This document shows positions 1-64,000 of a stretch of 64,000 nucleotides of DNA, one piece after another. The notes beneath the pieces were generated by a model. That model was not told the origin of the DNA, made no database searches, and was given only the letters and a program-made list of their open reading frames with translations. Numbering within the stretch: the stretch's first letter is position 1; each line of letters starts with the position of its first letter. Origin of the DNA: Pyrinomonadaceae bacterium (GTDB taxonomy: Bacteria; Acidobacteriota; Blastocatellia; Pyrinomonadales; Pyrinomonadaceae); assembly GCA_030841085.1 (NCBI GenBank), contig JAVEDP010000025.1:1-64000 (forward strand), written 5' to 3'. The position numbers and the translations under genes were made by a program.

Positions 1-3
1 AGC

Positions 4-34
4 CTTTCCGCACGGAAGGCGGCGAAGCCGCGAC
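4..34. repeat. Short palindromic (REP-like) repeat at window edge
   Basis: Two adjacent small palindromes are visible: GCCTTTCCG/CGGAAGGC with a 2-base loop, followed by GCGGCGAAGCCGC. They resemble the other intergenic palindromes in this window. Function unknown; it could also terminate a gene lying to the left. Confidence 0.4.
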
Positions 35-99
35 GAGCAATAGAACTTGTAACGCTTTTCTCACGTCTCGTTCCATTCTCTTTTCTACCTCACCTTATT

Positions 100-828
100 A
101 TGTTCGAATGCCTATCGCCATCTGGCATTTCATCAAGGGGAGTTTGTGTGCAAACAGCTGGACTGCTTTTTCTCGGTTCTTCCGGAGCATTCGCAATCGT
201 AAATTTCTTTCGCCGCCTCGGTGCGCCCGGGCTTTTCTTTCTGGGCGCATTGGATTCATCGTTTTTAGTTTTACCTTTCGGCAACGACTTTTTGCTGATG
301 GCGCTGGTCAGTTCAAGTCACGGCCCTATCTGGATCGTTTATGTGTTGGTTTCGGCGCTTGGTTCGCTGCTCGGCGTTTTTGTCATTGATCTGATCATGC
401 GTAAGGCAGGCGAGAAAGGTCTGGAGAAATTTGTTAAGCCGAAACGCGCCAAGCAAATGGAAAAGAAACTGAACAAGAGTGTCGGTTGGGTCGTCTTCAC
501 TTCAACGCTCGTGCCGCCACCCTTCCCTTTCACGCCAGTCGTCATGAGCGCCAGCGCGCTGCAAACCTCGCGAACAAAACTTTTCGGTGGTGTTTTTGCC
601 GGGCGGCTGGTGCGATTTACGATTGAGGCGGTGTTGGCACTCTACTTCGGAAAACAGATTCTCAGTTTTCTCAAATCGCCGATAGTGGATTACGTCGTCT
701 ACGCGTTGATTGGAATCGCGTTGGTCGGAAGCATACTGTCACTCTTGAAATGGTTGCGCACCAATAAACAAAAGGACGAGCGGGCTGCAAAGAAAAGCCT
801 ACGAAAGAAGAAGGGCGGCGGGTTGTAA
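100..828 (+). CDS. VTT/DedA-like (YqaA family) membrane protein
   Basis: A 242-residue integral membrane protein. The core (about residues 35-215) has the SNARE-associated/VTT layout: a hydrophobic hairpin (FFLGALDSSFLVLPFGNDF), a charged cytosolic loop rich in Lys (KPKRAKQMEKKLNK), a glycine/proline re-entrant segment (STLVPPPFPFTPVVMSASAL) and a last hydrophobic helix before a very basic tail. Proteins of this group are thought to move lipids or lipid carriers across the inner membrane; the exact substrate here is unknown. The first ATG is used but no clear ribosome site precedes it, and the first ~30 residues are poorly family-like, so the true start may be the GTG near 148. It converges with the Crp/Fnr gene with 25 bases between them. 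Confidence 0.75.
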   Translation: MFECLSPSGISSRGVCVQTAGLLFLGSSGAFAIVNFFRRLGAPGLFFLGALDSSFLVLPFGNDFLLMALVSSSHGPIWIVYVLVSALGSLLGVFVIDLIMRKAGEKGLEKFVKPKRAKQMEKKLNKSVGWVVFTSTLVPPPFPFTPVVMSASALQTSRTKLFGGVFAGRLVRFTIEAVLALYFGKQILSFLKSPIVDYVVYALIGIALVGSILSLLKWLRTNKQKDERAAKKSLRKKKGGGL

Positions 829-853
829 CGGTGGAACAGAGAAACGCATTCTT

Positions 854-1585
854 TCAGCCAAGCAGGCGCCTGTGTTCGTCTTTGACGACCTGATAACACT
901 CGCAGACATGTGCCATTAATTGCTGCCGGTCAAGAATCTGAATATGCCCGCGCACGTAACTGATCATTCCCATCTCCTGCAACCGTTGGGCAGCCATCGT
1001 CACGCCTTCGCGTCGTACTCCCAACATGTGCGAGATGAATTCGTGGGTCATTTGTAACTCGTCCGATTGCGTCAGGTCGTGAGTCATGAGCAACCAGCGG
1101 CAGAGGCGCTGCTCCACTGAGTGCAGACGATTGCAAACCGCGGTTTGCGAAATTTGAGTTATCAGTGCCTGCGTGTAACGCAACATTAGGTGCTGGAATT
1201 CGCCGCCTCGTTTGAACTCATCCAGCATGGCCTTTGCCTTCATGCGAAAGGCTACACCGGCGCCTTGCACCATTGCGCGGTTCGGCGTGGTTTCGCCGCC
1301 CATAAACAGCGCGATGCCCACGACTCCCTCCTGTCCCACCAATCCCATCTCGGCGGTAGAGCCATCAATCATCGTGTAAAGCAAAGAGATGTGCGACGTG
1401 GTGGGAAAGTAAACGTGCTCCATGTGTCCGCCGGACTCATAAACCACTTCGCCCAGTGAAAAGGAGATGGGCTCGAGGTGAACCCTCAATCGCTCAAATG
1501 CGTCAGTCGGAAGCGAGGCAAGTAGACGATTGCCACGCGCTTCACTTTCGTTAACAGCGTTATTTCCTTTAGCCTTTTGGACCAT
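854..1585 (-). CDS. Crp/Fnr family transcriptional regulator
   Basis: A 243-residue cyclic-nucleotide-binding fold regulator. Residues ~20-140 form the cNMP-like beta-barrel (LEPISFSLGEVVYESGG, GQEGVVGIALFMGG), followed by the long dimer helix and a C-terminal winged HTH (~residues 175-230: MTHEFISHMLGVRREGVTMAAQRLQEMGMISY). The canonical cAMP-binding Arg-Ser pair is not evident and there is no N-terminal Cys cluster, so the ligand is unknown and an FNR iron-sulfur sensor is unlikely. GGGAGG lies 4 bases before the ATG, which is short spacing. Divergent from the response regulator gene across ~300 bases. Confidence 0.9.
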   Translation of the reverse strand: MVQKAKGNNAVNESEARGNRLLASLPTDAFERLRVHLEPISFSLGEVVYESGGHMEHVYFPTTSHISLLYTMIDGSTAEMGLVGQEGVVGIALFMGGETTPNRAMVQGAGVAFRMKAKAMLDEFKRGGEFQHLMLRYTQALITQISQTAVCNRLHSVEQRLCRWLLMTHDLTQSDELQMTHEFISHMLGVRREGVTMAAQRLQEMGMISYVRGHIQILDRQQLMAHVCECYQVVKDEHRRLLG

Positions 1586-1887
1586 TCATCCTCCCTTTTC
1601 TCAAAAGCCAGCGACAGCTTAACGACACCTGCTATGTCTCATTTGATCGAGGAGGGCGAATCTTCGGGGCGACATATGCGAATTCTTTGGTGGGTGGATT
1701 ATAGCGGCTAAACCTATGTACGGCAACGCACACAGAGATATCGGGCCATTTTCGTTGCTTGGAAAGTGTTCCATCGGTGTGGTAGCGCACATACGACGGG
1801 TTCTCGCAGGCAGTATTATGTCGTCCTAATTGCCTTCAAGCGGTCTACATCAGCAACGAGTCTGCCGCGGACTCTTAAGGAACCAAC
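1586..1887. other. Divergent intergenic region
   Basis: About 300 bases between the Crp/Fnr gene (minus) and the response regulator gene (plus). It must hold both promoters. I see no RNA gene, repeat or convincing operator in it. Confidence 0.5.
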
Positions 1888-2343
1888 ATGCAGCTACCCC
1901 CGTTTCGTATTCTCTGCACAGAGGATGACCTCGATACTCGCGAACTCATTACCTTTGTTCTGAAGCGTAATAATTTTGAAGTCATCACGACCGAAACTCC
2001 GGCCCAGGCGGTCGAGATCGCGCAAGCATTCTCTTTCGATCTCTATCTTGTAGATAATTGGATGCCCTCCATGTCTGGCCCTGATCTTTGCAAGGAGTTG
2101 CGCAGCTTCGACGCTGAGACGCCGATTCTTTTCTACTCGGGAGCCGGGTATGAAAAGGACAAGACGGCAGCCTACGCCAGCGGTGCACAGGGTTACCTGG
2201 TCAAGCCCGTGGACAACGACGAGCTGGTCGCTGAAGTGCGACGCCTGATCTCGGAATCGCAACGGATTCGAACTACGCAACCAGCGAAAGCCAACGTTAA
2301 CGAAATCGCTGCGCCACTCGTTCAATATGCCCGCGCGTCTTAG
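1888..2343 (+). CDS. Single-domain response regulator (receiver)
   Basis: A 151-residue CheY-like receiver with no output domain. The acidic pocket is E12/D13/D14, the phospho-acceptor is D56 (LYLVDNWMP), the switch Ser is S84 (ILFYSGAG) and the conserved Lys is K106 (GYLVKPVD). AAGGAA six bases before the ATG supports the start. The tail after residue ~125 is polar and Ala-rich and looks disordered. No histidine kinase lies nearby, so it probably serves a distant phosphorelay. It ends before a bidirectional terminator. Confidence 0.9.
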   Translation: MQLPPFRILCTEDDLDTRELITFVLKRNNFEVITTETPAQAVEIAQAFSFDLYLVDNWMPSMSGPDLCKELRSFDAETPILFYSGAGYEKDKTAAYASGAQGYLVKPVDNDELVAEVRRLISESQRIRTTQPAKANVNEIAAPLVQYARAS

Positions 2344-2416
2344 TCAGGGAAACTCTCAGACTGCTTCGCGCTTCGGGTTTAGAGTTCAATTCATCGAAGT
2401 GGACTTCCAAAGACAA

Positions 2417-2445
2417 AAATGCCGCGACTTACCGTCGCGGCATTT
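2417..2445. terminator. Bidirectional intrinsic terminator
   Basis: A perfect 12-bp stem (AAATGCCGCGAC / GTCGCGGCATTT) with the 5-base loop TTACC. On the minus strand the stem is followed by a T-run, so it should best terminate the secreted-protein gene at 2477; on the plus strand it follows the response regulator. Confidence 0.8.
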
Positions 2446-2476
2446 GGTTTAGATGGCTCCCGGTTTTGGCTAACTC

Positions 2477-3022
2477 TTAAGGTCGGCCGAAGATACTGCC
2501 AAGAATGTTTCCGGTTCCATTGTTGTTTCGATTTCCGTTACGCCGATTCCCATAACCACCATACTGCTGATAGCCCTGGTTGTAGCCTTGCAGGAAACCC
2601 TGACGAAAAGCCTGTGACGACGCGTTCTGGTAATAGTGCGAACGTTGCGGATTAAAGTTCTGCCCGCGTTGCGCATCGCTGGCGCCGGTATTCAAACCAG
2701 CCTGAAAACCCTGGTTCACTTGAATCTGGTTCTGGTTGTTGTAACCACCGTTATTGCCATAGCCTCCGCGGCCATAGTCGCCGTTATTACCGTTATAGCG
2801 ATCATTATTGCGGTTGCGGTTCTGATGCCGGCCACGGTTCCAATCGCGGTTTTGATCGTGACTATCAGTACGATCGCGGTCGCGACGCTGATTCTGATCA
2901 TTGCGATCAATTCGATCGTTTCGGTACTGGGCCTCCGCTGTCGTGCTGGTCGCTGCCGATATGCCGAGAATGAGTGCGAGTGTCAAAAGCGCCCCGCCGA
3001 TATTTGTTCTAAAATTTTTCAT
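2477..3022 (-). CDS. Secreted Asn/Gln/Gly/Arg-rich low-complexity protein
   Basis: A 181-residue protein. I chose the ATG at 3022 (MKNFRTNIGG) because AGGGAAGG lies ~11 bases upstream; the longer reading frame to 3061 has no such site. Residues 1-28 are a Sec signal peptide ending in the cleavage motif AEA before QYRND. The mature protein is dominated by Asn, Gln, Arg, Asp, Tyr and Gly in degenerate repeats (RDRDR, NNGGYNNQ, GYNQGYQQYGGYG). No enzymatic domain is recognisable. It is probably an intrinsically disordered extracytoplasmic or surface protein; function unknown. Confidence 0.75.
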   Translation of the reverse strand: MKNFRTNIGGALLTLALILGISAATSTTAEAQYRNDRIDRNDQNQRRDRDRTDSHDQNRDWNRGRHQNRNRNNDRYNGNNGDYGRGGYGNNGGYNNQNQIQVNQGFQAGLNTGASDAQRGQNFNPQRSHYYQNASSQAFRQGFLQGYNQGYQQYGGYGNRRNGNRNNNGTGNILGSIFGRP

Positions 3023-3273
3023 TTTTGTTTGCCTTCCCTTTCCTGGAGAAGTACTCAGCAACGTTGGGGCCGCCGGTGATTTGGAACCGCAACGTTGAGC
3101 GGTATGGGGTTACAAGGGAACACCGAACGCACGTCATACTCATAAAGTGCAGAGTTAGCGCAAACGAGTGCTATTCCAGCCTACGGTGCAGACTAGTTTG
3201 CTTTGGGCGCTTCTCAATTTTCCGCCTTCAAGGTATTTTTGGTTTAAGACTTGATTAGTAAGGAACCAATCGT

Positions 3274-3564
3274 ATGTGCCGAAACATCAAGACCCTCCAT
3301 AACTTCGCTCCGCCTGCTTCGGATGAAGAAATCCGCGCCTCGTCGCTGCAGTTTGTGCGCAAGCTCAGCGGCTTTACCAAACCGTCGAAAGCTAACGAGG
3401 CGGCTTTCTCACGCGCCGTGGACCAGGTAACGCAGGCCGCTCATGAGCTACTCGAGTCGCTGGTGACGAACGCGCCTCCGCGAGATCGAGAAGTTGAAGC
3501 GGTAAAAGCGCGAGCGCGGACAGCGGAACGCTTTGGCTCTCCGGCGGTCGAACACGCGTCTTAA
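3274..3564 (+). CDS. DUF2277 family protein
   Basis: A 96-residue protein closely matching the small DUF2277 family: it opens with MCRNIKTLHNF and contains the family core SLQFVRKLSGFTKPS and the tail VTNAPPRDREVEAVKARARTAERFG. The family has no established biochemical function. AAGGA about 10 bases upstream of the ATG supports the start. No obvious operon partner; it converges with the unknown gene at 3597. Confidence 0.9.
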   Translation: MCRNIKTLHNFAPPASDEEIRASSLQFVRKLSGFTKPSKANEAAFSRAVDQVTQAAHELLESLVTNAPPRDREVEAVKARARTAERFGSPAVEHAS

Positions 3565-3596
3565 CGGTTGGTTTGTGAACATGTGTTGCGGCGATC

Positions 3597-4490
3597 TTAA
3601 TTCGATTGCGGCGCAAGCCAAACCGCCAAATTTCGAACATAGGTCTTGATGTCGTTCAGCTTTTGCGGCTCGCGCTTGATGCCGTCTCCCGGCGCTTCAA
3701 GGAGAAAGCTTGGGCACCCGCTATCGGTGTCCCAGTTGTAATCGACAAAATGATGGAAGCTTGATTCCGCCACGCCTCGCCCCAGCCCGTTGCCGTGCTT
3801 GTCATCGGCGCCCTCAAACGCAACTGCCAGATTGAAAGGACGCCCGGTCGTCTGACTGACGCTCGTGGCAATCACGCGCGCATGCGCTTCACCTTGCGGC
3901 ACTCCGACTGCACCTTCGTGCGGATGGGCCGGAAAGAATTCAATCAATCCGGAAGGCGAATCGGTATTGCGCATTAGTTCATAAACTGGTGCAACCGCAG
4001 TGACGCGTTGGTAATCGCCGTTGCTTCCCGAGTGATAGTTAGGCCAGGAGATTGAGGGCGTATCCTGATCGTCGACAGACCTTCTTGACTCATCGGGATC
4101 CAAGTTCCTCGAATGGAAAAAATGCGCCGCGCCAATGCCACCAATGGTGCAAATCGACGAGCCGAGATCCTGGTGGTCGCGCGTCGCGAGGATGCCACCG
4201 CCGCGCTGGCGAAAGCGTGTGATGCCTTCGCAATCCTTAATCGACAGACCGTTGCCGGCATCAACCGCGAACAGCCACAGCTCGTCGAGGTCCGCGTTGT
4301 CTAACCGGCTCAGGATCGGATCATCGCCGGCTTCATTTTGTGCTCGGTTGCGCGCTGTGACTTCACAAAGTGAATTGCCCTCATCGTCCATCAGTGAACT
4401 TAGGTGTTCGCGCAATAAACTGAACCGATCGATGTTCCAATCGTCCTTCGTGGCCGGAATGGTAGTCTGCAAAAGAATTCGAATAGGCAT
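3597..4490 (-). CDS. Conserved hypothetical protein, possibly ThuA/GATase1-like fold
   Basis: A 297-residue soluble protein. ATG at 4490 is chosen because GGAG lies ~10 bases upstream; the frame also opens to 4517. It starts with a beta-strand typical of Rossmann-like folds (MPIRILLQTT), and the segment LDELWLFAVDAGNGLS...GITRFRQRGGGILATRDH recalls the mid-region of trehalose-utilisation/GATase1-like proteins, where a Gly-rich turn precedes a conserved residue. Several His, Asp and Glu in FHHFVDYNWD could bind metal. This is fold-level resemblance only. It lies 27 bases downstream of the RutE-like gene on the same strand and is probably co-transcribed. Confidence 0.55.
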   Translation of the reverse strand: MPIRILLQTTIPATKDDWNIDRFSLLREHLSSLMDDEGNSLCEVTARNRAQNEAGDDPILSRLDNADLDELWLFAVDAGNGLSIKDCEGITRFRQRGGGILATRDHQDLGSSICTIGGIGAAHFFHSRNLDPDESRRSVDDQDTPSISWPNYHSGSNGDYQRVTAVAPVYELMRNTDSPSGLIEFFPAHPHEGAVGVPQGEAHARVIATSVSQTTGRPFNLAVAFEGADDKHGNGLGRGVAESSFHHFVDYNWDTDSGCPSFLLEAPGDGIKREPQKLNDIKTYVRNLAVWLAPQSN

Positions 4491-4517
4491 TCGTTTCAAG
4501 TCTCCAGCGATCATCAA

Positions 4518-5153
4518 CTAAAGAAGCGAACAGGCTTCCGTGAATTCCAGCCGCAAGCCGCGCGGGAACAGCTGTGCCGCGTCGCCGTAACCAAGATTGC
4601 ATAGAAAATTGGACTTGACGTGACCTGAAGGAAAAAACTCCTGCTCGCAGCCTTCACACTCTTTTCCGGCGCCAAAGAATTCTTCATCAAGCTTGGCGTT
4701 ATCAAATCCTGACATTGGGCCACAATCGAGTCCGAGTGCGCGGGCCGCAATGATCAAATAGGCGCCCTGCAATGACGAGTTGCGCTTGGCGGTGACTTCG
4801 ATCAGTTGCGGATTCCCGGCAAAAAGATCGCGCATCCCCGGAGCGTGCGGAAAGAGTTTCGGCAACTTGTGGAAAAAGAGTAAGTCGTAGGCGACGATCA
4901 CGGTGACCGGCGACGTCATCGTCTTTTCCACATTACCCGGAGCGAGCGTTGGTCGCAGTCGCTCTTTTGCTTCCGGCGAGCGAACGAAAACAAATCTGGC
5001 TGGCGAACCGTTGGCGCTGGTTGGGCCCCATTTCATCACGCCGTACAGTTGCTTTAGCGTCTCGTCGCTGACAGGTTTATCAAGCCACGCCGAATGGCTG
5101 CGCGCGTTACGAAACAATTGATCGAGCGCAGCGTCGTCAAGTACTTCATTCAT
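4518..5153 (-). CDS. RutE-like nitroreductase family protein (malonic semialdehyde reductase-like)
   Basis: A 211-residue FMN-dependent nitroreductase-fold protein. It aligns almost end to end with the RutE/HadB group: [87 protein letters not shown] and the C-terminal FTEACSLL are family signatures. RutE reduces malonic semialdehyde in pyrimidine breakdown, but no other rut genes are here, so the substrate is open. Compared with E. coli RutE it carries a short Cys-containing insertion ([15 protein letters not shown]) before [12 protein letters not shown]. The next gene downstream is the unknown ORF at 3597. Confidence 0.85.
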
Positions 5154-5260
5154 CTCGCGTCTCCTGTTTATTTGTGTTGGAAGCAGGCGAGCATTCTAGT
5201 TCATTGACGAGTTTGAGGCTAACCACTTCGCGATCTGGTTGGCGCCAATTTGGTTGCAGG

Positions 5261-5321
5261 TGTCCGATAGACTTTGAAGTCTGTCTCCCCAACGTTACGA
5301 CAAGCTGAAGCTTATCGGACA
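5261..5321. repeat. Nested palindromic repeat element
   Basis: A 61-base element with terminal inverted repeats TGTCCGATA / TATCGGACA. It encloses GACTT-TG-AAGTC and AAGCT-GA-AGCTT palindromes. It lies between two minus-strand genes and could fold into a multi-hairpin RNA; a dispersed REP-like repeat or terminator. Confidence 0.55.
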
Positions 5322-5329
5322 TCAACTAC

Positions 5330-5806
5330 CTAAGCCGCGGTCGCGACGCGGAATCTGATCGCCGCGGCGATCGAAAGCACCACGAACAGCACCAGGACTA
5401 CAACCTGCGCAACTAAGAAGGGGGGTTCAGTCTGCGTCGGGGCCAGCGCTCTCAGGAACGGCACCTTTTGGAAACTCTGCACGATCAAAACGAAAACGTT
5501 CAGGTAGAGAGCCAGCATGGCCGTGATGACATAGATTCCACGCCATGGGCTGATGAGGTGACGGGCGTAGCGAGCGAAGAGAGCAAGCGCCAGCACCAAC
5601 ATCGAGATTATCCCCACCGTAATTGCCGGCGTCAGACCATGAAACGGAAAGAAGAACCCGGTCACGCTCGTCAACACAGTGGTCGACAGGAACAACGCGG
5701 TCCAACGGTCGAGCCGCTTACGTGCAAGCAATCCGAACATTACTATTAACCCTGACGCAATGGCGACCAGGCTAATCGCTACGTGGACCTGGGTGAAGGT
5801 CTTCAT
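5330..5806 (-). CDS. Integral membrane protein of unknown function
   Basis: A 158-residue protein with four to five hydrophobic helices (VHVAISLVAIASGLIVMFGLL, ALFLSTTVLTSVTGFFF, AITVGIISMLVLALALF, GIYVITAMLALYLNVFVLIV, FLVAQVVVLVLFVVLSIAAAI). The ATG at 5806 is chosen because AAAGGAT lies ~9 bases upstream; the frame extends to 5941 but that part lacks membrane character. No family can be named with confidence. It stands alone between the palindromic element and the lipoprotein-like gene. Confidence 0.7.
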   Translation of the reverse strand: MKTFTQVHVAISLVAIASGLIVMFGLLARKRLDRWTALFLSTTVLTSVTGFFFPFHGLTPAITVGIISMLVLALALFARYARHLISPWRGIYVITAMLALYLNVFVLIVQSFQKVPFLRALAPTQTEPPFLVAQVVVLVLFVVLSIAAAIRFRVATAA

Positions 5807-6091
5807 TTGTGTCGATCCTTTCAATTGAGCCGGCGAGTTTTCGTCGGGGGCCTCTGACCAAACATCGAACGGACCTGATACCTTTTGCAATCGGTCGTGA
5901 ATCCCGCGGGTAAACAACAGATTGGGACGCCTCAGCAACAACTACTTCGCAGTAATCGCACTAAACGCTAGTTCGCCGCTGCACCGATAGTCCTTCGTTC
6001 AGGCAATGGTATAGTACACATCGGCGCCGCAAGAAAGTTTCCCCACTCGTTCAACTAGAAAAGAAACGCGATTCGGATTGAGAGAAATATC

Positions 6092-6547
6092 ATGATCAAA
6101 ATAGCACTAATTTTTCCTGCCCTAAGTATTTGCCTGCTGCTTTTAGCGATTGCCGACGGCGGTTCCTGCAACACGAAAGAAGGGGGCGCAAACAAGACGC
6201 CATCGCAGAGCAACAACAAGTTGGCAACCGGCGCGTGGGGCGGACAAGACATCCGTCTTCAAGTAAAAGACAATGGCGCTGACATTCAGTTTGCGTGTGC
6301 AACTGCTACGATTGACGAGCCGGTGACGCTAAACAGCGAGGGTGGTTTTGATGTTAAGGGAAAATTCATCGCGCAGCGCCCGGGGCCGACCCGGGCCGGC
6401 GAAAATAATTCTGTTGCGGCCCGCTTCGTTGGTCACCTGAAAGATCAGGAACTGACTCTCACGATTTCTAATCTCGAAACGAAAGAGATCATTGGGACCT
6501 TTACGTTGACTCACGGCGGCGCTGCTCGAGTTAAAAGGTGCCACTAA
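6092..6547 (+). CDS. Putative lipoprotein, hypothetical
   Basis: A 151-residue exported protein. Residues 1-25 are a hydrophobic signal sequence (MIKIALIFPALSICLLLLAIADGG), followed by S25-C26, a weak lipobox, so it may be a lipoprotein. The mature part is beta-rich (GAWGGQDIRLQVKDNGADIQFACATATIDEPV, GGFDVKGKFIAQRPGPTR, ELTLTISNLE, GTFTLTHGG) and contains two further Cys that could pair. The pattern resembles small secreted beta-barrel proteins in Acidobacteria; no function assigned. Confidence 0.65.
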   Translation: MIKIALIFPALSICLLLLAIADGGSCNTKEGGANKTPSQSNNKLATGAWGGQDIRLQVKDNGADIQFACATATIDEPVTLNSEGGFDVKGKFIAQRPGPTRAGENNSVAARFVGHLKDQELTLTISNLETKEIIGTFTLTHGGAARVKRCH

Positions 6548-6581
6548 CGCGCCCACTCGATTGTGCGAGCTGACCGCGCGC

Positions 6582-8015
6582 TCAGCGAATTCCTACCAAC
6601 CCCTGAACCGATTGAATCAGCTTTTCTGAGTCGTAGCCCACGCCGTCTTTGAAAACAATTTCAACTTTCTCGACGTCGTTAATATTCGTTGCCGGATTTC
6701 CCTTCACCACCATCAAGTCTGCCTGCTTGCCTGGCGCAATTGAACCGATGCGCGCCTCCTCGCCAAGAAACTTAGCGCCATTGAGGGTGGCGATCTTGAT
6801 CGCTTCCAACGGCGTGAATCCCGCTTCGACCAACAGCTCAACTTCGCGCAGGTCGCCAAAGCCCGCAACAATTCCACCGTTGCCGGTTGGATCAAGGCCC
6901 GCCATTAGTAACCCGCCCGCGGCGACGAACGCGCGTTCGAAATCCATTGACTTGCGCACCAATATGGCGGCCGGCGAATTAGAAGCGATGCGCGATCGAG
7001 CCGTCAGATAACGCACGCGCGCGTCCGCGTTCATCACACTGAGGAGACGCGGATTCAGGACGGCGGCAGCGGACCCAATTCCACTTTGAGTCAGCGGCGC
7101 GCCTGCTTCGAACACAGGCAGCGTCGAAGTGAGCGCGACCTTTTTCGCGACCAGCGTGCGAATGGTTTCCTTGACGGGTTCGCTGTTGATGTCGAGTTGG
7201 AGCAGACTGGCGCTAACCGCGGCCGCGGGACATTTGTCGGGTTCCTTATTGGGAACGAATTCCGAATCAGGAAGCAACCCATGCTCAAGGTTATCGATGC
7301 CCAACTCCGCAGCTTCGCGATAGCCGATCGAACAAAGATGGCCAGTTACTTTCAAACCGCGCTTGTGTGCTTCTTCCACGGCCGCGCGCAACTCGTCGCG
7401 CGTGATGTTCATGTAAGCTTTGAAAGAAGTGGCGCCGGCATCGGCCCAATAGTTCACCATGCGCCGCGCATCTTCGGGGCCGGTAAGCTCGTGCATCACG
7501 GGCGTGAATGAGCCGCGGCCTTCCAGATAAGGCGAGGTGATGAACATCTTTGGTCCAATCATGCGATCGGAATCGATCAGCCGCTTTATTTCAAGATCAG
7601 TGTAAGGCGCGACGCTTCCCGTCGTACGAATGGTGGTGACGCCCAGCGCGAGATACAGTCGCGGAAAACTGCTGCCCATATTCGAATACATCGGCGGCGA
7701 GCCACCCATCGGAAAGAACATGTGGTCGTGCATGCCGACGAGTCCGGGCAGCACGGTGTAGCCGGTGAGGTCGAGCGTCTGGGCATTCGCCGGCAGCTTC
7801 GCGTCTCCGCTTGGGCCAACCGACTGAATCTTCCCGCCGCTAATGACGATGGTTTGATCCTCGCGCGGCAATCCGCCCGTGCCGTCAATCACGCGCACAT
7901 GCGCCAACGCGATCAGCGGCGCATCAGTACGAATGAACTGTTGCCGATCAGGCGTTTGAGCGAACGAGGTTAAGGCGAGACAGAAGAGCAAGAGAATCGA
8001 GATTGCGTGCTTCAT
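6582..8015 (-). CDS. Secreted amidohydrolase (imidazolonepropionase-like)
   Basis: A 477-residue metal-dependent hydrolase with a signal peptide (residues 1-19, ending SFAQ). The N-terminal composite sandwich runs to ~90. H96 and H98 (GMHDHMF) are the HxH metal ligands. FKAYMN supplies the likely metal-bridging Lys, GHLCSIG and NLEHGLL supply the next His residues, and GLDPTG the catalytic Asp region. The C-terminal ARIGSIAPGKQADLMVV is the family closing motif. Related exported enzymes are annotated as Xaa-Pro dipeptidase or amidohydrolase; the substrate is unknown. Single gene. Confidence 0.85.
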   Translation of the reverse strand: MKHAISILLLFCLALTSFAQTPDRQQFIRTDAPLIALAHVRVIDGTGGLPREDQTIVISGGKIQSVGPSGDAKLPANAQTLDLTGYTVLPGLVGMHDHMFFPMGGSPPMYSNMGSSFPRLYLALGVTTIRTTGSVAPYTDLEIKRLIDSDRMIGPKMFITSPYLEGRGSFTPVMHELTGPEDARRMVNYWADAGATSFKAYMNITRDELRAAVEEAHKRGLKVTGHLCSIGYREAAELGIDNLEHGLLPDSEFVPNKEPDKCPAAAVSASLLQLDINSEPVKETIRTLVAKKVALTSTLPVFEAGAPLTQSGIGSAAAVLNPRLLSVMNADARVRYLTARSRIASNSPAAILVRKSMDFERAFVAAGGLLMAGLDPTGNGGIVAGFGDLREVELLVEAGFTPLEAIKIATLNGAKFLGEEARIGSIAPGKQADLMVVKGNPATNINDVEKVEIVFKDGVGYDSEKLIQSVQGLVGIR

Positions 8016-8330
8016 AGGATTCTATGTTCGGAACAACGAGTAGGCTTAACGAGCGCGCTCATCTTAATCCGCATTGGAGTGAGGACGCCAGAAACCGGAC
8101 GGGCTCTGCTCTTTCGAAAGGTCGAACTAACGATGGGATTACGCCCCCAGTTGAATCACTCGAAGTGAAGTAAGCACATAACGGCCTGACGCGCATCATA
8201 CGGCGAAGTTGGTCGTGGACATGCTGTTGTGGATCAAGCAATAATTTACGAAACCGGAACGTCCCGTCCTGCGTAGTACGATGAGTTACGCATCAACCTG
8301 AAACAGTAATTTTTGCACGAGAAGCAGCTC

Positions 8331-8466
8331 ATGAACCGGATCGTTGAATACTCGCCGCGCTTGTGGGCCAGAATCGCCGGCGCCTTTTATTTGCTCACCA
8401 TCCGAACTCATACTTACCGGCCTCGTCGTCTGGTACGCTTGGGGTTGGCGGCAAGCGAACGGATGA
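8331..8466 (+). pseudogene. Residue of a DUF4386-like membrane protein gene
   Basis: Codons at 8331-8402 read MNRIVEYSPRLWARIAGAFY then LLTI, the typical N-terminus of DUF4386 membrane proteins. At 8404 a different frame reads ELILTGLVVWYAWGWRQANG and stops at 8464-8466. The simplest reading is a membrane-protein gene collapsed by internal deletion or frameshift. Its stop overlaps the ATG of the following VWFA gene (ATGA). An intact DUF4386 gene lies at 22079. Confidence 0.5.
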
Positions 8467-9425
8467 GTCATCGCTCAACGAGAAACCAGTTACTTTCATC
8501 CATTATTTTAGTAGCGTCAGCGCTACTCTTGCCTCGCTTCGCCGTCGCGCAGGAAAAAGATGTCGACCAGATCATCAAAGTCAACACCGATCTAGTTGTG
8601 TTCGACGCTCAGGTCATCGATAAGAAAACAAAACGCGTCATCGGCGATCTCACCAAAGATAATTTCGAACTTTCGGATAATGGGACCAAACAACAAATCA
8701 GCTATTTCAGCCGCGACGAGTTGTCACTTTCGATCATCCTCCTGCTTGATGTAAGCCGCAGCGTGCGTCCCATCATTCACCAGATTCGCGACGGTGCGCT
8801 GAATGCTTTGCGCCATCTAAAACCTGAAGATCAGGTGGCGGTGATGGCTTTTTCGGAAGGCTCGGAATTAGCGCAGGACTTTACAGCCGACCGCGCGCTG
8901 GTTTCGAAACAGATAAAGGCTGCGACGGCGACCGACGTCCTCGGCAACGGTACATTTCTTGGGCCAGCGCTTGAGAGCGCCGCGCTTCATATGCAGAAGG
9001 CGCCCGCAGCAAACAGCCGGCGAGTGATTATCGTTATCACCGACAACATCGCGCCGTCGATGGGTGCAAAAGAAAAAGAGATTGTGACGGAACTACTCGC
9101 CAACGGGACCGTCGTTTACGGCTTAATTGTGCGAGGTGCGATCGGAAAAGTCTTTAACGTGATTTCATTTGGCCAGATTAAGGCCGTGAACAAGTACGTC
9201 AACGAAACCGGCGGCGAAGTGATCGGCGCTGACAAGAACGAAGTCGATTTAAAGCTCGGCGCCGTAATCGATCGTTTGCGTGCGCGCTATGCAATCGGAT
9301 TTCGACCGACAAACACAAATGACGACGGCAAGCTGCGGCTCGTTGCGATCACAATCGCAGACAGCAAAAAGCGAAAGGATCGACCAATTGTGCTGACGAA
9401 GCGCGGATATTATCTGAAACGATGA
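8463..9425 (+). CDS. Secreted VWFA-related domain protein
   Basis: A 320-residue protein of the VWFA-related family common in Acidobacteria. The start at 8463 puts a Sec signal peptide first (SSIILVASALLLPRFAVAQ); the frame opens further upstream but that stretch is a gene remnant. Residues ~40-85 (NTDLVVFDAQVIDKKTKRVIGDLTKDNFELSDNG) are the characteristic N-terminal module. The metal-ion-dependent adhesion motif DVSRS is at ~96-100. The domain ends with YAIGFRPTN and a short beta tail. Likely an extracytoplasmic protein-interaction factor. Confidence 0.85.
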   Translation: MSHRSTRNQLLSSIILVASALLLPRFAVAQEKDVDQIIKVNTDLVVFDAQVIDKKTKRVIGDLTKDNFELSDNGTKQQISYFSRDELSLSIILLLDVSRSVRPIIHQIRDGALNALRHLKPEDQVAVMAFSEGSELAQDFTADRALVSKQIKAATATDVLGNGTFLGPALESAALHMQKAPAANSRRVIIVITDNIAPSMGAKEKEIVTELLANGTVVYGLIVRGAIGKVFNVISFGQIKAVNKYVNETGGEVIGADKNEVDLKLGAVIDRLRARYAIGFRPTNTNDDGKLRLVAITIADSKKRKDRPIVLTKRGYYLKR

Positions 9426-9496
9426 GAATTATTCGCTGCTCAAGGAGGGCTTCTCAGACTCTTTTGCCACCTTAGCTTTTTCGACTTCGCCGCCGT

Positions 9497-9635
9497 GCGG
9501 TAAGCCTATGGCTTACCGCTAGCGGGGTTTGTTATCAGGCTGCGGCTACCCGTCGCTATTTAGAGTAAAAACCAGCGCAGAGGCGTAGCCTCTGGTCCCT
9601 GACTCCATGTGCGGTGAGCCATAGGCTCACCGCAC
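9497..9635. repeat. Paired palindromes forming a ~139-bp repeat element
   Basis: Left end GCGGTAAGCC-TAT-GGCTTACCGC (9497-9519) and right end GTGCGGTGAGCC-ATA-GGCTCACCGCAC (9609-9635). Each is self-complementary and the two are near-copies of each other. It lies in the ~260-base gap between the VWFA gene and the molybdopterin oxidoreductase and may act as a terminator for both convergent genes. Confidence 0.6.
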
Positions 9636-9687
9636 GGGACGCGGCAAAGCCGCAAAACGTCATGCGGCTTCTGGTCGCTGTGCCCGA

Positions 9688-12027
9688 TCACTTCATTCCC
9701 TCAACCTGCACCCAGGTTCCATTGAACGCTGCTGTTCCACAAAGAGCGTCGATCGTTAGATGATCGGTTACATCGTTGATACTTTCGCCGGCGTGTTCTT
9801 GGGCCACCTCTAATTCAATTCCCTGCCGGCCATGTCCCCAACCGTGCGGAATACTCACCACACCCGGCATCATGTCTTCGGTAATCTCAATCGGCACTAC
9901 CACGCTTCCGACTTTCGAGCGCACCGAAACTTCCTGGCCGGGTTTCAGCTCGCGCTGGGCTGCATCCATTGGGTGCATGAGCATTGTGCATTGAGTTTTG
10001 CCTCTCATTAATCTTTCACTGTTGTGCATCCACGAGTTGTTGCTGCGCAGTTGGCGTCGTCCAATCAAGAGCAGATGGCCGCTGGAGTCACGAGATCCAT
10101 TGGGTGATGGCGGTGACGAAGGTTTGCGGGCGGGACGCCCGTGGTCCCATTCAAGCATTTTCGCCTTAACCCGTTCGACATCCTGGACCAGGACATCCGG
10201 CGCTAACTCAATACATTTATCCGAAGTACGCAGACGCCCCGGTAAGCACGAGCGCAATGGTCCAAGGTCGATTCCATGGACCGCGTTTTTGAGCTTTCGC
10301 AAAGTCAGACCTTTTGAAAAGGGATTCAACTTTGCGCCGTAAGGTCCAAACCGCAATCCCAGGTCGAGAATTCGTTCAGGGCCGAAGAATCTTTTAATGA
10401 CCTCACGTTTCACATTTCCCAACAGGTCATCGCGTTCTATGCGTGTTTGCAGTTCGACGAATATCTCCCAGTCATGTCGCGTCTCGGCGTCCGCTTGAAA
10501 GAACGGCGGTGAAAATTTGGCAGTGTTACGGACTGCCAGCACGTGAAACGCCACGTCATAGTGTCCGCGCTCGAGTGACGAGCTTGGCGGCAAGATAATG
10601 CGCGCATGCCTGGTCGTCTCATTAATATAAGGATCGATCGAGACCATGAACTCCAGGCCGGCAAATGCGCGGTCCAACTCACGGCCGTTCGGCGTCGACA
10701 GGACCGGGTTGCCGGCGGAAGTTATCAGGGCCTTAATCTGTCCCGGACCCTCGGTCAAAATTTCTTCCGCAAGCGTGACTACCGGAAGCTCTCCGGCAAA
10801 CTCAGGCAGCTTTCGCACACGGCTGTGCCAACGCGCGTAACTACCTCGCGGCGACAGCGATTGTGGTGCCGCGATTGGATCGAACGCCGGAAGTGTGAAC
10901 ATCGCGCCGCCCGGCCGATCCAGATTTCCGGTCACAATATTCAAGACGTTAATCAACCACTGGCAAACGCCGCCAAACTCCTGAGTGCTGACACCGATTC
11001 TTCCGTAGCAGACAGCGGATTCGGCGGCAGCAAATTCCCGAGCCAGGCTGCGAATTTGTTCGGCGTCGATGCCGGTAATTGCTGCAACTTTCTCGGGAGC
11101 GAATTCGGCGACGAGTTTGCCAATCGTGTCTACGCCTTTTGTAAACGCGGCCAATGGACCAAGGTCGGTTAACGCTTCGTCAAAGACAACGTGGAGCAGT
11201 GCGAGCAGCAATAACACGTCCGTACCTGGACGAATAAACAAATGCCGGTCGACCAGGCGCGCAGTTTCCGTGAAACGCGGATCGATGAGTACGACCTTCC
11301 CTCCCCGCTGGCGAATTCCCTGCAACCTTCGGCTCATTCCTGGCGCAGTCATCATGCTGCCATTTGAAACCGCGGGATTCGCGCCGAGAATTAGAAAAAA
11401 CTTGGTGCGGTCGATGTCGGGGACAGGGAGAAGGAGTTGATGCCCGAACATGAGGTACGCGGACAGGTGATGGGCCAGTTGGTCCACAGAAGTTGCGGAA
11501 AACCTATTTCGTGTGTGTAGGCTGCGGAGAAACCCCGGCGCGAACAGAAGCGCGCCGTAGTTATGAACGGTCGGATTACCGAGATAGGTTGCGATTGAAT
11601 TTCTTCCGTACTTCGCGTTAATGCGCTTGAGGTTCTGGGCGACCTCATCCAAAGCTTCGTCCCATCCGATCCGTTGCCAACCATCAGCAGCTCGTCGTAC
11701 AGGATATTTTAGCCGGTCTTTATCGTAGTGAAGATCTCCGAGAGCCGCGGCCTTTGGGCAGATGTACCCTTGGCTGAATGGATCGTCCTTGTCACCGCGA
11801 ATGTCGAGCCAGTTTCTAGTTTCCCGTTTTGAGTCTTCAGTTTCGACCTGCTCCTGCCGTCTGCCGCTGCCGTCTGTACCTGCTGCCTTCTGCCTACTGC
11901 TCCTGCGTACTGATTCCAGCTCCTGCCGACTGCCGCTGCCGTCTGCCGCTGTTATCACGATCCCGCAGATCGCTTCGCACAGATTGCAAGCGCGATAGTG
12001 AGCTGAAGCTTGGTCGACGGTTGCCAT
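9688..12027 (-). CDS. Molybdopterin-dependent oxidoreductase with 4Fe-4S domain
   Basis: A 779-residue protein of the DMSO reductase superfamily. The N-terminal 4Fe-4S ligands are C14, C17, C21 and C90 (CNLCEAIC...YICPKA). The Mo-bis-MGD domains follow (NSIATYLGNPTVHNYGALLF, FFLILGANPAVSNGS, VVLIDPRFTETARL, ITSAGNPVLSTPNGREL, IILPPSSSLERGHYD). The C-terminal cap domain has IGRRQLRSNNSWMHNSE. No Tat signal is visible, so it is probably cytoplasmic; substrate unknown. Two features are odd: a ~45-residue low-complexity Ser/Arg/Gln/Glu insertion between Cys 3 and Cys 4, and an in-frame repeat near residue 630. The ATG at 12027 is preferred over 12039. Confidence 0.9.
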   Translation of the reverse strand: MATVDQASAHYRACNLCEAICGIVITAADGSGSRQELESVRRSSRQKAAGTDGSGRRQEQVETEDSKRETRNWLDIRGDKDDPFSQGYICPKAAALGDLHYDKDRLKYPVRRAADGWQRIGWDEALDEVAQNLKRINAKYGRNSIATYLGNPTVHNYGALLFAPGFLRSLHTRNRFSATSVDQLAHHLSAYLMFGHQLLLPVPDIDRTKFFLILGANPAVSNGSMMTAPGMSRRLQGIRQRGGKVVLIDPRFTETARLVDRHLFIRPGTDVLLLLALLHVVFDEALTDLGPLAAFTKGVDTIGKLVAEFAPEKVAAITGIDAEQIRSLAREFAAAESAVCYGRIGVSTQEFGGVCQWLINVLNIVTGNLDRPGGAMFTLPAFDPIAAPQSLSPRGSYARWHSRVRKLPEFAGELPVVTLAEEILTEGPGQIKALITSAGNPVLSTPNGRELDRAFAGLEFMVSIDPYINETTRHARIILPPSSSLERGHYDVAFHVLAVRNTAKFSPPFFQADAETRHDWEIFVELQTRIERDDLLGNVKREVIKRFFGPERILDLGLRFGPYGAKLNPFSKGLTLRKLKNAVHGIDLGPLRSCLPGRLRTSDKCIELAPDVLVQDVERVKAKMLEWDHGRPARKPSSPPSPNGSRDSSGHLLLIGRRQLRSNNSWMHNSERLMRGKTQCTMLMHPMDAAQRELKPGQEVSVRSKVGSVVVPIEITEDMMPGVVSIPHGWGHGRQGIELEVAQEHAGESINDVTDHLTIDALCGTAAFNGTWVQVEGMK
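10126..10149. repeat. GC-rich palindromic repeat inside the oxidoreductase gene
   Basis: The core GGGACGCCCGTGGTCCCA matches the repeat ends at 20611-20731, 19182-19200 and 40267-40290. Here it is in frame and encodes a linker (near residues 627-634 of the oxidoreductase), so the element appears tolerated in coding DNA. Confidence 0.55.
11841..11952. repeat. Degenerate heptamer (CCGTCTG-like) repeat inside a coding region
   Basis: Units such as CCGTCTG, CCTTCTG, CCTACTG and CCGACTG recur, mostly with a 7-base step and occasional 6-base units. It lies inside the molybdopterin oxidoreductase gene and encodes residues ~26-62 without breaking the frame. Confidence 0.7.
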
Positions 12028-12037
12028 GGCATGAATC

Positions 12038-12181
12038 ATATCCGCTGATTCCGCAGATTACACGGATTTGAGTTCAAACTTTCATCAACAAGATAAGAAG
12101 TACCTGATTTGTTTGCGAACTAGCCAGTCGGTTTTAAGGATTTGCAAATCTGTGTAATCGGAGTAATCTGCGGACTCATAT
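12038..12181. repeat. ~144-bp element with imperfect terminal inverted repeats
   Basis: The left end (12038-12070) and the reverse complement of the right end (12144-12181) share CAAATC-GTGTAATC and an AATCTGCGGA-like block with small gaps. It fills the promoter side of the molybdopterin oxidoreductase gene. MITE-like; no coding capacity. Confidence 0.5.
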
Positions 12182-12245
12182 GAATTCCTAAGTGCTGCAA
12201 GTGGTTCACGGACGATTCCCGATTCACGAACCGCCCTGTCCGACT

Positions 12246-12294
12246 GTCTGCTGTCTATTGTTTGCTGTTTGCTGTTTGCTGTTTGCTGTTTTAT
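12246..12294. repeat. Heptanucleotide tandem repeat GTTTGCT
   Basis: Seven consecutive 7-base units: GTCTGCT, GTCTATT, four perfect GTTTGCT (12260-12287), then GTTTTAT. It ends 6 bases before the ATG of the CPBP protease gene, so it occupies the ribosome-binding region. Confidence 0.85.
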
Positions 12295-12300
12295 TAAGCC

Positions 12301-13215
12301 ATGCTGAGCAAGAAAGTCCTACAATTCATTCTCTTAACATTCCTGATTAGCTGGTCAGTGGCTTTGGCCGCATACCTGCTCCACATCCCGTACGGCTCAA
12401 TCCTGTTCCTGGTAGTTATCGCCTTCGGTTATATGCCGGCGCCCGCGTATGCCACTTTGATCTTGCAGAAGCTGGTTTACCGCGAGACGTTGAAGCCATA
12501 TGGATTCACACTCAAAAACATATCGCTGCGTTGGCTCTTGATAACTACCGTCGGCTTTGTCTGGTTCATCGTCCTGGGAACGTTTGTGATCATTGGCATC
12601 CTGGGAAACGTATCCGGAGTTGATCTCTTTGGCAGAATTGATTTCAGCGAAGCTGCGTTCATACATCAGCTCACAATCTTTTCGCGCGGGGCTTTTGGTC
12701 CGGTGCCCCAACAGCTTCCCATTCCGCCGGTTGCCATCTTCCTGCTAGCGCTGATGCAAGGTGTCATCGCCGGGTTTACCTTCAATCTTCCCTTCACCTG
12801 TGGCGAAGAGTTAGGTTGGCGCGGATTGTTGTTGAGAGAAACACAAAAGTCGGGCTTAGTGAGAAGCAACTTATTTATTGGTGTGGTGTGGGGATTATGG
12901 CACGCACCGATTATCTTGCAGGGCCACAACTATCCGGGCCATCCGGTAGCGGGAATATTTATGATGACGTTATTCACCATGGCTCTATCTTTCCCGATGG
13001 CCTATTGCCGGTTTAAGTCGAGGACTATTCTGGGGCCAAGCGCGCTTCATGGAATGATCAATCCGCTCGGAGTGCTGACTGTGCTCTTTGTTGTCGGTGC
13101 AAACCCGCTGTTTGGATTCGTCGCCGGCCTCGCCGGCATTGCGGTCATCTTATTGTTAACCGTCGGCATATGCGTCTTCGATAAGAAATTTATACGAGAT
13201 TATCAGACGTTGTGA
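12301..13215 (+). CDS. CPBP family intramembrane metalloprotease (CAAX protease/Abi)
   Basis: A 304-residue polytopic membrane protein with about eight helices. The catalytic motifs are complete: EELGWRG (E169, E170, R174), WGLWHAP with H201, and the last His at H250 (GPSALHGMIN). These are the glutamate-histidine motifs of Rce1-like CPBP proteases. Bacterial members are linked to bacteriocin maturation or immunity and to membrane-protein quality control; the target here is unknown. No Shine-Dalgarno is visible because the 5' flank is a GTTTGCT tandem repeat. A near-copy of its last ~45 bases recurs at 13916. Confidence 0.88.
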   Translation: MLSKKVLQFILLTFLISWSVALAAYLLHIPYGSILFLVVIAFGYMPAPAYATLILQKLVYRETLKPYGFTLKNISLRWLLITTVGFVWFIVLGTFVIIGILGNVSGVDLFGRIDFSEAAFIHQLTIFSRGAFGPVPQQLPIPPVAIFLLALMQGVIAGFTFNLPFTCGEELGWRGLLLRETQKSGLVRSNLFIGVVWGLWHAPIILQGHNYPGHPVAGIFMMTLFTMALSFPMAYCRFKSRTILGPSALHGMINPLGVLTVLFVVGANPLFGFVAGLAGIAVILLLTVGICVFDKKFIRDYQTL

Positions 13216-13324
13216 GTTGAAGGCTTCATGAAACCTATTTCATAGTCTACGATTCAGCGTTCAGATTGACGGTTTGTTCAAGGCGGTCTATTCACTAACG
13301 CCAGGTTTCGGTTAGAATCTCCTC

Positions 13325-13534
13325 ATGACAAGACGAGTACTTTTATATCCGGGCGAAGACGGTTTTGTTGTCGCCGAAGTTCCCAGTCTTCCCGGTTGCA
13401 TCAGCCAGGGAAAAACGCGCGAAGAGGCACTCGAAAATGTGCGCGAGGCGATCTCATTGCATGAAGAAGTTTTGCGTGAGCGCGGCGAGCCGCTTCCCGA
13501 GGATCGCGTCGAGTTGGTCGAGGTCGCTGCGTGA
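13325..13534 (+). CDS. hicB: HicB-like antitoxin
   Basis: A 69-residue protein of the HicB/UPF0150 group: VLLYPGEDGFVVAEVPSLPGCISQGKTREEALENVREAISLHEE is the diagnostic partial RNase H-like fold. It lacks the C-terminal DNA-binding domain of longer HicB proteins, so autoregulation may differ. Its stop overlaps the GTG start of hicA (GTGA), giving translational coupling. It would neutralise the HicA mRNA interferase by direct binding. Confidence 0.88.
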   Translation: MTRRVLLYPGEDGFVVAEVPSLPGCISQGKTREEALENVREAISLHEEVLRERGEPLPEDRVELVEVAA

Positions 13535-13752
13535 GCAAGCTGCCGGTAGTCTCGGGCGCAGTTTGTGTCAAGGCGCTCGGCAAGATCGGGTTCGAAGTTT
13601 ATCGGCAGCGTGGCAGTCACATAGTCATTGTGCGCAAATCACCGCCCACCCAAACCACCATTCCCAATCACAAGGAACTTGATCGCGGCACGCTCCGCGC
13701 GATCATTCGCCAAACAGGCCTCACGGTCGAAGAATTCATTGCCTTACTTTGA
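13531..13752 (+). CDS. hicA: HicA-like mRNA interferase toxin
   Basis: A 73-residue protein with the dsRBD-like HicA fold (KALGKIGFEVYRQRGSHIVIVRKS...TIPNHKELDRGTLRAIIRQTGLTVEEFIALL). H30 in GSH is the expected catalytic His. It starts with GTG, overlapping the antitoxin stop by four bases. Members cleave mRNA when the antitoxin is lost. The order antitoxin-toxin is the reverse of classical hicAB but common for this short-HicB subtype. The surrounding DNA is rich in repeats and gene debris, which suits a mobile addiction module. Confidence 0.88.
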   Translation: MSKLPVVSGAVCVKALGKIGFEVYRQRGSHIVIVRKSPPTQTTIPNHKELDRGTLRAIIRQTGLTVEEFIALL

Positions 13753-13821
13753 GAATTGCATTCGGCGTCGGGCTTGTAATCAACGGGCTTCTGCAATCTA
13801 TTCATGATGCACGAGTCTGCT

Positions 13822-13908
13822 GACTTCTGACTTCTGACTTCTGATCTCTGACTTCTGACCTCTGATTGCTGCCTCTTCCCTTCACGATTGACGATTCACG
13901 ATTCACGG
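13822..13908. repeat. Heptanucleotide repeats GACTTCT and TTCACGA
   Basis: Two adjoining arrays. The first (13822-13877) has GACTTCT units with variants GATCTCT, GACCTCT and GATTGCT, all 7 bases. The second (13881-13908) has TTCACGA, TTGACGA, TTCACGA, TTCACGG. No gene here. Confidence 0.85.
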
Positions 13909-13915
13909 CTCTTAG

Positions 13916-14040
13916 GTGTCTTCGATAAGAAATTCATACGAGACTATTAGCCACGTTGTGAGTGAGGTGGTGGATAAAGCGGACGCTTCACAGACATTGC
14001 AGTTGCGATAATGAACTGAAGCTTTGCTCGGCGTTCTCAT
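13916..14040. pseudogene. Fused gene remnants: CPBP C-terminus and molybdopterin oxidoreductase N-terminus
   Basis: On the plus strand 13916-13949 nearly repeats the last bases of the CPBP gene and still reads VFDKKFIRDY then stop. On the minus strand, from ATG at 14040, the DNA reads MRTPSKASVHYRNCNVCEA, a match to the oxidoreductase start MATVDQASAHYRACNLCEA including the CxxC. The intact versions are 0.8-2 kb to the left, so duplication and deletion have happened here. The rest of the gap (to 14254) shows nothing recognisable. Confidence 0.75.
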
Positions 14041-14254
14041 AGCACAGTCCGTGAATATTCCCTGTCACCTCGACTAACGGGAAGCGTATGTCGAGAGCCT
14101 AACATATTCAGCTTGGCTTTCTCTCCCATAAGTGTGCCGTAACTTCTGGTAAACTCGACTGAACTGAAGATAAATATGCTCTACTGAAACCGATTTGGTG
14201 CGCGCGTCGAATTTGCGACTTTAGTTTTGAACAAGGGCCAGAGCGTTCCTATTA

Positions 14255-15553
14255 ATGGGTGACTATCATGACAACTACCGCTTGGATCGATCACCGATAG
14301 GTGATGGCGGGCAAGCGGAAGTATTTCGAGCGCAGAATAGGAGTACTGGAGCGTTTGTCGCGCTAAAACGCCGGAAGGGTGGTCTGAGTGAGGCAAAAGA
14401 CCGTATGCGTCGCGAGATTGAAGTGCAGGGTTCGATCGAACACCGTAACGTAATGCCGATTCTCGATTTCGATCGTGATGATTACCAATGGTACACGATG
14501 CCGTTAGCTGCTAATACGGCAGACAAGTTGCCGTTGCCGATTGACTCATCGTTGCTGTTTACGATCTTGCGAAGTGCGGCCGAAGGCTTAAACGCCGCTC
14601 ATGAAAAAGAGTTCGTACACCGCGATATCAAGCAAAGCAATCTCCTTCTGTTGAAGGACGGAAGTTGGGTTGTTGCTGACTGGGGAACCGTACGTCGCCC
14701 GCCCGGCCAAACGACTGCCAAGCACACGCGTACTGGCGTCTTCCTGGGAACCGAAGGGTTCGCTCCACCCGAGGCTCATTATTCAGCTCATTTAGCCACC
14801 CCAGCTTGGGACAGCTATAGCCTTGGTCGCGTGGCAGCTTGGGCGTTGACGGGTAAATGGCCAGCACCCAACATTGACTTGCCCGCTCCTGAGCCGTGGC
14901 GACGTTTTGTTCGCGTGCTAACGGACCCTGATCCCGCCCGGCGGCCCCAGAATATGAATGACCTGCTTGCCCTTTTAGATAGAGTTGGTACGGAACCTCC
15001 AATCGTCGCAGGCGTCTCCCCGGAATTGCTCGATGCGGCAAAGCAAGGAGATGACAATGCGACAGTTGAAGTTCTGAAGGCTGCCGAAGCGTCTCCCGAG
15101 GATGAGGTCTTCTTTATCGATGAACTTGCTCAGATTGACGGAAGCGGATTAGATCGCTTCGTTAGCGCGTTTCCCGCAGATGCTCGAAAGTTGGTGCGTT
15201 TGATGGAAAAGCATTTCTCAAATATTTCTTGGGGTAATCGAGATTTTGACTATTTGAATGTGCCTCTTCATTGGCTGCAACGAGTAGCGCAAGCTGCGGC
15301 AAACGCTGGTGAGTTTGATCTACTGGAGGACGCGTGCGAATCTCTGTTTCGACTAGAGCCACCGACTGATCGCTATAAGCAAGCTGGTAGAAGTCGCGCT
15401 TGGTTGGCGTCGCTTCAAGGTTCGGCCGCGACTCGCGTCGCTCAGGTATTGCGAGATGATGTTGAGGCGGCTCGATACTACGGTGACCTACGAGAGGCAC
15501 GGGATCCCAAGATCCGCGCGGTCCTACGCGACGCAGCTCGCACAAACAATTAA
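14255..15553 (+). CDS. Serine/threonine protein kinase with unknown C-terminal region
   Basis: A 432-residue soluble kinase. The Gly loop is GDGGQAEVF (16-24), the ATP Lys K38, and the catalytic loop HRDIKQSN (H122, D124, N129). The Mg-binding DFG motif is replaced by D142-W143-G144. The domain ends around residue 235. Residues ~245-432 are helical, have no transmembrane segment and match no family I recognise (AKQGDDNATVEVLKAAEASPEDEVFFIDEL recalls an ankyrin-like or helical repeat). It converges with the HerA gene with a 28-base gap. Its substrate is unknown; a role with the neighbouring defence genes is possible but unproven. Confidence 0.85.
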   Translation: MGDYHDNYRLDRSPIGDGGQAEVFRAQNRSTGAFVALKRRKGGLSEAKDRMRREIEVQGSIEHRNVMPILDFDRDDYQWYTMPLAANTADKLPLPIDSSLLFTILRSAAEGLNAAHEKEFVHRDIKQSNLLLLKDGSWVVADWGTVRRPPGQTTAKHTRTGVFLGTEGFAPPEAHYSAHLATPAWDSYSLGRVAAWALTGKWPAPNIDLPAPEPWRRFVRVLTDPDPARRPQNMNDLLALLDRVGTEPPIVAGVSPELLDAAKQGDDNATVEVLKAAEASPEDEVFFIDELAQIDGSGLDRFVSAFPADARKLVRLMEKHFSNISWGNRDFDYLNVPLHWLQRVAQAAANAGEFDLLEDACESLFRLEPPTDRYKQAGRSRAWLASLQGSAATRVAQVLRDDVEAARYYGDLREARDPKIRAVLRDAARTNN

Positions 15554-15581
15554 ATTTCTCTTCGCGCCGATCTTCAATTTC

Positions 15582-16004
15582 CTAGTCCAAGGGCAAATAG
15601 TCAAGCTCGGGTACGATTACGCTAAATTTGCGGGTTGAGCTTCGCGGACGGCGGTCCTCATCCAAGGGCTTTACGTTTATTTTTAGAGGCATTTGGCTAG
15701 CAACGCCACTAAAGATACACGTACCAGTAGGAAGGGTTGGTATAGACTCTTCGGTCAGTCGATCGATGTACGAAACGGCGCTTGCTATAGTGTCGAGATC
15801 GCGTTGATTAATGAGTCGGTGAATGAAATAGTTGTGAGCCTGCGACGTGAGTGTAGGCGAGATGTCGTTAGGTCTCTGACTGGAAAGGGTGACGAATGCG
15901 CCAAACTTCCGCCCTTCCTTAATTATCTCCTCAAAGGTTTCGAGCCGGTAGTCTTTCCAGCTTTCAGCCTCACGAAAAGATTCTGTTGAAAGAATGTTAT
16001 GCAT
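15582..16004 (-). pseudogene. HerA-like ATPase, C-terminal part after a frameshift
   Basis: This frame holds the continuation of the HerA gene: HNILSTESFREAESW follows directly on IIIDDA of the upstream part, then GRKFGAFVTLSSQRPNDISPTLTSQAHNYFIHRL, which is the sensor/arginine-finger region, and a C-terminal tail to residue ~158. The reading frame is displaced by a 2-base deletion (or 1-base insertion) at ~15999-16005, in the Walker B motif. No start codon with a good ribosome site exists, so it is unlikely to be made separately. Confidence 0.8.
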
Positions 16005-17439
16005 CGTCGATGATGATGTTAAGGGATTTGTTTGCGCCGGCTCTTTTGTGCTCTGCATAGAGCTTTTTAGAAAGCAGTAAAGGTATTGTTTTCTTCATCT
16101 CTAGATTTACATCGTCGAGATTCACGACCACGAAATTCGTTTCCCAGAATTGGGCATCTCCACTAAGGTCAAACAATTTGTCGATATCGTCCCGCTTGCT
16201 CTTTATCCTGTTAATAACTGGCGCTATGTGTTCGTTTTGCGCGCGATTCGCTAAGACGTCAGACACAAGTTGAAGATAGAGAAAAACGATGAGGTTAGAT
16301 AGCAAGCTTTCTCCGAACTCAAATTCGTCGACGTGACCGTAGATGAAAGTATCAACAATTAGATCCGGATGCTGTTGGAGATATATATCGCCGGCTTTGA
16401 TGAAGAATTCGGAACCCTTGTTGTACCAGTCCAAATCGGAAATTAGATCAATCTGCTGACCTTCGGCATCTTCGCTTGGCAGAATCTCGCGAAAGTAGTC
16501 GACGAGTAAATAAGCTCTTACTTTGTCGCTCATCTGAAGGAGATCATTGATTCTGCGACGCATTATGTTCTTTATGTAGTTTTCTGGGTCCTCGGCGGCA
16601 AGTACGCTCATAAAGAAGTTGAGCGTTCGTTTGAGGAAAGGTCGCTGCGTCTTTTCAGAAGCTTGGGCGAGGATCGAAAGAATTTCTATGTCTAGTAGTG
16701 ACTCTTCACCGAGTGGTAGTTTGTCAGCGTCGCCGACGCGTGTAGAGAGATTGTAAACTGTTTTGGTGTGGGCTATGCACGACTCCGAAGTGTATTCGCC
16801 ATTGAAATCAAAGAGAACAAAGCGAGCATTCTGTGCAAACGCGTCAGGATTGCGCTGGTAGAGTGTCCGAATAAGCTCTTGATAAAGATATGCGAGCGTA
16901 TTCGATTTCCCACTTCCGGTGTTGCCAAATATCGCTATATGACTATTGAATAACCCATCAATCGGTAGCTGAATATCGAAACCTTCACCATAACTTGTAG
17001 CTATGTTGATATAGGGAGCATCATCGCTTACGAGACTGTGAATTACGTGAATCTTTTCTTGAGTGACGATATATGCTTCATTGCCAATTAGGGGTAGTTC
17101 TTTGGTCCCACCCCTGAACAAACCCGTATCGTCAATGTAACCCGCGAGCGACACTGTTAATATGCGCTTGTTGCGATTAATAAAGTCTCGATCGTTTTCG
17201 GATGTTCGATAGAATTCCTCTTCAATCTTTTCGCCTTCAACTCGACCTATTATGCTTAGAAATCCCTTTCTAATTTCGATGTAACTATTCACTGAAATGT
17301 TTTTGAGGATGTCTCCGTCTAAAAACATGTCAGATAGGTTTTTGTTCTTATCGACTAGGATATAAATACGGCGTCCATCTACGCCAGAGACCTGTCCGAC
17401 GCGGAGAATTGCATCACGGGTGAGAGTCGCGACGCTCAT
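15997..17439 (-). pseudogene. HerA-like DNA-translocating ATPase, truncated at Walker B
   Basis: 480 residues. An N-terminal HAS-type beta-barrel (residues ~10-160) precedes the VirB4/FtsK-like ATPase with Walker A GNTGSGKSNT (~172-181). The frame stops right after NIIIDDA, where HerA proteins continue as DEAHN; the rest is in another frame at 15582. The protein as written cannot complete its ATPase site. The gene overlaps the end of the SIR2-like gene by 4 bases (ATGA), the standard arrangement of SIR2-HerA anti-phage systems, in which HerA forms a ring that carries SIR2 NADase subunits. A sequencing or assembly error must be excluded before calling it dead. Confidence 0.8.
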
Positions 17440-18734
17440 CGATTCTGCTCCATCCGTGGAAGAACATCCCTGAGTAGTTCATTGAAACGCTGAAAGCCAA
17501 TTTCCTCACCGACCGCGGGCGTAACGATTTCGACATTATTATTCGAGTCAAACTTAACCGCAAAAGCCTCGCGGTCGGCATCGTTGAATGCAAACGCGAT
17601 AAGCTTAAGCGTAGGGTTCTTGAGAGCCTTTTTCGTCATATCAAGAATGTGCGAGTCATTAAAAGAGAACCCAAAACTTATAAGCAGTGTGTTCGCCTTG
17701 TCTAACTCGTTCGCGTAAATTCTTAAGAGTTCGTAGTAGGTCCGTTCCATCAGTGTTGTTCGAAACTTCGTTGTCTGTGGCAGAACCACGGCATAGCTTT
17801 CGACGAAATCTCTTAGGTCAGCCGGAGAACTGCCGGCGGCTAAAAGATCCCGAGTTCTTATTCGGCAGATTACGTCATCATCGTCCTTTGTCCAGGATAT
17901 GGAGCCGTGCAGCTTTACGAAATTAATGGATGGAATCTCAACTTCATAGTCGTATACGTTCCCGGTATTGTACGTTTGGGTAAAGAACATTCGGGAAGAA
18001 TACTCAACCCGCCTATCAAGCCTGGGTACGCGAATAAAGCCATCATTTAGATTTAGGCTGGTAAAGGCCGCGGTCCCGCGCGGATTGCCTTTATCGTTTC
18101 GAACGGTGAAACCGAAATTGCCGTGACCGTTGATACTAGCGCCGTCGGATACCCAACCGCCTCCCATCGCCGCTTGATCGTTGGAGCCGACGGCAACGTT
18201 GATTGTCCCAATGCCCACCAGGTTTGCTGTCCAGTAGCCGTTGGTCGCATCTATCTTGACCTTGACGACATACGTATCAGCGACAACTCCCGAAAGGAAC
18301 GTGAAGGCATCGCCGTTACTGTCAACGACGACCCCGGTCACAGTGCGATCAGGAGTGTTGCTGTTGTTATTCGAATTGAACAACTCGAAAGTCACTCGCG
18401 CAAGCGTGATGTTGCCCGGTGCTCCGTCTGCTTCCTGTGTTAAGTGCGCGCCGAGACGAACGGTTGCCGTTTGTATCGATGGTCCCGCCGTCACCACAGC
18501 CTGGTCGCCCGTGTAGGCTGTCTCTGTGTTTTCCTTGGTCACCGTAATCGTCACGGTGGCGTCGGTTGTGGCGCTGTGTGGATCGACGGCCTGCAGATTG
18601 ATCGGATAAACCCCGGCCGCAACTGTAATGTTGCCCGAGATTGTTAACGCGCCCGGACCGGTTACTGTAGCCGTCAGGCTGGCCGGCAATGTCGAGACAA
18701 CCGATAACGTCAGGTCCGCGGTGGGATCGTCCAC
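17436..18734 (-). pseudogene. Chimeric ORF: Ig-like surface-protein fragment joined to the C-terminal half of a SIR2-like protein
   Basis: Residues ~227-432 are the second half of a SIR2_2-type protein (LNLNDGFIRVPR, INFVKLHGSISWT, TLLISFGFSFNDSHI, LRDVLPRMEQ). Its first half, with the NAD-binding Gly-rich motif and catalytic Asn/His, is absent. In its place residues 1-226 are beta-rich, Thr/Val/Asn-rich Ig-like sequence typical of secreted adhesin-like proteins (GNITVAAGVYPINLQAVDPHSATTDATVTITV). The splice lies near 18056, where base composition changes abruptly. The frame opens with GTG and has no signal peptide. Its stop overlaps the HerA start. Either a recombination scar or a misassembly. 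Confidence 0.75.
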
Positions 18735-18759
18735 ATCGGGTGTTCTCTGTGCCTCAGTG

Positions 18760-19176
18760 GTGAATTCTTATTATGTCGAGGGTCTATTTACCTTTCGCTT
18801 GCCGCCGGGATTTGTAAAGCGCGACTTGAAACAAGCGCAGGGCACAAGGGCAGAGTACAACAAAGATTCAACCAGGCTAGTATTCATCTGGGGTCGCAGT
18901 GAATCGCTTCCATATAAGGAGCGGCGCCAGAGCCGGATGAATGATTATGAGGAGAGCACTACGAGAATTCGGGGAAAGAGAGCGAACATCCGCGCCTATT
19001 GGGAAACCGTAAACGGAAGGCGACTTTATCGCTCGGAATTGAACGTTGGGAATTGGCAGAACGGCGAAATCGAACTTTACATGCGCATTGAGGGCAAAGA
19101 TCGAACGGTTCTAGATCTGGCAAAGGCAGTTTTCGCATGCGTGATTTTTCGTCTAGCAATACCTGAGCGGTCATGA
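18760..19176 (+). pseudogene. 5'-truncated gene of unknown function
   Basis: From about 18760 the plus strand reads NSYYVEGLFTFRLPPGF and continues to residue ~138 with mixed alpha/beta sequence (STRLVFIWGRSES, ANIRAYWETVNGRRLYRSELNVGNWQNGEIELYMRIEGKDRT). Upstream of 18760 the same frame is only the antisense of the Ig-like fragment, and no ribosome site is present, so the N-terminus seems lost at the same junction that broke the SIR2 gene. The family is unknown. An EcoRI-type hexamer (GAATTC) sits exactly at the junction. Confidence 0.5.
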
Positions 19177-19181
19177 GAGTT

Positions 19182-19200
19182 ACTGGGACCGCGTCCCAGT
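19182..19200. terminator. Palindrome between convergent genes, likely terminator
   Basis: ACTGGGAC-CGC-GTCCCAGT, a perfect 8-bp stem between the truncated gene (plus) and the DUF2306 gene (minus). There is no long T-run. Its sequence belongs to the same repeat family as the ends of the element at 20611-20731. Confidence 0.5.
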
Positions 19201-19206
19201 TTCACT

Positions 19207-19881
19207 CTAGGTTGCGCCGACTGCGTTTCTTGGCATGCTCGGTTTCCGCGACCCCCCTGCCTTAACACGCACAGTCACAGTCGAACGAAGTTCTTTCCAG
19301 TGAATCGCAACATCGGCCAGCGGAACTGACAGTGCGAGGCAGGACCAGATCATTGCCTGTACGATTTCAACGCCGAGAGCTTCCCATCCGGTAACTCCCA
19401 AAATAAAACGCCCAGCGATGAAGACCAGCGCGATTGCATAACTGCGCGTGGCCCACTGACGATGCAACGCGATTTTTCGTTTGTATGCGAATAGACCAGC
19501 CAGTGCCGTCGCGCCAATAAGCATAAGAGCGTCCACTGTTCCCAGAACAGTAAAGGAACGCGGCGCTCCAAATCGCTCCTGGTAATACTGGATGTAAGCA
19601 CCGAGGGGTGCGAGACCGAATGCCCCAACGACATACATGCGTCCCATAATGCGATGCGCTTTGGTGAATCGCTGTCGCAGCCGATCTGAAAACTGGAACG
19701 GCGCGAACAGCAGCACTATGGCGCCGAATATTCCGTGGGGCAGCAACCACCACTTAAAGGGCGCGTAGTGTTGCCAGGCCGGATGCGACGAGTCGGCCAG
19801 AAAACGTTCGTTGTGATACATGACATAAGTGCTCGCCACTGCAATCATTGAAAAAGTGACATACTTCGCGTTGAGTTTCAT
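19207..19881 (-). CDS. DUF2306 family membrane protein
   Basis: A 224-residue polytopic membrane protein. ATG at 19881 is chosen for AAAGGAG 8 bases upstream. Family features: HGIFGAIVLLFAPFQFSDRLRQRFTKAHRIMGRMYVVGAFGLAPLG and IALHRQWATRSYAIALVFIAGRFILG, with the conserved His residues in the first and later helices. About seven helices are predicted by eye. DUF2306 members may bind haem through these His, but the function is not established. The C-terminus is basic and cytosolic. Confidence 0.82.
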   Translation of the reverse strand: MKLNAKYVTFSMIAVASTYVMYHNERFLADSSHPAWQHYAPFKWWLLPHGIFGAIVLLFAPFQFSDRLRQRFTKAHRIMGRMYVVGAFGLAPLGAYIQYYQERFGAPRSFTVLGTVDALMLIGATALAGLFAYKRKIALHRQWATRSYAIALVFIAGRFILGVTGWEALGVEIVQAMIWSCLALSVPLADVAIHWKELRSTVTVRVKAGGSRKPSMPRNAVGAT

Positions 19882-20109
19882 CGGGGCTCCTTTTCGCTTA
19901 AAGTTCTGGTTCATACGTTTCTCCGTAATCGCCAGGTGCTCTATTTGTTAACGCGAAATTCTGCGGCCGTCTGGGCCATAAACAAGTAAAATTATTTTTG
20001 TATGAATTGGCCCACAGTCCGCGGACTTCCGGGTCTAACCACCGCTTCAAAAGCACAAGTAGTGAACTTAGGCCGATGTAGTATCGTACTGCCATCGGAG
20101 GAGACCAGA

Positions 20110-20574
20110 ATGTATTGTTCAGCTTGCGGTGTGTCTGTCGCGCAGGGCTTAAGTTACTGTAATTTTTGCGGCGCTAAGTTGGGTGGAACAGGTGATAACG
20201 CGCCTGAAGTACCAGCGGTAAGGCCTGAGCTCCTCGTATCCGCGATGGCCGGAGTCTTCATCCTCGGCATGGTAGCAATCACGCTGCTAATGGGAATGAT
20301 GAAGTCTGTGCTCGGCTTACCCGCGGATAGAGTTCTTGGCTTCACGCTGTTTCCCTTTCTGGTATTGCTTCTCTTGGAAGGCGTGTTTCTCCGACTGTTA
20401 CTCCATGGCAGACGACGTGTCGAAGCCAAACAAGATGCGCCGCGACCGAAGGAACAAGTTACGAACGAACTTGACGCGGCCCACGCGCGCGCGTTGCCGG
20501 AACCGAGGTCAAGCGTAACCGAGCACACCACCCGATCATTCGCGCCCATCCACGACGAGCGAAATTCCAAGTAA
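20110..20574 (+). CDS. Zinc-ribbon membrane protein
   Basis: A 154-residue protein. The start at 20110 follows GGAGGAG and places an N-terminal zinc ribbon first (MYCSACGVSVAQGLSYCNFCGAKLGG, two CxxC pairs). Two transmembrane helices follow (LLVSAMAGVFILGMVAITLLMGMM and VLGFTLFPFLVLLLLEGVFLRLLL), then a charged, probably disordered cytosolic tail. Such proteins are common and uncharacterised. The frame is open upstream to 20002 but that part is not needed. Single gene. Confidence 0.8.
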   Translation: MYCSACGVSVAQGLSYCNFCGAKLGGTGDNAPEVPAVRPELLVSAMAGVFILGMVAITLLMGMMKSVLGLPADRVLGFTLFPFLVLLLLEGVFLRLLLHGRRRVEAKQDAPRPKEQVTNELDAAHARALPEPRSSVTEHTTRSFAPIHDERNSK

Positions 20575-20610
20575 CAAAATTCGCTAAAGCCACTTCCCTC
20601 TTCTGACATC

Positions 20611-20731
20611 ACTGGGGAACGCGGGCGTCTCGCCCGCAATGAGCGCGTAGCGCGAAAGCTGTTTCGCAAACAACTTTCTCTCCACCGTAGGAGTGTCTGA
20701 CGACGCATGGCGGGACGCCCGCGGTCCCAGT
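20611..20731. repeat. 121-bp MITE-like element with terminal inverted repeats
   Basis: The left end (20611-20634) and the reverse complement of the right end (20709-20731) match at about 21 of 24 positions around a CGCGGGCGTC core. The interior has no gene. It accounts for most of the ~300-base gap before the ECF sigma gene. Partial copies of its end lie at 10126, 19182 and 40267. Confidence 0.65.
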
Positions 20732-20873
20732 GCGATCGGCTTGGCGCGTCCGGTTCGTTCCTTCGCGCCGCAAAACAACTGAACCACCCAGCTTCACTCA
20801 CCGTATTCCTTTCATCAACACCGTATTTCAAATCTCTACAATATTTCCCGCGTCAGCGCGTCTTCAGTAGTGG

Positions 20874-21479
20874 ATGTATGAAATGTCGAGCACACGCCCG
20901 GTGAACGAGCAACGCTTCGAACAGGACCGGCAAATCTCTGCCATCGTCGCGGAGGAACGATTCCGGCTGCGGAATTTCATTCGCCGGCGTGTGCCCGATC
21001 CTTCGGACGTGGAGGACATCGTGCAGGAAGTCTTTTACGAACTGGTCCAGGCCAATCGCCTGCTGATGCCAATTGACCACGTTACGGGGTGGCTGTTTCG
21101 CGTCGCGCGCAATCGCATCACGGATCGTTTCCGAAAGAAGAAGCGAGAAGCGTTCAGCGACACGACAGTGCAAGATGAACAGGGCGAGCTGCTGCGGATT
21201 GAAGATTTATTGCCATCTCCCGATGAGGGACCGGAAGCGCTTTACGTTCGCAGCGTGCTGCTCGATGAACTGGAACTGGCGATTGATGAACTGCCCGACG
21301 ATCCTTATGGGCAACGCGAAGTATTCATCGCCCACGAACTGGAGGGCCGCAGCTTCAAAGAGTTGTCGGAAGAAAGCGGTGTCAATGTCAACACATTGCT
21401 TTCGCGCAAGCGCTACGCAGTGCTGCATCTGCGCGAACGGTTGCAGACCATTTACGAAGAGTTTTCGAAGAAGAGGTAA
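20874..21479 (+). CDS. ECF-type sigma-70 family RNA polymerase sigma factor
   Basis: A 201-residue sigma factor with region 2 (FRLRNFIRRRVPDPSDVEDIVQEVFYELVQ, DHVTGWLFRVARNRITDRFRKKKRE) and region 4 (LPDDPYGQREVFIAHELEGRSFKELSEESGVNVNTLLSRKRYAVLHLRERL). The family contact helix and the HTH are intact. Start at 20874 or the ATG at 20883. A small membrane protein gene follows 6 bases after the stop and may be its membrane partner in place of a classical anti-sigma factor. Confidence 0.9.
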   Translation: MYEMSSTRPVNEQRFEQDRQISAIVAEERFRLRNFIRRRVPDPSDVEDIVQEVFYELVQANRLLMPIDHVTGWLFRVARNRITDRFRKKKREAFSDTTVQDEQGELLRIEDLLPSPDEGPEALYVRSVLLDELELAIDELPDDPYGQREVFIAHELEGRSFKELSEESGVNVNTLLSRKRYAVLHLRERLQTIYEEFSKKR

Positions 21480-21485
21480 CTGAAC

Positions 21486-21836
21486 ATGAGTAAGAGAATG
21501 AGAAAAGTAGTCTGGATGGCGCCGGCGGCGATCGTCGGCATGGCGGTCTTTATCGCGATCGGCGGCACGGTCGTGATGCTTTTGTGGAACTGGTTGACGC
21601 CGCTGTTGTTCGGCCTGCCAATGATCACTTTTTGGCAATCGGTCGGATTGCTGGCGCTCGGCCGCATCCTGTTCGGCGGATTTGGCTTGGGCGGAGGTGG
21701 TTCTCATCGATGCCATTCGCGAGGACGCATACGCGAACGGATGGACGAACGTTGGGAAAAAATGACGCCAGAGGAGCGGGAAAAAATGCGCCAGGGACTT
21801 TATGATCGCGGCGGCGAAACGTCGCCGTTGGATTGA
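21486..21836 (+). CDS. Small membrane protein downstream of ECF sigma factor
   Basis: A 116-residue protein with two transmembrane helices (WMAPAAIVGMAVFIAIGGTVVMLLWNWL, PMITFWQSVGLLALGRILFGGFGLGG). A short His/Cys-containing stretch (SHRCHSRG) and a charged helix (RERMDERWEKMTPEEREKMRQGL) follow. It starts 6 bases after the sigma stop, so the two are surely co-transcribed. I infer that it regulates or senses for the sigma factor; it shows no ASD or zinc-finger anti-sigma domain. Confidence 0.75.
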   Translation: MSKRMRKVVWMAPAAIVGMAVFIAIGGTVVMLLWNWLTPLLFGLPMITFWQSVGLLALGRILFGGFGLGGGGSHRCHSRGRIRERMDERWEKMTPEEREKMRQGLYDRGGETSPLD

Positions 21837-21899
21837 ACGCGACTGTGCAAATGCTGCCGCGGATAAACAGACTGGAATGGCCCGGCCTTTCGGCCACGC

Positions 21900-22044
21900 A
21901 AAGAGCGGGGGCAAGCCCACCTTCCTAACCGCGAGCTGATCAGGGTTGAGGTTGCGATGGGCGTCAGAAAGGCTTTCAACGTATCAGCGATTGCGCCAGT
22001 CACAGTATCTCGGGGTCGGGAAGGTGGGCTTGCCCCCGCTCTTT
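21900..22044. repeat. 145-bp MITE-like element with perfect 26-bp inverted ends
   Basis: Bases 21900-21925 are the exact reverse complement of 22019-22044 (core GCGGGGGCAAGCCCACC). The ~93-base interior has no open frame of note. It sits between the small membrane protein gene and the DUF4386 gene; the right end lies ~35 bases before the DUF4386 ATG. Confidence 0.85.
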
Positions 22045-22078
22045 AGTTGGCCCAACTGAGAAATGAAAGGGGAGAATA

Positions 22079-22780
22079 ATGAATTCAAGCAAAACAACAG
22101 CGAGACTCGCTGGCTTACTTTGGATTTTGGTGGGAGTTACAACTGGTATCAGTCTCGGCTACGTGCGCTCGACGCTGATCGTATTCGCGGATGCCACAAC
22201 GACTGCCGCCAACATCATGGCTTCTGAATTTTTATTCCGGGCAGGGATCGTCAGCAGTATTCTCACCCAAATCTTTTTGCTCTTTTTAGGATTGACGCTA
22301 TTCCGATTATTTCGTCGTACTCATAAAACATCGGCGACGATTATTTTGACGTCTACTTCGGTGGCGGCTGCGATCGGCGTCGTTAACTCACTCAACAATA
22401 TTGGAGCAGTGACGGTTTTGACGAACCCCGATTATCGGAAAGCATTTCAACCGGAACAGATCAATGCTCTGGCAATGATCTTTCTGAGGCTGAACAATTT
22501 TGGCATTGGACTGTTGGAAGTATTCACGGCGATGTTTCTATTTTGCCTCGGGTTAATAGTCGTAAGATCGGAAGCTCTTCCGCGAGTCCTGGGCTACTTG
22601 TTGATAATCGGCGCTTGTGCGTTTCCGATTAATACTTTTACCAAAATACTGATGCCGCAATTCCACCCCGCATTAATCACGCAGTTAACCATGCTCCTCA
22701 ATGCTTTTGGACCGCTGGCGACGATGCTTTGGCTGCTGATCAAAGGCGTGGATGAGCAGCAATTGATCGGCGAAGGTTAG
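22079..22780 (+). CDS. DUF4386 domain membrane protein
   Basis: A 233-residue protein with about six hydrophobic helices and DUF4386 hallmarks: the ARLAGLLWILVGVTTGISLGYVRSTLIV start, the FLFRAGIVSSILTQIFLLFLGLTLFRLFR core, and LRLNNFGIGLLEVFTAMFLFCLGLIVVRSEALPRVLGYLLIIGACAF. AGGGGAGAATA before the ATG supports the start. The function of the family is unknown. A remnant of a second family member lies at 8331. Confidence 0.85.
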   Translation: MNSSKTTARLAGLLWILVGVTTGISLGYVRSTLIVFADATTTAANIMASEFLFRAGIVSSILTQIFLLFLGLTLFRLFRRTHKTSATIILTSTSVAAAIGVVNSLNNIGAVTVLTNPDYRKAFQPEQINALAMIFLRLNNFGIGLLEVFTAMFLFCLGLIVVRSEALPRVLGYLLIIGACAFPINTFTKILMPQFHPALITQLTMLLNAFGPLATMLWLLIKGVDEQQLIGEG

Positions 22781-22903
22781 AAGCCGAAGAACACGCAGGT
22801 GTAAGCTAACTTAACCTGGTTGGTTTATAGTGGAACTAACAAAAAAGACTGCGTTTGCTTTCTCCGCCCACAGAAGTAGAATTCAGAACTCCATACAAGC
22901 GCG

Positions 22904-24598
22904 ATGATGTCGTCAACTGAATTGTCCAAACCACCAGCGCCAAACCGGCGTCTTTCGATCTGCCTGATCAACCCACGCAGCAAACCCTCGTATTGGACGT
23001 TCGACTTTGCGATGCCATTTTTCAACCTGGGTCGCAAGCCGCAATGCTCAATGGCCAATGGCTCCGTCATCGCCGTTGCGGCGCTGGTTCCCGCCGCGCA
23101 TGAGGTTGTTATCCTCGACGAGAATGTCGAGCCGATCGATTTTGAAAGCCTCCGGCGATTTGATGTGATCGGCGTAACGGGCATGATTGTCCAACGCGAT
23201 CGAATGCGCGAGATCCTTTTGAAACTGCGATCGTTGCCGGCGATGGTCGTCGCCGGTGGGCCGTTCGTGACGGTGAGCGACACTGCCTTCGAACCGCTGT
23301 GCGATGTGCGGTTCATCGGCGAAGCGGAACAAACATGGCCTGCGTTCCTGGACGCCCTCGCGTCCGGCGCTCGCGTTGAGCGCCGTTACGAACAGGCTGA
23401 AAAAACGGACATGACAACAGTCCCGGTGCCGCGGTTCGATCTGCTTCGGCGACATCGTTATGCGTCGGCGCCGGTACAATTCTCGCGCGGCTGTCCGTTC
23501 CTTTGCGAGTTTTGCGACATCATCACCATTTTTGGTAGACGTCCGCGAGTTAAGCGAGCTGCCCAGGTGCTCGCGGAGCTCGACGCTCTTACTGCTCAAG
23601 GTTTCAACGATTGCTTTCTCGTCGACGACAATTTCATAGGGAACAAATTGGAAGCGAAGCGCCTATTGCGATGCCTCATCGAATGGCAGAAGGCGCGCGG
23701 TTATCCGCTCACCTTTACCACCGAGGCCAGCATCAATCTCGCGAACGATACCGAATTCATTGACTTGATGGTCCAGTCCAACTTCCGGTCAGTGTTCATT
23801 GGCATTGAAACGCCGCGCATAGATTCACTTAAAGAGACCCGCAAGCTTCAGAACGTTCACGGCGATTCACTGCTCGAGAAGATCGACCGGATCCGCGAAC
23901 GGGGTCTGGTTGTTACCGCCGGCTTCATCGTTGGCTTCGACAACGATGATGAGAGCATCTTTGACGAGCAGTTTGAGTTCATTCAGGCCAGCGGCATTGC
24001 CAATTTATCGATTAGCCTGCTGACGCCGCTGCCCACGACACCTCTTTATGATCGGCTGGTCCAGGAAGGCCGCCTCGATTATGGCGATCCGGAGATTCCT
24101 TACCTTCCAATAAAGATGAGCCGAGAGCAACTCAAAGTAGGTTTTCGTCAACTTCTGAGTCGAGTGTTCGACCCGGACGCGTATTTTGATCGCGCCTTCG
24201 AAGGATTCTCGGGATCAACCGGCGTGCGCCTGAAGGGCGCAGCGATCGCCGCAAGAAATTTGCAAGGACCTTCAGGCCATTTGCGATCTTCAGCCGGCGC
24301 TGCAGTGCGGGCGGTTCGGCTAGGTTGTGTGATGGCGCGAGATGGCGAATTGAGGCGGCATCTAAGAGTCTGCTTGCGGGTGGTCAGGCGTAATGCCGCG
24401 CTGGGACCGAATGGTTTTACATTTGAAGCACTGGTGAATCTCTGGGTCACATATTGGCATTTTGCGAGTGTTACTCGATACCTTAGCGGCACTGATTTCG
24501 GAACCGTGCCGCAGCCTTTGACGCAACCGCCGATCGAGACAAAGTCACCAATTACCATATCAGCATCCGAATCGATGCCGGCGGGACAGACTCATTAA
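22904..24598 (+). CDS. B12-binding radical SAM enzyme (DUF4070 subgroup)
   Basis: A 564-residue protein. Residues ~15-160 form a cobalamin-binding Rossmann domain (no DxHxxG motif, as is usual here). The radical SAM core has the cluster motif C197-x3-C201-x2-C204 (GCPFLCEFC), and ~300-460 is the DUF4070-type extension (NLSISLLTPLPTTPLYDRL). The subgroup includes the hopanoid 2-methylase HpnP and BchE-like enzymes, so a methylation or rearrangement of a lipid or glycan substrate is plausible. It converges with the glycosylation operon and ends before an intrinsic terminator. Confidence 0.85.
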   Translation: MMSSTELSKPPAPNRRLSICLINPRSKPSYWTFDFAMPFFNLGRKPQCSMANGSVIAVAALVPAAHEVVILDENVEPIDFESLRRFDVIGVTGMIVQRDRMREILLKLRSLPAMVVAGGPFVTVSDTAFEPLCDVRFIGEAEQTWPAFLDALASGARVERRYEQAEKTDMTTVPVPRFDLLRRHRYASAPVQFSRGCPFLCEFCDIITIFGRRPRVKRAAQVLAELDALTAQGFNDCFLVDDNFIGNKLEAKRLLRCLIEWQKARGYPLTFTTEASINLANDTEFIDLMVQSNFRSVFIGIETPRIDSLKETRKLQNVHGDSLLEKIDRIRERGLVVTAGFIVGFDNDDESIFDEQFEFIQASGIANLSISLLTPLPTTPLYDRLVQEGRLDYGDPEIPYLPIKMSREQLKVGFRQLLSRVFDPDAYFDRAFEGFSGSTGVRLKGAAIAARNLQGPSGHLRSSAGAAVRAVRLGCVMARDGELRRHLRVCLRVVRRNAALGPNGFTFEALVNLWVTYWHFASVTRYLSGTDFGTVPQPLTQPPIETKSPITISASESMPAGQTH

Positions 24599-24664
24599 TG
24601 GCTAGTCCGCAAAAGCAGACGGGCGATATTAGCCCAACGATTTATCGCAGGGAGACTCGCGAAC

Positions 24665-24825
24665 AGAGTCTAAGTCCGCGTAACGGACGGTTGACGAGTG
24701 CAGTGATCTAGCGCTTATTATTCAGTCGTCCGCTTAACGGACTATATTTTCTTTCACCTCTTATCCCAGCAGTGAACTGCTGGGCTATTTTCATTCGTCC
24801 GCAATCGCGGACTGGGCTGGATTAC
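24665..24825. repeat. Cluster of GTCCGC palindromes
   Basis: Three short palindromic units share GTCCG/CGGAC arms: GTCCGCGTAACGGAC, GTCCGCTTAACGGAC and GTCCGCAATCGCGGAC. They surround the terminator hairpin in the gap between two convergent genes. Confidence 0.6.
24765..24791 (+). terminator. Intrinsic terminator after the radical SAM gene
   Basis: Perfect 9-bp stem CCCAGCAGT / ACTGCTGGG with a 2-base loop, followed by CTATTTT. It can end transcription of the radical SAM gene. Confidence 0.7.
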
Positions 24826-24874
24826 TTTTGTGCGCCGCCTCTGAACCCATCGCTGTAATTCCACATTGTTCTTC

Positions 24875-25795
24875 CTACGCCGAAGCAGGTCGGCCACGCC
24901 GCTCAACATGCGTCTCAAGAAAGTTTACGAAACTCTTTGTTATTGACAGCTCGCTCGTTTCTGCGCCGGCCATGGGGGCCTCAAACCTCAGAACTATATT
25001 CTGTCGTTCGTCGAGTCGAGCTGAGGTAAAAATCACGCCGGCGTCGCATCGTTGCGCCAGTTTAATCAAAGCGTCAGAGACATAAACCGCGCGGGTTCCG
25101 GATGTAAACTGGATAGTCCGGGCAGAGTTTCGCGGCGCCTCGTCGATCATCGCATACACGAGGTCGCCACGACGCAACGCTGTTCGGATGCGAATTAGTA
25201 AATTGGATGACGGCTGCAAGGCGGGAATAACGAAACGCGTCCCATAAATATGAACGAAAGAGGTCGCCGCGACGGTCGTCGGAGGACAACTCACGTCGTG
25301 TAAATAACGAATCAGCAAGACACTGAGAAGGGCGTGTGGTGCGACCATCAGTGTGCCATGGGAATTTCGTAAAGCCGCGCGCAGAATCTCGGCGCCTTCG
25401 ATCTTAATCTCGAGATCGAATAATACGCCGCCACGAGTCATGATGCTGAGCGCATGGTAAAGGGCGATCTCTTCGACTCCGTCGATGCCCAGCGAATCAT
25501 GCTTGCGATACCATGGCGTTCGCTTAACGATTGGAGTTAGCGCCGCCGTGAACCTGGTCGCCATTTTGAATCTGTAGCGCCGGGGAACAAGCCACATGGC
25601 GAACGCAAACGCGCGGCTCGCGACATGCCAGTAGAGCGCGGGCCTGTCTGCCTCGCGTGGCCGCAACCACCATGCACCAGGCGCATATGGCAATACGTTT
25701 GACGATACGGGTTGAGTATTCACAACGATAAAACTGAATGCCTTTCTGTTAGCACGGGTGCGAAAAAACAGGAATTTGCTCCGCTCGTTTTTCAA
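24875..25795 (-). CDS. Acyltransferase-like protein (LpxL/HtrB-type fold) in glycan operon
   Basis: A 306-residue protein. The stretch GTLMVAPHALLSVLLIRYLHD followed by TTVAATSFVHIYGTRFVIPALQPSSNLLIRIRTALRRGDLVYAMIDEAP resembles the layout of LpxL-type lysophospholipid acyltransferases, in which a His motif is followed by a conserved mid-block and a product-sparing loop. The classic HX4D/E is not clean (HALLSV), so the activity is uncertain. The start TTG overlaps the TGA of the upstream glycosyltransferase (TTGA); a later start is possible. It is the last gene of the operon. Confidence 0.55.
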   Translation of the reverse strand: MKNERSKFLFFRTRANRKAFSFIVVNTQPVSSNVLPYAPGAWWLRPREADRPALYWHVASRAFAFAMWLVPRRYRFKMATRFTAALTPIVKRTPWYRKHDSLGIDGVEEIALYHALSIMTRGGVLFDLEIKIEGAEILRAALRNSHGTLMVAPHALLSVLLIRYLHDVSCPPTTVAATSFVHIYGTRFVIPALQPSSNLLIRIRTALRRGDLVYAMIDEAPRNSARTIQFTSGTRAVYVSDALIKLAQRCDAGVIFTSARLDERQNIVLRFEAPMAGAETSELSITKSFVNFLETHVERRGRPASA

Positions 25796-27033
25796 ACTGG
25801 TGCATCGACTGTCTCCGGAGTAGAGCTGTCGGAATATACTTCTGAGCGTGACGGAAATGGCGCGTTGTTTCTTTCGCGAGCATTGCGTGCCAGCACACTT
25901 TCATAAAGGGTTGAGTATTTTTCGGCTATTGCAGTCAGCCGAAAATGCTCCATCACCCGCGCCCGTCCGTTGCCTCCGAGCACATGGCGAGCCTCAACCC
26001 CCAGTTCAAGCATCTCGGCGAAGGCCTGCGCCATTGATGATGCATCGTTCTTCGGGACCACGATCCCAGCATTCTTGATAATCCAGGACAGGTCGCTCAC
26101 GTCGGTCACGACACACGGCACCGCACAGGCCATCGCTTCGCCGATTGCGTTGGGAAAGCCTTCGCCATAAGAGGCGGAAGCCGCAATATCCAGCGCGGCA
26201 ATGATCCGCGGCATGTCCGGACGTGGTCCAAGAAGATGGACCGCGGACGTCAATGCGAGATCTTGAATCAGTTGCCGTAGCGGACGATTGTCCCAGGACA
26301 CTCCGCTGCCGCACATGACAAACTCGACGTTCGAATATCGCTTCCTTAGTTCCGCAGCGGCCCGCAGAAAATTCGCATGGTTTTTGACTGCGTGATAACG
26401 GCTGACTAAACCGATGAGAACAGTATCGGCCGCAACGCCCAATTCCGCGCGCACACATGCTCGGGCTTCGATCGAGGGAGCGAAAACTTTCGTATCGAAT
26501 CCGTTGTGAATCACGGTCGCTTTGGCGGCGCTATAGCCGAACTCTTCGTGCTGAGCGGCGCCGCTTCTGGAGTTATAGACGATTGTGGCGGGCTTGCGTG
26601 ACAGACGGGATCCTAACTTGATCGCCTTTTGCGTCATCGGCTTTTCGTATTCGAAAGACTCAAGCGACTGCCGGATGTTCCATATAACTGGAACTCTTTC
26701 GGAAGTGAAGGTGCCGGCGAGCAGCGCTATCAGATTTCCGTGCGGCAGCCACCCCTGAATTATGTCCGGAGCTGCCTGCTTTAACAGACGCAGCAGCCGC
26801 CATATCGAAGCTGGTCTGATTGCTGGTCCCGCAATCGCCAGACTGTGGACCGGAACACCAAGCGCGGCAATCTGCGCGCGCAACGTCCCATTATCTTTGA
26901 GAGAAACTACAGTGCAGTCGAAGCGGCGGCGGTCGATCGCCGACAACAATCGGTAAAGCACCATTTCGGCGCCGCCAACCGAAAGATCGTTGATAACGTG
27001 CAGAACTTTAATAGGATCAGACTGTGCCCTCAA
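25792..27033 (-). CDS. Glycosyltransferase family 4 protein
   Basis: A 413-residue GT-B enzyme. The N-terminal acceptor domain begins KVLHVINDLSVGGAEMVLYRLL; the C-terminal nucleotide-sugar domain has VIHNGFDTKVF, LIGLVSRYHAVKNHANFL and the E-x7-E motif SYGEGFPNAIGEAMACAVPCVVTDV. It is cytoplasmic and retaining. The donor sugar cannot be read from sequence. A 272-base gap separates it from the upstream GT4 gene, so it may have its own promoter. Confidence 0.9.
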   Translation of the reverse strand: MRAQSDPIKVLHVINDLSVGGAEMVLYRLLSAIDRRRFDCTVVSLKDNGTLRAQIAALGVPVHSLAIAGPAIRPASIWRLLRLLKQAAPDIIQGWLPHGNLIALLAGTFTSERVPVIWNIRQSLESFEYEKPMTQKAIKLGSRLSRKPATIVYNSRSGAAQHEEFGYSAAKATVIHNGFDTKVFAPSIEARACVRAELGVAADTVLIGLVSRYHAVKNHANFLRAAAELRKRYSNVEFVMCGSGVSWDNRPLRQLIQDLALTSAVHLLGPRPDMPRIIAALDIAASASYGEGFPNAIGEAMACAVPCVVTDVSDLSWIIKNAGIVVPKNDASSMAQAFAEMLELGVEARHVLGGNGRARVMEHFRLTAIAEKYSTLYESVLARNARERNNAPFPSRSEVYSDSSTPETVDAPV

Positions 27034-27138
27034 GGTTGGTTCCCTTCTTTCAAGTAACGCCCCGCGACTAAGTATTTCGCCGTCAATCCGCCGCGTTCAC
27101 ATTAACCTCGGCGCGAGAAACGAAATTAGCAACACGAA

Positions 27139-27172
27139 TTCAGTCTGTAATTCGCGAAAGCGACAGACTGAA
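27139..27172. repeat. Inverted repeat in the glycosyltransferase gap
   Basis: TTCAGTCTGT and ACAGACTGAA, a perfect 10-bp inverted repeat with a 14-base spacer, in the 272-base space between the two GT4 genes. Nothing else is recognisable in that space. Confidence 0.6.
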
Positions 27173-27306
27173 GTTTGTGCCACAAGCAAACATGTTCAAA
27201 GTGCTGAGACTACGCTGGGAATTTCAATTAGAAGATGGACGGATTCTATTCCATTGAAACTCAAATGCATCGGTAGTCCCTTTGGGGCGAGACTGTCTTC
27301 GACCGG

Positions 27307-28467
27307 TCACGAACTAAAGGTAAACAAAGGAAGAGGACGCGGCATTCCCTTCTGCTGCAGAGCCAGAATTATTTGCTCGGTCGCTTCCGCCAATTTGGTA
27401 ACACTCCAATTCTCCAGAATTCGCTGACGAGCTTTGCGGCCAAGATCGTGTCGGTCGCTTTCAATGCAGCAGATTAAGTTTGCGGCTAACGCTTGAAAGT
27501 CTTTGGGCCCAGACACAAATCCCGTGTCACCAACCAGTATGGCCGAATCACCGGCATCAGTGACTACACAGGGTACTGCGCAAGCCATTGCTTCGCCGAC
27601 AGCGTTGGGGAAACCTTCACATATTGAAGATGAGACAATAATATCGAAAGCGTTGTATACGTCGGACATATCGGAACGCATCCCCGCCCAGGATATTTTT
27701 TCTGAGAGCGACAGTTGTTCGGCAAGTTGTTGGAGCTTTTGCCTGTAACTCCGCGGCCCGCTTCCAACGCAGACAAAATGCACGTCGGGCCTTGCTTTGT
27801 TTACCAATGAGGCAGCGCGTAGAAACGTCGCATGATCTTTTGCGGGGTCGAAACGAGCGACCATCCCGACAAGAATTTTACTATTGGAAATCCCCCACTC
27901 GTTCCGTACTTTGATTCTCGCTTCGCCGTTGGGATGAAAGTGCTCGGTATCGAATCCATTATGGACCAACACCAATTCTTCAGCGGGAAATCCCCGGCTC
28001 AATAAATGATTCCGACCGGCGTTTGAATTTACAATTATGCGGTCGGGGAACCGGGCAAGTTTCCGCTCCAGCGCAAAGCCTAACCGACGCAGCCAGTCAT
28101 AGTTATTCAGTTCAAAATTCGATGAGCGCGCACCCCAAATAATCAGCGGACGCGAGCAGAATGGCTTCGCACAGACGGCCAGGAGATTGGGGATGTCAAG
28201 ATAACTATAGATAACGTCAGGACCTAATCGTCGCAATTGAAAAGCAAGTCGGCCGAGAAATACAGGTAAATCCCAGCGCCCGCGCTTACCTAAAGATATG
28301 AGCCGCACTCCGCTCCCTTCCAATTCTCGTTCCAGAACGCCACCTGGATAGAAGGTGAGAATCGTCGCAGCGAAACGCTTTTTATCAAGCGCCTTCGCCA
28401 GCGTGACCAGTTGCCTTTCAGCACCGCCGCCATCGAGCGACCGTATGATGAGTGCGATTTTTATCAT
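27307..28467 (-). CDS. Glycosyltransferase family 4 protein
   Basis: A 386-residue GT-B enzyme, a paralogue of its neighbour: IALIIRSLDGGGAERQLVTLAKAL at the N-terminus, VLVHNGFDTEHFHP, LVGMVARFDPAKDHATFLRAA and SSICEGFPNAVGEAMACAVPCVVTDAGD with the conserved Glu pair. The two share gene order and orientation, suggesting consecutive additions to one lipid-linked glycan. The gene starts 13 bases after the methyltransferase stop. Confidence 0.9.
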   Translation of the reverse strand: MIKIALIIRSLDGGGAERQLVTLAKALDKKRFAATILTFYPGGVLERELEGSGVRLISLGKRGRWDLPVFLGRLAFQLRRLGPDVIYSYLDIPNLLAVCAKPFCSRPLIIWGARSSNFELNNYDWLRRLGFALERKLARFPDRIIVNSNAGRNHLLSRGFPAEELVLVHNGFDTEHFHPNGEARIKVRNEWGISNSKILVGMVARFDPAKDHATFLRAASLVNKARPDVHFVCVGSGPRSYRQKLQQLAEQLSLSEKISWAGMRSDMSDVYNAFDIIVSSSICEGFPNAVGEAMACAVPCVVTDAGDSAILVGDTGFVSGPKDFQALAANLICCIESDRHDLGRKARQRILENWSVTKLAEATEQIILALQQKGMPRPLPLFTFSS

Positions 28468-28480
28468 CGGATCTCAATTG

Positions 28481-29179
28481 TCAGGGTAATCTTTTCACCG
28501 CCACAAAATAAAGTGAGGCGCCGGGCCAGCTAATGCCGAGGCGGAGCAAACAGTTCTTTACAACGCAAACGGTTTTTCCTTTCCAGTCCACGTAGGACCA
28601 GGGAACAAAAAATTTCTCCCGAATCATTTGCACTCTGAATTGTAATGACAACACCTTCCTTAAACGATCGTCATCGAAGGTTTGTAAGTGTCCCCAGCGA
28701 TGAAATTTTTCGCCACAGCACGGGCACACGGTTAGCTGCTCCTCGAGATTTTCGTTCGCCGGCACAGTACCAACGACTAGGCCACGCGGACCCAGGACCC
28801 GATCAATCTCAAACAACGCCTGATCGAGGGCGCCATCCGAGAGGTGTTCTAAGACTTCGGATACGACAACAGCATCGAAGGTTGCTGATGGAAAAGGCAC
28901 AGACTCAAGGCACCCCACCATTGCCTGTTGCTTCATTTCCCTGTTCGCGTTGAGACGAGCAATTGCTCCGGCATCAGGATCCAGCGAGTGAATATTCATT
29001 CCCTGCTGAATCGCCAATCGCTCAAACAAACCGCCGCCGACGCCGACATTCAATACCGCCGCCCCGAAATGTGTTCTTCGCTTTAGTTGGCGAACAAGGA
29101 ATCTAATTCGTCCATCGGCCTGTTGAAATACTTCCGGCGCCTCATTCTGAAAGTGTTGCCAGATCTTTTCCTGATTCAT
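28481..29179 (-). CDS. Class I SAM-dependent methyltransferase
   Basis: A 232-residue methyltransferase. Motif I is VLNVGVGGGLFERLA, motif II the acidic LDPDAGA, and the post-II segment is FDAVVVSEVLEHL. A CPCCGE pair followed by FHRWGHLQTF could bind zinc; related enzymes methylate sugars or cap glycans. It begins one base after the stop of the membrane glycosyltransferase, so the two are co-translated or nearly so. Confidence 0.85.
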   Translation of the reverse strand: MNQEKIWQHFQNEAPEVFQQADGRIRFLVRQLKRRTHFGAAVLNVGVGGGLFERLAIQQGMNIHSLDPDAGAIARLNANREMKQQAMVGCLESVPFPSATFDAVVVSEVLEHLSDGALDQALFEIDRVLGPRGLVVGTVPANENLEEQLTVCPCCGEKFHRWGHLQTFDDDRLRKVLSLQFRVQMIREKFFVPWSYVDWKGKTVCVVKNCLLRLGISWPGASLYFVAVKRLP

Positions 29180-29180
29180 C

Positions 29181-30506
29181 CTAAACCTGCCGGAGCTGTT
29201 GGCCCGCAGTCTGCCGCCTGGCAGAAGCGAAGTAGCGAAGCGTCAGCCTGATTCCATCCGCCCCCAGCATCACCAACAAAATCACAAAAATATATCGCAG
29301 CCGATAGAGAGCGCCGATGTTCGTTACGACTATACCGAGCGCCGTCAACCCTAATATTGACACGACAAACAGCCACCACACCGATGGTTGACGTCGTCGC
29401 TGCCAAAATCCAATTAGTGCCATCACTTCGATAATGTAAAGCGCAAACGTTTCGATGCCGCCGATGAGTCTGCCCATGCGGCCATTTTGCGAACCCGTCG
29501 CAAACCACATCTTCGGAAAGGGGGCGAAGAGACCGATGAGCGCGGCGCGCGGAAGGTATCGAATTATATCCGCTGTGCCCGAGAATTTCACATCCGTGTC
29601 GATATTCGAACCCGCACCCGGATAAGAACGTCTGAATCTTTCTCGGAAACGGGAAATGCGTGCAATTGGAGAAGCGCTGGATTGCTGAGCTGCAGTCATC
29701 GCAGAGCGGATATCCGACTCGTTAGCCAACGCGTCGGTATCCTTATACAAAGCCGCAACTCCACGAGCTTCCGCCCAGCGGAGCGCCGGCTGATAAAGCT
29801 GTACTCCGATACGAGGAATTATCACGCTCATCACCAGCAGCAACACCGCGCCGGCAATGTTTCCGCTGGTGATTTTTCTTGCTCTCAACATCTTAATAAT
29901 TACTGTCCCGCAAGTCGCGACCCCTATTGCGATCATCACCTCCCACATATCACTCTTCACAATCCACAATAGGCATTCTGTTACAACGCCAAGCGTCGCG
30001 ATTGCCAGGGCTCTAGCCGGCGAATACTGTTTCACCAACCAGAGGCAATTTATCGTTAGAAACAACAGCGCGAGTACCAGGAACAGCGGATCTTTCAGCG
30101 GCTGAGTTGTATGCGCCAGAAATGTAGGCCACACGGCGACGATGAGCGTTGCCAACAAGGCTGTTTGCTGGCCGAAAAGGCGCCGGCTCAAGTAATAAAC
30201 AAGGGACAGAATGGCGACGTAATAGAGCGCATTTAGCGGCTCAATTAGAAGAATTGAAAAACCGGACCAGGGTGCAAATAGCGCGAAACATAGGGAGTAC
30301 AACTTGATGTGAAACGGCAGCAGCGCAAAAAACCAGGCCTCGAATCCCATGTTTCGCAGGACGCCAGTGGCGATCACGATCTGCGGCTGATACTTGGCGG
30401 TATCGGGAAAGAGTTGTGGCAAGGAGACAAACTTGCCGACGATCCAAATCATTATCGTCGCGGTGATGTGAAATCCGATTGCGGCCGGAATGGCTAGTCT
30501 TCTCAT
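29181..30506 (-). CDS. Polytopic membrane glycosyltransferase (PMT/ArnT-like, GT39/83 type)
   Basis: A 441-residue protein with about ten hydrophobic helices. The N-terminal loop after the first helix holds a conserved Asp (LFPDTAKYQ), as expected for the catalytic carboxylate of C-type glycosyltransferases using polyprenyl-phosphate sugars. The body (LYYVAILSLVYYLSRRLFGQQTALLATLIVAVWPTFLAHTTQPLKDPLFLVLALLFLT) is typical of the family. It is the first gene of the minus-strand operon and would act on the periplasmic face. Confidence 0.75.
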   Translation of the reverse strand: MRRLAIPAAIGFHITATIMIWIVGKFVSLPQLFPDTAKYQPQIVIATGVLRNMGFEAWFFALLPFHIKLYSLCFALFAPWSGFSILLIEPLNALYYVAILSLVYYLSRRLFGQQTALLATLIVAVWPTFLAHTTQPLKDPLFLVLALLFLTINCLWLVKQYSPARALAIATLGVVTECLLWIVKSDMWEVMIAIGVATCGTVIIKMLRARKITSGNIAGAVLLLVMSVIIPRIGVQLYQPALRWAEARGVAALYKDTDALANESDIRSAMTAAQQSSASPIARISRFRERFRRSYPGAGSNIDTDVKFSGTADIIRYLPRAALIGLFAPFPKMWFATGSQNGRMGRLIGGIETFALYIIEVMALIGFWQRRRQPSVWWLFVVSILGLTALGIVVTNIGALYRLRYIFVILLVMLGADGIRLTLRYFASARRQTAGQQLRQV

Positions 30507-31099
30507 CCAAGATCGGAAAGCTAAATAATCTGAGACGGTATAATTCTTCCCTGGAATTGCTGGAACCTCAAAAATAGTATTGAGCTTGGAGTGTCTCTAG
30601 TGGTCCGGCTCACGTCAAGTCGAGAGGCTCGGGACCGGAGTAGCGAAGTGATCAACTTAAGAAGGCGCTCACGCCGGGCTTTATCCGACTGTCAGCGAAA
30701 AGCTCGGCGTTAGCTGCCCGTTGGAGATCGCGCCACTTAGTTATTTGGTCCGATTGTTTGGTTACGCGTAGGGCCAGGATTCTGATTTACATTCCGTACT
30801 TAAATGTACGCGGAAAGTGAGACGGCGATAGCCTGAATTTTTCAGAGAATTGTTTTGGGGAGGCAAGATATCCAAGTCGAGCGTTTTTGGAGCAACGAAA
30901 GCAAACTGTAGTGGAGGTAATCGATTGATAGATATTGGTAGGCGCGTGGGGATTTGAACCCCAGACCCCTACCGTGTCACCGCCGTCACATGACAGCGCG
31001 TGGAGCGCCTAATCGTTCCTGTCGCCATAAACATGACGAAGGCGGTTAGAGAAGTCAGGTCCACGCTCCATCAAACATATAAAGCGTAAGCGTAGTCTG
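30507..31099. other. Long intergenic region holding tRNA-half repeat copy 1
   Basis: About 590 bases. The last third is the tRNA-Val-derived repeat described separately. The first 400 bases show no gene I can support; they include the promoter for the glycosylation operon. Confidence 0.5.
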
Positions 31100-31113
31100 C
31101 TAAAGGTCTGCCA
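30936..31113 (-). repeat. tRNA-Val 3'-half repeat unit, copy 1
   Basis: Read on the minus strand, 30979-30936 matches the 3' half of a tRNA-Val(GAC): part of the anticodon loop, the stem strand GGTAG, the variable loop, the T arm TGGGG-TTCAAAT-CCCCA, the acceptor strand and a CCA end. The 5' half is missing, so it is not a tRNA gene. The ~130 bases beyond it are shared with copies at 33157 and 55363 and end in the direct repeats AGTCTGCTAAAGGTCTGCC. Its far end overlaps the stop of the DoxX gene. Confidence 0.8.
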
Positions 31114-31630
31114 GGGAGACGCTGGATTTCATCGTTACGAGGCTTCGCATCTTCTCGCGAGTTCTCGCAAGAAGGGCATCGATGGACCACCGCCCCGGAC
31201 CCTCAACCAACAGAAAAGCACAGATCATAAGTTGCGCAAACTCCGAGCGTATCTCGTGCAGCACGGCCCAGAGGCCCACTTGTGGTGGCACAGGCGGCAA
31301 CGGCAGCGGCGAGGTGCCCAGGTACAGCGGGATCTTCGTTGATGCCATCGCTACCAACATCTCGATAATGAATGGCACCGCAATCCAACGCGTCAGAAAA
31401 CCTGAAAGCAAAAGGACACCGCCGGCGATCTCGAACCAGCCATCGGCCGTGGCCGTGAAATGGGGCGCCGGAAATCCTAGTTTGGTAAAACGTCCCACGC
31501 CCTGATTCGCGTAGACAAATTTGAGCACGCCCTCCCAAAGGAATACTGATCCTGCCATCAGCCTTAACAAAACGATAGAAGTTGGTCCGTCAGTTGGCGG
31601 ATTACGCATCCAGTCAATTAGCTCTTTCAT
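31100..31630 (-). CDS. DoxX family membrane protein
   Basis: A 176-residue protein. ATG at 31630 is chosen for AAGGAG ~9 bases upstream; the frame runs open to 31762 but without a ribosome site. Four hydrophobic segments and the DoxX signature IVLLRLMAGSVFLWEGVLKFVYANQGVGRFTKLGFPAP, plus WFEIAGGVLLLSGFLTRW. DoxX-like proteins are implicated in redox or thiosulfate-related membrane functions; here the role is unknown. It is divergent from the ECF sigma gene, so both may respond to the same stress. Confidence 0.85.
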   Translation of the reverse strand: MKELIDWMRNPPTDGPTSIVLLRLMAGSVFLWEGVLKFVYANQGVGRFTKLGFPAPHFTATADGWFEIAGGVLLLSGFLTRWIAVPFIIEMLVAMASTKIPLYLGTSPLPLPPVPPQVGLWAVLHEIRSEFAQLMICAFLLVEGPGRWSIDALLARTREKMRSLVTMKSSVSLADL

Positions 31631-31785
31631 TTTCTTTTCTCCTTTTTCTTCAATGACCTTTGCCTGTACAGACCATTTCAAGTGTGTGAATATTCCCGTC
31701 ATAAGTTCCAGGTTGTGCGGGAATAAATTGAGCCGATCGCCAGTCGTTACTTCGAAGGGCACGGTTTTATCAGCGAGGAAATTGG

Positions 31786-32316
31786 TTGCAGGAGGAAAAC
31801 AAAGCCGCTCAGTTCGAGGCAGTTGCGCTGCCGCTCTTCGGCGCTGCGTACAACCTGGCGCGTTGGCTCGTGCGAAACGATCGCGATGCAGAGGATGTGG
31901 TGCAGGAAGCTTACCTGCGCGCGTTCAGGTTCTTTGGCGGTTATCGCGGCGGCGATAGCCGCGCGTGGCTGCTAACGATCGTGCGCAACACCTGCTACAC
32001 CTGGTTACAGCAAAACCGTTCGCGCGAATTAACCGATCCGATCGAAGATAAGCTGGATGAGCTTGGAGTCAGCGCTGAAAACCCGGAAACGCTTCTTTTG
32101 CAAAACGTCGAGGCACAATTGGTGAGAAAGGCGCTGGAAGAATTGCCGATCGAGTTCCGCGAGGTTTTGATCATGCGTGAGATGGAAGACCTCTCCTACA
32201 AAGAGATTTCCACCATCGCCGAGCTGCCGATTGGCACAGTCATGTCGCGCTTGGCTCGCGGCCGCAAGCGACTGCGCGAGTTATTGCTTCCTATGGGCAA
32301 GGAGGGTTTGAGTTGA
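31786..32316 (+). CDS. ECF-type sigma factor
   Basis: A 176-residue sigma factor, region 2 YNLARWLVRNDRDAEDVVQEAYLRAFRFFGGYRGGDSRAWLLTIVRNTCYTWLQ and region 4 LPIEFREVLIMREMEDLSYKEISTIAELPIGTVMSRLARGRKRLRELL. A TTG start is used with GAGGAA upstream; no in-frame ATG is near. Its TGA overlaps the start of the anti-sigma gene (TTGA), a typical coupled sigma/anti-sigma pair. Divergent from doxX. Confidence 0.9.
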   Translation: MQEENKAAQFEAVALPLFGAAYNLARWLVRNDRDAEDVVQEAYLRAFRFFGGYRGGDSRAWLLTIVRNTCYTWLQQNRSRELTDPIEDKLDELGVSAENPETLLLQNVEAQLVRKALEELPIEFREVLIMREMEDLSYKEISTIAELPIGTVMSRLARGRKRLRELLLPMGKEGLS

Positions 32317-33062
32317 ACTGCCAGGACGCACGCAACCTGATGAACCCATATCTCGATGGCGAGTTGGATCTCGTCAGAAGCTTCGAAATTGAAGCGCACC
32401 TGAAGGACTGCCAGACCTGCAGCCCGTCATACGACGAACTTCGCAGTTTGCATTCCACGGTCAGCGATGCCGCCTTGCGCTTTCAGCCGCCAGCAACACT
32501 GCGTACTCGCGTGCGCTCGAGCATACGGGACGAAGCCAAAGCACTTAATCGATCGTCACGACTTTCCTGGCGTTGGCTTATTCCGACAATGGCGGGCGTC
32601 GCCCTGATCGCCGTATTAAGTTTTCTTGCATTCCAAAATCGTCCATCGGCAAATGATCTTCTCGCGCAGGAGATCGTTTCAAGCCATGTGCGTTCGCTGA
32701 TGGAAAAGCACCTGACTGATGTGCCGTCGTCTGACCAACATACAGTCAAGCCATGGTTCGACGGCCGGCTAGACTTTTCACCTCCGGTAAAAGATTTAGC
32801 TTCGGCGGGATACAGCCTGGTAGGAGGGCGACTCGATTACATCGGTAATCGTCCGGTTGCTGCGCTGGTCTATCAACACCGGCAACATTACATCAATGTA
32901 TTTGTCTGGCCCTCAACCGGAGCGTCAGACTCTTCGGCAAGGGCCCTCGTCCGCCAGGGCTACAACCTGATTAACTGGACGAATTCCGGCATGAATTACT
33001 GGGCCACTTCAGATCTTAATTTGGCAGAACTGCAGGAGTTCGTTCAACTGTTGCAAAAGTAA
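32313..33062 (+). CDS. Anti-sigma factor with zinc-finger domain
   Basis: A 249-residue transmembrane anti-sigma factor. The N-terminal zinc-binding domain has C3 and the HxxxCxxC motif (IEAHLKDCQTC) characteristic of ZAS/RsrA-type anti-sigmas. One transmembrane helix (WLIPTMAGVALIAVLSFLAF, ~residues 88-107) separates it from a periplasmic domain (~140 residues) that includes GYSLVGGRLDYIGNRPVAALVYQHRQHYINVFVWP, as in many anti-sigmas that sense envelope or redox stress. TTG start overlapping the sigma stop. Confidence 0.88.
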   Translation: MNCQDARNLMNPYLDGELDLVRSFEIEAHLKDCQTCSPSYDELRSLHSTVSDAALRFQPPATLRTRVRSSIRDEAKALNRSSRLSWRWLIPTMAGVALIAVLSFLAFQNRPSANDLLAQEIVSSHVRSLMEKHLTDVPSSDQHTVKPWFDGRLDFSPPVKDLASAGYSLVGGRLDYIGNRPVAALVYQHRQHYINVFVWPSTGASDSSARALVRQGYNLINWTNSGMNYWATSDLNLAELQEFVQLLQK

Positions 33063-33156
33063 TAGTGAGCGTTTGAGATTGGTGGCTTCAAGTTGCGGGT
33101 GCACCGAGCAACGTTGTTGCTTCGCCCCAGGCCGGCGAGAAGAGTGATTGAAAAAT

Positions 33157-33337
33157 TGGTAGGCGCGTGGGGATTTGAACCCCAGACCCCTACCGTGTCA
33201 ATGCCGTCCCCGATCAACTCGTAAAACGCGTAATCGTTTCTAAACCGATAAACATTAACTTGAGCGGCAAGAGAGGTCAGGATTGTTGTTGCATAAGATT
33301 AATTGAGTTCCAGGCGCAGTTTGCCGAAAGTCTGCCA
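33157..33337 (-). repeat. tRNA-Val 3'-half repeat unit, copy 2
   Basis: On the minus strand 33201-33157 gives TTGACAC (an anticodon loop with GAC), GGTAG, the T arm and CCA, identical to copy 1 except near the anticodon. The following ~130 bases are related to copies 1 and 3 and end in two TTTGCC/GTCTGCC-type repeats. It fills most of the 320-base gap between the anti-sigma gene and leuD; no gene is present. Confidence 0.8.
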
Positions 33338-33382
33338 TACCCACGCTGCAAAAGGCTTGTCAAGGAGTGATGGCCTCTTGTG

Positions 33383-33973
33383 TTAATGCCCTCGATGCCT
33401 CTCATAGGCAGTAATGTCAGCATCGTGCCGCAGCGTAAGGCCAACGTCGTCGAGACCTGCCATTAAACACTCTCGTTGAAAATCATTAATGGGAAATGAA
33501 GCCAAGAAATTTTCGCGATCAATAACGACTCGACGCTCAAGGTCGACCGTCAACTGATAACCATTGAGTTCGCGAGCTCTCTGAAAAATTGTAGCTACTT
33601 CCTGCTCTTCCAATACGACTGGCAACAGACCGTTCTTTAGGCAGTTGTTCGCGAAGATGTCGGCGAATGAGGGCGCGATGATAGCGCGAAAACCGTAATC
33701 ACTCAGCGCCCATGGCGCATGCTCGCGGGAGGAACCACAGCCAAAATTCTTTCCGGTGATGAGAATCGATGTGCCGTTGTATTTTGACTGGTTCAACGGA
33801 AACGATGGATCAACTTCGCCATTCGGCAACCGTCGCCAATCATAAAATAAGAACTCGCCAAAGCCAGAACGCTCAATGCGCTTCAGAAACTGCTTTGGAA
33901 TAATCTGGTCGGTGTCGACGTTAGCTCGGTCAAGCGGCGCAACCAAACCAGTATGGATACGGAAAGGAATCAT
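33383..33973 (-). CDS. leuD: 3-isopropylmalate dehydratase small subunit
   Basis: A 196-residue swivelling subunit of isopropylmalate isomerase. It opens with the family signature [37 protein letters not shown] and has the substrate-loop motif [17 protein letters not shown]. Together with LeuC it interconverts 2- and 3-isopropylmalate in leucine synthesis. It is the last gene of leuABCD; the short gap to leuC (109 bases) is filled by a heptamer inverted repeat. Confidence 0.96.
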
Positions 33974-33988
33974 AAGAGGTTGTTCGTT

Positions 33989-34076
33989 GTCAGTGGTCAG
34001 TAGTAGTCACTTGTCTAAAATTTTCTTATTTCCGCAAACCAACTGACGACTGACAATTGTCCACTGACCACTGACT
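33989..34076. repeat. Heptamer inverted-repeat element between leuC and leuD
   Basis: GTCAGTG-GTCAGTA at the left and ACTGACG, ACTGACA, ATTGTCC, ACTGACC, ACTGACT at the right, all 7-base units. Bases 33989-34001 are the exact reverse complement of 34063-34075, so the transcript of the operon can fold into a 13-bp hairpin here. Confidence 0.85.
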
Positions 34077-34082
34077 TCTCGT

Positions 34083-35495
34083 TCACTTGAAGTGCCAATC
34101 TCGGACATCCGTAAAATGCCCGGTAATGGCAGCTGCAGCGGCCATCTCCGGACTCACGAGGTGCGTCCGTCCGCCGCGTCCCTGTCTTCCTTCAAAGTTG
34201 CGATTGCTGGTCGAGGCACAGCGCTCGCCCGGCGCCAGAACATCAGCATTCATCCCCAAACACATTGAACAACCCGCTTCCCGCCATTCAAAACCGGCTT
34301 CCCGAAAGATGTAATCGAGTCCTTCGCTTTCCGCAGCACGTTTCACGGTTTGAGAACCAGGCACAACCATCGCGCGCACGGAATCGCCAATTCGATATCC
34401 TTTAACAACCCTGGCCGCGGCCCGTAAGTCCTCGAGTCGGCCGTTAGTACAAGACCCGATGAAGACTCGATCGATCTTAATATCTTCAATTCGGGTATGA
34501 GGCGCAAGAGCCATGTATTCCAGCGCACGCTGAGTCGCGCAACGATCAGCGTCGTTTGCTGTTTCATTGGGATCTGGGACAACGCCGGACACAGGCACGA
34601 CCATGCCAGGGTTCGTGCCCCAGGTTACATGCGGCTCTATCGCGCGCGCATTTACCCGGACAACGCGATCGAAGCAGGCTTCTCGATCTGTGGTAAGGGT
34701 CTGCCAATGGGCGACCTCTATATCCCATCGTGTATCGTCCGGAGCAAATGGGCGACCTTTTAGGTAGCTAAACGTTTTTTCGTCGGGAGCAATCATTCCC
34801 GCGCGCGCCCCAGCTTCGATACTCATGTTGCAGAGCGTCATGCGGCCTTCCATTGAAAGCGAGCGCACACCTTCACCCGCGTATTCGATCACATGGCCAG
34901 TGCCCCCGTCCGTGCCAATGATCTTAATGATTCCCAGCGCAAGGTCCTTCGCGGACACGCCTTCCGGTAGAGTCCCGATTACCTCAACAAGCATTGTTTT
35001 TGGCTGGTTTTGCAGCAGACACTGCGTGGCGAGCACGTGCTCCACCTCGCTGGTGCCGATACCAAAAGCAAGTGCGCCAAATGCTCCATGCGTACTCGTG
35101 TGACTATCGCCACACACGATCGTCCTTCCTGGTTGCGTCAATCCCAGCTCAGGCCCAATTACATGAACAATACCCTGTTGGGAGGAATCGATATCAAAAA
35201 GCCGAATATTGAATTGGCTGCAATTTCGACGCAATGCTTCGATCTGTCTGGCTGCGACTAAATCTGCAATTGGGAGCGAACGGTCTATCGTGGGAACGTT
35301 ATGGTCCACGGTGGCCACGGTCTTGTCTGGCCGTCTCAGTCCACGACCATTTTCACGCAATGCGTCAAATGCTTGTGGCGACGTCACTTCGTGTATCAGA
35401 TGGAGATCGATATAAAGGAGGGCCGGCTCATCCGACGGCTGCCGCACGATGTGTGCATCCCAGACCTTTTCAAAAAGAGTGCGAGGCTTAGTCAT
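34083..35495 (-). CDS. leuC: 3-isopropylmalate dehydratase large subunit
   Basis: A 470-residue aconitase-family protein. The three cluster cysteines lie in FIGSCTNGR and [41 protein letters not shown] is the family signature. It starts [17 protein letters not shown] at 35495; the frame is open to 35570 but that part is not family-like. It needs LeuD and a 4Fe-4S cluster. Confidence 0.96.
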
Positions 35496-35569
35496 TAAGT
35501 GAACTTCACAATTCAAAAAAGTAAGACTTCGAAATTCGACAGCGCGACTTTTCCCGGCGAAGTCGATCA

Positions 35570-36679
35570 TTAAACAGCATGATAAGCGTATCTTCTATCA
35601 GCAATTTCAGCCAGGGCTTCTATTACCAGTTGGCCCATTTCCGACGTTGAGGCCATCACGCCACCAATGGGCGATTTAATATCGGGAGTTCGATATCCGG
35701 CTTTCAAGACAAGACTAATCGCTTCTTCAATGTCTTTCGCTTCCTGCTCGAGCTTCCCCGTATAACGAAGCAACATCGCGGCCGAAGCGATAGCGCCTAC
35801 GGGATTTGCGACACCTTGTCCGACAATGTCCGGAGCAGAACCATGCACGGGCTCGTAGAGTCCCACCTCACCACCGATGCTGGCCGAACCGAGCATGCCA
35901 AGGGAGCCGGTAATAACAGCGGCTTCGTCTGAAAGGATGTCCCCAAATAAATTCTCAGTCAGTATCACATCAAACCGTTTTGGGTTTTTGATCAAGTGCA
36001 TCGCACAGGCATCAACATACAGATGCTCAAGCATAACATCAGGATAGTCACGCGCGACTTCGGAGACGATTCTTCTCCATAGCTGTGAGGTTTCGAGAAC
36101 GTTCGCCTTATCAACCGAAGCAACTTTCTTCTTTCGTCGCATGGCTGCGTCGAAGGCTACGCGCGCCACTCGTTGAATTTCGTGGGCTGAATAAGTCATG
36201 GTGTTGGTCGCGACAGAATTGCCGTTGTCATAGCTGATGCCGCGCGGCTCACCAAAATACAGACCGCCCAATAACTCTCGAACAATCAAAATATCCGCGC
36301 CAGCCGCAATCTCCGGACGGAGGGGAGACGCGGACGCAATTTCCTCGTAAGCGATCGCCGGACGCAGATTGGCATAGTTGCCCATTGCCCGCCGCAAAAG
36401 CAGTAAACCCGCCTCGGGCCGGTGTGTGGCCGGCAGAGCATCAAACTCAGGCGAACCGACCGCTCCGAGGAGGACCGCGTCGCTCGCCATGCACATGTCT
36501 AAGGTGGCCGTCGGTAAAGGCGATCCGGTTTGCCTAATCGCCTCACCCCCAATTTTACCGGTCGCAAAATCAAACTTGTGACCGTTGAGAGCGGCAACCG
36601 CGTGTAACGTACGGACAGCTTCGCACGTAACTTCCGGTCCAATTCCATCCCCTTCAAGCACGGTAATTTTCAATTGCAT
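35570..36679 (-). CDS. leuB: 3-isopropylmalate dehydrogenase
   Basis: A 369-residue NAD-dependent decarboxylating dehydrogenase. [14 protein letters not shown] opens it; [15 protein letters not shown] supplies the catalytic Lys, [33 protein letters not shown] the metal-binding Asp residues, and [21 protein letters not shown] the NAD-binding adenine loop. It makes 4-methyl-2-oxopentanoate in leucine synthesis. Third-strand order leuA-leuB-leuC-leuD with 75-130 base gaps. Confidence 0.96.
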
Positions 36680-36811
36680 AGTTCAAGTTATCCTGAGTGT
36701 CCTCTGTTGAGAGTTTTCCGCTCTGCTTTTAAACGATCTCGAAGCACACGAAAGTCACGAAGAAAATTGCGCGCTGCTTCGCGTACACTTAATGGATCGC
36801 TAATCGCAAAC

Positions 36812-38032
36812 CTAAACTCGCGCGGCGACCGCCGTGTTACTTACGCCCGCGGCGTCGCAAGACAATACGTCGTTTGACCTGGATGCCGCGGAAAGCAACG
36901 CGATCAAATCCTGATCGTAGATACGTTTCTTCCGATCGGCCAGCTTAGTAAATCGTTTGTAAACCGCTTCAATGTCTTCTGCCCGCGGTGAGTATCCAAG
37001 CTCTTCGTACCGCAAGGCCAATGCATGCCGGCCCGAATGCTTACCAAGCACAAGTCTGTTAGCGGGGACACCAACTGATTCCGGCGTCATGATTTCATAG
37101 CAAAGCGGATTGCTAATCATGCCGTGTTGATGTATGCCGGCTTCGTGCGCGAAAGCGTTCCGGCCCACAATCGCCTTGTTCGGTTGCACTGAAAAGCCGA
37201 TGATCTCGGAAAGTAGTTGGCTGGCAGGATAAAGCTGCTGTGTATCAATAGAGTTGTCATACGGCAATTTATCCGAGCGCACCTTCATTGCCATCACAAT
37301 TTCTTCAAGCGAAGCATTCCCTGCCCGTTCACCAATTCCGTTGATCGTGCATTCAACCTGGCGGGCGCCGGCGGCTATGGCGGCGAGGCTATTCGCGACT
37401 GCCAACCCAAGATCGTTATGGCAATGCACGCTAATCTTTATGTCGCGATCGCCAACTACTCGCTCACGAACCGTTGCAATAAGTTGAGAAAACTCGCCTG
37501 GCATTGTGTAGCCGACCGTGTCAGGAATATTGATAATCTTTGCTCCAGCCTCTACCGCTACGGCCAAGACTTCACACAAGTAATCAACCTGGCTGCGTGT
37601 GGCATCCTCGGCCGAGAATTCGACCTCCTCCGCGCAGTCAGACGCCAAAGCAACAGCCCTCCGCGTCATCTCGATCACTTCAGCGCGTGTTTTTCTCAAC
37701 TTGTACTCGAGATGAAGATCAGAGGTGGCCACGAAAGTATGGATGCGCGGGCGCGCTGCACCCCGCAAAGCAGCCGCAGCCTTCAGCACGTCCTGCGCCG
37801 ACGTGCGGCACAAAGCCGCAACCGTGACATTGCGGCACTCGCGCGCGACAGCAGCGACCGCGGCAAAATCTCCTTCAGAGGCAATAGGAAATCCCGCCTC
37901 GATGATGTCAACTCCGAGATTTTCGAGCTGGTGTGCCAGTCGGACTTTTTCCGCGAGATTCATCGAACAACCGGGAGATTGTTCGCCGTCGCGCAGCGTG
38001 GTGTCGAATATCGCAATTCTGGTTCCGGCCAT
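36812..38032 (-). CDS. leuA: 2-isopropylmalate synthase lacking the regulatory domain
   Basis: A 406-residue enzyme that condenses acetyl-CoA with 2-oxoisovalerate. The catalytic TIM barrel is complete: [14 protein letters not shown], the HxH metal site in [28 protein letters not shown], and the subdomain-I motif [13 protein letters not shown]. The frame ends soon after [14 protein letters not shown], where normal LeuA continues for ~100 residues as the leucine-binding dimer domain. The 130 bases to leuB are too short to hold it in another frame. The enzyme is therefore probably insensitive to leucine; citramalate-type use cannot be excluded. Confidence 0.92.
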
Positions 38033-38092
38033 TTCGCCCCTCCTTCGAAAACCTGGATGTTAGGGGCCTGCCGCTGCAAAGTCAAAGTTATA

Positions 38093-38108
38093 ATGTTTAT
38101 AAAAACAT
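38093..38108. promoter_or_regulatory. Palindromic LysR-type operator between leuA and its regulator
   Basis: ATGTTTATAAAAACAT: perfect 6-bp arms with a 4-base centre, in an AT-rich stretch (38087-38120) between two divergent genes, 61 bases before the leuA ATG and 64 before the lysR ATG. Position and symmetry fit a LysR-type binding site controlling both genes; inferred, not shown. Confidence 0.6.
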
Positions 38109-38171
38109 AATATATAATGATAGGATAACGACGGCTTTACCGACCCATAGGATTGAGGAGCAGAACTGGCG

Positions 38172-39056
38172 ATGGATCTAAACCAGCTTGAAGTCCTAAT
38201 TGCAGTGGCGCAGGAAAAAAGTTTCTCGCGCGCCGCCGATAGTCTGCACCGTACGCAGCCGGCGGTGAGTCAGGCAATTCGCCGTTTGGAGACTGAAATT
38301 GGAGAGCCGCTCTTCGACCGCTCTTCGAAGGACGGCACACTTACCGCCGCCGGCCGGGTGCTTTTTGATCTCGCGCAACAAATGATGAATATGCGACAGC
38401 ACGCGCATACGACGATTCGAGAGTTAAAAGACGTACAGCGAGGCAAGCTGACAATAAGCGCAAACGAATATACGGTGATGTATCTGCTGCCGATTCTTCC
38501 CGTCTTTCGCGAGCGTCATTCGCACATAAAGATAGAGGTGAAACGAAGCCTGGCTAGCCGAATTCCTTCCGAGATTTTGGGACGGGACGCCGAGATAGGA
38601 GTTGTCTCGTTTAAACCGAACGACAAGGCGATCGCCGTCATGCCTGTGGTGACTGATGAGCTGGCATTAATTGTTCGGCCGGATCGGCCGCTTGCACGGA
38701 AGGAAGTGGTGTCGGTGCGCGAATTGGGTGCCGAGTCCTTCATTGCTCATAACGTGCCCTCGCCTTATCGCGAACGTGTGGTCCAAACATTTGAAAAATA
38801 TAAGACGCCTTTGAATATTTCCATGGAGTTGCCGACTCTTGAATCCATCAAACGGTTTGTGGAGCAAGGCATGGGTGTAGCGCTGGTCCCGCGACTGACC
38901 GCGCAAACGGAGATCGCTCGTGGACAACTTGTAGCGTTGACGGTTAAGGAGATGAGGTTGGAACGTCGCCTGAATTTGGTGTATCGCAAGGGTGCTACTC
39001 TTTCACACGCCGCTCGCGCTTTTCTGGAGGTAGCGCGAGAACTGCAAAAGAGTTAA
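38172..39056 (+). CDS. LysR family transcriptional regulator
   Basis: A 294-residue LysR regulator. The N-terminal HTH is MDLNQLEVLIAVAQEKSFSRAADSLHRTQPAVSQAIRRLETEIGEPLFDRS; the rest is the periplasmic-binding-protein-like effector domain (EVKRSLASRIPSEILGRDAEIGVVSF, VPSPYRERVVQTFEKY). It is divergent from leuA with 139 bases and a palindromic site between. The likely effector is a leucine-pathway intermediate such as 2-isopropylmalate; this is inference from position. Confidence 0.9.
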   Translation: MDLNQLEVLIAVAQEKSFSRAADSLHRTQPAVSQAIRRLETEIGEPLFDRSSKDGTLTAAGRVLFDLAQQMMNMRQHAHTTIRELKDVQRGKLTISANEYTVMYLLPILPVFRERHSHIKIEVKRSLASRIPSEILGRDAEIGVVSFKPNDKAIAVMPVVTDELALIVRPDRPLARKEVVSVRELGAESFIAHNVPSPYRERVVQTFEKYKTPLNISMELPTLESIKRFVEQGMGVALVPRLTAQTEIARGQLVALTVKEMRLERRLNLVYRKGATLSHAARAFLEVARELQKS

Positions 39057-39105
39057 TGCTGGTAAGAGCAGCAGAGAAATAGTACTAGCAATTGAAACCC
39101 AGGGC

Positions 39106-40065
39106 TCAGCGCTTCGCCGCAGACCCGTAACGAAGTCGTACCTTTACCAAAATTGGGTCGCTCAATTTGGTGTTCGGCTGATAGTAGATGGCCTGTGGGG
39201 CAGGAGCATCTTGCTTTAAGATTCTGGCAACATCGCTGGCGGCTTCCTTCTCTTCTTTGCTCCACGGTTTCCCCGCACCTGCTTCCAGTTCCAGCAAACC
39301 GACTCGCTCTCCCCATGACTTTTCCCATTTGCTCACCTGGATCTCAGAAAGCTTTTGGGCTTTGTCAGTAATTTCAATTCCTTCAAGCGGGGAGGGACTA
39401 ATGAGAACGCTGACCACTTCGGCCACTTGATCAGCTCTACTTCGCTTGACGGTAAAGTAAGGAGGGCGATCATCCTGGGATGGCAGTTCGATTATCTTTC
39501 CCACGGTCACCTGGTTGTTCCCACCGAGCGTACGCGTGGTGGGAAAGATTAAATAAGGCTCGCTAAGGCTGCCATCGGCATATTGCTCCCGGTCAATCAC
39601 GTAGAGATAACCAGTGCGCGCGGCTTCGACGGAAATCCGCAACCGTTCTCCCTGGTCCAATTTTGTATTCGGGGAGATTCGTTCCGGCAGCCATTCCGCC
39701 GCATCCGCACCTTCATGCACGATAAGTCGCTCGCCGGAGTCGGTCTGATTCGCCCGACGTAGCCGCCAAAGCGTAACCCCAACTACAGTTTCGCCATTGA
39801 CTCCATCAGTTGGCACGTTCGGAGTTGTAATGCGGTAGCTTCGTTTCGTCGCCCTTCGCGGTAAGGTTCTTTTACTGCCGGAATTGATAAAGGCGGTGTC
39901 CCACAGTCTTCTGGTAGCTTGCTCGTCCTGGGCCGTGCACGTTAGCGAAGCGCCGAAACTCAAAACGCAAAGTGCTGTCAAACAGACGAACTGTTTGACG
40001 GCCAGACGATAAACAGACTTCCGTCTTCTGATTTCGTGCCTGCCGATCGTGTTCTGCAAAGTCAT
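39106..40065 (-). CDS. DUF4384 domain protein, exported
   Basis: A 319-residue protein. ATG at 40065 is preferred because AGGAG lies 9 bases upstream. A hydrophobic segment with a possible cleavage site (VCLTALCVLSFGASLTCTAQ) suggests export. DUF4384 spans ~residues 115-260: LDQGERLRISVEAARTGYLYVIDREQYADGSLSEPYLIFPTTRTLGGNNQVTVGKIIELPSQ. The same domain ends the kinase at 44493. DUF4384 domains often accompany caspase-like or CHAT proteases, as here. It is the distal gene of the module, 233 bases downstream of the CHAT gene. Confidence 0.78.
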   Translation of the reverse strand: MTLQNTIGRHEIRRRKSVYRLAVKQFVCLTALCVLSFGASLTCTAQDEQATRRLWDTAFINSGSKRTLPRRATKRSYRITTPNVPTDGVNGETVVGVTLWRLRRANQTDSGERLIVHEGADAAEWLPERISPNTKLDQGERLRISVEAARTGYLYVIDREQYADGSLSEPYLIFPTTRTLGGNNQVTVGKIIELPSQDDRPPYFTVKRSRADQVAEVVSVLISPSPLEGIEITDKAQKLSEIQVSKWEKSWGERVGLLELEAGAGKPWSKEEKEAASDVARILKQDAPAPQAIYYQPNTKLSDPILVKVRLRYGSAAKR

Positions 40066-40266
40066 TGTCACTAACTCCTTCTATTGCACTGCCAAGCCAA
40101 TTCGCCGGCCTACTTACTAACGCGAGAATTTCTGTCGGATGTCACCACGCCCAATAAATATAACCAGTTTCTAATTGGGACGTTAGCACCTCGCTTGCCT
40201 CAAGTTTCAAGTTCACTCAAGGCGCGTATGAGTCTGTCATTTTGTGACAAGTGGCATTCAACGAGA

Positions 40267-40290
40267 GCGGGCGAGACGCCGCGGTCCCAG
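40267..40290. repeat. GC-rich repeat end at the 3' side of the CHAT gene
   Basis: GCGGGCGAGACGCC followed by GCGGTCCCAG, a degenerate copy of the inverted-repeat end seen at 20611-20731. It may help terminate the CHAT gene. Confidence 0.5.
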
Positions 40291-40297
40291 TGAAGGG

Positions 40298-43200
40298 TCA
40301 CTTCCATTCACCCTGGAGGACAAATGCGGCCCAGTAATAAGGAGACCGCCACTTGCCCTGCTGCGACATTTCCAATTGTGCAGTGCGCAGGGCCGCAGCG
40401 GGGGTCTTATTTTCTCTGAGCATTCCCCGGTAGAAGCGAGCCATCAATTCCGCGGTTGCCTTATCGTTTACATTCCAAAGGCTCACGACAACGCGGCGAG
40501 CGCCCGCATACATGAATCCCTGCGTCAACCCGACCAATCCCTCTCCCTTAATCTGTTTCCCTAATCCGGTTTCGCACGCGCTGAGCACTACCACTTCCGC
40601 CGGCAGGTTAAGATTGTAAATATCATGCGCGCGCAAAAAGCCATCCTCAGGTTTGCCCTCTTCATCAACTAACGAAAGGACGATTGCCGAAAGGTCAGGA
40701 CGATCGCTATCGATATATCCGTGCGTAGCAAAATGCACGTAGCGATACTTGCTCAATTCGCCACCGGTGGCCATGGCGCGGTTAGCTTTAAAATCAACCG
40801 CCTTGAAATTTTTCGCTCGCGGCGCCTCGGCAAGAATCTGGTCGGCTTCCTGGCGGGTGAACTTCAGGCGGCGAATAATCAGTCCGGAGTCGTCGGCGAG
40901 ATGTTCGATCAGCCGCGTGTCCGCAGAGCCATCGCCTGGGACTTGCTTTACCGCGCCAGTCTTCGCGTGCACGCCGAGCCGTTCGTCCGCGGCAGAAAAA
41001 ACGGGATCGGCGATCACGGCCACTGCGCTTGGCGCTGGTTTGCGGTTCCTGAGTCCCTGACGTTGTATGGCTAACGCTGAAGCGGAAGGGAGACTGATAA
41101 GTTCGTGATCAAGAATTAGAGGATGGTAATTGGTTGCTGGTCCGTTGTCAGTTGTCCGTCGTCCGTTGCTTGTGCGCATACGTTGTGCAACTGACAACTG
41201 ACCACTGACCACTGACAACGCCGCGAATGGCACATACTGCAAAGCACCGTCTGCGACTATGACCAGCCGTTCCGCACTCAGTTCAGAACCAATGGGGCCG
41301 AGCACCATTTGGCTCAGTTCCTTCGTGGCATTCAGCAGTTGCGATTCCGCTTTCGCAATTCTCTCTTGCTTAGTCTGAGCATCTTCGCCGCCTTTGGATT
41401 GACTACGAGCTGTCAATAGGTCGTAAACCCGTCGCGCGGCCTGCTCGATTTGTTCTCGCTTTGGCAACTCATATGTCTTCAATGAATTTTGCGTGACCGC
41501 CCAGACATAGCTGCGCTCTTCACCAAGCGAGTACTCAAGCAACATCGTGCCCTGGTCCAACTGCGCTTGAATTTCCTTCAACCCAAGCGGTTGAGGCTGA
41601 GTAAGTGCTGCGTATGCAGGACTAGCCTTGCGAATTGCGGCCTGCACCTGCTGGCGTTGATCTTCAAGCTCGGAAATTTCTTTATTCAGTGACGCGGCCC
41701 GTTCTTTTGCATTTTGCCCGAGCGCTTGTATTTGCCGTTCCGCTTTAGCATTGATTTGTTGAGAGAGCGAGTGCTCGCGTTCAAGCAGTGCAGCATCCAC
41801 GCCCTGCCGGATGTTCACCCGGGATTCCGATAACATTTCCAAAAGACTACGGGCATGAGCTTGTTCGCTGATTTTGAGGGCCGTGGCATCGTTGCCCTCC
41901 TGCGGATTCAAGTGGTGCATGCGCATGAGCAAATCTATGTAGAACTGATAAGCATCATGCTTGACGCCAAGATATGAGGCACGCATCTGAATATCGACCT
42001 GGCCGCGCACTCCCTCGATTTTCGATATGGCGTCTTCGATATGCTTGCGGGCCGTGACAAAGTCACCCCGGTCGCGTTCAACCCGAGCCATGCCCTGAAG
42101 TACGTTGGCTTCTATTTGCCGATCTCCCACTGCCTGGGCCAGGGAGAGCGCCTCGTTGTAATAGGGAACGGCAAGCGCAACGTTTCCGGGCAAGGTGTAA
42201 ATATCACCGATGTGTTCGAGTGTGATTGCCTGAGACCTGCGGTCCTTGATTGTTCGTTGCAGATCGAGGGCCTGCTGATCATACTCAAGCGCCTTCTGCG
42301 TTTCGCCCAACGAACTCAGTGCCGCGCCCGCGTATCCAAGCGTGAATGCCTCTCCGCGTCGATCCCCTGCGGTGCGGCGCAGCGGCAGCGCCTGGTTGTA
42401 ATATTCCAGGGCTTTCTTCATGTCACCCAGCGAAGCGTAGGTGTAGCCGAAGTAATGAAGTGTGATTGCCTCCCCCCGTATGTCCTTCGCTTTCCGCCAG
42501 AGATCAAGCGCCGCTTGCAGATATTCCAGCGCGCGTTGCGACTCTCCCAAAATGGTGTATACGTTGGCAATATTATTTAGCGTGTTGGCTATCTTAGCGG
42601 GATCTCCTACTTCTTTCTTGATCGTTAGAGCTTGATTGTAGTAATCCAAAGCTTTTTGAGGTTCCGACAAGTAGTAGTGAATCGCCCCGATATTATTGAG
42701 GGTATCTGCGCTTGCGCTGCGGTCGTTCAGGGTTGAGGAGAGCGCGAGCGCCTGGCTGTAATATTCCAGTGCCTTCTGCGGTTCACCCAGAATGTCATAA
42801 ACCCCACCGGTGTTGTTTAGCAGAACGCCTTCATTGGCTGTGTCGCCGAGTTGTTTGGAAAGCGCTAACGCTCGGCCGTAATAATCCAACGCTTTTTGCA
42901 ATTCGCCTGAAGAGTGATAGATGAAGCCAGCCAGGAAATAGCAGGCACGCGCCAAGGGAAGATCGTTTAAAGTTAGAAATATCGGCAGCGCCTGCTCGTA
43001 CTTTTCAAGTGCCTTCCGCCTCGAGTCTGCACCTGGTTGCGATCGTAGTAGGTTTGCATCCGAATAAAGCTTTTCGGCGGCAGCCTGATCTCTATCAGCC
43101 TGGGTCGGAGCTCGCAATGCTTCGATTTTTATCTCGTAAAAGCCGGCCGGCGCTTTCTTGTTGGAAAGACGTACCTCGATGCGGTATTCGCCAGCTTCTT

Positions 43201-43600
43201 CTGCTATAAGCGACAGCGGCTCTGGCCCGGTTGACCCGGTGACGCCATCAGCTTGAAGGACGCGCTGGCCATTTGGACCGAGTAACGTCGCTACGACATC
43301 TGCTCCCTGCTGGTCCACGATTGCGCGAAAATACTGGCCCGCCGAAAGCGTTATTCGATAGACATGAACTGCGTCCGGCGCGATCTGGCGCCTTATTGGA
43401 GCACCAGCTTCCAGTAGAGTGGCACCCGAGTCCAGCTGCTGCGTAGCGTGCAAAACTTCGCTCTGAGGTTTAGTCGAGGCGAAAACTGTGAAGCAGAGGC
43501 CTGAGCAGAATAGGGCAGTTACGCTGAGGATAACGCCGAAAAAAAATTGCAGCGCCGGTAGATTACCGGCAATCAAATAGTGTCGAGAATGATGCGCCAT
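40298..43600 (-). CDS. Secreted TPR-CHAT protease
   Basis: A 1100-residue protein. Residues 1-45 contain a signal anchor (LQFFFGVILSVTALFCSGLCFTVFA). Residues ~60-165 are a beta-rich PPC-like domain (VHVYRITLSAGQYFRAIVDQQGADVVATLLGPNGQ). Residues ~190-560 hold about eight TPRs (KALEYYSQALALSS-type), followed by a coiled coil and a C-terminal CHAT domain with the dyad His in YVHFATHGYID (~957) and Cys in VVLSACETGLG (~1008). CHAT proteases are caspase-like and cleave partner proteins. An in-frame ~30-residue insertion from heptamer repeats lies inside the CHAT domain. It follows the small basic protein gene. Confidence 0.9.
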   Translation of the reverse strand: MAHHSRHYLIAGNLPALQFFFGVILSVTALFCSGLCFTVFASTKPQSEVLHATQQLDSGATLLEAGAPIRRQIAPDAVHVYRITLSAGQYFRAIVDQQGADVVATLLGPNGQRVLQADGVTGSTGPEPLSLIAEEAGEYRIEVRLSNKKAPAGFYEIKIEALRAPTQADRDQAAAEKLYSDANLLRSQPGADSRRKALEKYEQALPIFLTLNDLPLARACYFLAGFIYHSSGELQKALDYYGRALALSKQLGDTANEGVLLNNTGGVYDILGEPQKALEYYSQALALSSTLNDRSASADTLNNIGAIHYYLSEPQKALDYYNQALTIKKEVGDPAKIANTLNNIANVYTILGESQRALEYLQAALDLWRKAKDIRGEAITLHYFGYTYASLGDMKKALEYYNQALPLRRTAGDRRGEAFTLGYAGAALSSLGETQKALEYDQQALDLQRTIKDRRSQAITLEHIGDIYTLPGNVALAVPYYNEALSLAQAVGDRQIEANVLQGMARVERDRGDFVTARKHIEDAISKIEGVRGQVDIQMRASYLGVKHDAYQFYIDLLMRMHHLNPQEGNDATALKISEQAHARSLLEMLSESRVNIRQGVDAALLEREHSLSQQINAKAERQIQALGQNAKERAASLNKEISELEDQRQQVQAAIRKASPAYAALTQPQPLGLKEIQAQLDQGTMLLEYSLGEERSYVWAVTQNSLKTYELPKREQIEQAARRVYDLLTARSQSKGGEDAQTKQERIAKAESQLLNATKELSQMVLGPIGSELSAERLVIVADGALQYVPFAALSVVSGQLSVAQRMRTSNGRRTTDNGPATNYHPLILDHELISLPSASALAIQRQGLRNRKPAPSAVAVIADPVFSAADERLGVHAKTGAVKQVPGDGSADTRLIEHLADDSGLIIRRLKFTRQEADQILAEAPRAKNFKAVDFKANRAMATGGELSKYRYVHFATHGYIDSDRPDLSAIVLSLVDEEGKPEDGFLRAHDIYNLNLPAEVVVLSACETGLGKQIKGEGLVGLTQGFMYAGARRVVVSLWNVNDKATAELMARFYRGMLRENKTPAAALRTAQLEMSQQGKWRSPYYWAAFVLQGEWK
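41133..41217. repeat. Heptamer inverted-repeat element inside the CHAT gene
   Basis: Left arm GTTGCTG, GTCCGTT, GTCAGTT, GTCCGTC, GTCCGTT; right arm ACTGACA, ACTGACC, ACTGACC, ACTGACA. The arms are mutually complementary over much of their length. It is in frame and encodes SVVSGQLSVAQRMRTSN and following residues in the CHAT protein. Confidence 0.85.
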
Positions 43601-43761
43601 AATTGAAGCCTCCGCTGACGTGGATACTCAGAGAGGAACTGTGGCCAGGATGTCAAACGCGGTCAGAGATCAACCGAGTGCCCTACCTGCAATTGAATGA
43701 AGCACTCGGTTGTCGATGCGCGGAATTTCGTTAGGTCAGAAAGGTCCTACCTCAGGAACAG

Positions 43762-44091
43762 TTACCCTTTCTTTTGCGGCTTCGGGTGTGGCCCGGGTTG
43801 TCCGCCGGCTGAAGCATCCCAGCTCGGGCCGGTGTCTCCGCCGGGACCTTTCGAAGCTTTCGCCTTAGATCCTTTCGTCGCATGAATGGGGTCAGGGAAG
43901 GGGTTAACTCCAGTTCCACTCATCGCGTTCTGACTAGTCTGGCTTCCCGTGAGCGTGTGCCGATAAGTGCAGGAGTACTGCTGACTGGGAATAGTTGCAC
44001 TGTTGCCAACGCCTGGTCCATTTTGAGTTACATTGCCAGTAGCGTGTACAGTGCCGTCGGGGTTGTAAATAGTAATTGTCCAAGTTGCCAT
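43762..44091 (-). CDS. Small protein with beta-rich N-terminus and basic Gly/Lys/Pro tail
   Basis: A 109-residue protein with no signal peptide. Residues 1-50 (MATWTITIYNPDGTVHATGNVTQ, ATIPSQQYSCTYRHTLTG) look like a small beta-sandwich; residues 60-109 are Gly, Lys, Ser and Pro-rich and disordered (ATKGSKAKASKGPGGD, HPKPQKKG). It lies between the kinase and the CHAT protease genes on the same strand. I do not recognise a family. Because of its place and exposed tail, it is a plausible substrate or activator of the CHAT protease; that is inference only. Confidence 0.55.
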   Translation of the reverse strand: MATWTITIYNPDGTVHATGNVTQNGPGVGNSATIPSQQYSCTYRHTLTGSQTSQNAMSGTGVNPFPDPIHATKGSKAKASKGPGGDTGPSWDASAGGQPGPHPKPQKKG

Positions 44092-44492
44092 TACATTTTC
44101 CTTTCGTGTTTCAACCTGCTAGCAAATTTCGACCTGTTGAATTGCTTGCCGTCTTAAGCATTTAAAGAAAACTCACCGGAAACGTTAGCTTCGCTTCTTC
44201 TATCTTTAACGCGAGAATTCTTGCGGAAAACCACCAAGGCGGCGGATGGTCAGTCTTTAACTACAAAGGCCGACCTAGCCTAAAGGACCGGTTTGTTTGA
44301 ACTAACAAGCAAGAAAGCGCTTGAGTGGCGGCATCATATTCCTGAGAGGGTCGCAGGTCAATCGTTTCCCGGATGGAGCACAACGAAAGCTGTTAATTTC
44401 CATTACTCCCCGTTTAGAGACGGCACTTGTGCCCCCGCGGCGGGCGGACAAGTCCGCTTTCTAAACGATCGCGATTGAGAAATTGTTACAAG
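44092..44492. other. Intergenic region with REP-like hairpins
   Basis: About 400 bases between the small protein and the kinase gene. Near 44421-44460 there are three adjacent palindromes (GGCAC-TT-GTGCC, CCCGCGGCGGG, CGGAC-AA-GTCCG). A short plus-strand frame here is not convincing as a gene. Confidence 0.5.
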
Positions 44493-46439
44493 TCAATGAT
44501 GTTCGAGCTTGACGGCGTGGACCAGAATGGCGTCCGCAACGGTGAGGCTAGTCTGCTTTAGCTCGTCGTCTTTCTCGATAGTAGCCTTCGCTCCAGAGTG
44601 TGCGCCTAAGAATTCCTGTACACGAGATCTCAAAGCAGCGTCATTTATCAGTCCATGATCCTTCTTATTTGCAAACCGCTTTAGTGCTTCCAAGTCGGGT
44701 ACAGCATTCGCGCTGAATACCAGCCAGAGTTTTTCCGTCCCCTGCTCCGCGTCGAAGGTGAACCAGCCTTGCTCTGGAATTTCGACTCGTTGATTCGCAG
44801 CCAGATAAGACAAGCCATCATTGGCGGTAGACGACGGAAACAATACAACAAAAGAGTATGCGCCTTCAGCGCCTGAAGGTCCCTCGTTCAGAATGTAAAG
44901 ATACCCGGGCTGCGGACTGCTTACACTTAATCTGACTCTGTAGTCCTTCTCGAAATTTATCTCTCCCGCAAGTCTGAAAGGGTTTTCGAATGGCCGGCCA
45001 TTTCTATATTTCTGCACCGTCATCCAGTAACTGAGCTTGCGTTCAGAAGCAGCCACCGAACCAGGCGCCAACCCCACTACCTTCGAACGACCGAACCGTG
45101 ACCAGCTTGAAGCGATGATCAAAGCGGCGACCAGAATCAACATGACCGCTGTCGCAGCAAACAGTTTCCTGCGATGGACTCGCGTGCTTTCGCTCGGTTC
45201 GACGGTGGACCGTCCTGCTTCTGTTGACTCCCTGGCGGGAATCACATTCTTTCCTGTAGTCGCAGACTGAGTTCTCCAATCAGGTGAAGTTGAACGTTCG
45301 ATCTCTACGTCCAACTCCAATCGCCTCTTCAGATTTCGCAGATCGATCAGCATGTCCTTGGCTGTTTGATACCGTTCGTCCGCGTTCTTCGCCAGCGCTT
45401 TACTGACAATTCGTTGCAGCTCCGGAGGAATTCCGTGCGCGCCAAAGTTCGCGAGCGGTGCCGGTTCTTTCTCCAAAATGTCGACCACCGTATGACTGCT
45501 GGTTACGCCGGCGAAAGGCATATGGCCCGCGATCATCTCATATAGAACGACGCCGGTACTCCAAAGGTCGGTGCGCTCATCAACGTGCGATCCCTGCGCT
45601 TGTTCGGGAGACATGTAATTAACAGTGCCCACCACAGTGCCAGGCATCGTGCGGACCAATAGTGCCGTATTCACTTCGCTATCAAATCGCCCTGACGCAT
45701 GACTTGCGGTTTTGTCCGTAAGCTTCGCCAAACCAAAGTCCAAAACCTTGACCACCAGGTCCCGTCGCCGCACCATAATATTTTCAGGCTTAACATCCCG
45801 ATGTACGATCCTGGCTTCGTGCGCAGCGTCCAAGGCGGCGACCACTTGTGTGCTTATGTCGATTATTTCCGGCAGCTTGAGTTGCTTGTCCCTAAGATAT
45901 TCGCGCAACGTCAAGCCATCGACATACTCGCTGGCAATGAAGTGCAGCGAGTCAGTGTCGCCAAACTCAAAGATGGTTAGGATATTCGGCTGGTTGAGCG
46001 AAGAGGCGAGCTTTGCCTCTTGTTTGAAGCGCTGCATCCGAGGTTTGTCAAAGGCGACATCCGCCGGGAGAATCTTTAAAGCCACGGTGCGATCGAGTCG
46101 CGTGTCCTCCGCCAGGTAGACTTCACCCATTCCTCCCGCGCCCAGCTTGCGGATAATGCGGTAATGACCCAGGTGCTTCCCTGCTTCTAATCTGTCCGTT
46201 GTAACTTCGGCATCGCTGTTTTCTGAAACCAGCAAGTGTGCGGCTTCGGCTACCGCCGGTGAGTCTATGAAGTTTTCTTGATCAGCCTGGCGGTGCGACT
46301 CGATCAGCTGCTCAACTTCGCGGCGCAGCGCCTCGTCAGCGCCACACTCGGCCGCAACGTAAGCGGCGCGCTTTTCAGGTTCCATCGCGAGCGCCGATTT
46401 GAATATGCCGCTAATCTGCTGCCATCGCTCAGGCTGCAT
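44493..46439 (-). CDS. Transmembrane Ser/Thr protein kinase with C-terminal DUF4384
   Basis: A 648-residue PknB-type kinase ([13 protein letters not shown] start, overlapping the sigma stop as TAATG). The Gly loop is LGAGGMGEVY, the catalytic loop HRDVKPEN, then DFG and SPEQ. A transmembrane helix (LFAATAVMLILVAALIIAS) separates it from an extracytoplasmic DUF4384 domain (VRLSVSSPQPGYLYILNEG...RVEIPEQGWFTFDAEQGTEKLWLVFSAN). The N-terminal 60 residues are the acidobacterial/planctomycetal kinase preamble with ECGADEALRREVEQLIESH. Signals sensed outside could switch the kinase, and the kinase could act on the sigma factor. Confidence 0.9.
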   Translation of the reverse strand: MQPERWQQISGIFKSALAMEPEKRAAYVAAECGADEALRREVEQLIESHRQADQENFIDSPAVAEAAHLLVSENSDAEVTTDRLEAGKHLGHYRIIRKLGAGGMGEVYLAEDTRLDRTVALKILPADVAFDKPRMQRFKQEAKLASSLNQPNILTIFEFGDTDSLHFIASEYVDGLTLREYLRDKQLKLPEIIDISTQVVAALDAAHEARIVHRDVKPENIMVRRRDLVVKVLDFGLAKLTDKTASHASGRFDSEVNTALLVRTMPGTVVGTVNYMSPEQAQGSHVDERTDLWSTGVVLYEMIAGHMPFAGVTSSHTVVDILEKEPAPLANFGAHGIPPELQRIVSKALAKNADERYQTAKDMLIDLRNLKRRLELDVEIERSTSPDWRTQSATTGKNVIPARESTEAGRSTVEPSESTRVHRRKLFAATAVMLILVAALIIASSWSRFGRSKVVGLAPGSVAASERKLSYWMTVQKYRNGRPFENPFRLAGEINFEKDYRVRLSVSSPQPGYLYILNEGPSGAEGAYSFVVLFPSSTANDGLSYLAANQRVEIPEQGWFTFDAEQGTEKLWLVFSANAVPDLEALKRFANKKDHGLINDAALRSRVQEFLGAHSGAKATIEKDDELKQTSLTVADAILVHAVKLEHH

Positions 46440-47020
46440 TAACTCACGCTCCCGCTCAGTTCCTGGTAGAGCCAGGCTCTTGCCATATTCCAATCTCGCA
46501 TCACGGTGTTTTCCGAAATCTTCAACACACCGGCAATCTCCTCGTTGTTCAGGCCGCCAAAGTATCGCAGCTCGACTACCTGGCTGCGGCGCGGGTCTAT
46601 TTTTGCCAAACTGGTCAGCGCCTCATCCAGCATGAGTAACGTTCGTCCCCGCTGCTTCGCCACAATGGCCGCTTCGTCAAGTGAAATTCTCTGCGCGCCG
46701 CCGCCGCGCTTGGCGTAGTCGTAACGCCGTGCATGATCGATCAGGATGCGACGCATGATCTGAGCCGAGATACCAAAAAAGTGCGAACGATTTGCCCAAT
46801 GAACGTGTTTTTGATCGACAAGACGGAGATAAGCCTCATTAATCAGCGCCGTCGTCTGTAGCGTGTGGCCCTTGCGCTCGCGCCTCAAATAGCCGTGGGC
46901 CAGGCGACGCAGCTCGTTGTAAACCAATGGGTACAACTGGTCGAGTGCAGCCTGATTGCCCTCGCTCCACTCGGCAAGCAATTGAGTTATTTCATGGGGT
47001 GGAGACGAGGTGTTTCTCAT
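46439..47020 (-). CDS. ECF-type sigma factor, TIGR02999-like group
   Basis: A 193-residue sigma factor of the group found with Ser/Thr kinases in Acidobacteria and Planctomycetes: [60 protein letters not shown] is diagnostic, followed by [25 protein letters not shown] and region 4 [46 protein letters not shown] at 47020. It overlaps the kinase start, so sigma and kinase are translationally coupled. Confidence 0.92.
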
Positions 47021-47169
47021 GGGCGCTAACCTCAATCCCATTTGATCTAAAGCAAGCCAAGTGTAGCATCGCCTCCAGCTCATCGTTGAGCAAAGTTGGT
47101 TCTCAAGGAAACGTATTGGAGCAATCGGACGTTCCGGTGTGGAAAAAACCAGCGACCGCCGATTCTAAG

Positions 47170-48144
47170 TCAAGATGCTGTCCTGAACCCCAATGACGGA
47201 TGCCGCTCTCGCAGCACTTGAATAAGATGATCTTTTGTCACATGTGTGTACCGTTGCGTCGTCGCAATCGAGGCGTGGCCCAGGAACTCCTGCACGATTC
47301 GTATGTCGACACCGTTACGAAGTAGCAGAGTAGCCACCGTATGGCGGAGCATGTGTGGAGTGATGTGCCGCTCTATACCTGCATCCTTCCGAAACTGAGC
47401 GATGATGTTTGCGATTCCCTGGGTAGAGAGACGTTCGCCTGAAGCATTTAGAAATAGAGCTGAGCTTTCCGAAGCTAATCGTGCACGGGCGTCTATATGA
47501 TCCCGCTGAATACGCACCGTCTGTTCGTCAACGACGAAGGCCAAACGATCTCTGCCTCCCTTCCCGCTAACTTTGAAAACTGACTCGGCGACGGCAAAGT
47601 CTTCCAAGTCCAGGGCCGATACTTCCCCAACACGCATACCGGTGGCGAAAAGTAAGTCGACTAACGCCAGATTACGCAGCGCACGATACGATCGCGCGGA
47701 TGCTCCGGGATCTTTATGCTTTGCTAATGCTGATCCTTTGCGGGGAATCTCGGCAGTACGATGGTTCTCATTTGCTTGAGCGAGAAGGCCGCGTATCTCG
47801 ATCTCAGTTAGAGCCCGCGGCAGCTGCACGATTCTTCCGAAGCTGAGCTTGACTCTCCAAAATGGTGACTCCGGAAGAACACCCTTCCGAACCCAGTATG
47901 AGCAGAACACTTTGAGCACAACCATTTTGCGCCGCATTGATGCGGGCGCATAAGATTTGGTCCGCAAATCAGCGGCCCAGCCCTCGATAAGAGTGGCATC
48001 AAGCGAAGAAAGAGAACAGGCGTCGGGCGCGAACGCCGCAAGCTGTTCCAAATCTGACTTGTATGCCACCTCGGTCTTCCTACTTCTGTCATGGGTGGAA
48101 AAGTAGCCACTAAAAAACTCGCTTATTGCTTGGTCTAGTTGCAT
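47170..48144 (-). CDS. Tyrosine recombinase (XerC/XerD-like integrase)
   Basis: A 324-residue enzyme. The start at 48144 is supported by GGGAG ~9 bases upstream; the frame opens further to 48312. The SAM-like N-terminal core-binding domain covers ~1-105. Catalytic residues are R171 (ATGMRVGE), K195 (SGKGGRDR), H264 and R267 (HMLRHT), H290 (LGHASI) and Y299 (TTQRYTH), so it should be active. There is no partner Xer here and no dif site; its position at one edge of an AT-richer block with a tRNA-half repeat at the other suggests an integrase of a genomic island. Confidence 0.88.
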   Translation of the reverse strand: MQLDQAISEFFSGYFSTHDRSRKTEVAYKSDLEQLAAFAPDACSLSSLDATLIEGWAADLRTKSYAPASMRRKMVVLKVFCSYWVRKGVLPESPFWRVKLSFGRIVQLPRALTEIEIRGLLAQANENHRTAEIPRKGSALAKHKDPGASARSYRALRNLALVDLLFATGMRVGEVSALDLEDFAVAESVFKVSGKGGRDRLAFVVDEQTVRIQRDHIDARARLASESSALFLNASGERLSTQGIANIIAQFRKDAGIERHITPHMLRHTVATLLLRNGVDIRIVQEFLGHASIATTQRYTHVTKDHLIQVLRERHPSLGFRTAS

Positions 48145-48377
48145 GGTATGCACTCCCGCAAACGAGTCCGGGGGCGGACCCTTCAAGATTGAAGAGCTTT
48201 GTTGATTCGTCTCGGTGGGTGGGAAAAACCGTGGTGAGTTTAATCCGGGCAGAGTTAAGGTTTCAAGGACGCGGCGACTAGAGCGGATTAAAAGAAGAGC
48301 GCCACAGTTCACTATTGTCCCAAAAGCTCATTGCATCCATAATGTAACTACTCAGATGTTCCTTTAGCCTCGCTTTG

Positions 48378-48393
48378 GATAACAAGGAGTTAT
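48378..48393 (+). promoter_or_regulatory. Palindromic SD element, ATP-grasp gene
   Basis: GATAACAAGGAGTTAT. ATAAC and GTTAT are complementary arms enclosing AAGGA, so the Shine-Dalgarno sits in the loop. The same element precedes three other genes at 51774, 52760 and 54530. Confidence 0.7.
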
Positions 48394-48396
48394 GTG

Positions 48397-49395
48397 ATGC
48401 CGCCGCCGGTCAAATCCTCACCGCTTCGCATCTTGTATTTGGCAAACTACGCTCCACTCAATGAGACGGAAGCCGCCGAAGAAGCGAGCGAGAGCGTCCG
48501 GTACACGCGTTACCACAAAGAAATGTTTGGCCTTCTTAAGGCTTTGGGGTTTAGTGTCACTCCATCGAGAAAGGTAGAGTCTCTGCTCAATCATCCAACC
48601 TCGTACGACTATGTGTTCTCACTCTTGAATCGCGCGCCTTACCGGGGTTCTGAGATCCTCGTTTCAGCCCTGTGCGAATACTTCAGACTGCCATACCTAG
48701 GTGCCCGACCACAGATCCGGGCGGTTGCAGAGGATAAGTACGTTGCGAAACTCGTTGCCAAGCAACTAGGATTTGAGGTTCCCGCCGGGGAAATCTTCAG
48801 GGGAACAGATGCGGGATTGATACCACCACGCTTTCCCGGCCCGTACATCGTCAAGCCGCGATGCGGCGCTTCGTCCAAAAATATTACCGAAGACTGCATA
48901 CAGGATCAGTGGAGTGATCTTGTGTCAGAAGTTCGACGTTTGCTGGGGCTTGGTGATGATGTTCTGGTCGAGGAGTGGATTCCCGGGATAAACATCTCTC
49001 TACCAGTCATCGGCGGTGCGCCGCCGTTGATATTGCCAGCGTATCAGCTCGATTCGGCGAAGAAAGGACAGCTAGTCACTTATGATCAAAAGCGCGGCTT
49101 AGAAAGGAGCTTAAAGAGGGCTCCTTTTGATAACAGTGCGGTTTACGATGAAATAAGTCGCTGTGCGTTGCGTCTGTACAGTGAACTCGGACCGATCGAT
49201 TATCTTCGACTGGATTTTCGTATTACGGACTCAAACAAACCAGTCTTCCTGGAATTTAATATATGTTGCAATATTGGACCGGAGTCCGGATTTTATGCGT
49301 GTGCCAAGCAAACAGGTTTATCACATCAAGAGATGTTGATGCGTATCCTGGCCCATAGTTTCAAGCGACAGGAAATCGATTGGCAATCCTTCTAG
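48397..49395 (+). CDS. ATP-grasp enzyme, D-Ala-D-Ala ligase-like
   Basis: A 332-residue ATP-grasp protein. ATG at 48397 has AAGGAG 7 bases upstream. The ATP-grasp lid begins PGPYIVKPRCGASSKNI; DVLVEEWIPGINISLPVIGG is the central strand pair; and YLRLDFRITDSNKPVFLEFNICCNIGPESGFY replaces the DDL sequence EVNTLPG, with Asn and Glu metal ligands kept. The substrate loop differs from true Ddl, so it ligates an unknown amino or peptide acceptor. The last 75 bases overlap the end of the STAND gene on the other strand. Confidence 0.8.
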   Translation: MPPPVKSSPLRILYLANYAPLNETEAAEEASESVRYTRYHKEMFGLLKALGFSVTPSRKVESLLNHPTSYDYVFSLLNRAPYRGSEILVSALCEYFRLPYLGARPQIRAVAEDKYVAKLVAKQLGFEVPAGEIFRGTDAGLIPPRFPGPYIVKPRCGASSKNITEDCIQDQWSDLVSEVRRLLGLGDDVLVEEWIPGINISLPVIGGAPPLILPAYQLDSAKKGQLVTYDQKRGLERSLKRAPFDNSAVYDEISRCALRLYSELGPIDYLRLDFRITDSNKPVFLEFNICCNIGPESGFYACAKQTGLSHQEMLMRILAHSFKRQEIDWQSF

Positions 49396-51762
49396 CGGAT
49401 TCTGATACCAATAGAAGAGACTGCAAGGGGAATATAAGTCGAAGAATAATTCCGAGTTCGACCGCGAAGGTTTGGCAAGAAACTCTTTTATGGTGTCAAC
49501 TCGATCAAGTGTTACTTGCGGACTCCTGCGGTCAGGATACTGAAGCGCTCTCTCGCACAGCGACATGACAGCTTCCGCTGGTGCCTGGGCGAACAGACTA
49601 ATCAAGGCCCCGTTGAGATACACTTTTTGTCTCACCCTGTCGACCTTAGCGTGTTCGGCTTCCAGGACCACACTCTCAATCGTCGACAACGCAGCTTCTG
49701 GCTGTCCCGTGAGGAGTTGTGCCGCAGCTAGATTTGTCAGGGTATACGCGCGAGGAAGTTCTTTTCCCATATATCGCAAGGCTTTGCGGCAAGTTTTTCC
49801 GGCTTGATCATACAACCCTAAGTATAAGTAACAGTGCGCTAAGTCTCCGACTACCATACCGAGATGGTTTACGCCAAATACCTCTAAGAGATCGTAAGCG
49901 CGCTCCACATCCACCAAACCAGCTTCGGGCTGTTCTGTTTGGGCGAGTTTGGCACCGCGATTACAAAGAGTTGTAGCTGTACCGAACGCGTCTTGATTAC
50001 GTTCGTGGTATGGCAACGCGCTTGTCAGAATCTCCACTCCTTCCCGAGCCTCGAAGACCTCGGCGCCGTTACGCAGGAAATAACCATAATTTGAAGCGTT
50101 GGCTAGTTTGTCTCGATAATCGCGAAAAAGGCGCGCGGCCCCCGCTATGTCATTCGCATGAATTCTTCCCACCATTCGATATGAGACCAGCATCGAAAGT
50201 TCCTCGACGGAACGGGCCGTTTCACAAAGTTTGGTCAGAAGTTGTTCGGATTCCGCGTGGAAGCGACGTCGGTTTAGTGCAATGCCTTTGAAGATCTGTA
50301 CGAATCGATTTTGAGCCCACTCTATGTGCGGAGTATTCGCCGTAAGCTCAAGTACTCGGCTATACCCCTTGACTGAGATCAAGAAAGCGAGTTTCGCCAG
50401 GTAATCCTGAATATTCAATTGAGATTCTTGCTCGGGAGTAATAGCACGATCTACGAACTCCTCAGCAAGCGACCGGCTACCCATTTGTAGGGAAAGGTGA
50501 ATGATGTCACGAAGGCGAGCATCAGTCTCTTCAGTGGCAACTTTCTTTGCCAATCTGTAAAGGAGTGGCGCCACCTCAGCCGGTGAATGTCGGCGGGACA
50601 CTTCTTTTACGCGACAAAAATAATCGTAGAGGCGTGTTTCTTGTCGCGTGGTCTCTCCTAATGAGAGTTGCAACACCTCCTTCATTGTCTGGTGTGACGG
50701 GCGCAACGAAACCAACTGATCGCCGTCTGGAAGATCGGTAATTCCAAGTAGTCCGCTCAAGAAAAGTTCATTGAGTACTCCATCGACCTCTTGCTCGCTT
50801 TCGACGAACACAGCATTGTCATCCAAGGCCAGTGCCAAGACGTCTGATCGGCGGATGTCTTGCTTGGTAATTGAGAGCAACGAGAGAATTGACGCCGCCA
50901 CCGGAGGCAAGCTTGCGATGACCCTTGAAGAGTCTGCCGTCGTACCACCAGCCGCGGCAATCGCAGCGCGAATCTTGTAGATGTCGCCGTTTGTTGCAGC
51001 GGCGATTGATTTGCAGATCGTCAGCGGCCATTGAACACCGTGGTCTGACGCATATAGCCTTATGAATTCCACGTCAGGCCGAACGAAAAGCTGGACTCTT
51101 ACGTCGTATCCGACGTATTTTGATTTCAGTGCAAATTCGTCTGCGCCAGACTCACGGTGTTCGTTGCGCGAAACGAAGCCAGCCACGTACCGGATGCCTC
51201 TATAAGCTTTCCCGACGGTGACGGACAGCAAATCTGCCGACCAACTGTCCAGTTCCTGGACGTTATCTAGGAACATACACACCTGATGCTTCGCCGAAAG
51301 CTCAATAAGAAACTCACAAAAAACCTCCGCTGCAATTGATGGATAGGCAGAATTGGAAAGTGTTGGGTACGCTAATTCAATTCCCTTCGCGAGTGTGCGC
51401 CCAACGTACGGGATGCTGGCAGTCATGGCAGCGAAAATTTCCTTTGAGCTCGTGCGCCCTGCGCGACGCTCTTGAAATTTAATGTATTCACGCCAGATGG
51501 TCGGATATTTTCCAAAAAACTCCACACCAAACTGACCGAACAGACTATTCCCATCATGTTTGGCCCCATCGGCGTAGAGCGAGATCGACGAATCAGTATT
51601 CTTGCCGGAGCAGTACTTAAGGAAATGAGTAAGGCCTGAATGTGATGGTGCCGACAGGACTTCTATGCGGGGAGAGATTTGCGGCCGATGAAGGAATTCG
51701 TTTATGGCGCCGACCTCATGAGTTCGGTTCACGAAGTCTGACATTATGCTTACGTCACCCAT
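49321..51762 (-). CDS. STAND-like ATPase with TPR repeats
   Basis: An 813-residue protein. FVNRTHEVGAINEFL and LSAPSHSGLTHFLKYC sit where an AAA/STAND NTPase has its N-linker and Walker A, but the P-loop Gly-Lys-Thr is degenerate (SHSGLTHF). QVCMFLDNVQELDSWSADLL is the Walker B/sensor region. The C-terminal half is helical (TPR-like; VERAYDLLEVFGVNHLGMVVGDLAHCYLYLGLYDQAGKTCRKALRYMG). STAND proteins with TPRs often act as switches in anti-phage defence. Convergent with the ATP-grasp gene; its promoter side carries the palindromic element. Confidence 0.7.
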   Translation of the reverse strand: MGDVSIMSDFVNRTHEVGAINEFLHRPQISPRIEVLSAPSHSGLTHFLKYCSGKNTDSSISLYADGAKHDGNSLFGQFGVEFFGKYPTIWREYIKFQERRAGRTSSKEIFAAMTASIPYVGRTLAKGIELAYPTLSNSAYPSIAAEVFCEFLIELSAKHQVCMFLDNVQELDSWSADLLSVTVGKAYRGIRYVAGFVSRNEHRESGADEFALKSKYVGYDVRVQLFVRPDVEFIRLYASDHGVQWPLTICKSIAAATNGDIYKIRAAIAAAGGTTADSSRVIASLPPVAASILSLLSITKQDIRRSDVLALALDDNAVFVESEQEVDGVLNELFLSGLLGITDLPDGDQLVSLRPSHQTMKEVLQLSLGETTRQETRLYDYFCRVKEVSRRHSPAEVAPLLYRLAKKVATEETDARLRDIIHLSLQMGSRSLAEEFVDRAITPEQESQLNIQDYLAKLAFLISVKGYSRVLELTANTPHIEWAQNRFVQIFKGIALNRRRFHAESEQLLTKLCETARSVEELSMLVSYRMVGRIHANDIAGAARLFRDYRDKLANASNYGYFLRNGAEVFEAREGVEILTSALPYHERNQDAFGTATTLCNRGAKLAQTEQPEAGLVDVERAYDLLEVFGVNHLGMVVGDLAHCYLYLGLYDQAGKTCRKALRYMGKELPRAYTLTNLAAAQLLTGQPEAALSTIESVVLEAEHAKVDRVRQKVYLNGALISLFAQAPAEAVMSLCERALQYPDRRSPQVTLDRVDTIKEFLAKPSRSNSELFFDLYSPCSLFYWYQNPLEGLPIDFLSLETMGQDTHQHLLM

Positions 51763-51773
51763 TGCAGAGCGTA

Positions 51774-51789
51774 ATAACTCCTTGTTATC
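51774..51789 (-). promoter_or_regulatory. Palindromic SD element, STAND gene
   Basis: On the minus strand GATAACAAGGAGTTAT, identical to the element before the ATP-grasp gene. It ends 12 bases before the ATG at 51762. Confidence 0.7.
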
Positions 51790-51861
51790 GCTACCGTGAT
51801 CACAAAGCTAACTACGGGAGCGTCCGTATGGAGTTATTGAACGACGAAAGGTAGATTGAAA

Positions 51862-51936
51862 TTAGGAATTCGAGATCATGCGCGTTGGCTCAATAAAACG
51901 CATCCTCTTCTGCGGATTTTGAGCATTGTCACTCAT
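51862..51936 (-). CDS. Candidate 24-residue peptide
   Basis: The frame starts one base after the stop of the membrane protein gene at 51938 (TAAAATG) with GGAG ~10 bases upstream. It encodes a short, positively charged peptide with central KRMRFIEPTRM and Asn/Ser ends. Too short to judge by composition; it could be a real coupled peptide gene or chance. Adjacent to an ATP-grasp gene, so a modified-peptide precursor is one possibility. Confidence 0.3.
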   Translation of the reverse strand: MSDNAQNPQKRMRFIEPTRMISNS

Positions 51937-51937
51937 T

Positions 51938-52510
51938 TTATGATGCTCCAACTTTGTAGAGATGCTCTTTGATGGGTTTACCGGTAACTTCATGATACCC
52001 GTAGGCGACTCTACTATAGAATCCGCGGTACGCACGCCTCCATCCAATGGCACTCAGGCCTGCAATGAACAACGGAACGATTCCGGCAAGGGCAATCTTC
52101 CCGCCTAACAAGAACATCGGGACTGCAATCATGGAGAAATTAACCATGCCCGCCCTCGTTAATCGAACAACACTTAGGTGCATTGTCAAAGCGCGATTTA
52201 CTTCTTCCGAAGCATTCTGACGGACCTTCATTATGATGTCTTCATAAGTAAAAGGGGGATCAATCTGGTCTCTGTATTTGGATTGAGCGATACGCCTCGT
52301 CACCCTATAGCTGATGCCATTCATCACTACTCCAAGCTGATAAGAAAGGGCGGTTATGAACATTAGACCCGGGGTGGACTTAGCAATATCGATAAGGCCT
52401 TTTAGAGATTCCAAATCAATGATGGCCAGGCGGACGCTCCAGAGCGATATCCACACAATGGTGAAGAATCCAATGATTAATAATTCGACAATTATTGAGG
52501 TGGTAGCCAT
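51938..52510 (-). CDS. Membrane protein of unknown function
   Basis: A 190-residue protein with four likely helices (IIVELLIIGFFTIVWISLWSV, GLMFITALSYQLGVVMNGISY, NFSMIAVPMFLLGGKIALAGIVPLFIAGLSAIGW) and a charged central loop (DQIDPPFTYEDIIMKVRQNASEEVNRAL). No family recognised. It is AT-richer than the flanking leu and GH genes. It is divergent from the UbiA gene and may share its promoter region; no Shine-Dalgarno of quality is seen before the ATG. Confidence 0.65.
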   Translation of the reverse strand: MATTSIIVELLIIGFFTIVWISLWSVRLAIIDLESLKGLIDIAKSTPGLMFITALSYQLGVVMNGISYRVTRRIAQSKYRDQIDPPFTYEDIIMKVRQNASEEVNRALTMHLSVVRLTRAGMVNFSMIAVPMFLLGGKIALAGIVPLFIAGLSAIGWRRAYRGFYSRVAYGYHEVTGKPIKEHLYKVGAS

Positions 52511-52759
52511 TGTAATCGCATATTGTTCTGAAAACTGAACGAACGAACAGGTCGCTTCTTCAGCCCGCGCCGCTTGACACCTTCCCCTGAACTCTCATCA
52601 GCAGCGCGCATTTGATGGGTGGCTCGGTGTGAGGCGATCTCCCCGAGGTTTGGACAAAGGTTACGAGCAGCGGCATACCTCTATTCTAATAACGATTGTC
52701 GATAACGCCATTTGGGGAGATAATAACACGCGTCTCAACTCGCTCTCTCATTCCATTTG

Positions 52760-52775
52760 GATAACTAAGAATTAT
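52760..52775 (+). promoter_or_regulatory. Palindromic SD element, UbiA gene
   Basis: GATAACTAAGAATTAT, 2 bases before the GTG start at 52778. Same 16-base layout as the elements at 48378, 51774 and 54530; here the loop reads TAAGA, a weak ribosome site. Confidence 0.65.
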
Positions 52776-52777
52776 TT

Positions 52778-53563
52778 GTGGCAGCTCTCCGCGCAATATT
52801 TCAACTCACAAGACTCGAAACCTCACTGCTTGGGTTCTTCGCGATCTTCATCCCGTTCTTTACGAGAAACCACGACTTGTACTTGAGTTTCAGCAGGGCT
52901 GTTCCATTGCTGTTCATCTCCGTCTGTACATTTGTTGCAAATGACTTGGACGATATGGAAAGAGATCGAGTTAATCATCCGGATCGACCACTACCGGGCG
53001 GGCACCTTTCTCCAGTATTTGTTGTGATTTGCTATTTCACGTTCTTAGCCTTAGCTCTCTTTTCAACGAGTTACTTTATCCCGTCAGGTATTGATTTTTT
53101 GTACTATAGCGCTATCTCGCTATCGATAAGCTACGGCTACATAAGTGAGTATATTCCCATCCTTAAGCCTCCTTATGTGGCAATTGCGGCAACAGTGCCA
53201 ATCTTGATTGTCGCGACCTCATATCCCAAGGAGCCGAGACTCTACTTAATCGCCGGATCTGTTTTTCTAATCACCTTAGGACGAGAAATATGCATGGACA
53301 TAAAGGATAGGGCTGGCGATCCTGTCTCATTCATGCATAGGTTCAGGCCTAAGGCACTTGGGAAAGTAGCGTTCTCTCTGCAGGCGATAGGATTGCTTTT
53401 GCTAGTGATCTTAATAAATAAAGGGGGAGATATTATCGCTTTGGTCGTGATGTCACTTCTACTTGTGATATCCGCACTTTGCTGGTTCCAGTTTGAAAGC
53501 TACAAACTATCGCTGATAGTAATGAAAATTCAGCTGTTTGTCGGCCTTTATTTTCTCATTTAA
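52778..53563 (+). CDS. UbiA family prenyltransferase
   Basis: A 261-residue membrane enzyme with about eight helices. The two Asp-rich motifs are present: N55-D56-LDD-MERD63 followed by RVNHPDRPLPGG, and REICMDIKDRAGD. UbiA enzymes attach prenyl chains to aromatic or glycerol acceptors; here neither a quinone nor a haem pathway is adjacent. GTG start after the palindromic element. It converges with the membrane protein gene at 53580 with 16 bases between. Confidence 0.85.
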   Translation: MAALRAIFQLTRLETSLLGFFAIFIPFFTRNHDLYLSFSRAVPLLFISVCTFVANDLDDMERDRVNHPDRPLPGGHLSPVFVVICYFTFLALALFSTSYFIPSGIDFLYYSAISLSISYGYISEYIPILKPPYVAIAATVPILIVATSYPKEPRLYLIAGSVFLITLGREICMDIKDRAGDPVSFMHRFRPKALGKVAFSLQAIGLLLLVILINKGGDIIALVVMSLLLVISALCWFQFESYKLSLIVMKIQLFVGLYFLI

Positions 53564-53579
53564 GAAACGGCAGGTGTCC

Positions 53580-54527
53580 TTATTTCATTAGAGTCTGTAT
53601 CACCATAGCCAAAATCGTGATTCCAAAAGGCAGGTCTGTCAGGGCCAACTGTAAGCTGTAGCGCAATTCGTCACGAGACATTTTTTTGAACTCGACTAAG
53701 TGAGCACGCTTTTCGTAAGCGTTAAAATTCTCACTCCGCAGTTTTCGTTTCAGAATTTCTATCTCGAAGTCAATAGATTTGCTATACAGCTTCCGCAATA
53801 CCTCCCGAGGATAGAAATTGAAGATCAACAATACCGGTGTCGCCATAATAGCCGGAAGAATCAGGAAGATCCGTACGCTTTGCTGAAACATAGTGTCATA
53901 CGCAAATGGTCCCTTGTAATAGAACATTACATGAACGTAAACAAAAATAATGGTCAATGTTGATGCGACATTCACGTACCAGTTAATACTGTCCAGTTCA
54001 CGATGTCTGAATAAATTCCGCGTGATGCGAACGTCTGACAGCGAATGGATCATCATCGCCGCGTACCTTAATTTGCGGCCGACGAACGAGGCAAAAGCAT
54101 ATTCGGCACAGACGGCGATCATCATCAAAATCTCGCCTGTCCCCGACAAGGGAAACCGGCAATACCGAAAAATAAGAAACGCCACCACGGTCACTTGTGC
54201 TGCAAACAGTATTGTCTTTCGCAAACTCCAAAAGTGTCGCTGATGAGTAAAATACTTTGTGTCATCTAATTGCTCCTTGGTAAACACTGTCTTAATCATG
54301 GTTGGAATGTCTTTCTGTACGTAAAGGACGACAAGTGCTGTTCCAAGAATTAGACCCAGCGAAATAATAGTCTTGAAGTTACTAGTATATGCCGCAAAGA
54401 ATTTCATTGATTCAGATTCGCCTTCGAGATGCCAGATGAGCGCTGTGGCGAAGCCACCGTAGATCGTACTGATTGCCAATCCCGCGAAGAAAACAAACAT
54501 GAGGGTAAATGGTGATCGCTTGGGCAT
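53580..54527 (-). CDS. Membrane protein of unknown function
   Basis: A 315-residue protein with about seven helices: FTLMFVFFAGLAISTIYGGFATALIWHL, TIISLGLILGTALVVLYV, TILFAAQVTVVAFLIFRYC, EILMMIAVCAEYAFASFVGR, VASTLTIIFVYVHVMFYY, IFLILPAIMATPVLLIFNF, plus a C-terminal one. A charged, helical region (DFEIEILKRKLRSENFNAYEKRAHLVEFKKM) lies before the last helix. No family recognised. The gene has the palindromic element 2 bases before its ATG. Confidence 0.7.
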   Translation of the reverse strand: MPKRSPFTLMFVFFAGLAISTIYGGFATALIWHLEGESESMKFFAAYTSNFKTIISLGLILGTALVVLYVQKDIPTMIKTVFTKEQLDDTKYFTHQRHFWSLRKTILFAAQVTVVAFLIFRYCRFPLSGTGEILMMIAVCAEYAFASFVGRKLRYAAMMIHSLSDVRITRNLFRHRELDSINWYVNVASTLTIIFVYVHVMFYYKGPFAYDTMFQQSVRIFLILPAIMATPVLLIFNFYPREVLRKLYSKSIDFEIEILKRKLRSENFNAYEKRAHLVEFKKMSRDELRYSLQLALTDLPFGITILAMVIQTLMK

Positions 54528-54529
54528 CG

Positions 54530-54545
54530 ATAATTCTTAGTTATC
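54530..54545 (-). promoter_or_regulatory. Palindromic SD element, gene at 53580
   Basis: Minus-strand GATAACTAAGAATTAT, same sequence as the UbiA element; followed by CG and the ATG at 54527. It also lies between this gene and the divergent HNH gene, so both could be under its control. Confidence 0.65.
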
Positions 54546-54631
54546 AGTATATAGCAGTGAGATCGGATGTTTAGTTGGAGTCGCAATTTTCTAGATTGCG
54601 TGGGATTGAATTTCGAACGAAACTCGCAGCG

Positions 54632-55288
54632 ATGAGTTTGAGACCCAAGATATCGCAGGGCGTCGCTGATGAGCTGATGTACCGCAATCGGCACACGTGC
54701 TGCGTTTGTCACACGCCACGTAAGCACACTCAGATTCACCATATCGATGGTGACTCGTCGAATAATACGTTTGCCAATTTGGCAGTGCTCAGCCTCGATT
54801 GCCACAGCCTAGTCACCGGTGACGAAGGCTTAGGACGAAGCTACACTGCTGGCGAAGTCGCGAGATATAAGACGCATTGGGAACAACAGTGCGCTGTTCT
54901 AAATATTGAAAACGAAAGCAGTGAATCCGAAGACGAAGAGGAAGACGACGAAGTTGACGAGGAAAGTGATCAGCCGGCGGAACATCATTACGAGGATTCG
55001 ATTCTTGAAGCGGATTCCCACCTGCACCTGCCGTACTCTTTAAGCGACGGTGACAATATCGCGCTGTGGATAGATAGTGATGAGCCGCTAACAGTGATGT
55101 TCATCGACACTGAAGACTACGGACTCTGGGACAGCGGTAAGGAAGTCGATCCCCACGAGCTCCATGAAGATGTCTACGCCTTGAACACGACATTCGTTGC
55201 CGAGGAAGATGGCAATTATTCGATAGTCGTATGCAATTTCGGAAATGAGAATGCAAACCTTCAGCTGGACCTTGCAGTTTGGGAGTAA
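54632..55288 (+). CDS. HNH endonuclease-like protein with C-terminal beta domain
   Basis: A 218-residue protein starting MSLRPKISQGVADELMYRNR, the usual start for this HNH subgroup; a TTG at 54575 gives a longer, less likely form. The nuclease core has a zinc ligand set C23/C26 and C57 around HHIDGDSSNNTFANLAVLSLDCHS, with the catalytic His pair at 36-37. An acidic linker (ESSESEDEEEDDEVDEESD) leads to a beta domain (LPYSLSDGDNIALWIDSDEP...YSIVVCNFGNENANLQLDLAVWE) of the GOLD/pre-peptidase type. Such a combination suggests a targeting module; it may cut DNA or RNA in defence. Confidence 0.8.
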   Translation: MSLRPKISQGVADELMYRNRHTCCVCHTPRKHTQIHHIDGDSSNNTFANLAVLSLDCHSLVTGDEGLGRSYTAGEVARYKTHWEQQCAVLNIENESSESEDEEEDDEVDEESDQPAEHHYEDSILEADSHLHLPYSLSDGDNIALWIDSDEPLTVMFIDTEDYGLWDSGKEVDPHELHEDVYALNTTFVAEEDGNYSIVVCNFGNENANLQLDLAVWE

Positions 55289-55362
55289 GGATTCGAACTT
55301 GATTTTGTGGAGAACAGCGCACTTCACTGTGGTTAATTCATTGAGAAGCTTTGACATGAAAA

Positions 55363-55540
55363 TGGTAGGCGCGTGGAAATTCGAACCCCGGACTCCTACC
55401 GTGTCAATGCCGCCCCCGATCAGCGGATAGGGCGTAATTTCTCTTAACGCGGTAAACATTAAACAATGCGGCTGGAGAAGTCACGCTTACGCTACGCCAT
55501 AATGATTAGATTCCACGCGTAGACTGCCAAAAAGTCTGCC
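55363..55540 (-). repeat. tRNA-Val 3'-half repeat unit, copy 3
   Basis: On the minus strand 55407-55363 gives TTGACAC-GGTAG, variable loop, T arm and CCA; the T arm is less perfect than in copies 1 and 2 (CGGGG/TTCGAAT/TTCCA), so it is decayed. The following ~130 bases match the other two units and end in AGACTGCCAAAAAGTCTGCC. It fills the 377-base gap between the HNH and GH3 genes. Confidence 0.8.
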
Positions 55541-55665
55541 GGAGCAGATGCGCGTGCTCGAATCGCGGGTCATTCGTTCGCTCGTTTTTTAGCTTCAGGA
55601 ATATCGTTGTCTGATGAGAGAATAGGTGTGCTCCGCCGATCAATTCCAAAGGAAACCAAAGAAGT

Positions 55666-58089
55666 ATGAAAAACTCTTCGCGCTTCGTAGCGGTTGTTGC
55701 GCTATCAATGTGTCTTGTGCTGCAGGTACAAAGGTTCGACAGTTCCAGCAACGCGCAGGCGCAGCCAACTACCAACGCCTACTCGCGAACAAATACGCCG
55801 GTAGATGAGCGCGGGCCAGTGACCGCAGATATCAATGACAGCGATGAGTTCTTTCAAAGGAACCTTAAGCCCGGGGTCGAGCATGACTATTCGCAAAAAA
55901 TCGAGGCCCTCTTGAAACGAATGACACTTGAAGAGAAGGTGGGCCAGATGACGCAGCTTGCCATCGGTATGATCACCAGGGGCCAGAACCAGGAAATTCA
56001 AATCGATCCTGAAAAGCTCGACAAGGCCGTGGCGCGCTACGGTGTCGGATCAATTCTTAATGTTTCGGAGCAAGCGCTAACTCCCGACAAGTGGCATGAC
56101 ACGATCAGGCAGATTCAGGAAGCCGCCAAGAAAACACGACTGGGTATTCCAGTCATCTACGGCATCGATTCGATTCACGGCGCAAACTATGTGCAGGGCG
56201 CAACTCTTTTTCCACAAGAAATTGGCATGGCCGCGACCTGGAATCCGGAATTGATGAAACGAGGCGCAGAAATTTCCGCTATGGAGACTCGCGCCGTAAG
56301 CATTCCCTGGAGCTTTTCACCAGTGCTCGACATCGGACGCCAACCGCTTTGGCCGCGCTTCTGGGAAACGTTCGGTGAAGATCCTTATCTCGCGAAAGTA
56401 ATGGGAGTGGCCTTCGTGCGCGGCATGGAAGGCTCAGATGTCAGCTCCCAAGATCATGTCGCGACCAGCTTGAAACATTACATGGGCTACGGTTTACCAC
56501 TTACCGGGCGCGATCGCACGCCCGCTTGGATTCCGGAAAATTATTTACGGGAGTATGTGCTCCCGCCGTTCGATGCCGCAGTCAAAGCGGGCGCTCACAC
56601 CGTGATGGTCAACTCCGGGGATGTCAATGGCGTTCCCGGACACATCAATCATCACATCCTGACTGACATTCTTTATGGTGAACTCGGCTTCAAGGGATTT
56701 GTGGTTTCGGACTGGGAAGACATCAAAAAACTGGTAAACACTTGGCACGTTGCGGCCAACGAGAAAGAAGCAACGCGCATGGCCGTCATGGCCGGAATCG
56801 ATATGAGCATGGTGCCACTCGATTACAGCTTTAGCGACCATCTGATCGCGCTGGTTAAAGAAGGCGCGGTGCCGCAGTCGCGCATTGATGAAGCGGTGCG
56901 TCGGATCTTGCGGGTGAAGTTTGAGCTTGGGCTTTTTGAGAAACCGACAGCGGATCCCTCTCTCAAGGCGAAGATTGGATTGCCCGAATCGCGTCAGGCT
57001 AGTCTGCAAGCCGCGCGTGAATCGCTGACACTATTAAAGAATTCCAACGAACTCTTGCCGCTCGGGAAGACGCGAAAAATCCTGGTCACCGGCCCAACAG
57101 CTGATTCGTTGCTCTCGCTGAACAACGGTTGGTCATACGTCTGGCAAGGTTCCGAAGAGTCGCTTTATCCCAAAGATCGTCTCACGATCCGCCGCGCGAT
57201 CGAAGCGCAGGTCGGCGCGGCAAACGTGAATTATGTTCCCGGCACGAAGATCACGCGCCCACCAGGAACTTCATCAAATAACACCCCGACCGATGTCGAA
57301 GCGGAGGTCGATATAGCAGCCGCGGTACGTGCCGCAGCAAATGCCGATGTCGTCGTGCTGTGTTTAGGTGAAGGTTCTTACTCCGAGACACCCGGCAACA
57401 TTACAGATTTAACTTTAGGTGAACCACAACTGAGACTTGCCGAAGCAATTGAAGCCAGCGGCAAACCGGTGGTGCTGGTGCTGGTCGAAGGACGGCCCAG
57501 AATCATCAACCGCATTGTTGATAAAGCGAGTGCAATTTTGATGGCCTACAACCCCGGCAACGAGGGAGGACAAGCGGTCGCGGATGTGCTGTTCGGCGAC
57601 GTTAATCCCTCAGGCAAACTTCCCTTCACCTACCCGCGCACGCCTAATGGATTGATCACCTACGATCACAAAGCTTTCGAAACCGAAGACACGGCCTTTG
57701 GCAACATGGCATTCAGGCCGCAGTTCGAATTCGGCGAGGGACTCAGCTATACAACTTTCGGCTACAGCAATTTGCGGCTGGATCAAAAGATGATTACCGG
57801 AAACACTAATCTATCTGTCACCGTTACCGTAACCAACAGCGGTCGTCGCGCCGGCAAGGAAGTTGTTCAACTTTACTTGAGTGATCTAGTCGCCTCTTTA
57901 TCGCCTCCCGGAAAGAGGCTCAAACGTTTCGCCAAGGTCTATCTGGAGCCGGGCCAAAATCGCACCTTGACGTTTAGATTGGGTAAGGACGATCTCTCAT
58001 TCATCGGCTCAGATAACAAACCGGTCGTCGAGCCAGGCGAGTTCGAAGTAATAATTGCAGGACTGAAAGACAGGTTTGTATGGAAATGA
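55666..58089 (+). CDS. Glycoside hydrolase family 3 beta-glucosidase (BglX-like)
   Basis: An 807-residue exported enzyme with a signal peptide (residues 1-33). The TIM barrel includes HDTIRQIQEAAKKTRLGIPVIYGIDSIHG and the catalytic nucleophile D349 in GFVVSDWED. The second domain has LTLLKNSNELLPLGKTRKILVTGP and the acid/base region, and a C-terminal fibronectin-III-like domain ends with GEFEVIIAG. It would act in the periplasm on beta-glucosides or xylosides. The next gene overlaps its stop. Confidence 0.93.
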   Translation: MKNSSRFVAVVALSMCLVLQVQRFDSSSNAQAQPTTNAYSRTNTPVDERGPVTADINDSDEFFQRNLKPGVEHDYSQKIEALLKRMTLEEKVGQMTQLAIGMITRGQNQEIQIDPEKLDKAVARYGVGSILNVSEQALTPDKWHDTIRQIQEAAKKTRLGIPVIYGIDSIHGANYVQGATLFPQEIGMAATWNPELMKRGAEISAMETRAVSIPWSFSPVLDIGRQPLWPRFWETFGEDPYLAKVMGVAFVRGMEGSDVSSQDHVATSLKHYMGYGLPLTGRDRTPAWIPENYLREYVLPPFDAAVKAGAHTVMVNSGDVNGVPGHINHHILTDILYGELGFKGFVVSDWEDIKKLVNTWHVAANEKEATRMAVMAGIDMSMVPLDYSFSDHLIALVKEGAVPQSRIDEAVRRILRVKFELGLFEKPTADPSLKAKIGLPESRQASLQAARESLTLLKNSNELLPLGKTRKILVTGPTADSLLSLNNGWSYVWQGSEESLYPKDRLTIRRAIEAQVGAANVNYVPGTKITRPPGTSSNNTPTDVEAEVDIAAAVRAAANADVVVLCLGEGSYSETPGNITDLTLGEPQLRLAEAIEASGKPVVLVLVEGRPRIINRIVDKASAILMAYNPGNEGGQAVADVLFGDVNPSGKLPFTYPRTPNGLITYDHKAFETEDTAFGNMAFRPQFEFGEGLSYTTFGYSNLRLDQKMITGNTNLSVTVTVTNSGRRAGKEVVQLYLSDLVASLSPPGKRLKRFAKVYLEPGQNRTLTFRLGKDDLSFIGSDNKPVVEPGEFEVIIAGLKDRFVWK

Positions 58090-60311
58090 GTTCACAGCAC
58101 CAAAACCCTTTTCTAAAGCAGCGCTGGCATGGCGCATGTCTCAGCTTGCTGGTGACGTCGGCCATCTTACTCGCTGCCATCCCAATTTCGTCACAACAGA
58201 AGAAGGAAAACAATCCCAATCCAGACGATGTAATCAGGGTCACTTCAAACCTCGTGACTCTTGACGTGATCGTCAAAGACAAGAAAGGCAAGGCTGTCAC
58301 TGACCTCAAGCCGGAAGACTTTACTATCTCAGAGAACGGCGTGCCGCAGAAGCTTGAGTTCTTCGACTCAACCCTTACCAGTGGCAGTGAAGCTCGTCAG
58401 ACGACAACCGCAACTGTTCCAACCTTGCCAAGGGCACAAACCCCAGCAGGCTTTCCGCGAAACATCATTGCTCTGGTGCTTGATGGGCAATCAACAGAGG
58501 GCGCGAATTTGAAACATGTGCGCGAAGGGATGTCGAAGTATATTCGCGAGCGCGTCTCCGACGACGACTCTGTAGCTCTATTCGCCATTGCCGGTGGTTT
58601 GCAATTGTTACAGCCGTTCACGCAGGACAAAGCAAAACTCATCGCCGCCGTTGAGAACGCTTCCGCCATCTCAACTGTTTCAAAGACTTCGGAGGCGCGT
58701 GAGTTATCGGAAAAAATAAGCTCACTTCGGGCTCAAGTGTCGGCCGGACCGAGTGGTCCCATTGAGAATTCGCCAAGTGCTGCGGCTGCCGGTTCCGCGA
58801 TGATTTCAGTCATGTTCGCGAAGCGCATGCTTGAAAATTTTGTTCAGATGCGGTCAGTGCTCAGCACGCAACAGACGCGGCCCGTTCTGGCAGCGCTCGC
58901 GGCGATCTGCGAAGGCTTGCGCTCAATACCGGGCAAGAAGACCCTGGTAATGTTTTCGGAAGGATTTGTGGCCTCGGAAGCACTGGACTGGCAGGTGCAG
59001 AGCACTATCGATATCGCCAATCGCGCAAATGTAGCGATCTACATTATCGACTCTAGCGGTCTAACTGGAGGCGCTCCAAAATCGGGCGCGATCGCGCCGT
59101 CCTCGGCGCTGGCCGGAATTTCGGCAGAAGTTGACATAGAACAACGGCGCAGGTCCGGCGCCGGCGAAAGTGTTTTTGACATTAGCCGATATGAGGGTTT
59201 GAATCGCCAACAAGATCTTTTGTATCGAATCTCAGAAGACACTGGCGGACACTTCGTGAAAAACACGAATGACATCGCCGCCGGCTTGGACCGGATAGAC
59301 GCTGAAATCCGTTCGCGCTACACATTGGCTTATCGGAGTACCGATCCAAATTTTGACGGTAGTTTTCGAAAAGTAAAGATTGAGGTTAACAGGCCCGGCG
59401 CAAACGTATTGGCCCGACCTGGTTACTATGCGATTCCGCCAAGTCAGATTGTGCCGTTCTCGCCTGATGAAAAGAAATTATTGGCGAGTTTTGCAAATAC
59501 GCTGGGCCATCCGACGTTGCCCCTATCGTTAGCCTTGAACTCATTTCCATCTCGAGAAGGATCATACATCGTCCCCCTGTTGCTGGAGATACCCCCGGAG
59601 GCGGTGCAGTTCGAACGCAAAAAGGACAAGCAGTTTTTGCAATTGGAGGTTCTCGGCGTTGTTCGGGCTGAAGGTGAAGATAAGATCCTCTCCCGGCTGG
59701 GAGGATACTTTAACGTCTCACTCACAGCCCAGCAGTATCAATCAATTTTGAATGATAAGATCTTTTATCGGCAGGACATGCAGTTGCAAGCCGGTGATTA
59801 TACGATTGATGTGATTGTTAAAGATCGGGTGTCAGGAAAAGTTACCGCCAAAAGAGAGAAACTTGTTTTGCCCCGCGATAAATCCGAATTCTGGATCACG
59901 GAAACCGTGTTAAGCCGGCATGCTGAACCGTTGCGACAGCCCGCGACCGGGTCGGCCGATGTGCTAAGTGCCGGTAACGTGCAGATCCGCCCTTCAACAA
60001 GTCGTGAGTTTCATTCCGCTGACGATCTAATCATCTTTTTCAAAGTCTATAACGCAAGACCCTCCGCTGAGACTGGCAAGCCATTGGTTCGGGTTGCCGT
60101 CACGCTATTAAGGGATGGTAAGCCGGCAATCAAGCCGCTCGACTACCTGCTTACAGAAATGGTAGCCGATCCAGTGCCGCACCTTACCTTTGCCAAATAC
60201 GTTAAGCTCGCTGGGCTGGCGACCGGAAAGTATTCCGTCCTGGTTGAAGTTTGGGATTTGGCTCAAAAGAAGTCGGTAAAGCAGGAAACATCGTTCATGA
60301 TTACGCAGTGA
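58080..60311 (+). CDS. Secreted VWFA-related domain protein, long form
   Basis: A 743-residue protein. A hydrophobic signal segment (LSLLVTSAILLAAIPIS) is followed by VTSNLVTLDVIVKDKKGKAVTDLKPEDFTISENG, the same N-terminal module as the protein at 8463. The VWFA fold has DGQST in place of DxSxS, so metal binding is doubtful. A conserved tail (SRYTLAYRSTDPNFDGSFRKVKIEV, ARPGYYA) and a ~300-residue beta-rich C-terminal region follow. The start overlaps the GH3 stop by 10 bases, so the two are coupled. Confidence 0.85.
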   Translation: MEMSSQHQNPFLKQRWHGACLSLLVTSAILLAAIPISSQQKKENNPNPDDVIRVTSNLVTLDVIVKDKKGKAVTDLKPEDFTISENGVPQKLEFFDSTLTSGSEARQTTTATVPTLPRAQTPAGFPRNIIALVLDGQSTEGANLKHVREGMSKYIRERVSDDDSVALFAIAGGLQLLQPFTQDKAKLIAAVENASAISTVSKTSEARELSEKISSLRAQVSAGPSGPIENSPSAAAAGSAMISVMFAKRMLENFVQMRSVLSTQQTRPVLAALAAICEGLRSIPGKKTLVMFSEGFVASEALDWQVQSTIDIANRANVAIYIIDSSGLTGGAPKSGAIAPSSALAGISAEVDIEQRRRSGAGESVFDISRYEGLNRQQDLLYRISEDTGGHFVKNTNDIAAGLDRIDAEIRSRYTLAYRSTDPNFDGSFRKVKIEVNRPGANVLARPGYYAIPPSQIVPFSPDEKKLLASFANTLGHPTLPLSLALNSFPSREGSYIVPLLLEIPPEAVQFERKKDKQFLQLEVLGVVRAEGEDKILSRLGGYFNVSLTAQQYQSILNDKIFYRQDMQLQAGDYTIDVIVKDRVSGKVTAKREKLVLPRDKSEFWITETVLSRHAEPLRQPATGSADVLSAGNVQIRPSTSREFHSADDLIIFFKVYNARPSAETGKPLVRVAVTLLRDGKPAIKPLDYLLTEMVADPVPHLTFAKYVKLAGLATGKYSVLVEVWDLAQKKSVKQETSFMITQ

Positions 60312-60445
60312 GAATCCAAGCGCATGCGCGAGGTCGAATGTGAGTTACGCAGCTCTTTCGTCTGGCTTCTTGGTCAGTTCGCTCCTAATACAACGAAGAT
60401 CCCGACCACGAAAAAACACGAAGGCTGCAGGAAAATTACCCGAAC

Positions 60446-61102
60446 CTACTGCTGAGCCTTTAAGCTGTCTGACTTCTTCTGAATGGTCTGACTTAGTTTG
60501 ATGATTGCCAGCAGATCAATATCCGCCTTCGCTTTTTCTTTCTTCGCATTCTCGGTTTGCTTCGCATTAATCGTGGCCGCGTTCTTGAGCGCCGGATTCT
60601 CCGTGAAACTGTCGATTAGCTTGCATAGCTTCACCAGGGAGTCGATGATTTCTTCACTTTTGAGATCCGTTGGAATGTCTTGTTCTTTTTTCTCGGCAGC
60701 CCGCGCAAACATATAGTCATTCAAACGGTGTGCGCGTTTATTTATCTCCGCCGTTTGCTCCGTTATCAGGCTGTAGTTGAGCGGCTTGTGGGCCACGAGA
60801 TCGCGCGCAATGTCATTGCGCAACACCTGAATGCGCGTGAAGTCCTGCTTCATGTTGACGATTGCCGCCTGGATACGTTTTTGATTCTCTTTTTCCGCGC
60901 TTGCCTCAAGTTCCCCAGTGCGTAATCTGGATTGCTCGTTCCGCTTATTAATATCATCCAGCTTCGGATTGACACTGGTAGGCTGTCCCATTCCTGGGGG
61001 CGGCCCGCCTTGAGCCAAGGTAGGAACTGCCATACCTAACGCGAAAATTCCGGCCGTCAACCAGCCGGCCAGCAGCTTAAAACTAATCACTCCGGACTTC
61101 AT
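60446..61102 (-). CDS. Secreted helical protein of unknown function
   Basis: A 218-residue protein; ATG at 61102 has AAGGAAGG ~8 bases upstream. Signal peptide ending PTLAQ. The mature part is mostly charged alpha-helix (ASAEKENQKRIQAAIVNMKQDFTRIQVLRNDIARDLVAHK, EQTAEINKRAHRLNDYMFARAAEKKEQ). It resembles periplasmic helical-bundle proteins common in Acidobacteria; no function assigned. Confidence 0.75.
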   Translation of the reverse strand: MKSGVISFKLLAGWLTAGIFALGMAVPTLAQGGPPPGMGQPTSVNPKLDDINKRNEQSRLRTGELEASAEKENQKRIQAAIVNMKQDFTRIQVLRNDIARDLVAHKPLNYSLITEQTAEINKRAHRLNDYMFARAAEKKEQDIPTDLKSEEIIDSLVKLCKLIDSFTENPALKNAATINAKQTENAKKEKAKADIDLLAIIKLSQTIQKKSDSLKAQQ

Positions 61103-61177
61103 AAAACCCTTCCTTTCATTCTTCAGCCGTGATCGCAACTACTGAGTAAGAGCGTTGGCGCTTGCCTTGAAACGTCA

Positions 61178-62068
61178 TCAGCGCTGATAAACACGGACAT
61201 AATCGACCAGCATCTGTTGCGGAAAAACTGTTGTTGCATCGGGATTACCTGGCCACGCGCCGCCGACCGCCACATTTAGAATAATAAACGACGGATGATC
61301 AAAAACCCAGGACGTACCGGAAGGCAGGTCCGCCGGAGTGCGAGTCTGGTACAAACGCCCATCGACGTAAAAGCGCATGACGTTCGGTTCCCACTCGACC
61401 GCAAACGTGTGGAAGTCATCTGAGAACTTCCGGCCACTGGATAACGCGTAGGCTGCACTTACGCCGCTTCCACCCGAGTAACCGGGTCCATGAAAAGTGC
61501 CATGAACGATCGACGGTTCCTTACCTATATTTTCCATGATGTCGATCTCACCGCAATTTGGCCAGTGAACGGTGTCGATGTTATTGCCCAACAGCCAAAA
61601 TGCTGGCCACATGCCCTGGCCGTAAGGAATTTTGATTCGCGACTCAAATCGTCCGTAAGCCTGGCTGAACTTATTTTTAGTGAGCAGCCTTGCCGAAGTG
61701 TAATCCCGGCGAATGCCGTCAGGCCCGGTAAAGGTTTCCTTGAGCGCCTTGATTACCAGCCGGCCATCCTCGACATACGAGTTTGAAATGCGGCTCGTAT
61801 AGGTTTCCAGTTCACTGTTACCCCAGCCGTTGCCGCCGATATCATAAGACCATTTGGACGCATCAACCGGCGACTTCTTAGGCCCATCAAACTCATCGCT
61901 CCAGGTCAATCTCCAAACCTTTGGACCATTTGCCGAATTGGTCGAACTAATAAATGAACACGGAATCAGGATCGAGATAAATACAATACGCAACGCGACA
62001 TTAAAGGCACTAGCCTGCGGCAGGACTCTGCCGAATTTAAGGTCTTGGTTCTTCGTTTTAGGCATCAA
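61178..62068 (-). CDS. Glycoside hydrolase family 16 protein (laminarinase-like)
   Basis: A 296-residue enzyme with an N-terminal hydrophobic segment (ALRIVFISILIPCSF) for export. The catalytic E-x-D-x-x-E motif is in CGEIDIMENIG (~174-179); LTWSDEFDG opens the lectin-like fold, and YGRFESRIKIPYGQGMWPAFWLL and HTFAVEWEPNVMRFYVDG are family landmarks. Likely a beta-1,3-glucanase. The protein ends without a carbohydrate-binding module. The neighbouring GH3 and GH20 genes suggest a locus for fungal-wall or algal polymers. Confidence 0.93.
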   Translation of the reverse strand: MMPKTKNQDLKFGRVLPQASAFNVALRIVFISILIPCSFISSTNSANGPKVWRLTWSDEFDGPKKSPVDASKWSYDIGGNGWGNSELETYTSRISNSYVEDGRLVIKALKETFTGPDGIRRDYTSARLLTKNKFSQAYGRFESRIKIPYGQGMWPAFWLLGNNIDTVHWPNCGEIDIMENIGKEPSIVHGTFHGPGYSGGSGVSAAYALSSGRKFSDDFHTFAVEWEPNVMRFYVDGRLYQTRTPADLPSGTSWVFDHPSFIILNVAVGGAWPGNPDATTVFPQQMLVDYVRVYQR

Positions 62069-62232
62069 AAAAAATTCTGCAACCTGAGCAGCCTACCGAC
62101 AAAAGGTTATATAGATCAGCTACAATGCGCGGCAAAGAATTTGCTGCGATTATGTCATAAATTGGCCGGAATAGGACCACTGGAAAACTCCAGCGCGGCC
62201 CGCAAACCTGAACAAAAAGTCGAGCTTAAAAA

Positions 62233-64000
62233 ATGAAGGTTGTTAACCAAGTGCTGCCAGCTCTGCTCTTAATTTGCGCTTCAAGCATCATCTCGCCTGC
62301 CCCAGCGCAGGTGCCTACGACGGTCGCGGCGCCAAGCCAACTCCAACTAATGCCGATTCCTGCATCGGTACAGTTGCAATCCGGGCGCCTGCCTATCACT
62401 GACGCTTTCAGCATCGTCACGAGGGGTTATGCGGACGATCGTTTGCGCGGGAGCATTGCTCGCATGACGAGGCGGCTCGCGGGACGAACTGTAATAACTT
62501 TGCCGTTCGATCTCGCTGCCGATGAGAGCTCGGCAACGCTAGTGGTCCAATGCGAACGCGGCGGCAGCTCTGTTCCGTCTCTCAACGAAGACGAAAGTTA
62601 TAGTTTGGAAGTTACGGACAAGCAGGCGCGGCTGGTGGCGCCTACTATCGTCGGGGCCATGCGTGGCCTGGAAACTTTTCTGCAATTGGTCCAGGGCGAT
62701 CGCAATGGATATTACCTGCCTGCTGTCAGGATCCAGGATCAGCCGCGCTTTGCCTGGCGCGGATTGCTCATCGACACCGGCCGCCACTACCAACCGCCGG
62801 AGGTCCTCAAGCGCAATCTCGATGCTATGGCGGCGGTGAAGCTAAATGTTTTTCACTGGCATCTTACCGAGGACCAGGGGTTCCGAGTTGAAAGTAAGAA
62901 ATTTCCAAAGCTCCATTTAATGGGATCGGACGGCCTTTACTACACCCAGGATCAAGTGCGCGAGATCATCGCCTACGCAGCCGATCGCGGCATTCGTGTG
63001 CTGCCCGAATTTGACATTCCCGGTCACAGCACCAGTTGGTTGGTCGGTTATCCCGAACTCGGCAGCGCCCCTGGTCCATTCAAGATTGAACGCGGCGCGG
63101 GGATTTTTGAGCCTGCACTCGATCCTACACGTGACCAGACGTACAAATTTCTTGACGCATTCCTGGGCGAGATGGCGGCGCTATTTCCTGACGCTTACAT
63201 GCACATTGGCGGTGATGAGAACGAAGGCAAGCAGTGGGACCGCAACCCACGAATTCAGGCTTTCATGAAAGAGAAAGGTATCAAAGACAACCACGCCTTG
63301 CAGGCCTACTTCAATCAACAAGTCTTAAAGATACTTCAAAAGCACGGCAAGAAAATGATCGGCTGGGAAGAGATACTCCACCCGGACCTTCCGAAAGACG
63401 CGGTTATACATTCGTGGCGGGGACCGGCCTCTCTCGCCGAAGCCGCGAAGAAGGGTTACAACGGAATCCTCTCCGCGGGATATTACATCGACCTGATGTT
63501 CCCGGCTTCGCAGCACTATCTTGCCGATCCGCTTCCTGCAAATAGTGCGCTGACGGCTGAGGAAGCAAAGCACGTTATGGGTGGCGAGGCCACAATGTGG
63601 GGTGAGTGGGTTAGTCCAGAAACGATCGACTCACGGATCTGGCCGCGCACCGCGGCTATCGCCGAGCGACTTTGGTCGCCTCGCACGGTCGTAGACGTTG
63701 AAGATATGTACAGGCGTTTGACGGTGATAAGCCGTCAGCTCGAAGAACTCGGGCTCACCCACGAAAGAAACTATCCCGTTATGCTCAGGCGTCTCGCCAA
63801 TAGTGAAAACACGGAACCGCTTCGCACACTAGTGTCCGTTGCGGAGCCCGTAAAGGAATACCACCGCTATCAAATGCGCCCACAGACAATGCTTAGCCCG
63901 CTCACGGGGTTGGTCGATGCAGCGCGACCTGACAGCGATGAAGCAAGAAGATTCGCAGCGATGGTTGAAGGATTCCTTTCCGACGCGCCCCGCTATCGTC
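62233..64000 (+). CDS. Glycoside hydrolase family 20 beta-N-acetylhexosaminidase (3' end outside window)
   Basis: 589 codons visible from ATG at 62233, open at the window edge. The signal peptide ends SPAPAQ. Domain GH20b (MPIPASVQLQSG...) precedes the TIM barrel: RFAWRGLLIDTGRHYQPPEVLKRNLDAMAAVKLNVFHWHLTEDQGFR, GIRVLPEFDIPGHSTSW, and the catalytic pair D328-E329 in MHIGGDENEG. Also EATMWGEWVSPETIDSRIWPRTAAIAERLW. It would release GlcNAc from chitin or peptidoglycan fragments. The ribosome site is weak. Confidence 0.93.
   Translation, partial: MKVVNQVLPALLLICASSIISPAPAQVPTTVAAPSQLQLMPIPASVQLQSGRLPITDAFSIVTRGYADDRLRGSIARMTRRLAGRTVITLPFDLAADESSATLVVQCERGGSSVPSLNEDESYSLEVTDKQARLVAPTIVGAMRGLETFLQLVQGDRNGYYLPAVRIQDQPRFAWRGLLIDTGRHYQPPEVLKRNLDAMAAVKLNVFHWHLTEDQGFRVESKKFPKLHLMGSDGLYYTQDQVREIIAYAADRGIRVLPEFDIPGHSTSWLVGYPELGSAPGPFKIERGAGIFEPALDPTRDQTYKFLDAFLGEMAALFPDAYMHIGGDENEGKQWDRNPRIQAFMKEKGIKDNHALQAYFNQQVLKILQKHGKKMIGWEEILHPDLPKDAVIHSWRGPASLAEAAKKGYNGILSAGYYIDLMFPASQHYLADPLPANSALTAEEAKHVMGGEATMWGEWVSPETIDSRIWPRTAAIAERLWSPRTVVDVEDMYRRLTVISRQLEELGLTHERNYPVMLRRLANSENTEPLRTLVSVAEPVKEYHRYQMRPQTMLSPLTGLVDAARPDSDEARRFAAMVEGFLSDAPRYR

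Follow-up and report, generated by a model that had tools for sequence, protein, structure and literature searches.

What is the function of a palindrome that stands at the ribosome-binding sites of four genes in separate transcription units? We addressed this question in a 64,000-nucleotide stretch of a Pyrinomonadaceae genome (contig JAVEDP010000025.1, positions 1 to 64,000), which is referred to as the window. A first-pass annotation had reported a 16-base motif before an ATP-grasp gene, a STAND gene, a UbiA gene, and a membrane protein gene, in both orientations, and the motif is present exactly at all four positions (48378, 51774, 52760, and 54530). The annotation had noticed no further copy in the window and proposed a genome-wide search allowing two mismatches. 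In this search, GATAACWARGARTTAT gave 4 exact matches in the whole genome (4,688,395 bp), all inside one island, 0 matches with 1 mismatch, and 11 with 2 mismatches; the reversed pattern, used as a control, gave 4 matches in all. These results indicate that the motif is island-specific, with no further exact or one-mismatch copy in the 4.69-Mb genome. Within the window, 8 matches were found at ≤3 mismatches against 1.8 expected, and none of 100 shuffles reached 8. The arms had also been described as enclosing the ribosome site close to the start codon, and purine-rich, Shine-Dalgarno-like bases indeed sit between the arms of all four sites, with a start codon 0–11 nt inside each.

Two properties went beyond the first-pass annotation: the four sites form two inward-facing pairs, and the neighboring gene (47170–48144, minus strand) encodes a tyrosine recombinase (Pfam Phage_integrase, E = 8.5e-40). 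Sites 1 (48378–48393, plus strand) and 2 (51774–51789, minus strand) are both GATAACAAGGAGTTAT (16/16 bases); their seven-nucleotide centre is CAAGGAG, within which AAGGAG faces AAGGAG. They form the left and right ends of cassette 1, in which a D-Ala-D-Ala ligase-like ATP-grasp gene (48394–49395, plus strand), whose Shine-Dalgarno sequence is provided by site 1, converges with a STAND-like AAA/TPR gene (49321–51762, minus strand) and overlaps it by 75 nt. Sites 3 (52760–52775, plus strand) and 4 (54530–54545, minus strand) are both GATAACTAAGAATTAT (16/16 bases), with the centre CTAAGAA (TAAGAA facing TAAGAA), and form the left and right ends of cassette 2. This cassette contains a UbiA-family prenyltransferase gene (52778–53563, plus strand), for which site 3 doubles as the Shine-Dalgarno sequence, and a convergent membrane protein gene (53580–54527, minus strand). 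The membrane protein matched no Pfam or NCBIfam family, and its homologues (57–58%) stand beside UbiA in the loci L025 and L134. Each pair of sites thus encloses one convergent gene pair. The suggestion that ATP-grasp, STAND, UbiA, and the two membrane proteins may form one system was not borne out: the four genes belong to two separate gene-pair modules, which are found apart in other genomes.

Between the cassettes lies an ORF for a 190-aa membrane-protein-like product (51938–52510, minus strand) that is not associated with a site and matched no family, and an ORF just beyond cassette 2 (54575–55288, plus strand) weakly matches HNH endonucleases. In most cassettes, the converging genes share 4–75 nt at their 3′ ends (49321–49395 in the window, and L024, L031, L035, L128, L133, L135, L148, and L149), which leaves little room for terminators.

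In regards to the recombinase, the best curated models were XerC and XerD, with scores below their cut-offs, and the active-site residues R, K, H, R, H, and Y were invariant across 10 homologues. We propose that this enzyme acts on the four sites. Comparison of homologous islands, which had also been recommended, showed that the motif recurs in them. In the other genomes examined, homologues of the recombinase adjoin the same kind of sites; an exact motif search of 119 genomes of the order revealed further sites, again as inward pairs, and the recombinases beside them were 60–74% identical. A recombinase search of 84,980 species genomes gave eight loci, in Pyrinomonadaceae, other Blastocatellia, Terriglobia, Candidatus Angelobacter, and one Chitinophagaceae MAG. 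The recombinase is rare, being present in 5 of 162 genomes of the class, in 4 of 399 in the class of genome G490, and in 1 of 375 in the class of the Chitinophagaceae MAG, and this rarity fits horizontal spread. Searches of viral contigs gave one good relative (L045), whose examined stretch contained no site pair, and the recombinases found in plasmids were only about 30% identical. An intact recombinase gene lies near the inverted sites except at one cassette of genome G039 (contig C72) and at cassette 2 of the window, neither of which has its own copy; in G341, exceptionally, the recombinase gene points toward the cassette. Across the loci, a gene starts 0–16 nt inside nearly every site; the exceptions are a STAND gene in G044, whose start was found 42 nt inward of the site, and the gene beside one site of the G039 C72 cassette, which reads toward that site.

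We compared the centres of the sites among the loci. Scanning the loci and their genomes with a relaxed pattern, together with G341 from a phylum search, gave 11 intra-contig pairs. For two further recombinases, known from the protein search only, we set down the prediction, ahead of any inspection of their surroundings, that each would be accompanied by an inward pair with identical centres around convergent genes, and this was found in both cases; G1090 has one pair with the centre TAGGAA, and G1128 has doubled sites at each end, all with TGAGAA. The centres were identical within the pair in all 13 intact intra-contig inward pairs and differed between loci, with eight centres observed: AAGGAG, TAAGAA, TAGGAA, AGAGAA, AGAGAG, TGAGAA, TGGGAA, and TAGAGA. 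Under random pairing of the observed centres, p was 2e-9 for the first 11 pairs and 8.5e-11 for all 13, values that overstate independence because the loci are partly related, yet each of the eight centres pairs with itself. The sample of 13 pairs is small and the genomes are mostly MAGs. The outer arms are also alike within pairs (p = 0.0013, from hand-entered flanks with one pair left out).

In L148, the site occurs twice in tandem at both cassette ends (9196–9230 and 11401–11449, as 20-bp and 34-bp direct repeats), perhaps as a trace of recombination or slippage. A lone site with the centre AAGGAG, which differs from that of the adjacent intact cassette, was observed at L031:2834 and L028:589–3460; on its inner side are a 325-aa gene and then a transposase-like gene, and it looks like a broken second module.

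The sites also coincide with the limits of homology. The cassettes of G492 (L035) and G1090 (L149) encode proteins that are 58–75% identical, and their detectable nucleotide similarity (434–6204 in L035 against 9824–15568 in L149) runs from one site to the other; the two recombinases are far apart in the tree. Two cassettes of G039 have outer flanks that are 93% identical as far as the inner edge of the site, with unrelated genes beyond. Between the UbiA/membrane protein cassettes of the window and G039, the similarity extends 4 bases past the site. These homology limits indicate that what moves or flips is the segment from site to site. The side of the cassette that is nearer to the recombinase varies: UbiA takes this place in L025 and the membrane protein in L134; the STAND-nuclease gene does so in L128 and L149 and the glycosyltransferases in L035; and the FAD enzyme does so in L133 and the membrane protein in L148. 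The comparison between species shows three gene-pair families in both orientations, although such differences, which arose in evolution, could also stem from independent insertion.

The assembly of the window genome contains one orientation only. In G093, a Pyrinomonadaceae MAG of the same genus assembled with megahit (k = 141), contig C10 stops two bases past a site, and contig C15 begins precisely 141 bases outside the outer edge of the partner site, the partnership being deduced from the common centre. This is the graph break expected if both junctions occur among the reads and hints at inversion within the population, but mixed strains or another copy of the element would look the same. 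In G489, contig ends (L032 and L129) also lie at or near sites; they showed no obvious fit to a k-mer length and were not counted as evidence.

From these observations, we consider it probable that the palindromes are the core sites of the neighboring Xer-like recombinase and that they bound invertible, exchangeable cassettes of convergent genes, in which inversion switches the gene that is expressed. The ATAA-centre-TTAT core agrees with that of known Xer sites (PMC12907356). The arms (ATAA/TTAT) would bind the recombinase, and crossover would take place in the 7-nt centre, which would have to match between partners and would also serve as the Shine-Dalgarno sequence of whichever gene follows. 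Because the genes start directly inside the sites and the ribosome-binding site is within the site, the space up to the start codon is too short for a promoter; the promoters would have to lie outside the cassette, and inversion would then join the other gene to the outside promoter. Expression would be mutually exclusive, with ATP-grasp or STAND from cassette 1 and UbiA or the membrane protein from cassette 2. Two weak putative promoters of this kind, alike in layout (TTGTCN-17-NATAAT, 34–35 nt ahead of the site), were found on the ATP-grasp and UbiA sides: TTGTCC-17-CATAAT (48315–48343, plus strand), 34 nt before site 1, with a score reached by 10% of shuffles, and TTGTCG-17-GATAAT (52696–52724, plus strand), 35 nt before site 3, with a score reached by 9%. 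They suggest, with low confidence, that ATP-grasp and UbiA would be the genes expressed in the sequenced state. Since the 3′ ends of the convergent genes overlap or nearly touch, transcription of the expressed gene may continue in antisense across the silent one, and this read-through could add to the repression of the latter. As centres would have to match for recombination, the two modules that lie side by side in the window would stay independent of each other.

We weighed this inversion switch against three other explanations of the palindrome. The first-pass annotation had suggested control by a shared regulator or by an RNA thermometer-like structure. An operator bound by one transcription factor at all four genes would account for an element that is palindromic, directly upstream of each gene, and restricted to the island; the stretch 47170–54545 contained no recognisable regulator gene, however, and the inward pairing, the pair-matched but locus-specific centres, and the homology breakpoints would be left unexplained, so that an operator seems very improbable. 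We give even less credence to a fold in the mRNA that hides the Shine-Dalgarno sequence. The AAGGAG versions can form a 5-bp stem (−3.3 and −5.9 kcal/mol, flanks included), whereas the TAAGAA versions fold at 0 and −1.7 kcal/mol, so that two of the four hairpins are not stably folded; no Rfam family matched, and the arms show no covariation, the loop varying instead and doing so identically within pairs. The stable, conserved stem over the Shine-Dalgarno sequence that defines an RNA thermometer or a cis-regulatory RNA is thus missing. Neither regulatory reading predicts the identical spacers of the inward pairs (13/13), the breakpoints of homology, or the constant tyrosine recombinase.

A more serious competitor, which we still regard as unlikely, takes the palindromes for recombination sites that serve only the mobility and exchange of cassettes, like the pdif modules of Acinetobacter, with inversion as a by-product and no switch of expression. 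Such a role agrees with the arrest of homology at the sites, with the similar cargo that adjoins distant recombinases, and with the two G039 cassettes that have a common flank and different cargo. Identical centres in inverted pairs favor inversion, however, and the centres of pdif sites differ between the module ends (PMC12907356); moreover, a ribosome-binding site within the site and a start codon adjoining it would serve no purpose if mobility were the only function. Two known classes of elements were also compared and rejected. The repeats are not transposon ends, as the recombinase lies outside them and the similarity past the repeats is inverted and arm-like rather than a target duplication. 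The cassettes are not those of an integron, as the integron integrase model gave 88 bits against a cut-off of 265, and the sites are inverted rather than being directly repeated attC.

Among known systems, the closest by mechanism are the Vpma locus and the Mu G segment, and the closest by site anatomy and cassette exchange are the dif/pdif modules of Acinetobacter. In Mycoplasma agalactiae, inversion by Xer1 at sites that lie in 5′ untranslated regions connects the Vpma genes, one by one, to a single promoter (PMC2268961). As in Vpma and the Vsp locus of M. bovis, a tyrosine recombinase gene adjoins the locus here and the sites are just upstream of the starts (PMC2268961), and the connection of a silent gene to a single promoter by inversion is what we propose for the cassettes. 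Vpma differs in comprising a family of related surface lipoproteins with long, near-identical sites (72 nt, with a 21-bp core) in one genus, whereas the cassettes carry unrelated gene pairs between 16-bp sites with the Shine-Dalgarno sequence in the crossover and occur in several bacterial classes. The Mu G segment with Gin (and the P1 C segment with Cin) likewise has convergent genes between inverted sites and an adjoining invertase gene (PMC12529663), with alternate expression through inversion as proposed here; it differs in using a serine recombinase and an enhancer, in encoding versions of one tail-fibre function, and in having the crossover in the coding sequence.

The dif/pdif modules of Acinetobacter have inversely oriented sites with an ATAA-centre-TTAT core and 6-bp centres that differ between the module ends (PMC12907356). 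They resemble the cassettes in that genes lie between inverted Xer-type sites with ATAA...TTAT inner arms and that the modules stand side by side and are mobile; they differ in depending on the host XerC/XerD, in their 28-bp sites, and in having no tie to start codons. Seven nucleotides, e.g., CAAGGAG, separate ATAA and TTAT in the present sites, instead of the 6-bp centre of pdif, and the two ends of a cassette carry identical centres in 13/13 pairs. In the mba and UU172 loci of Ureaplasma, two neighboring genes are alternately expressed via inversion at short repeats, and these repeats are partly in the coding sequence, chimaeras are possible, and the products are surface antigens (PMC3047005). 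With those defining features of pdif modules and integrons that we compared absent, and with inverted sites of identical crossover and a nearby recombinase present, we place the cassettes as a variant among the tyrosine-recombinase inversion systems. Our literature searches found no description of such a system; most subscription papers lay outside these searches, and an earlier account may exist.

If the inversion switch is correct, it would extend such switches beyond the mycoplasmas and gut bacteria, the home of most described examples that we found, and would represent an either-or choice between biosynthetic enzymes and STAND-type, possibly defence-related proteins. We tentatively suggest, at somewhat less than an even chance, that these are horizontally spread, two-faced cassettes whose sites each combine the roles of crossover, boundary, and ribosome-binding site, so that a cell carries two programmes that are unrelated and may even be incompatible (on one side a modifying enzyme, on the other a STAND-type defence or membrane protein), expresses only one of them, and swaps gene pairs between recombinase loci. 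A crossover that doubles as the Shine-Dalgarno sequence would explain how translation is retained when unrelated genes are inserted, and this overlap suggests a design for programmable either-or gene switches. The rule (inverted ATAA-N7-TTAT sites with matching purine-rich centres and an Xer-like recombinase nearby) allows any genome or read set to be scanned, and matching centres would predict which sites recombine with each other.

The cargo of the cassettes usually includes an enzyme on one side: a D-Ala ligase-like ATP-grasp protein, UbiA, a lycopene cyclase/geranylgeranyl reductase-like FAD enzyme, group-4 or group-2 glycosyltransferases (group 2 with a carbamoyltransferase), or a UbiE-like methyltransferase with a TauD-like dioxygenase. 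The opposite side encodes a STAND-type protein or a membrane protein. In L035, the STAND-type protein contains an Mrr-type nuclease domain, which is weakly matched in L031 as well, and the membrane protein of the UbiA cassettes is a distant relative of that of the FAD cassettes (27%, E = 4e-9). One cassette glycosyltransferase matches the Pfam family GT4-conflict; for GT4 and STAND proteins of such kind, a part in bacterial conflict systems has been proposed (PMC8195603). PADLOC recognised none of the STAND proteins except for a weak mad8 hit in L135, and a role of the cargo in phage defence is accordingly a guess. In G341, the most divergent relative (L044), the UbiE-like methyltransferase and TauD-like dioxygenase stand opposite a 1314-aa protein (13494–17438, minus strand) that ends in WD40 repeats.
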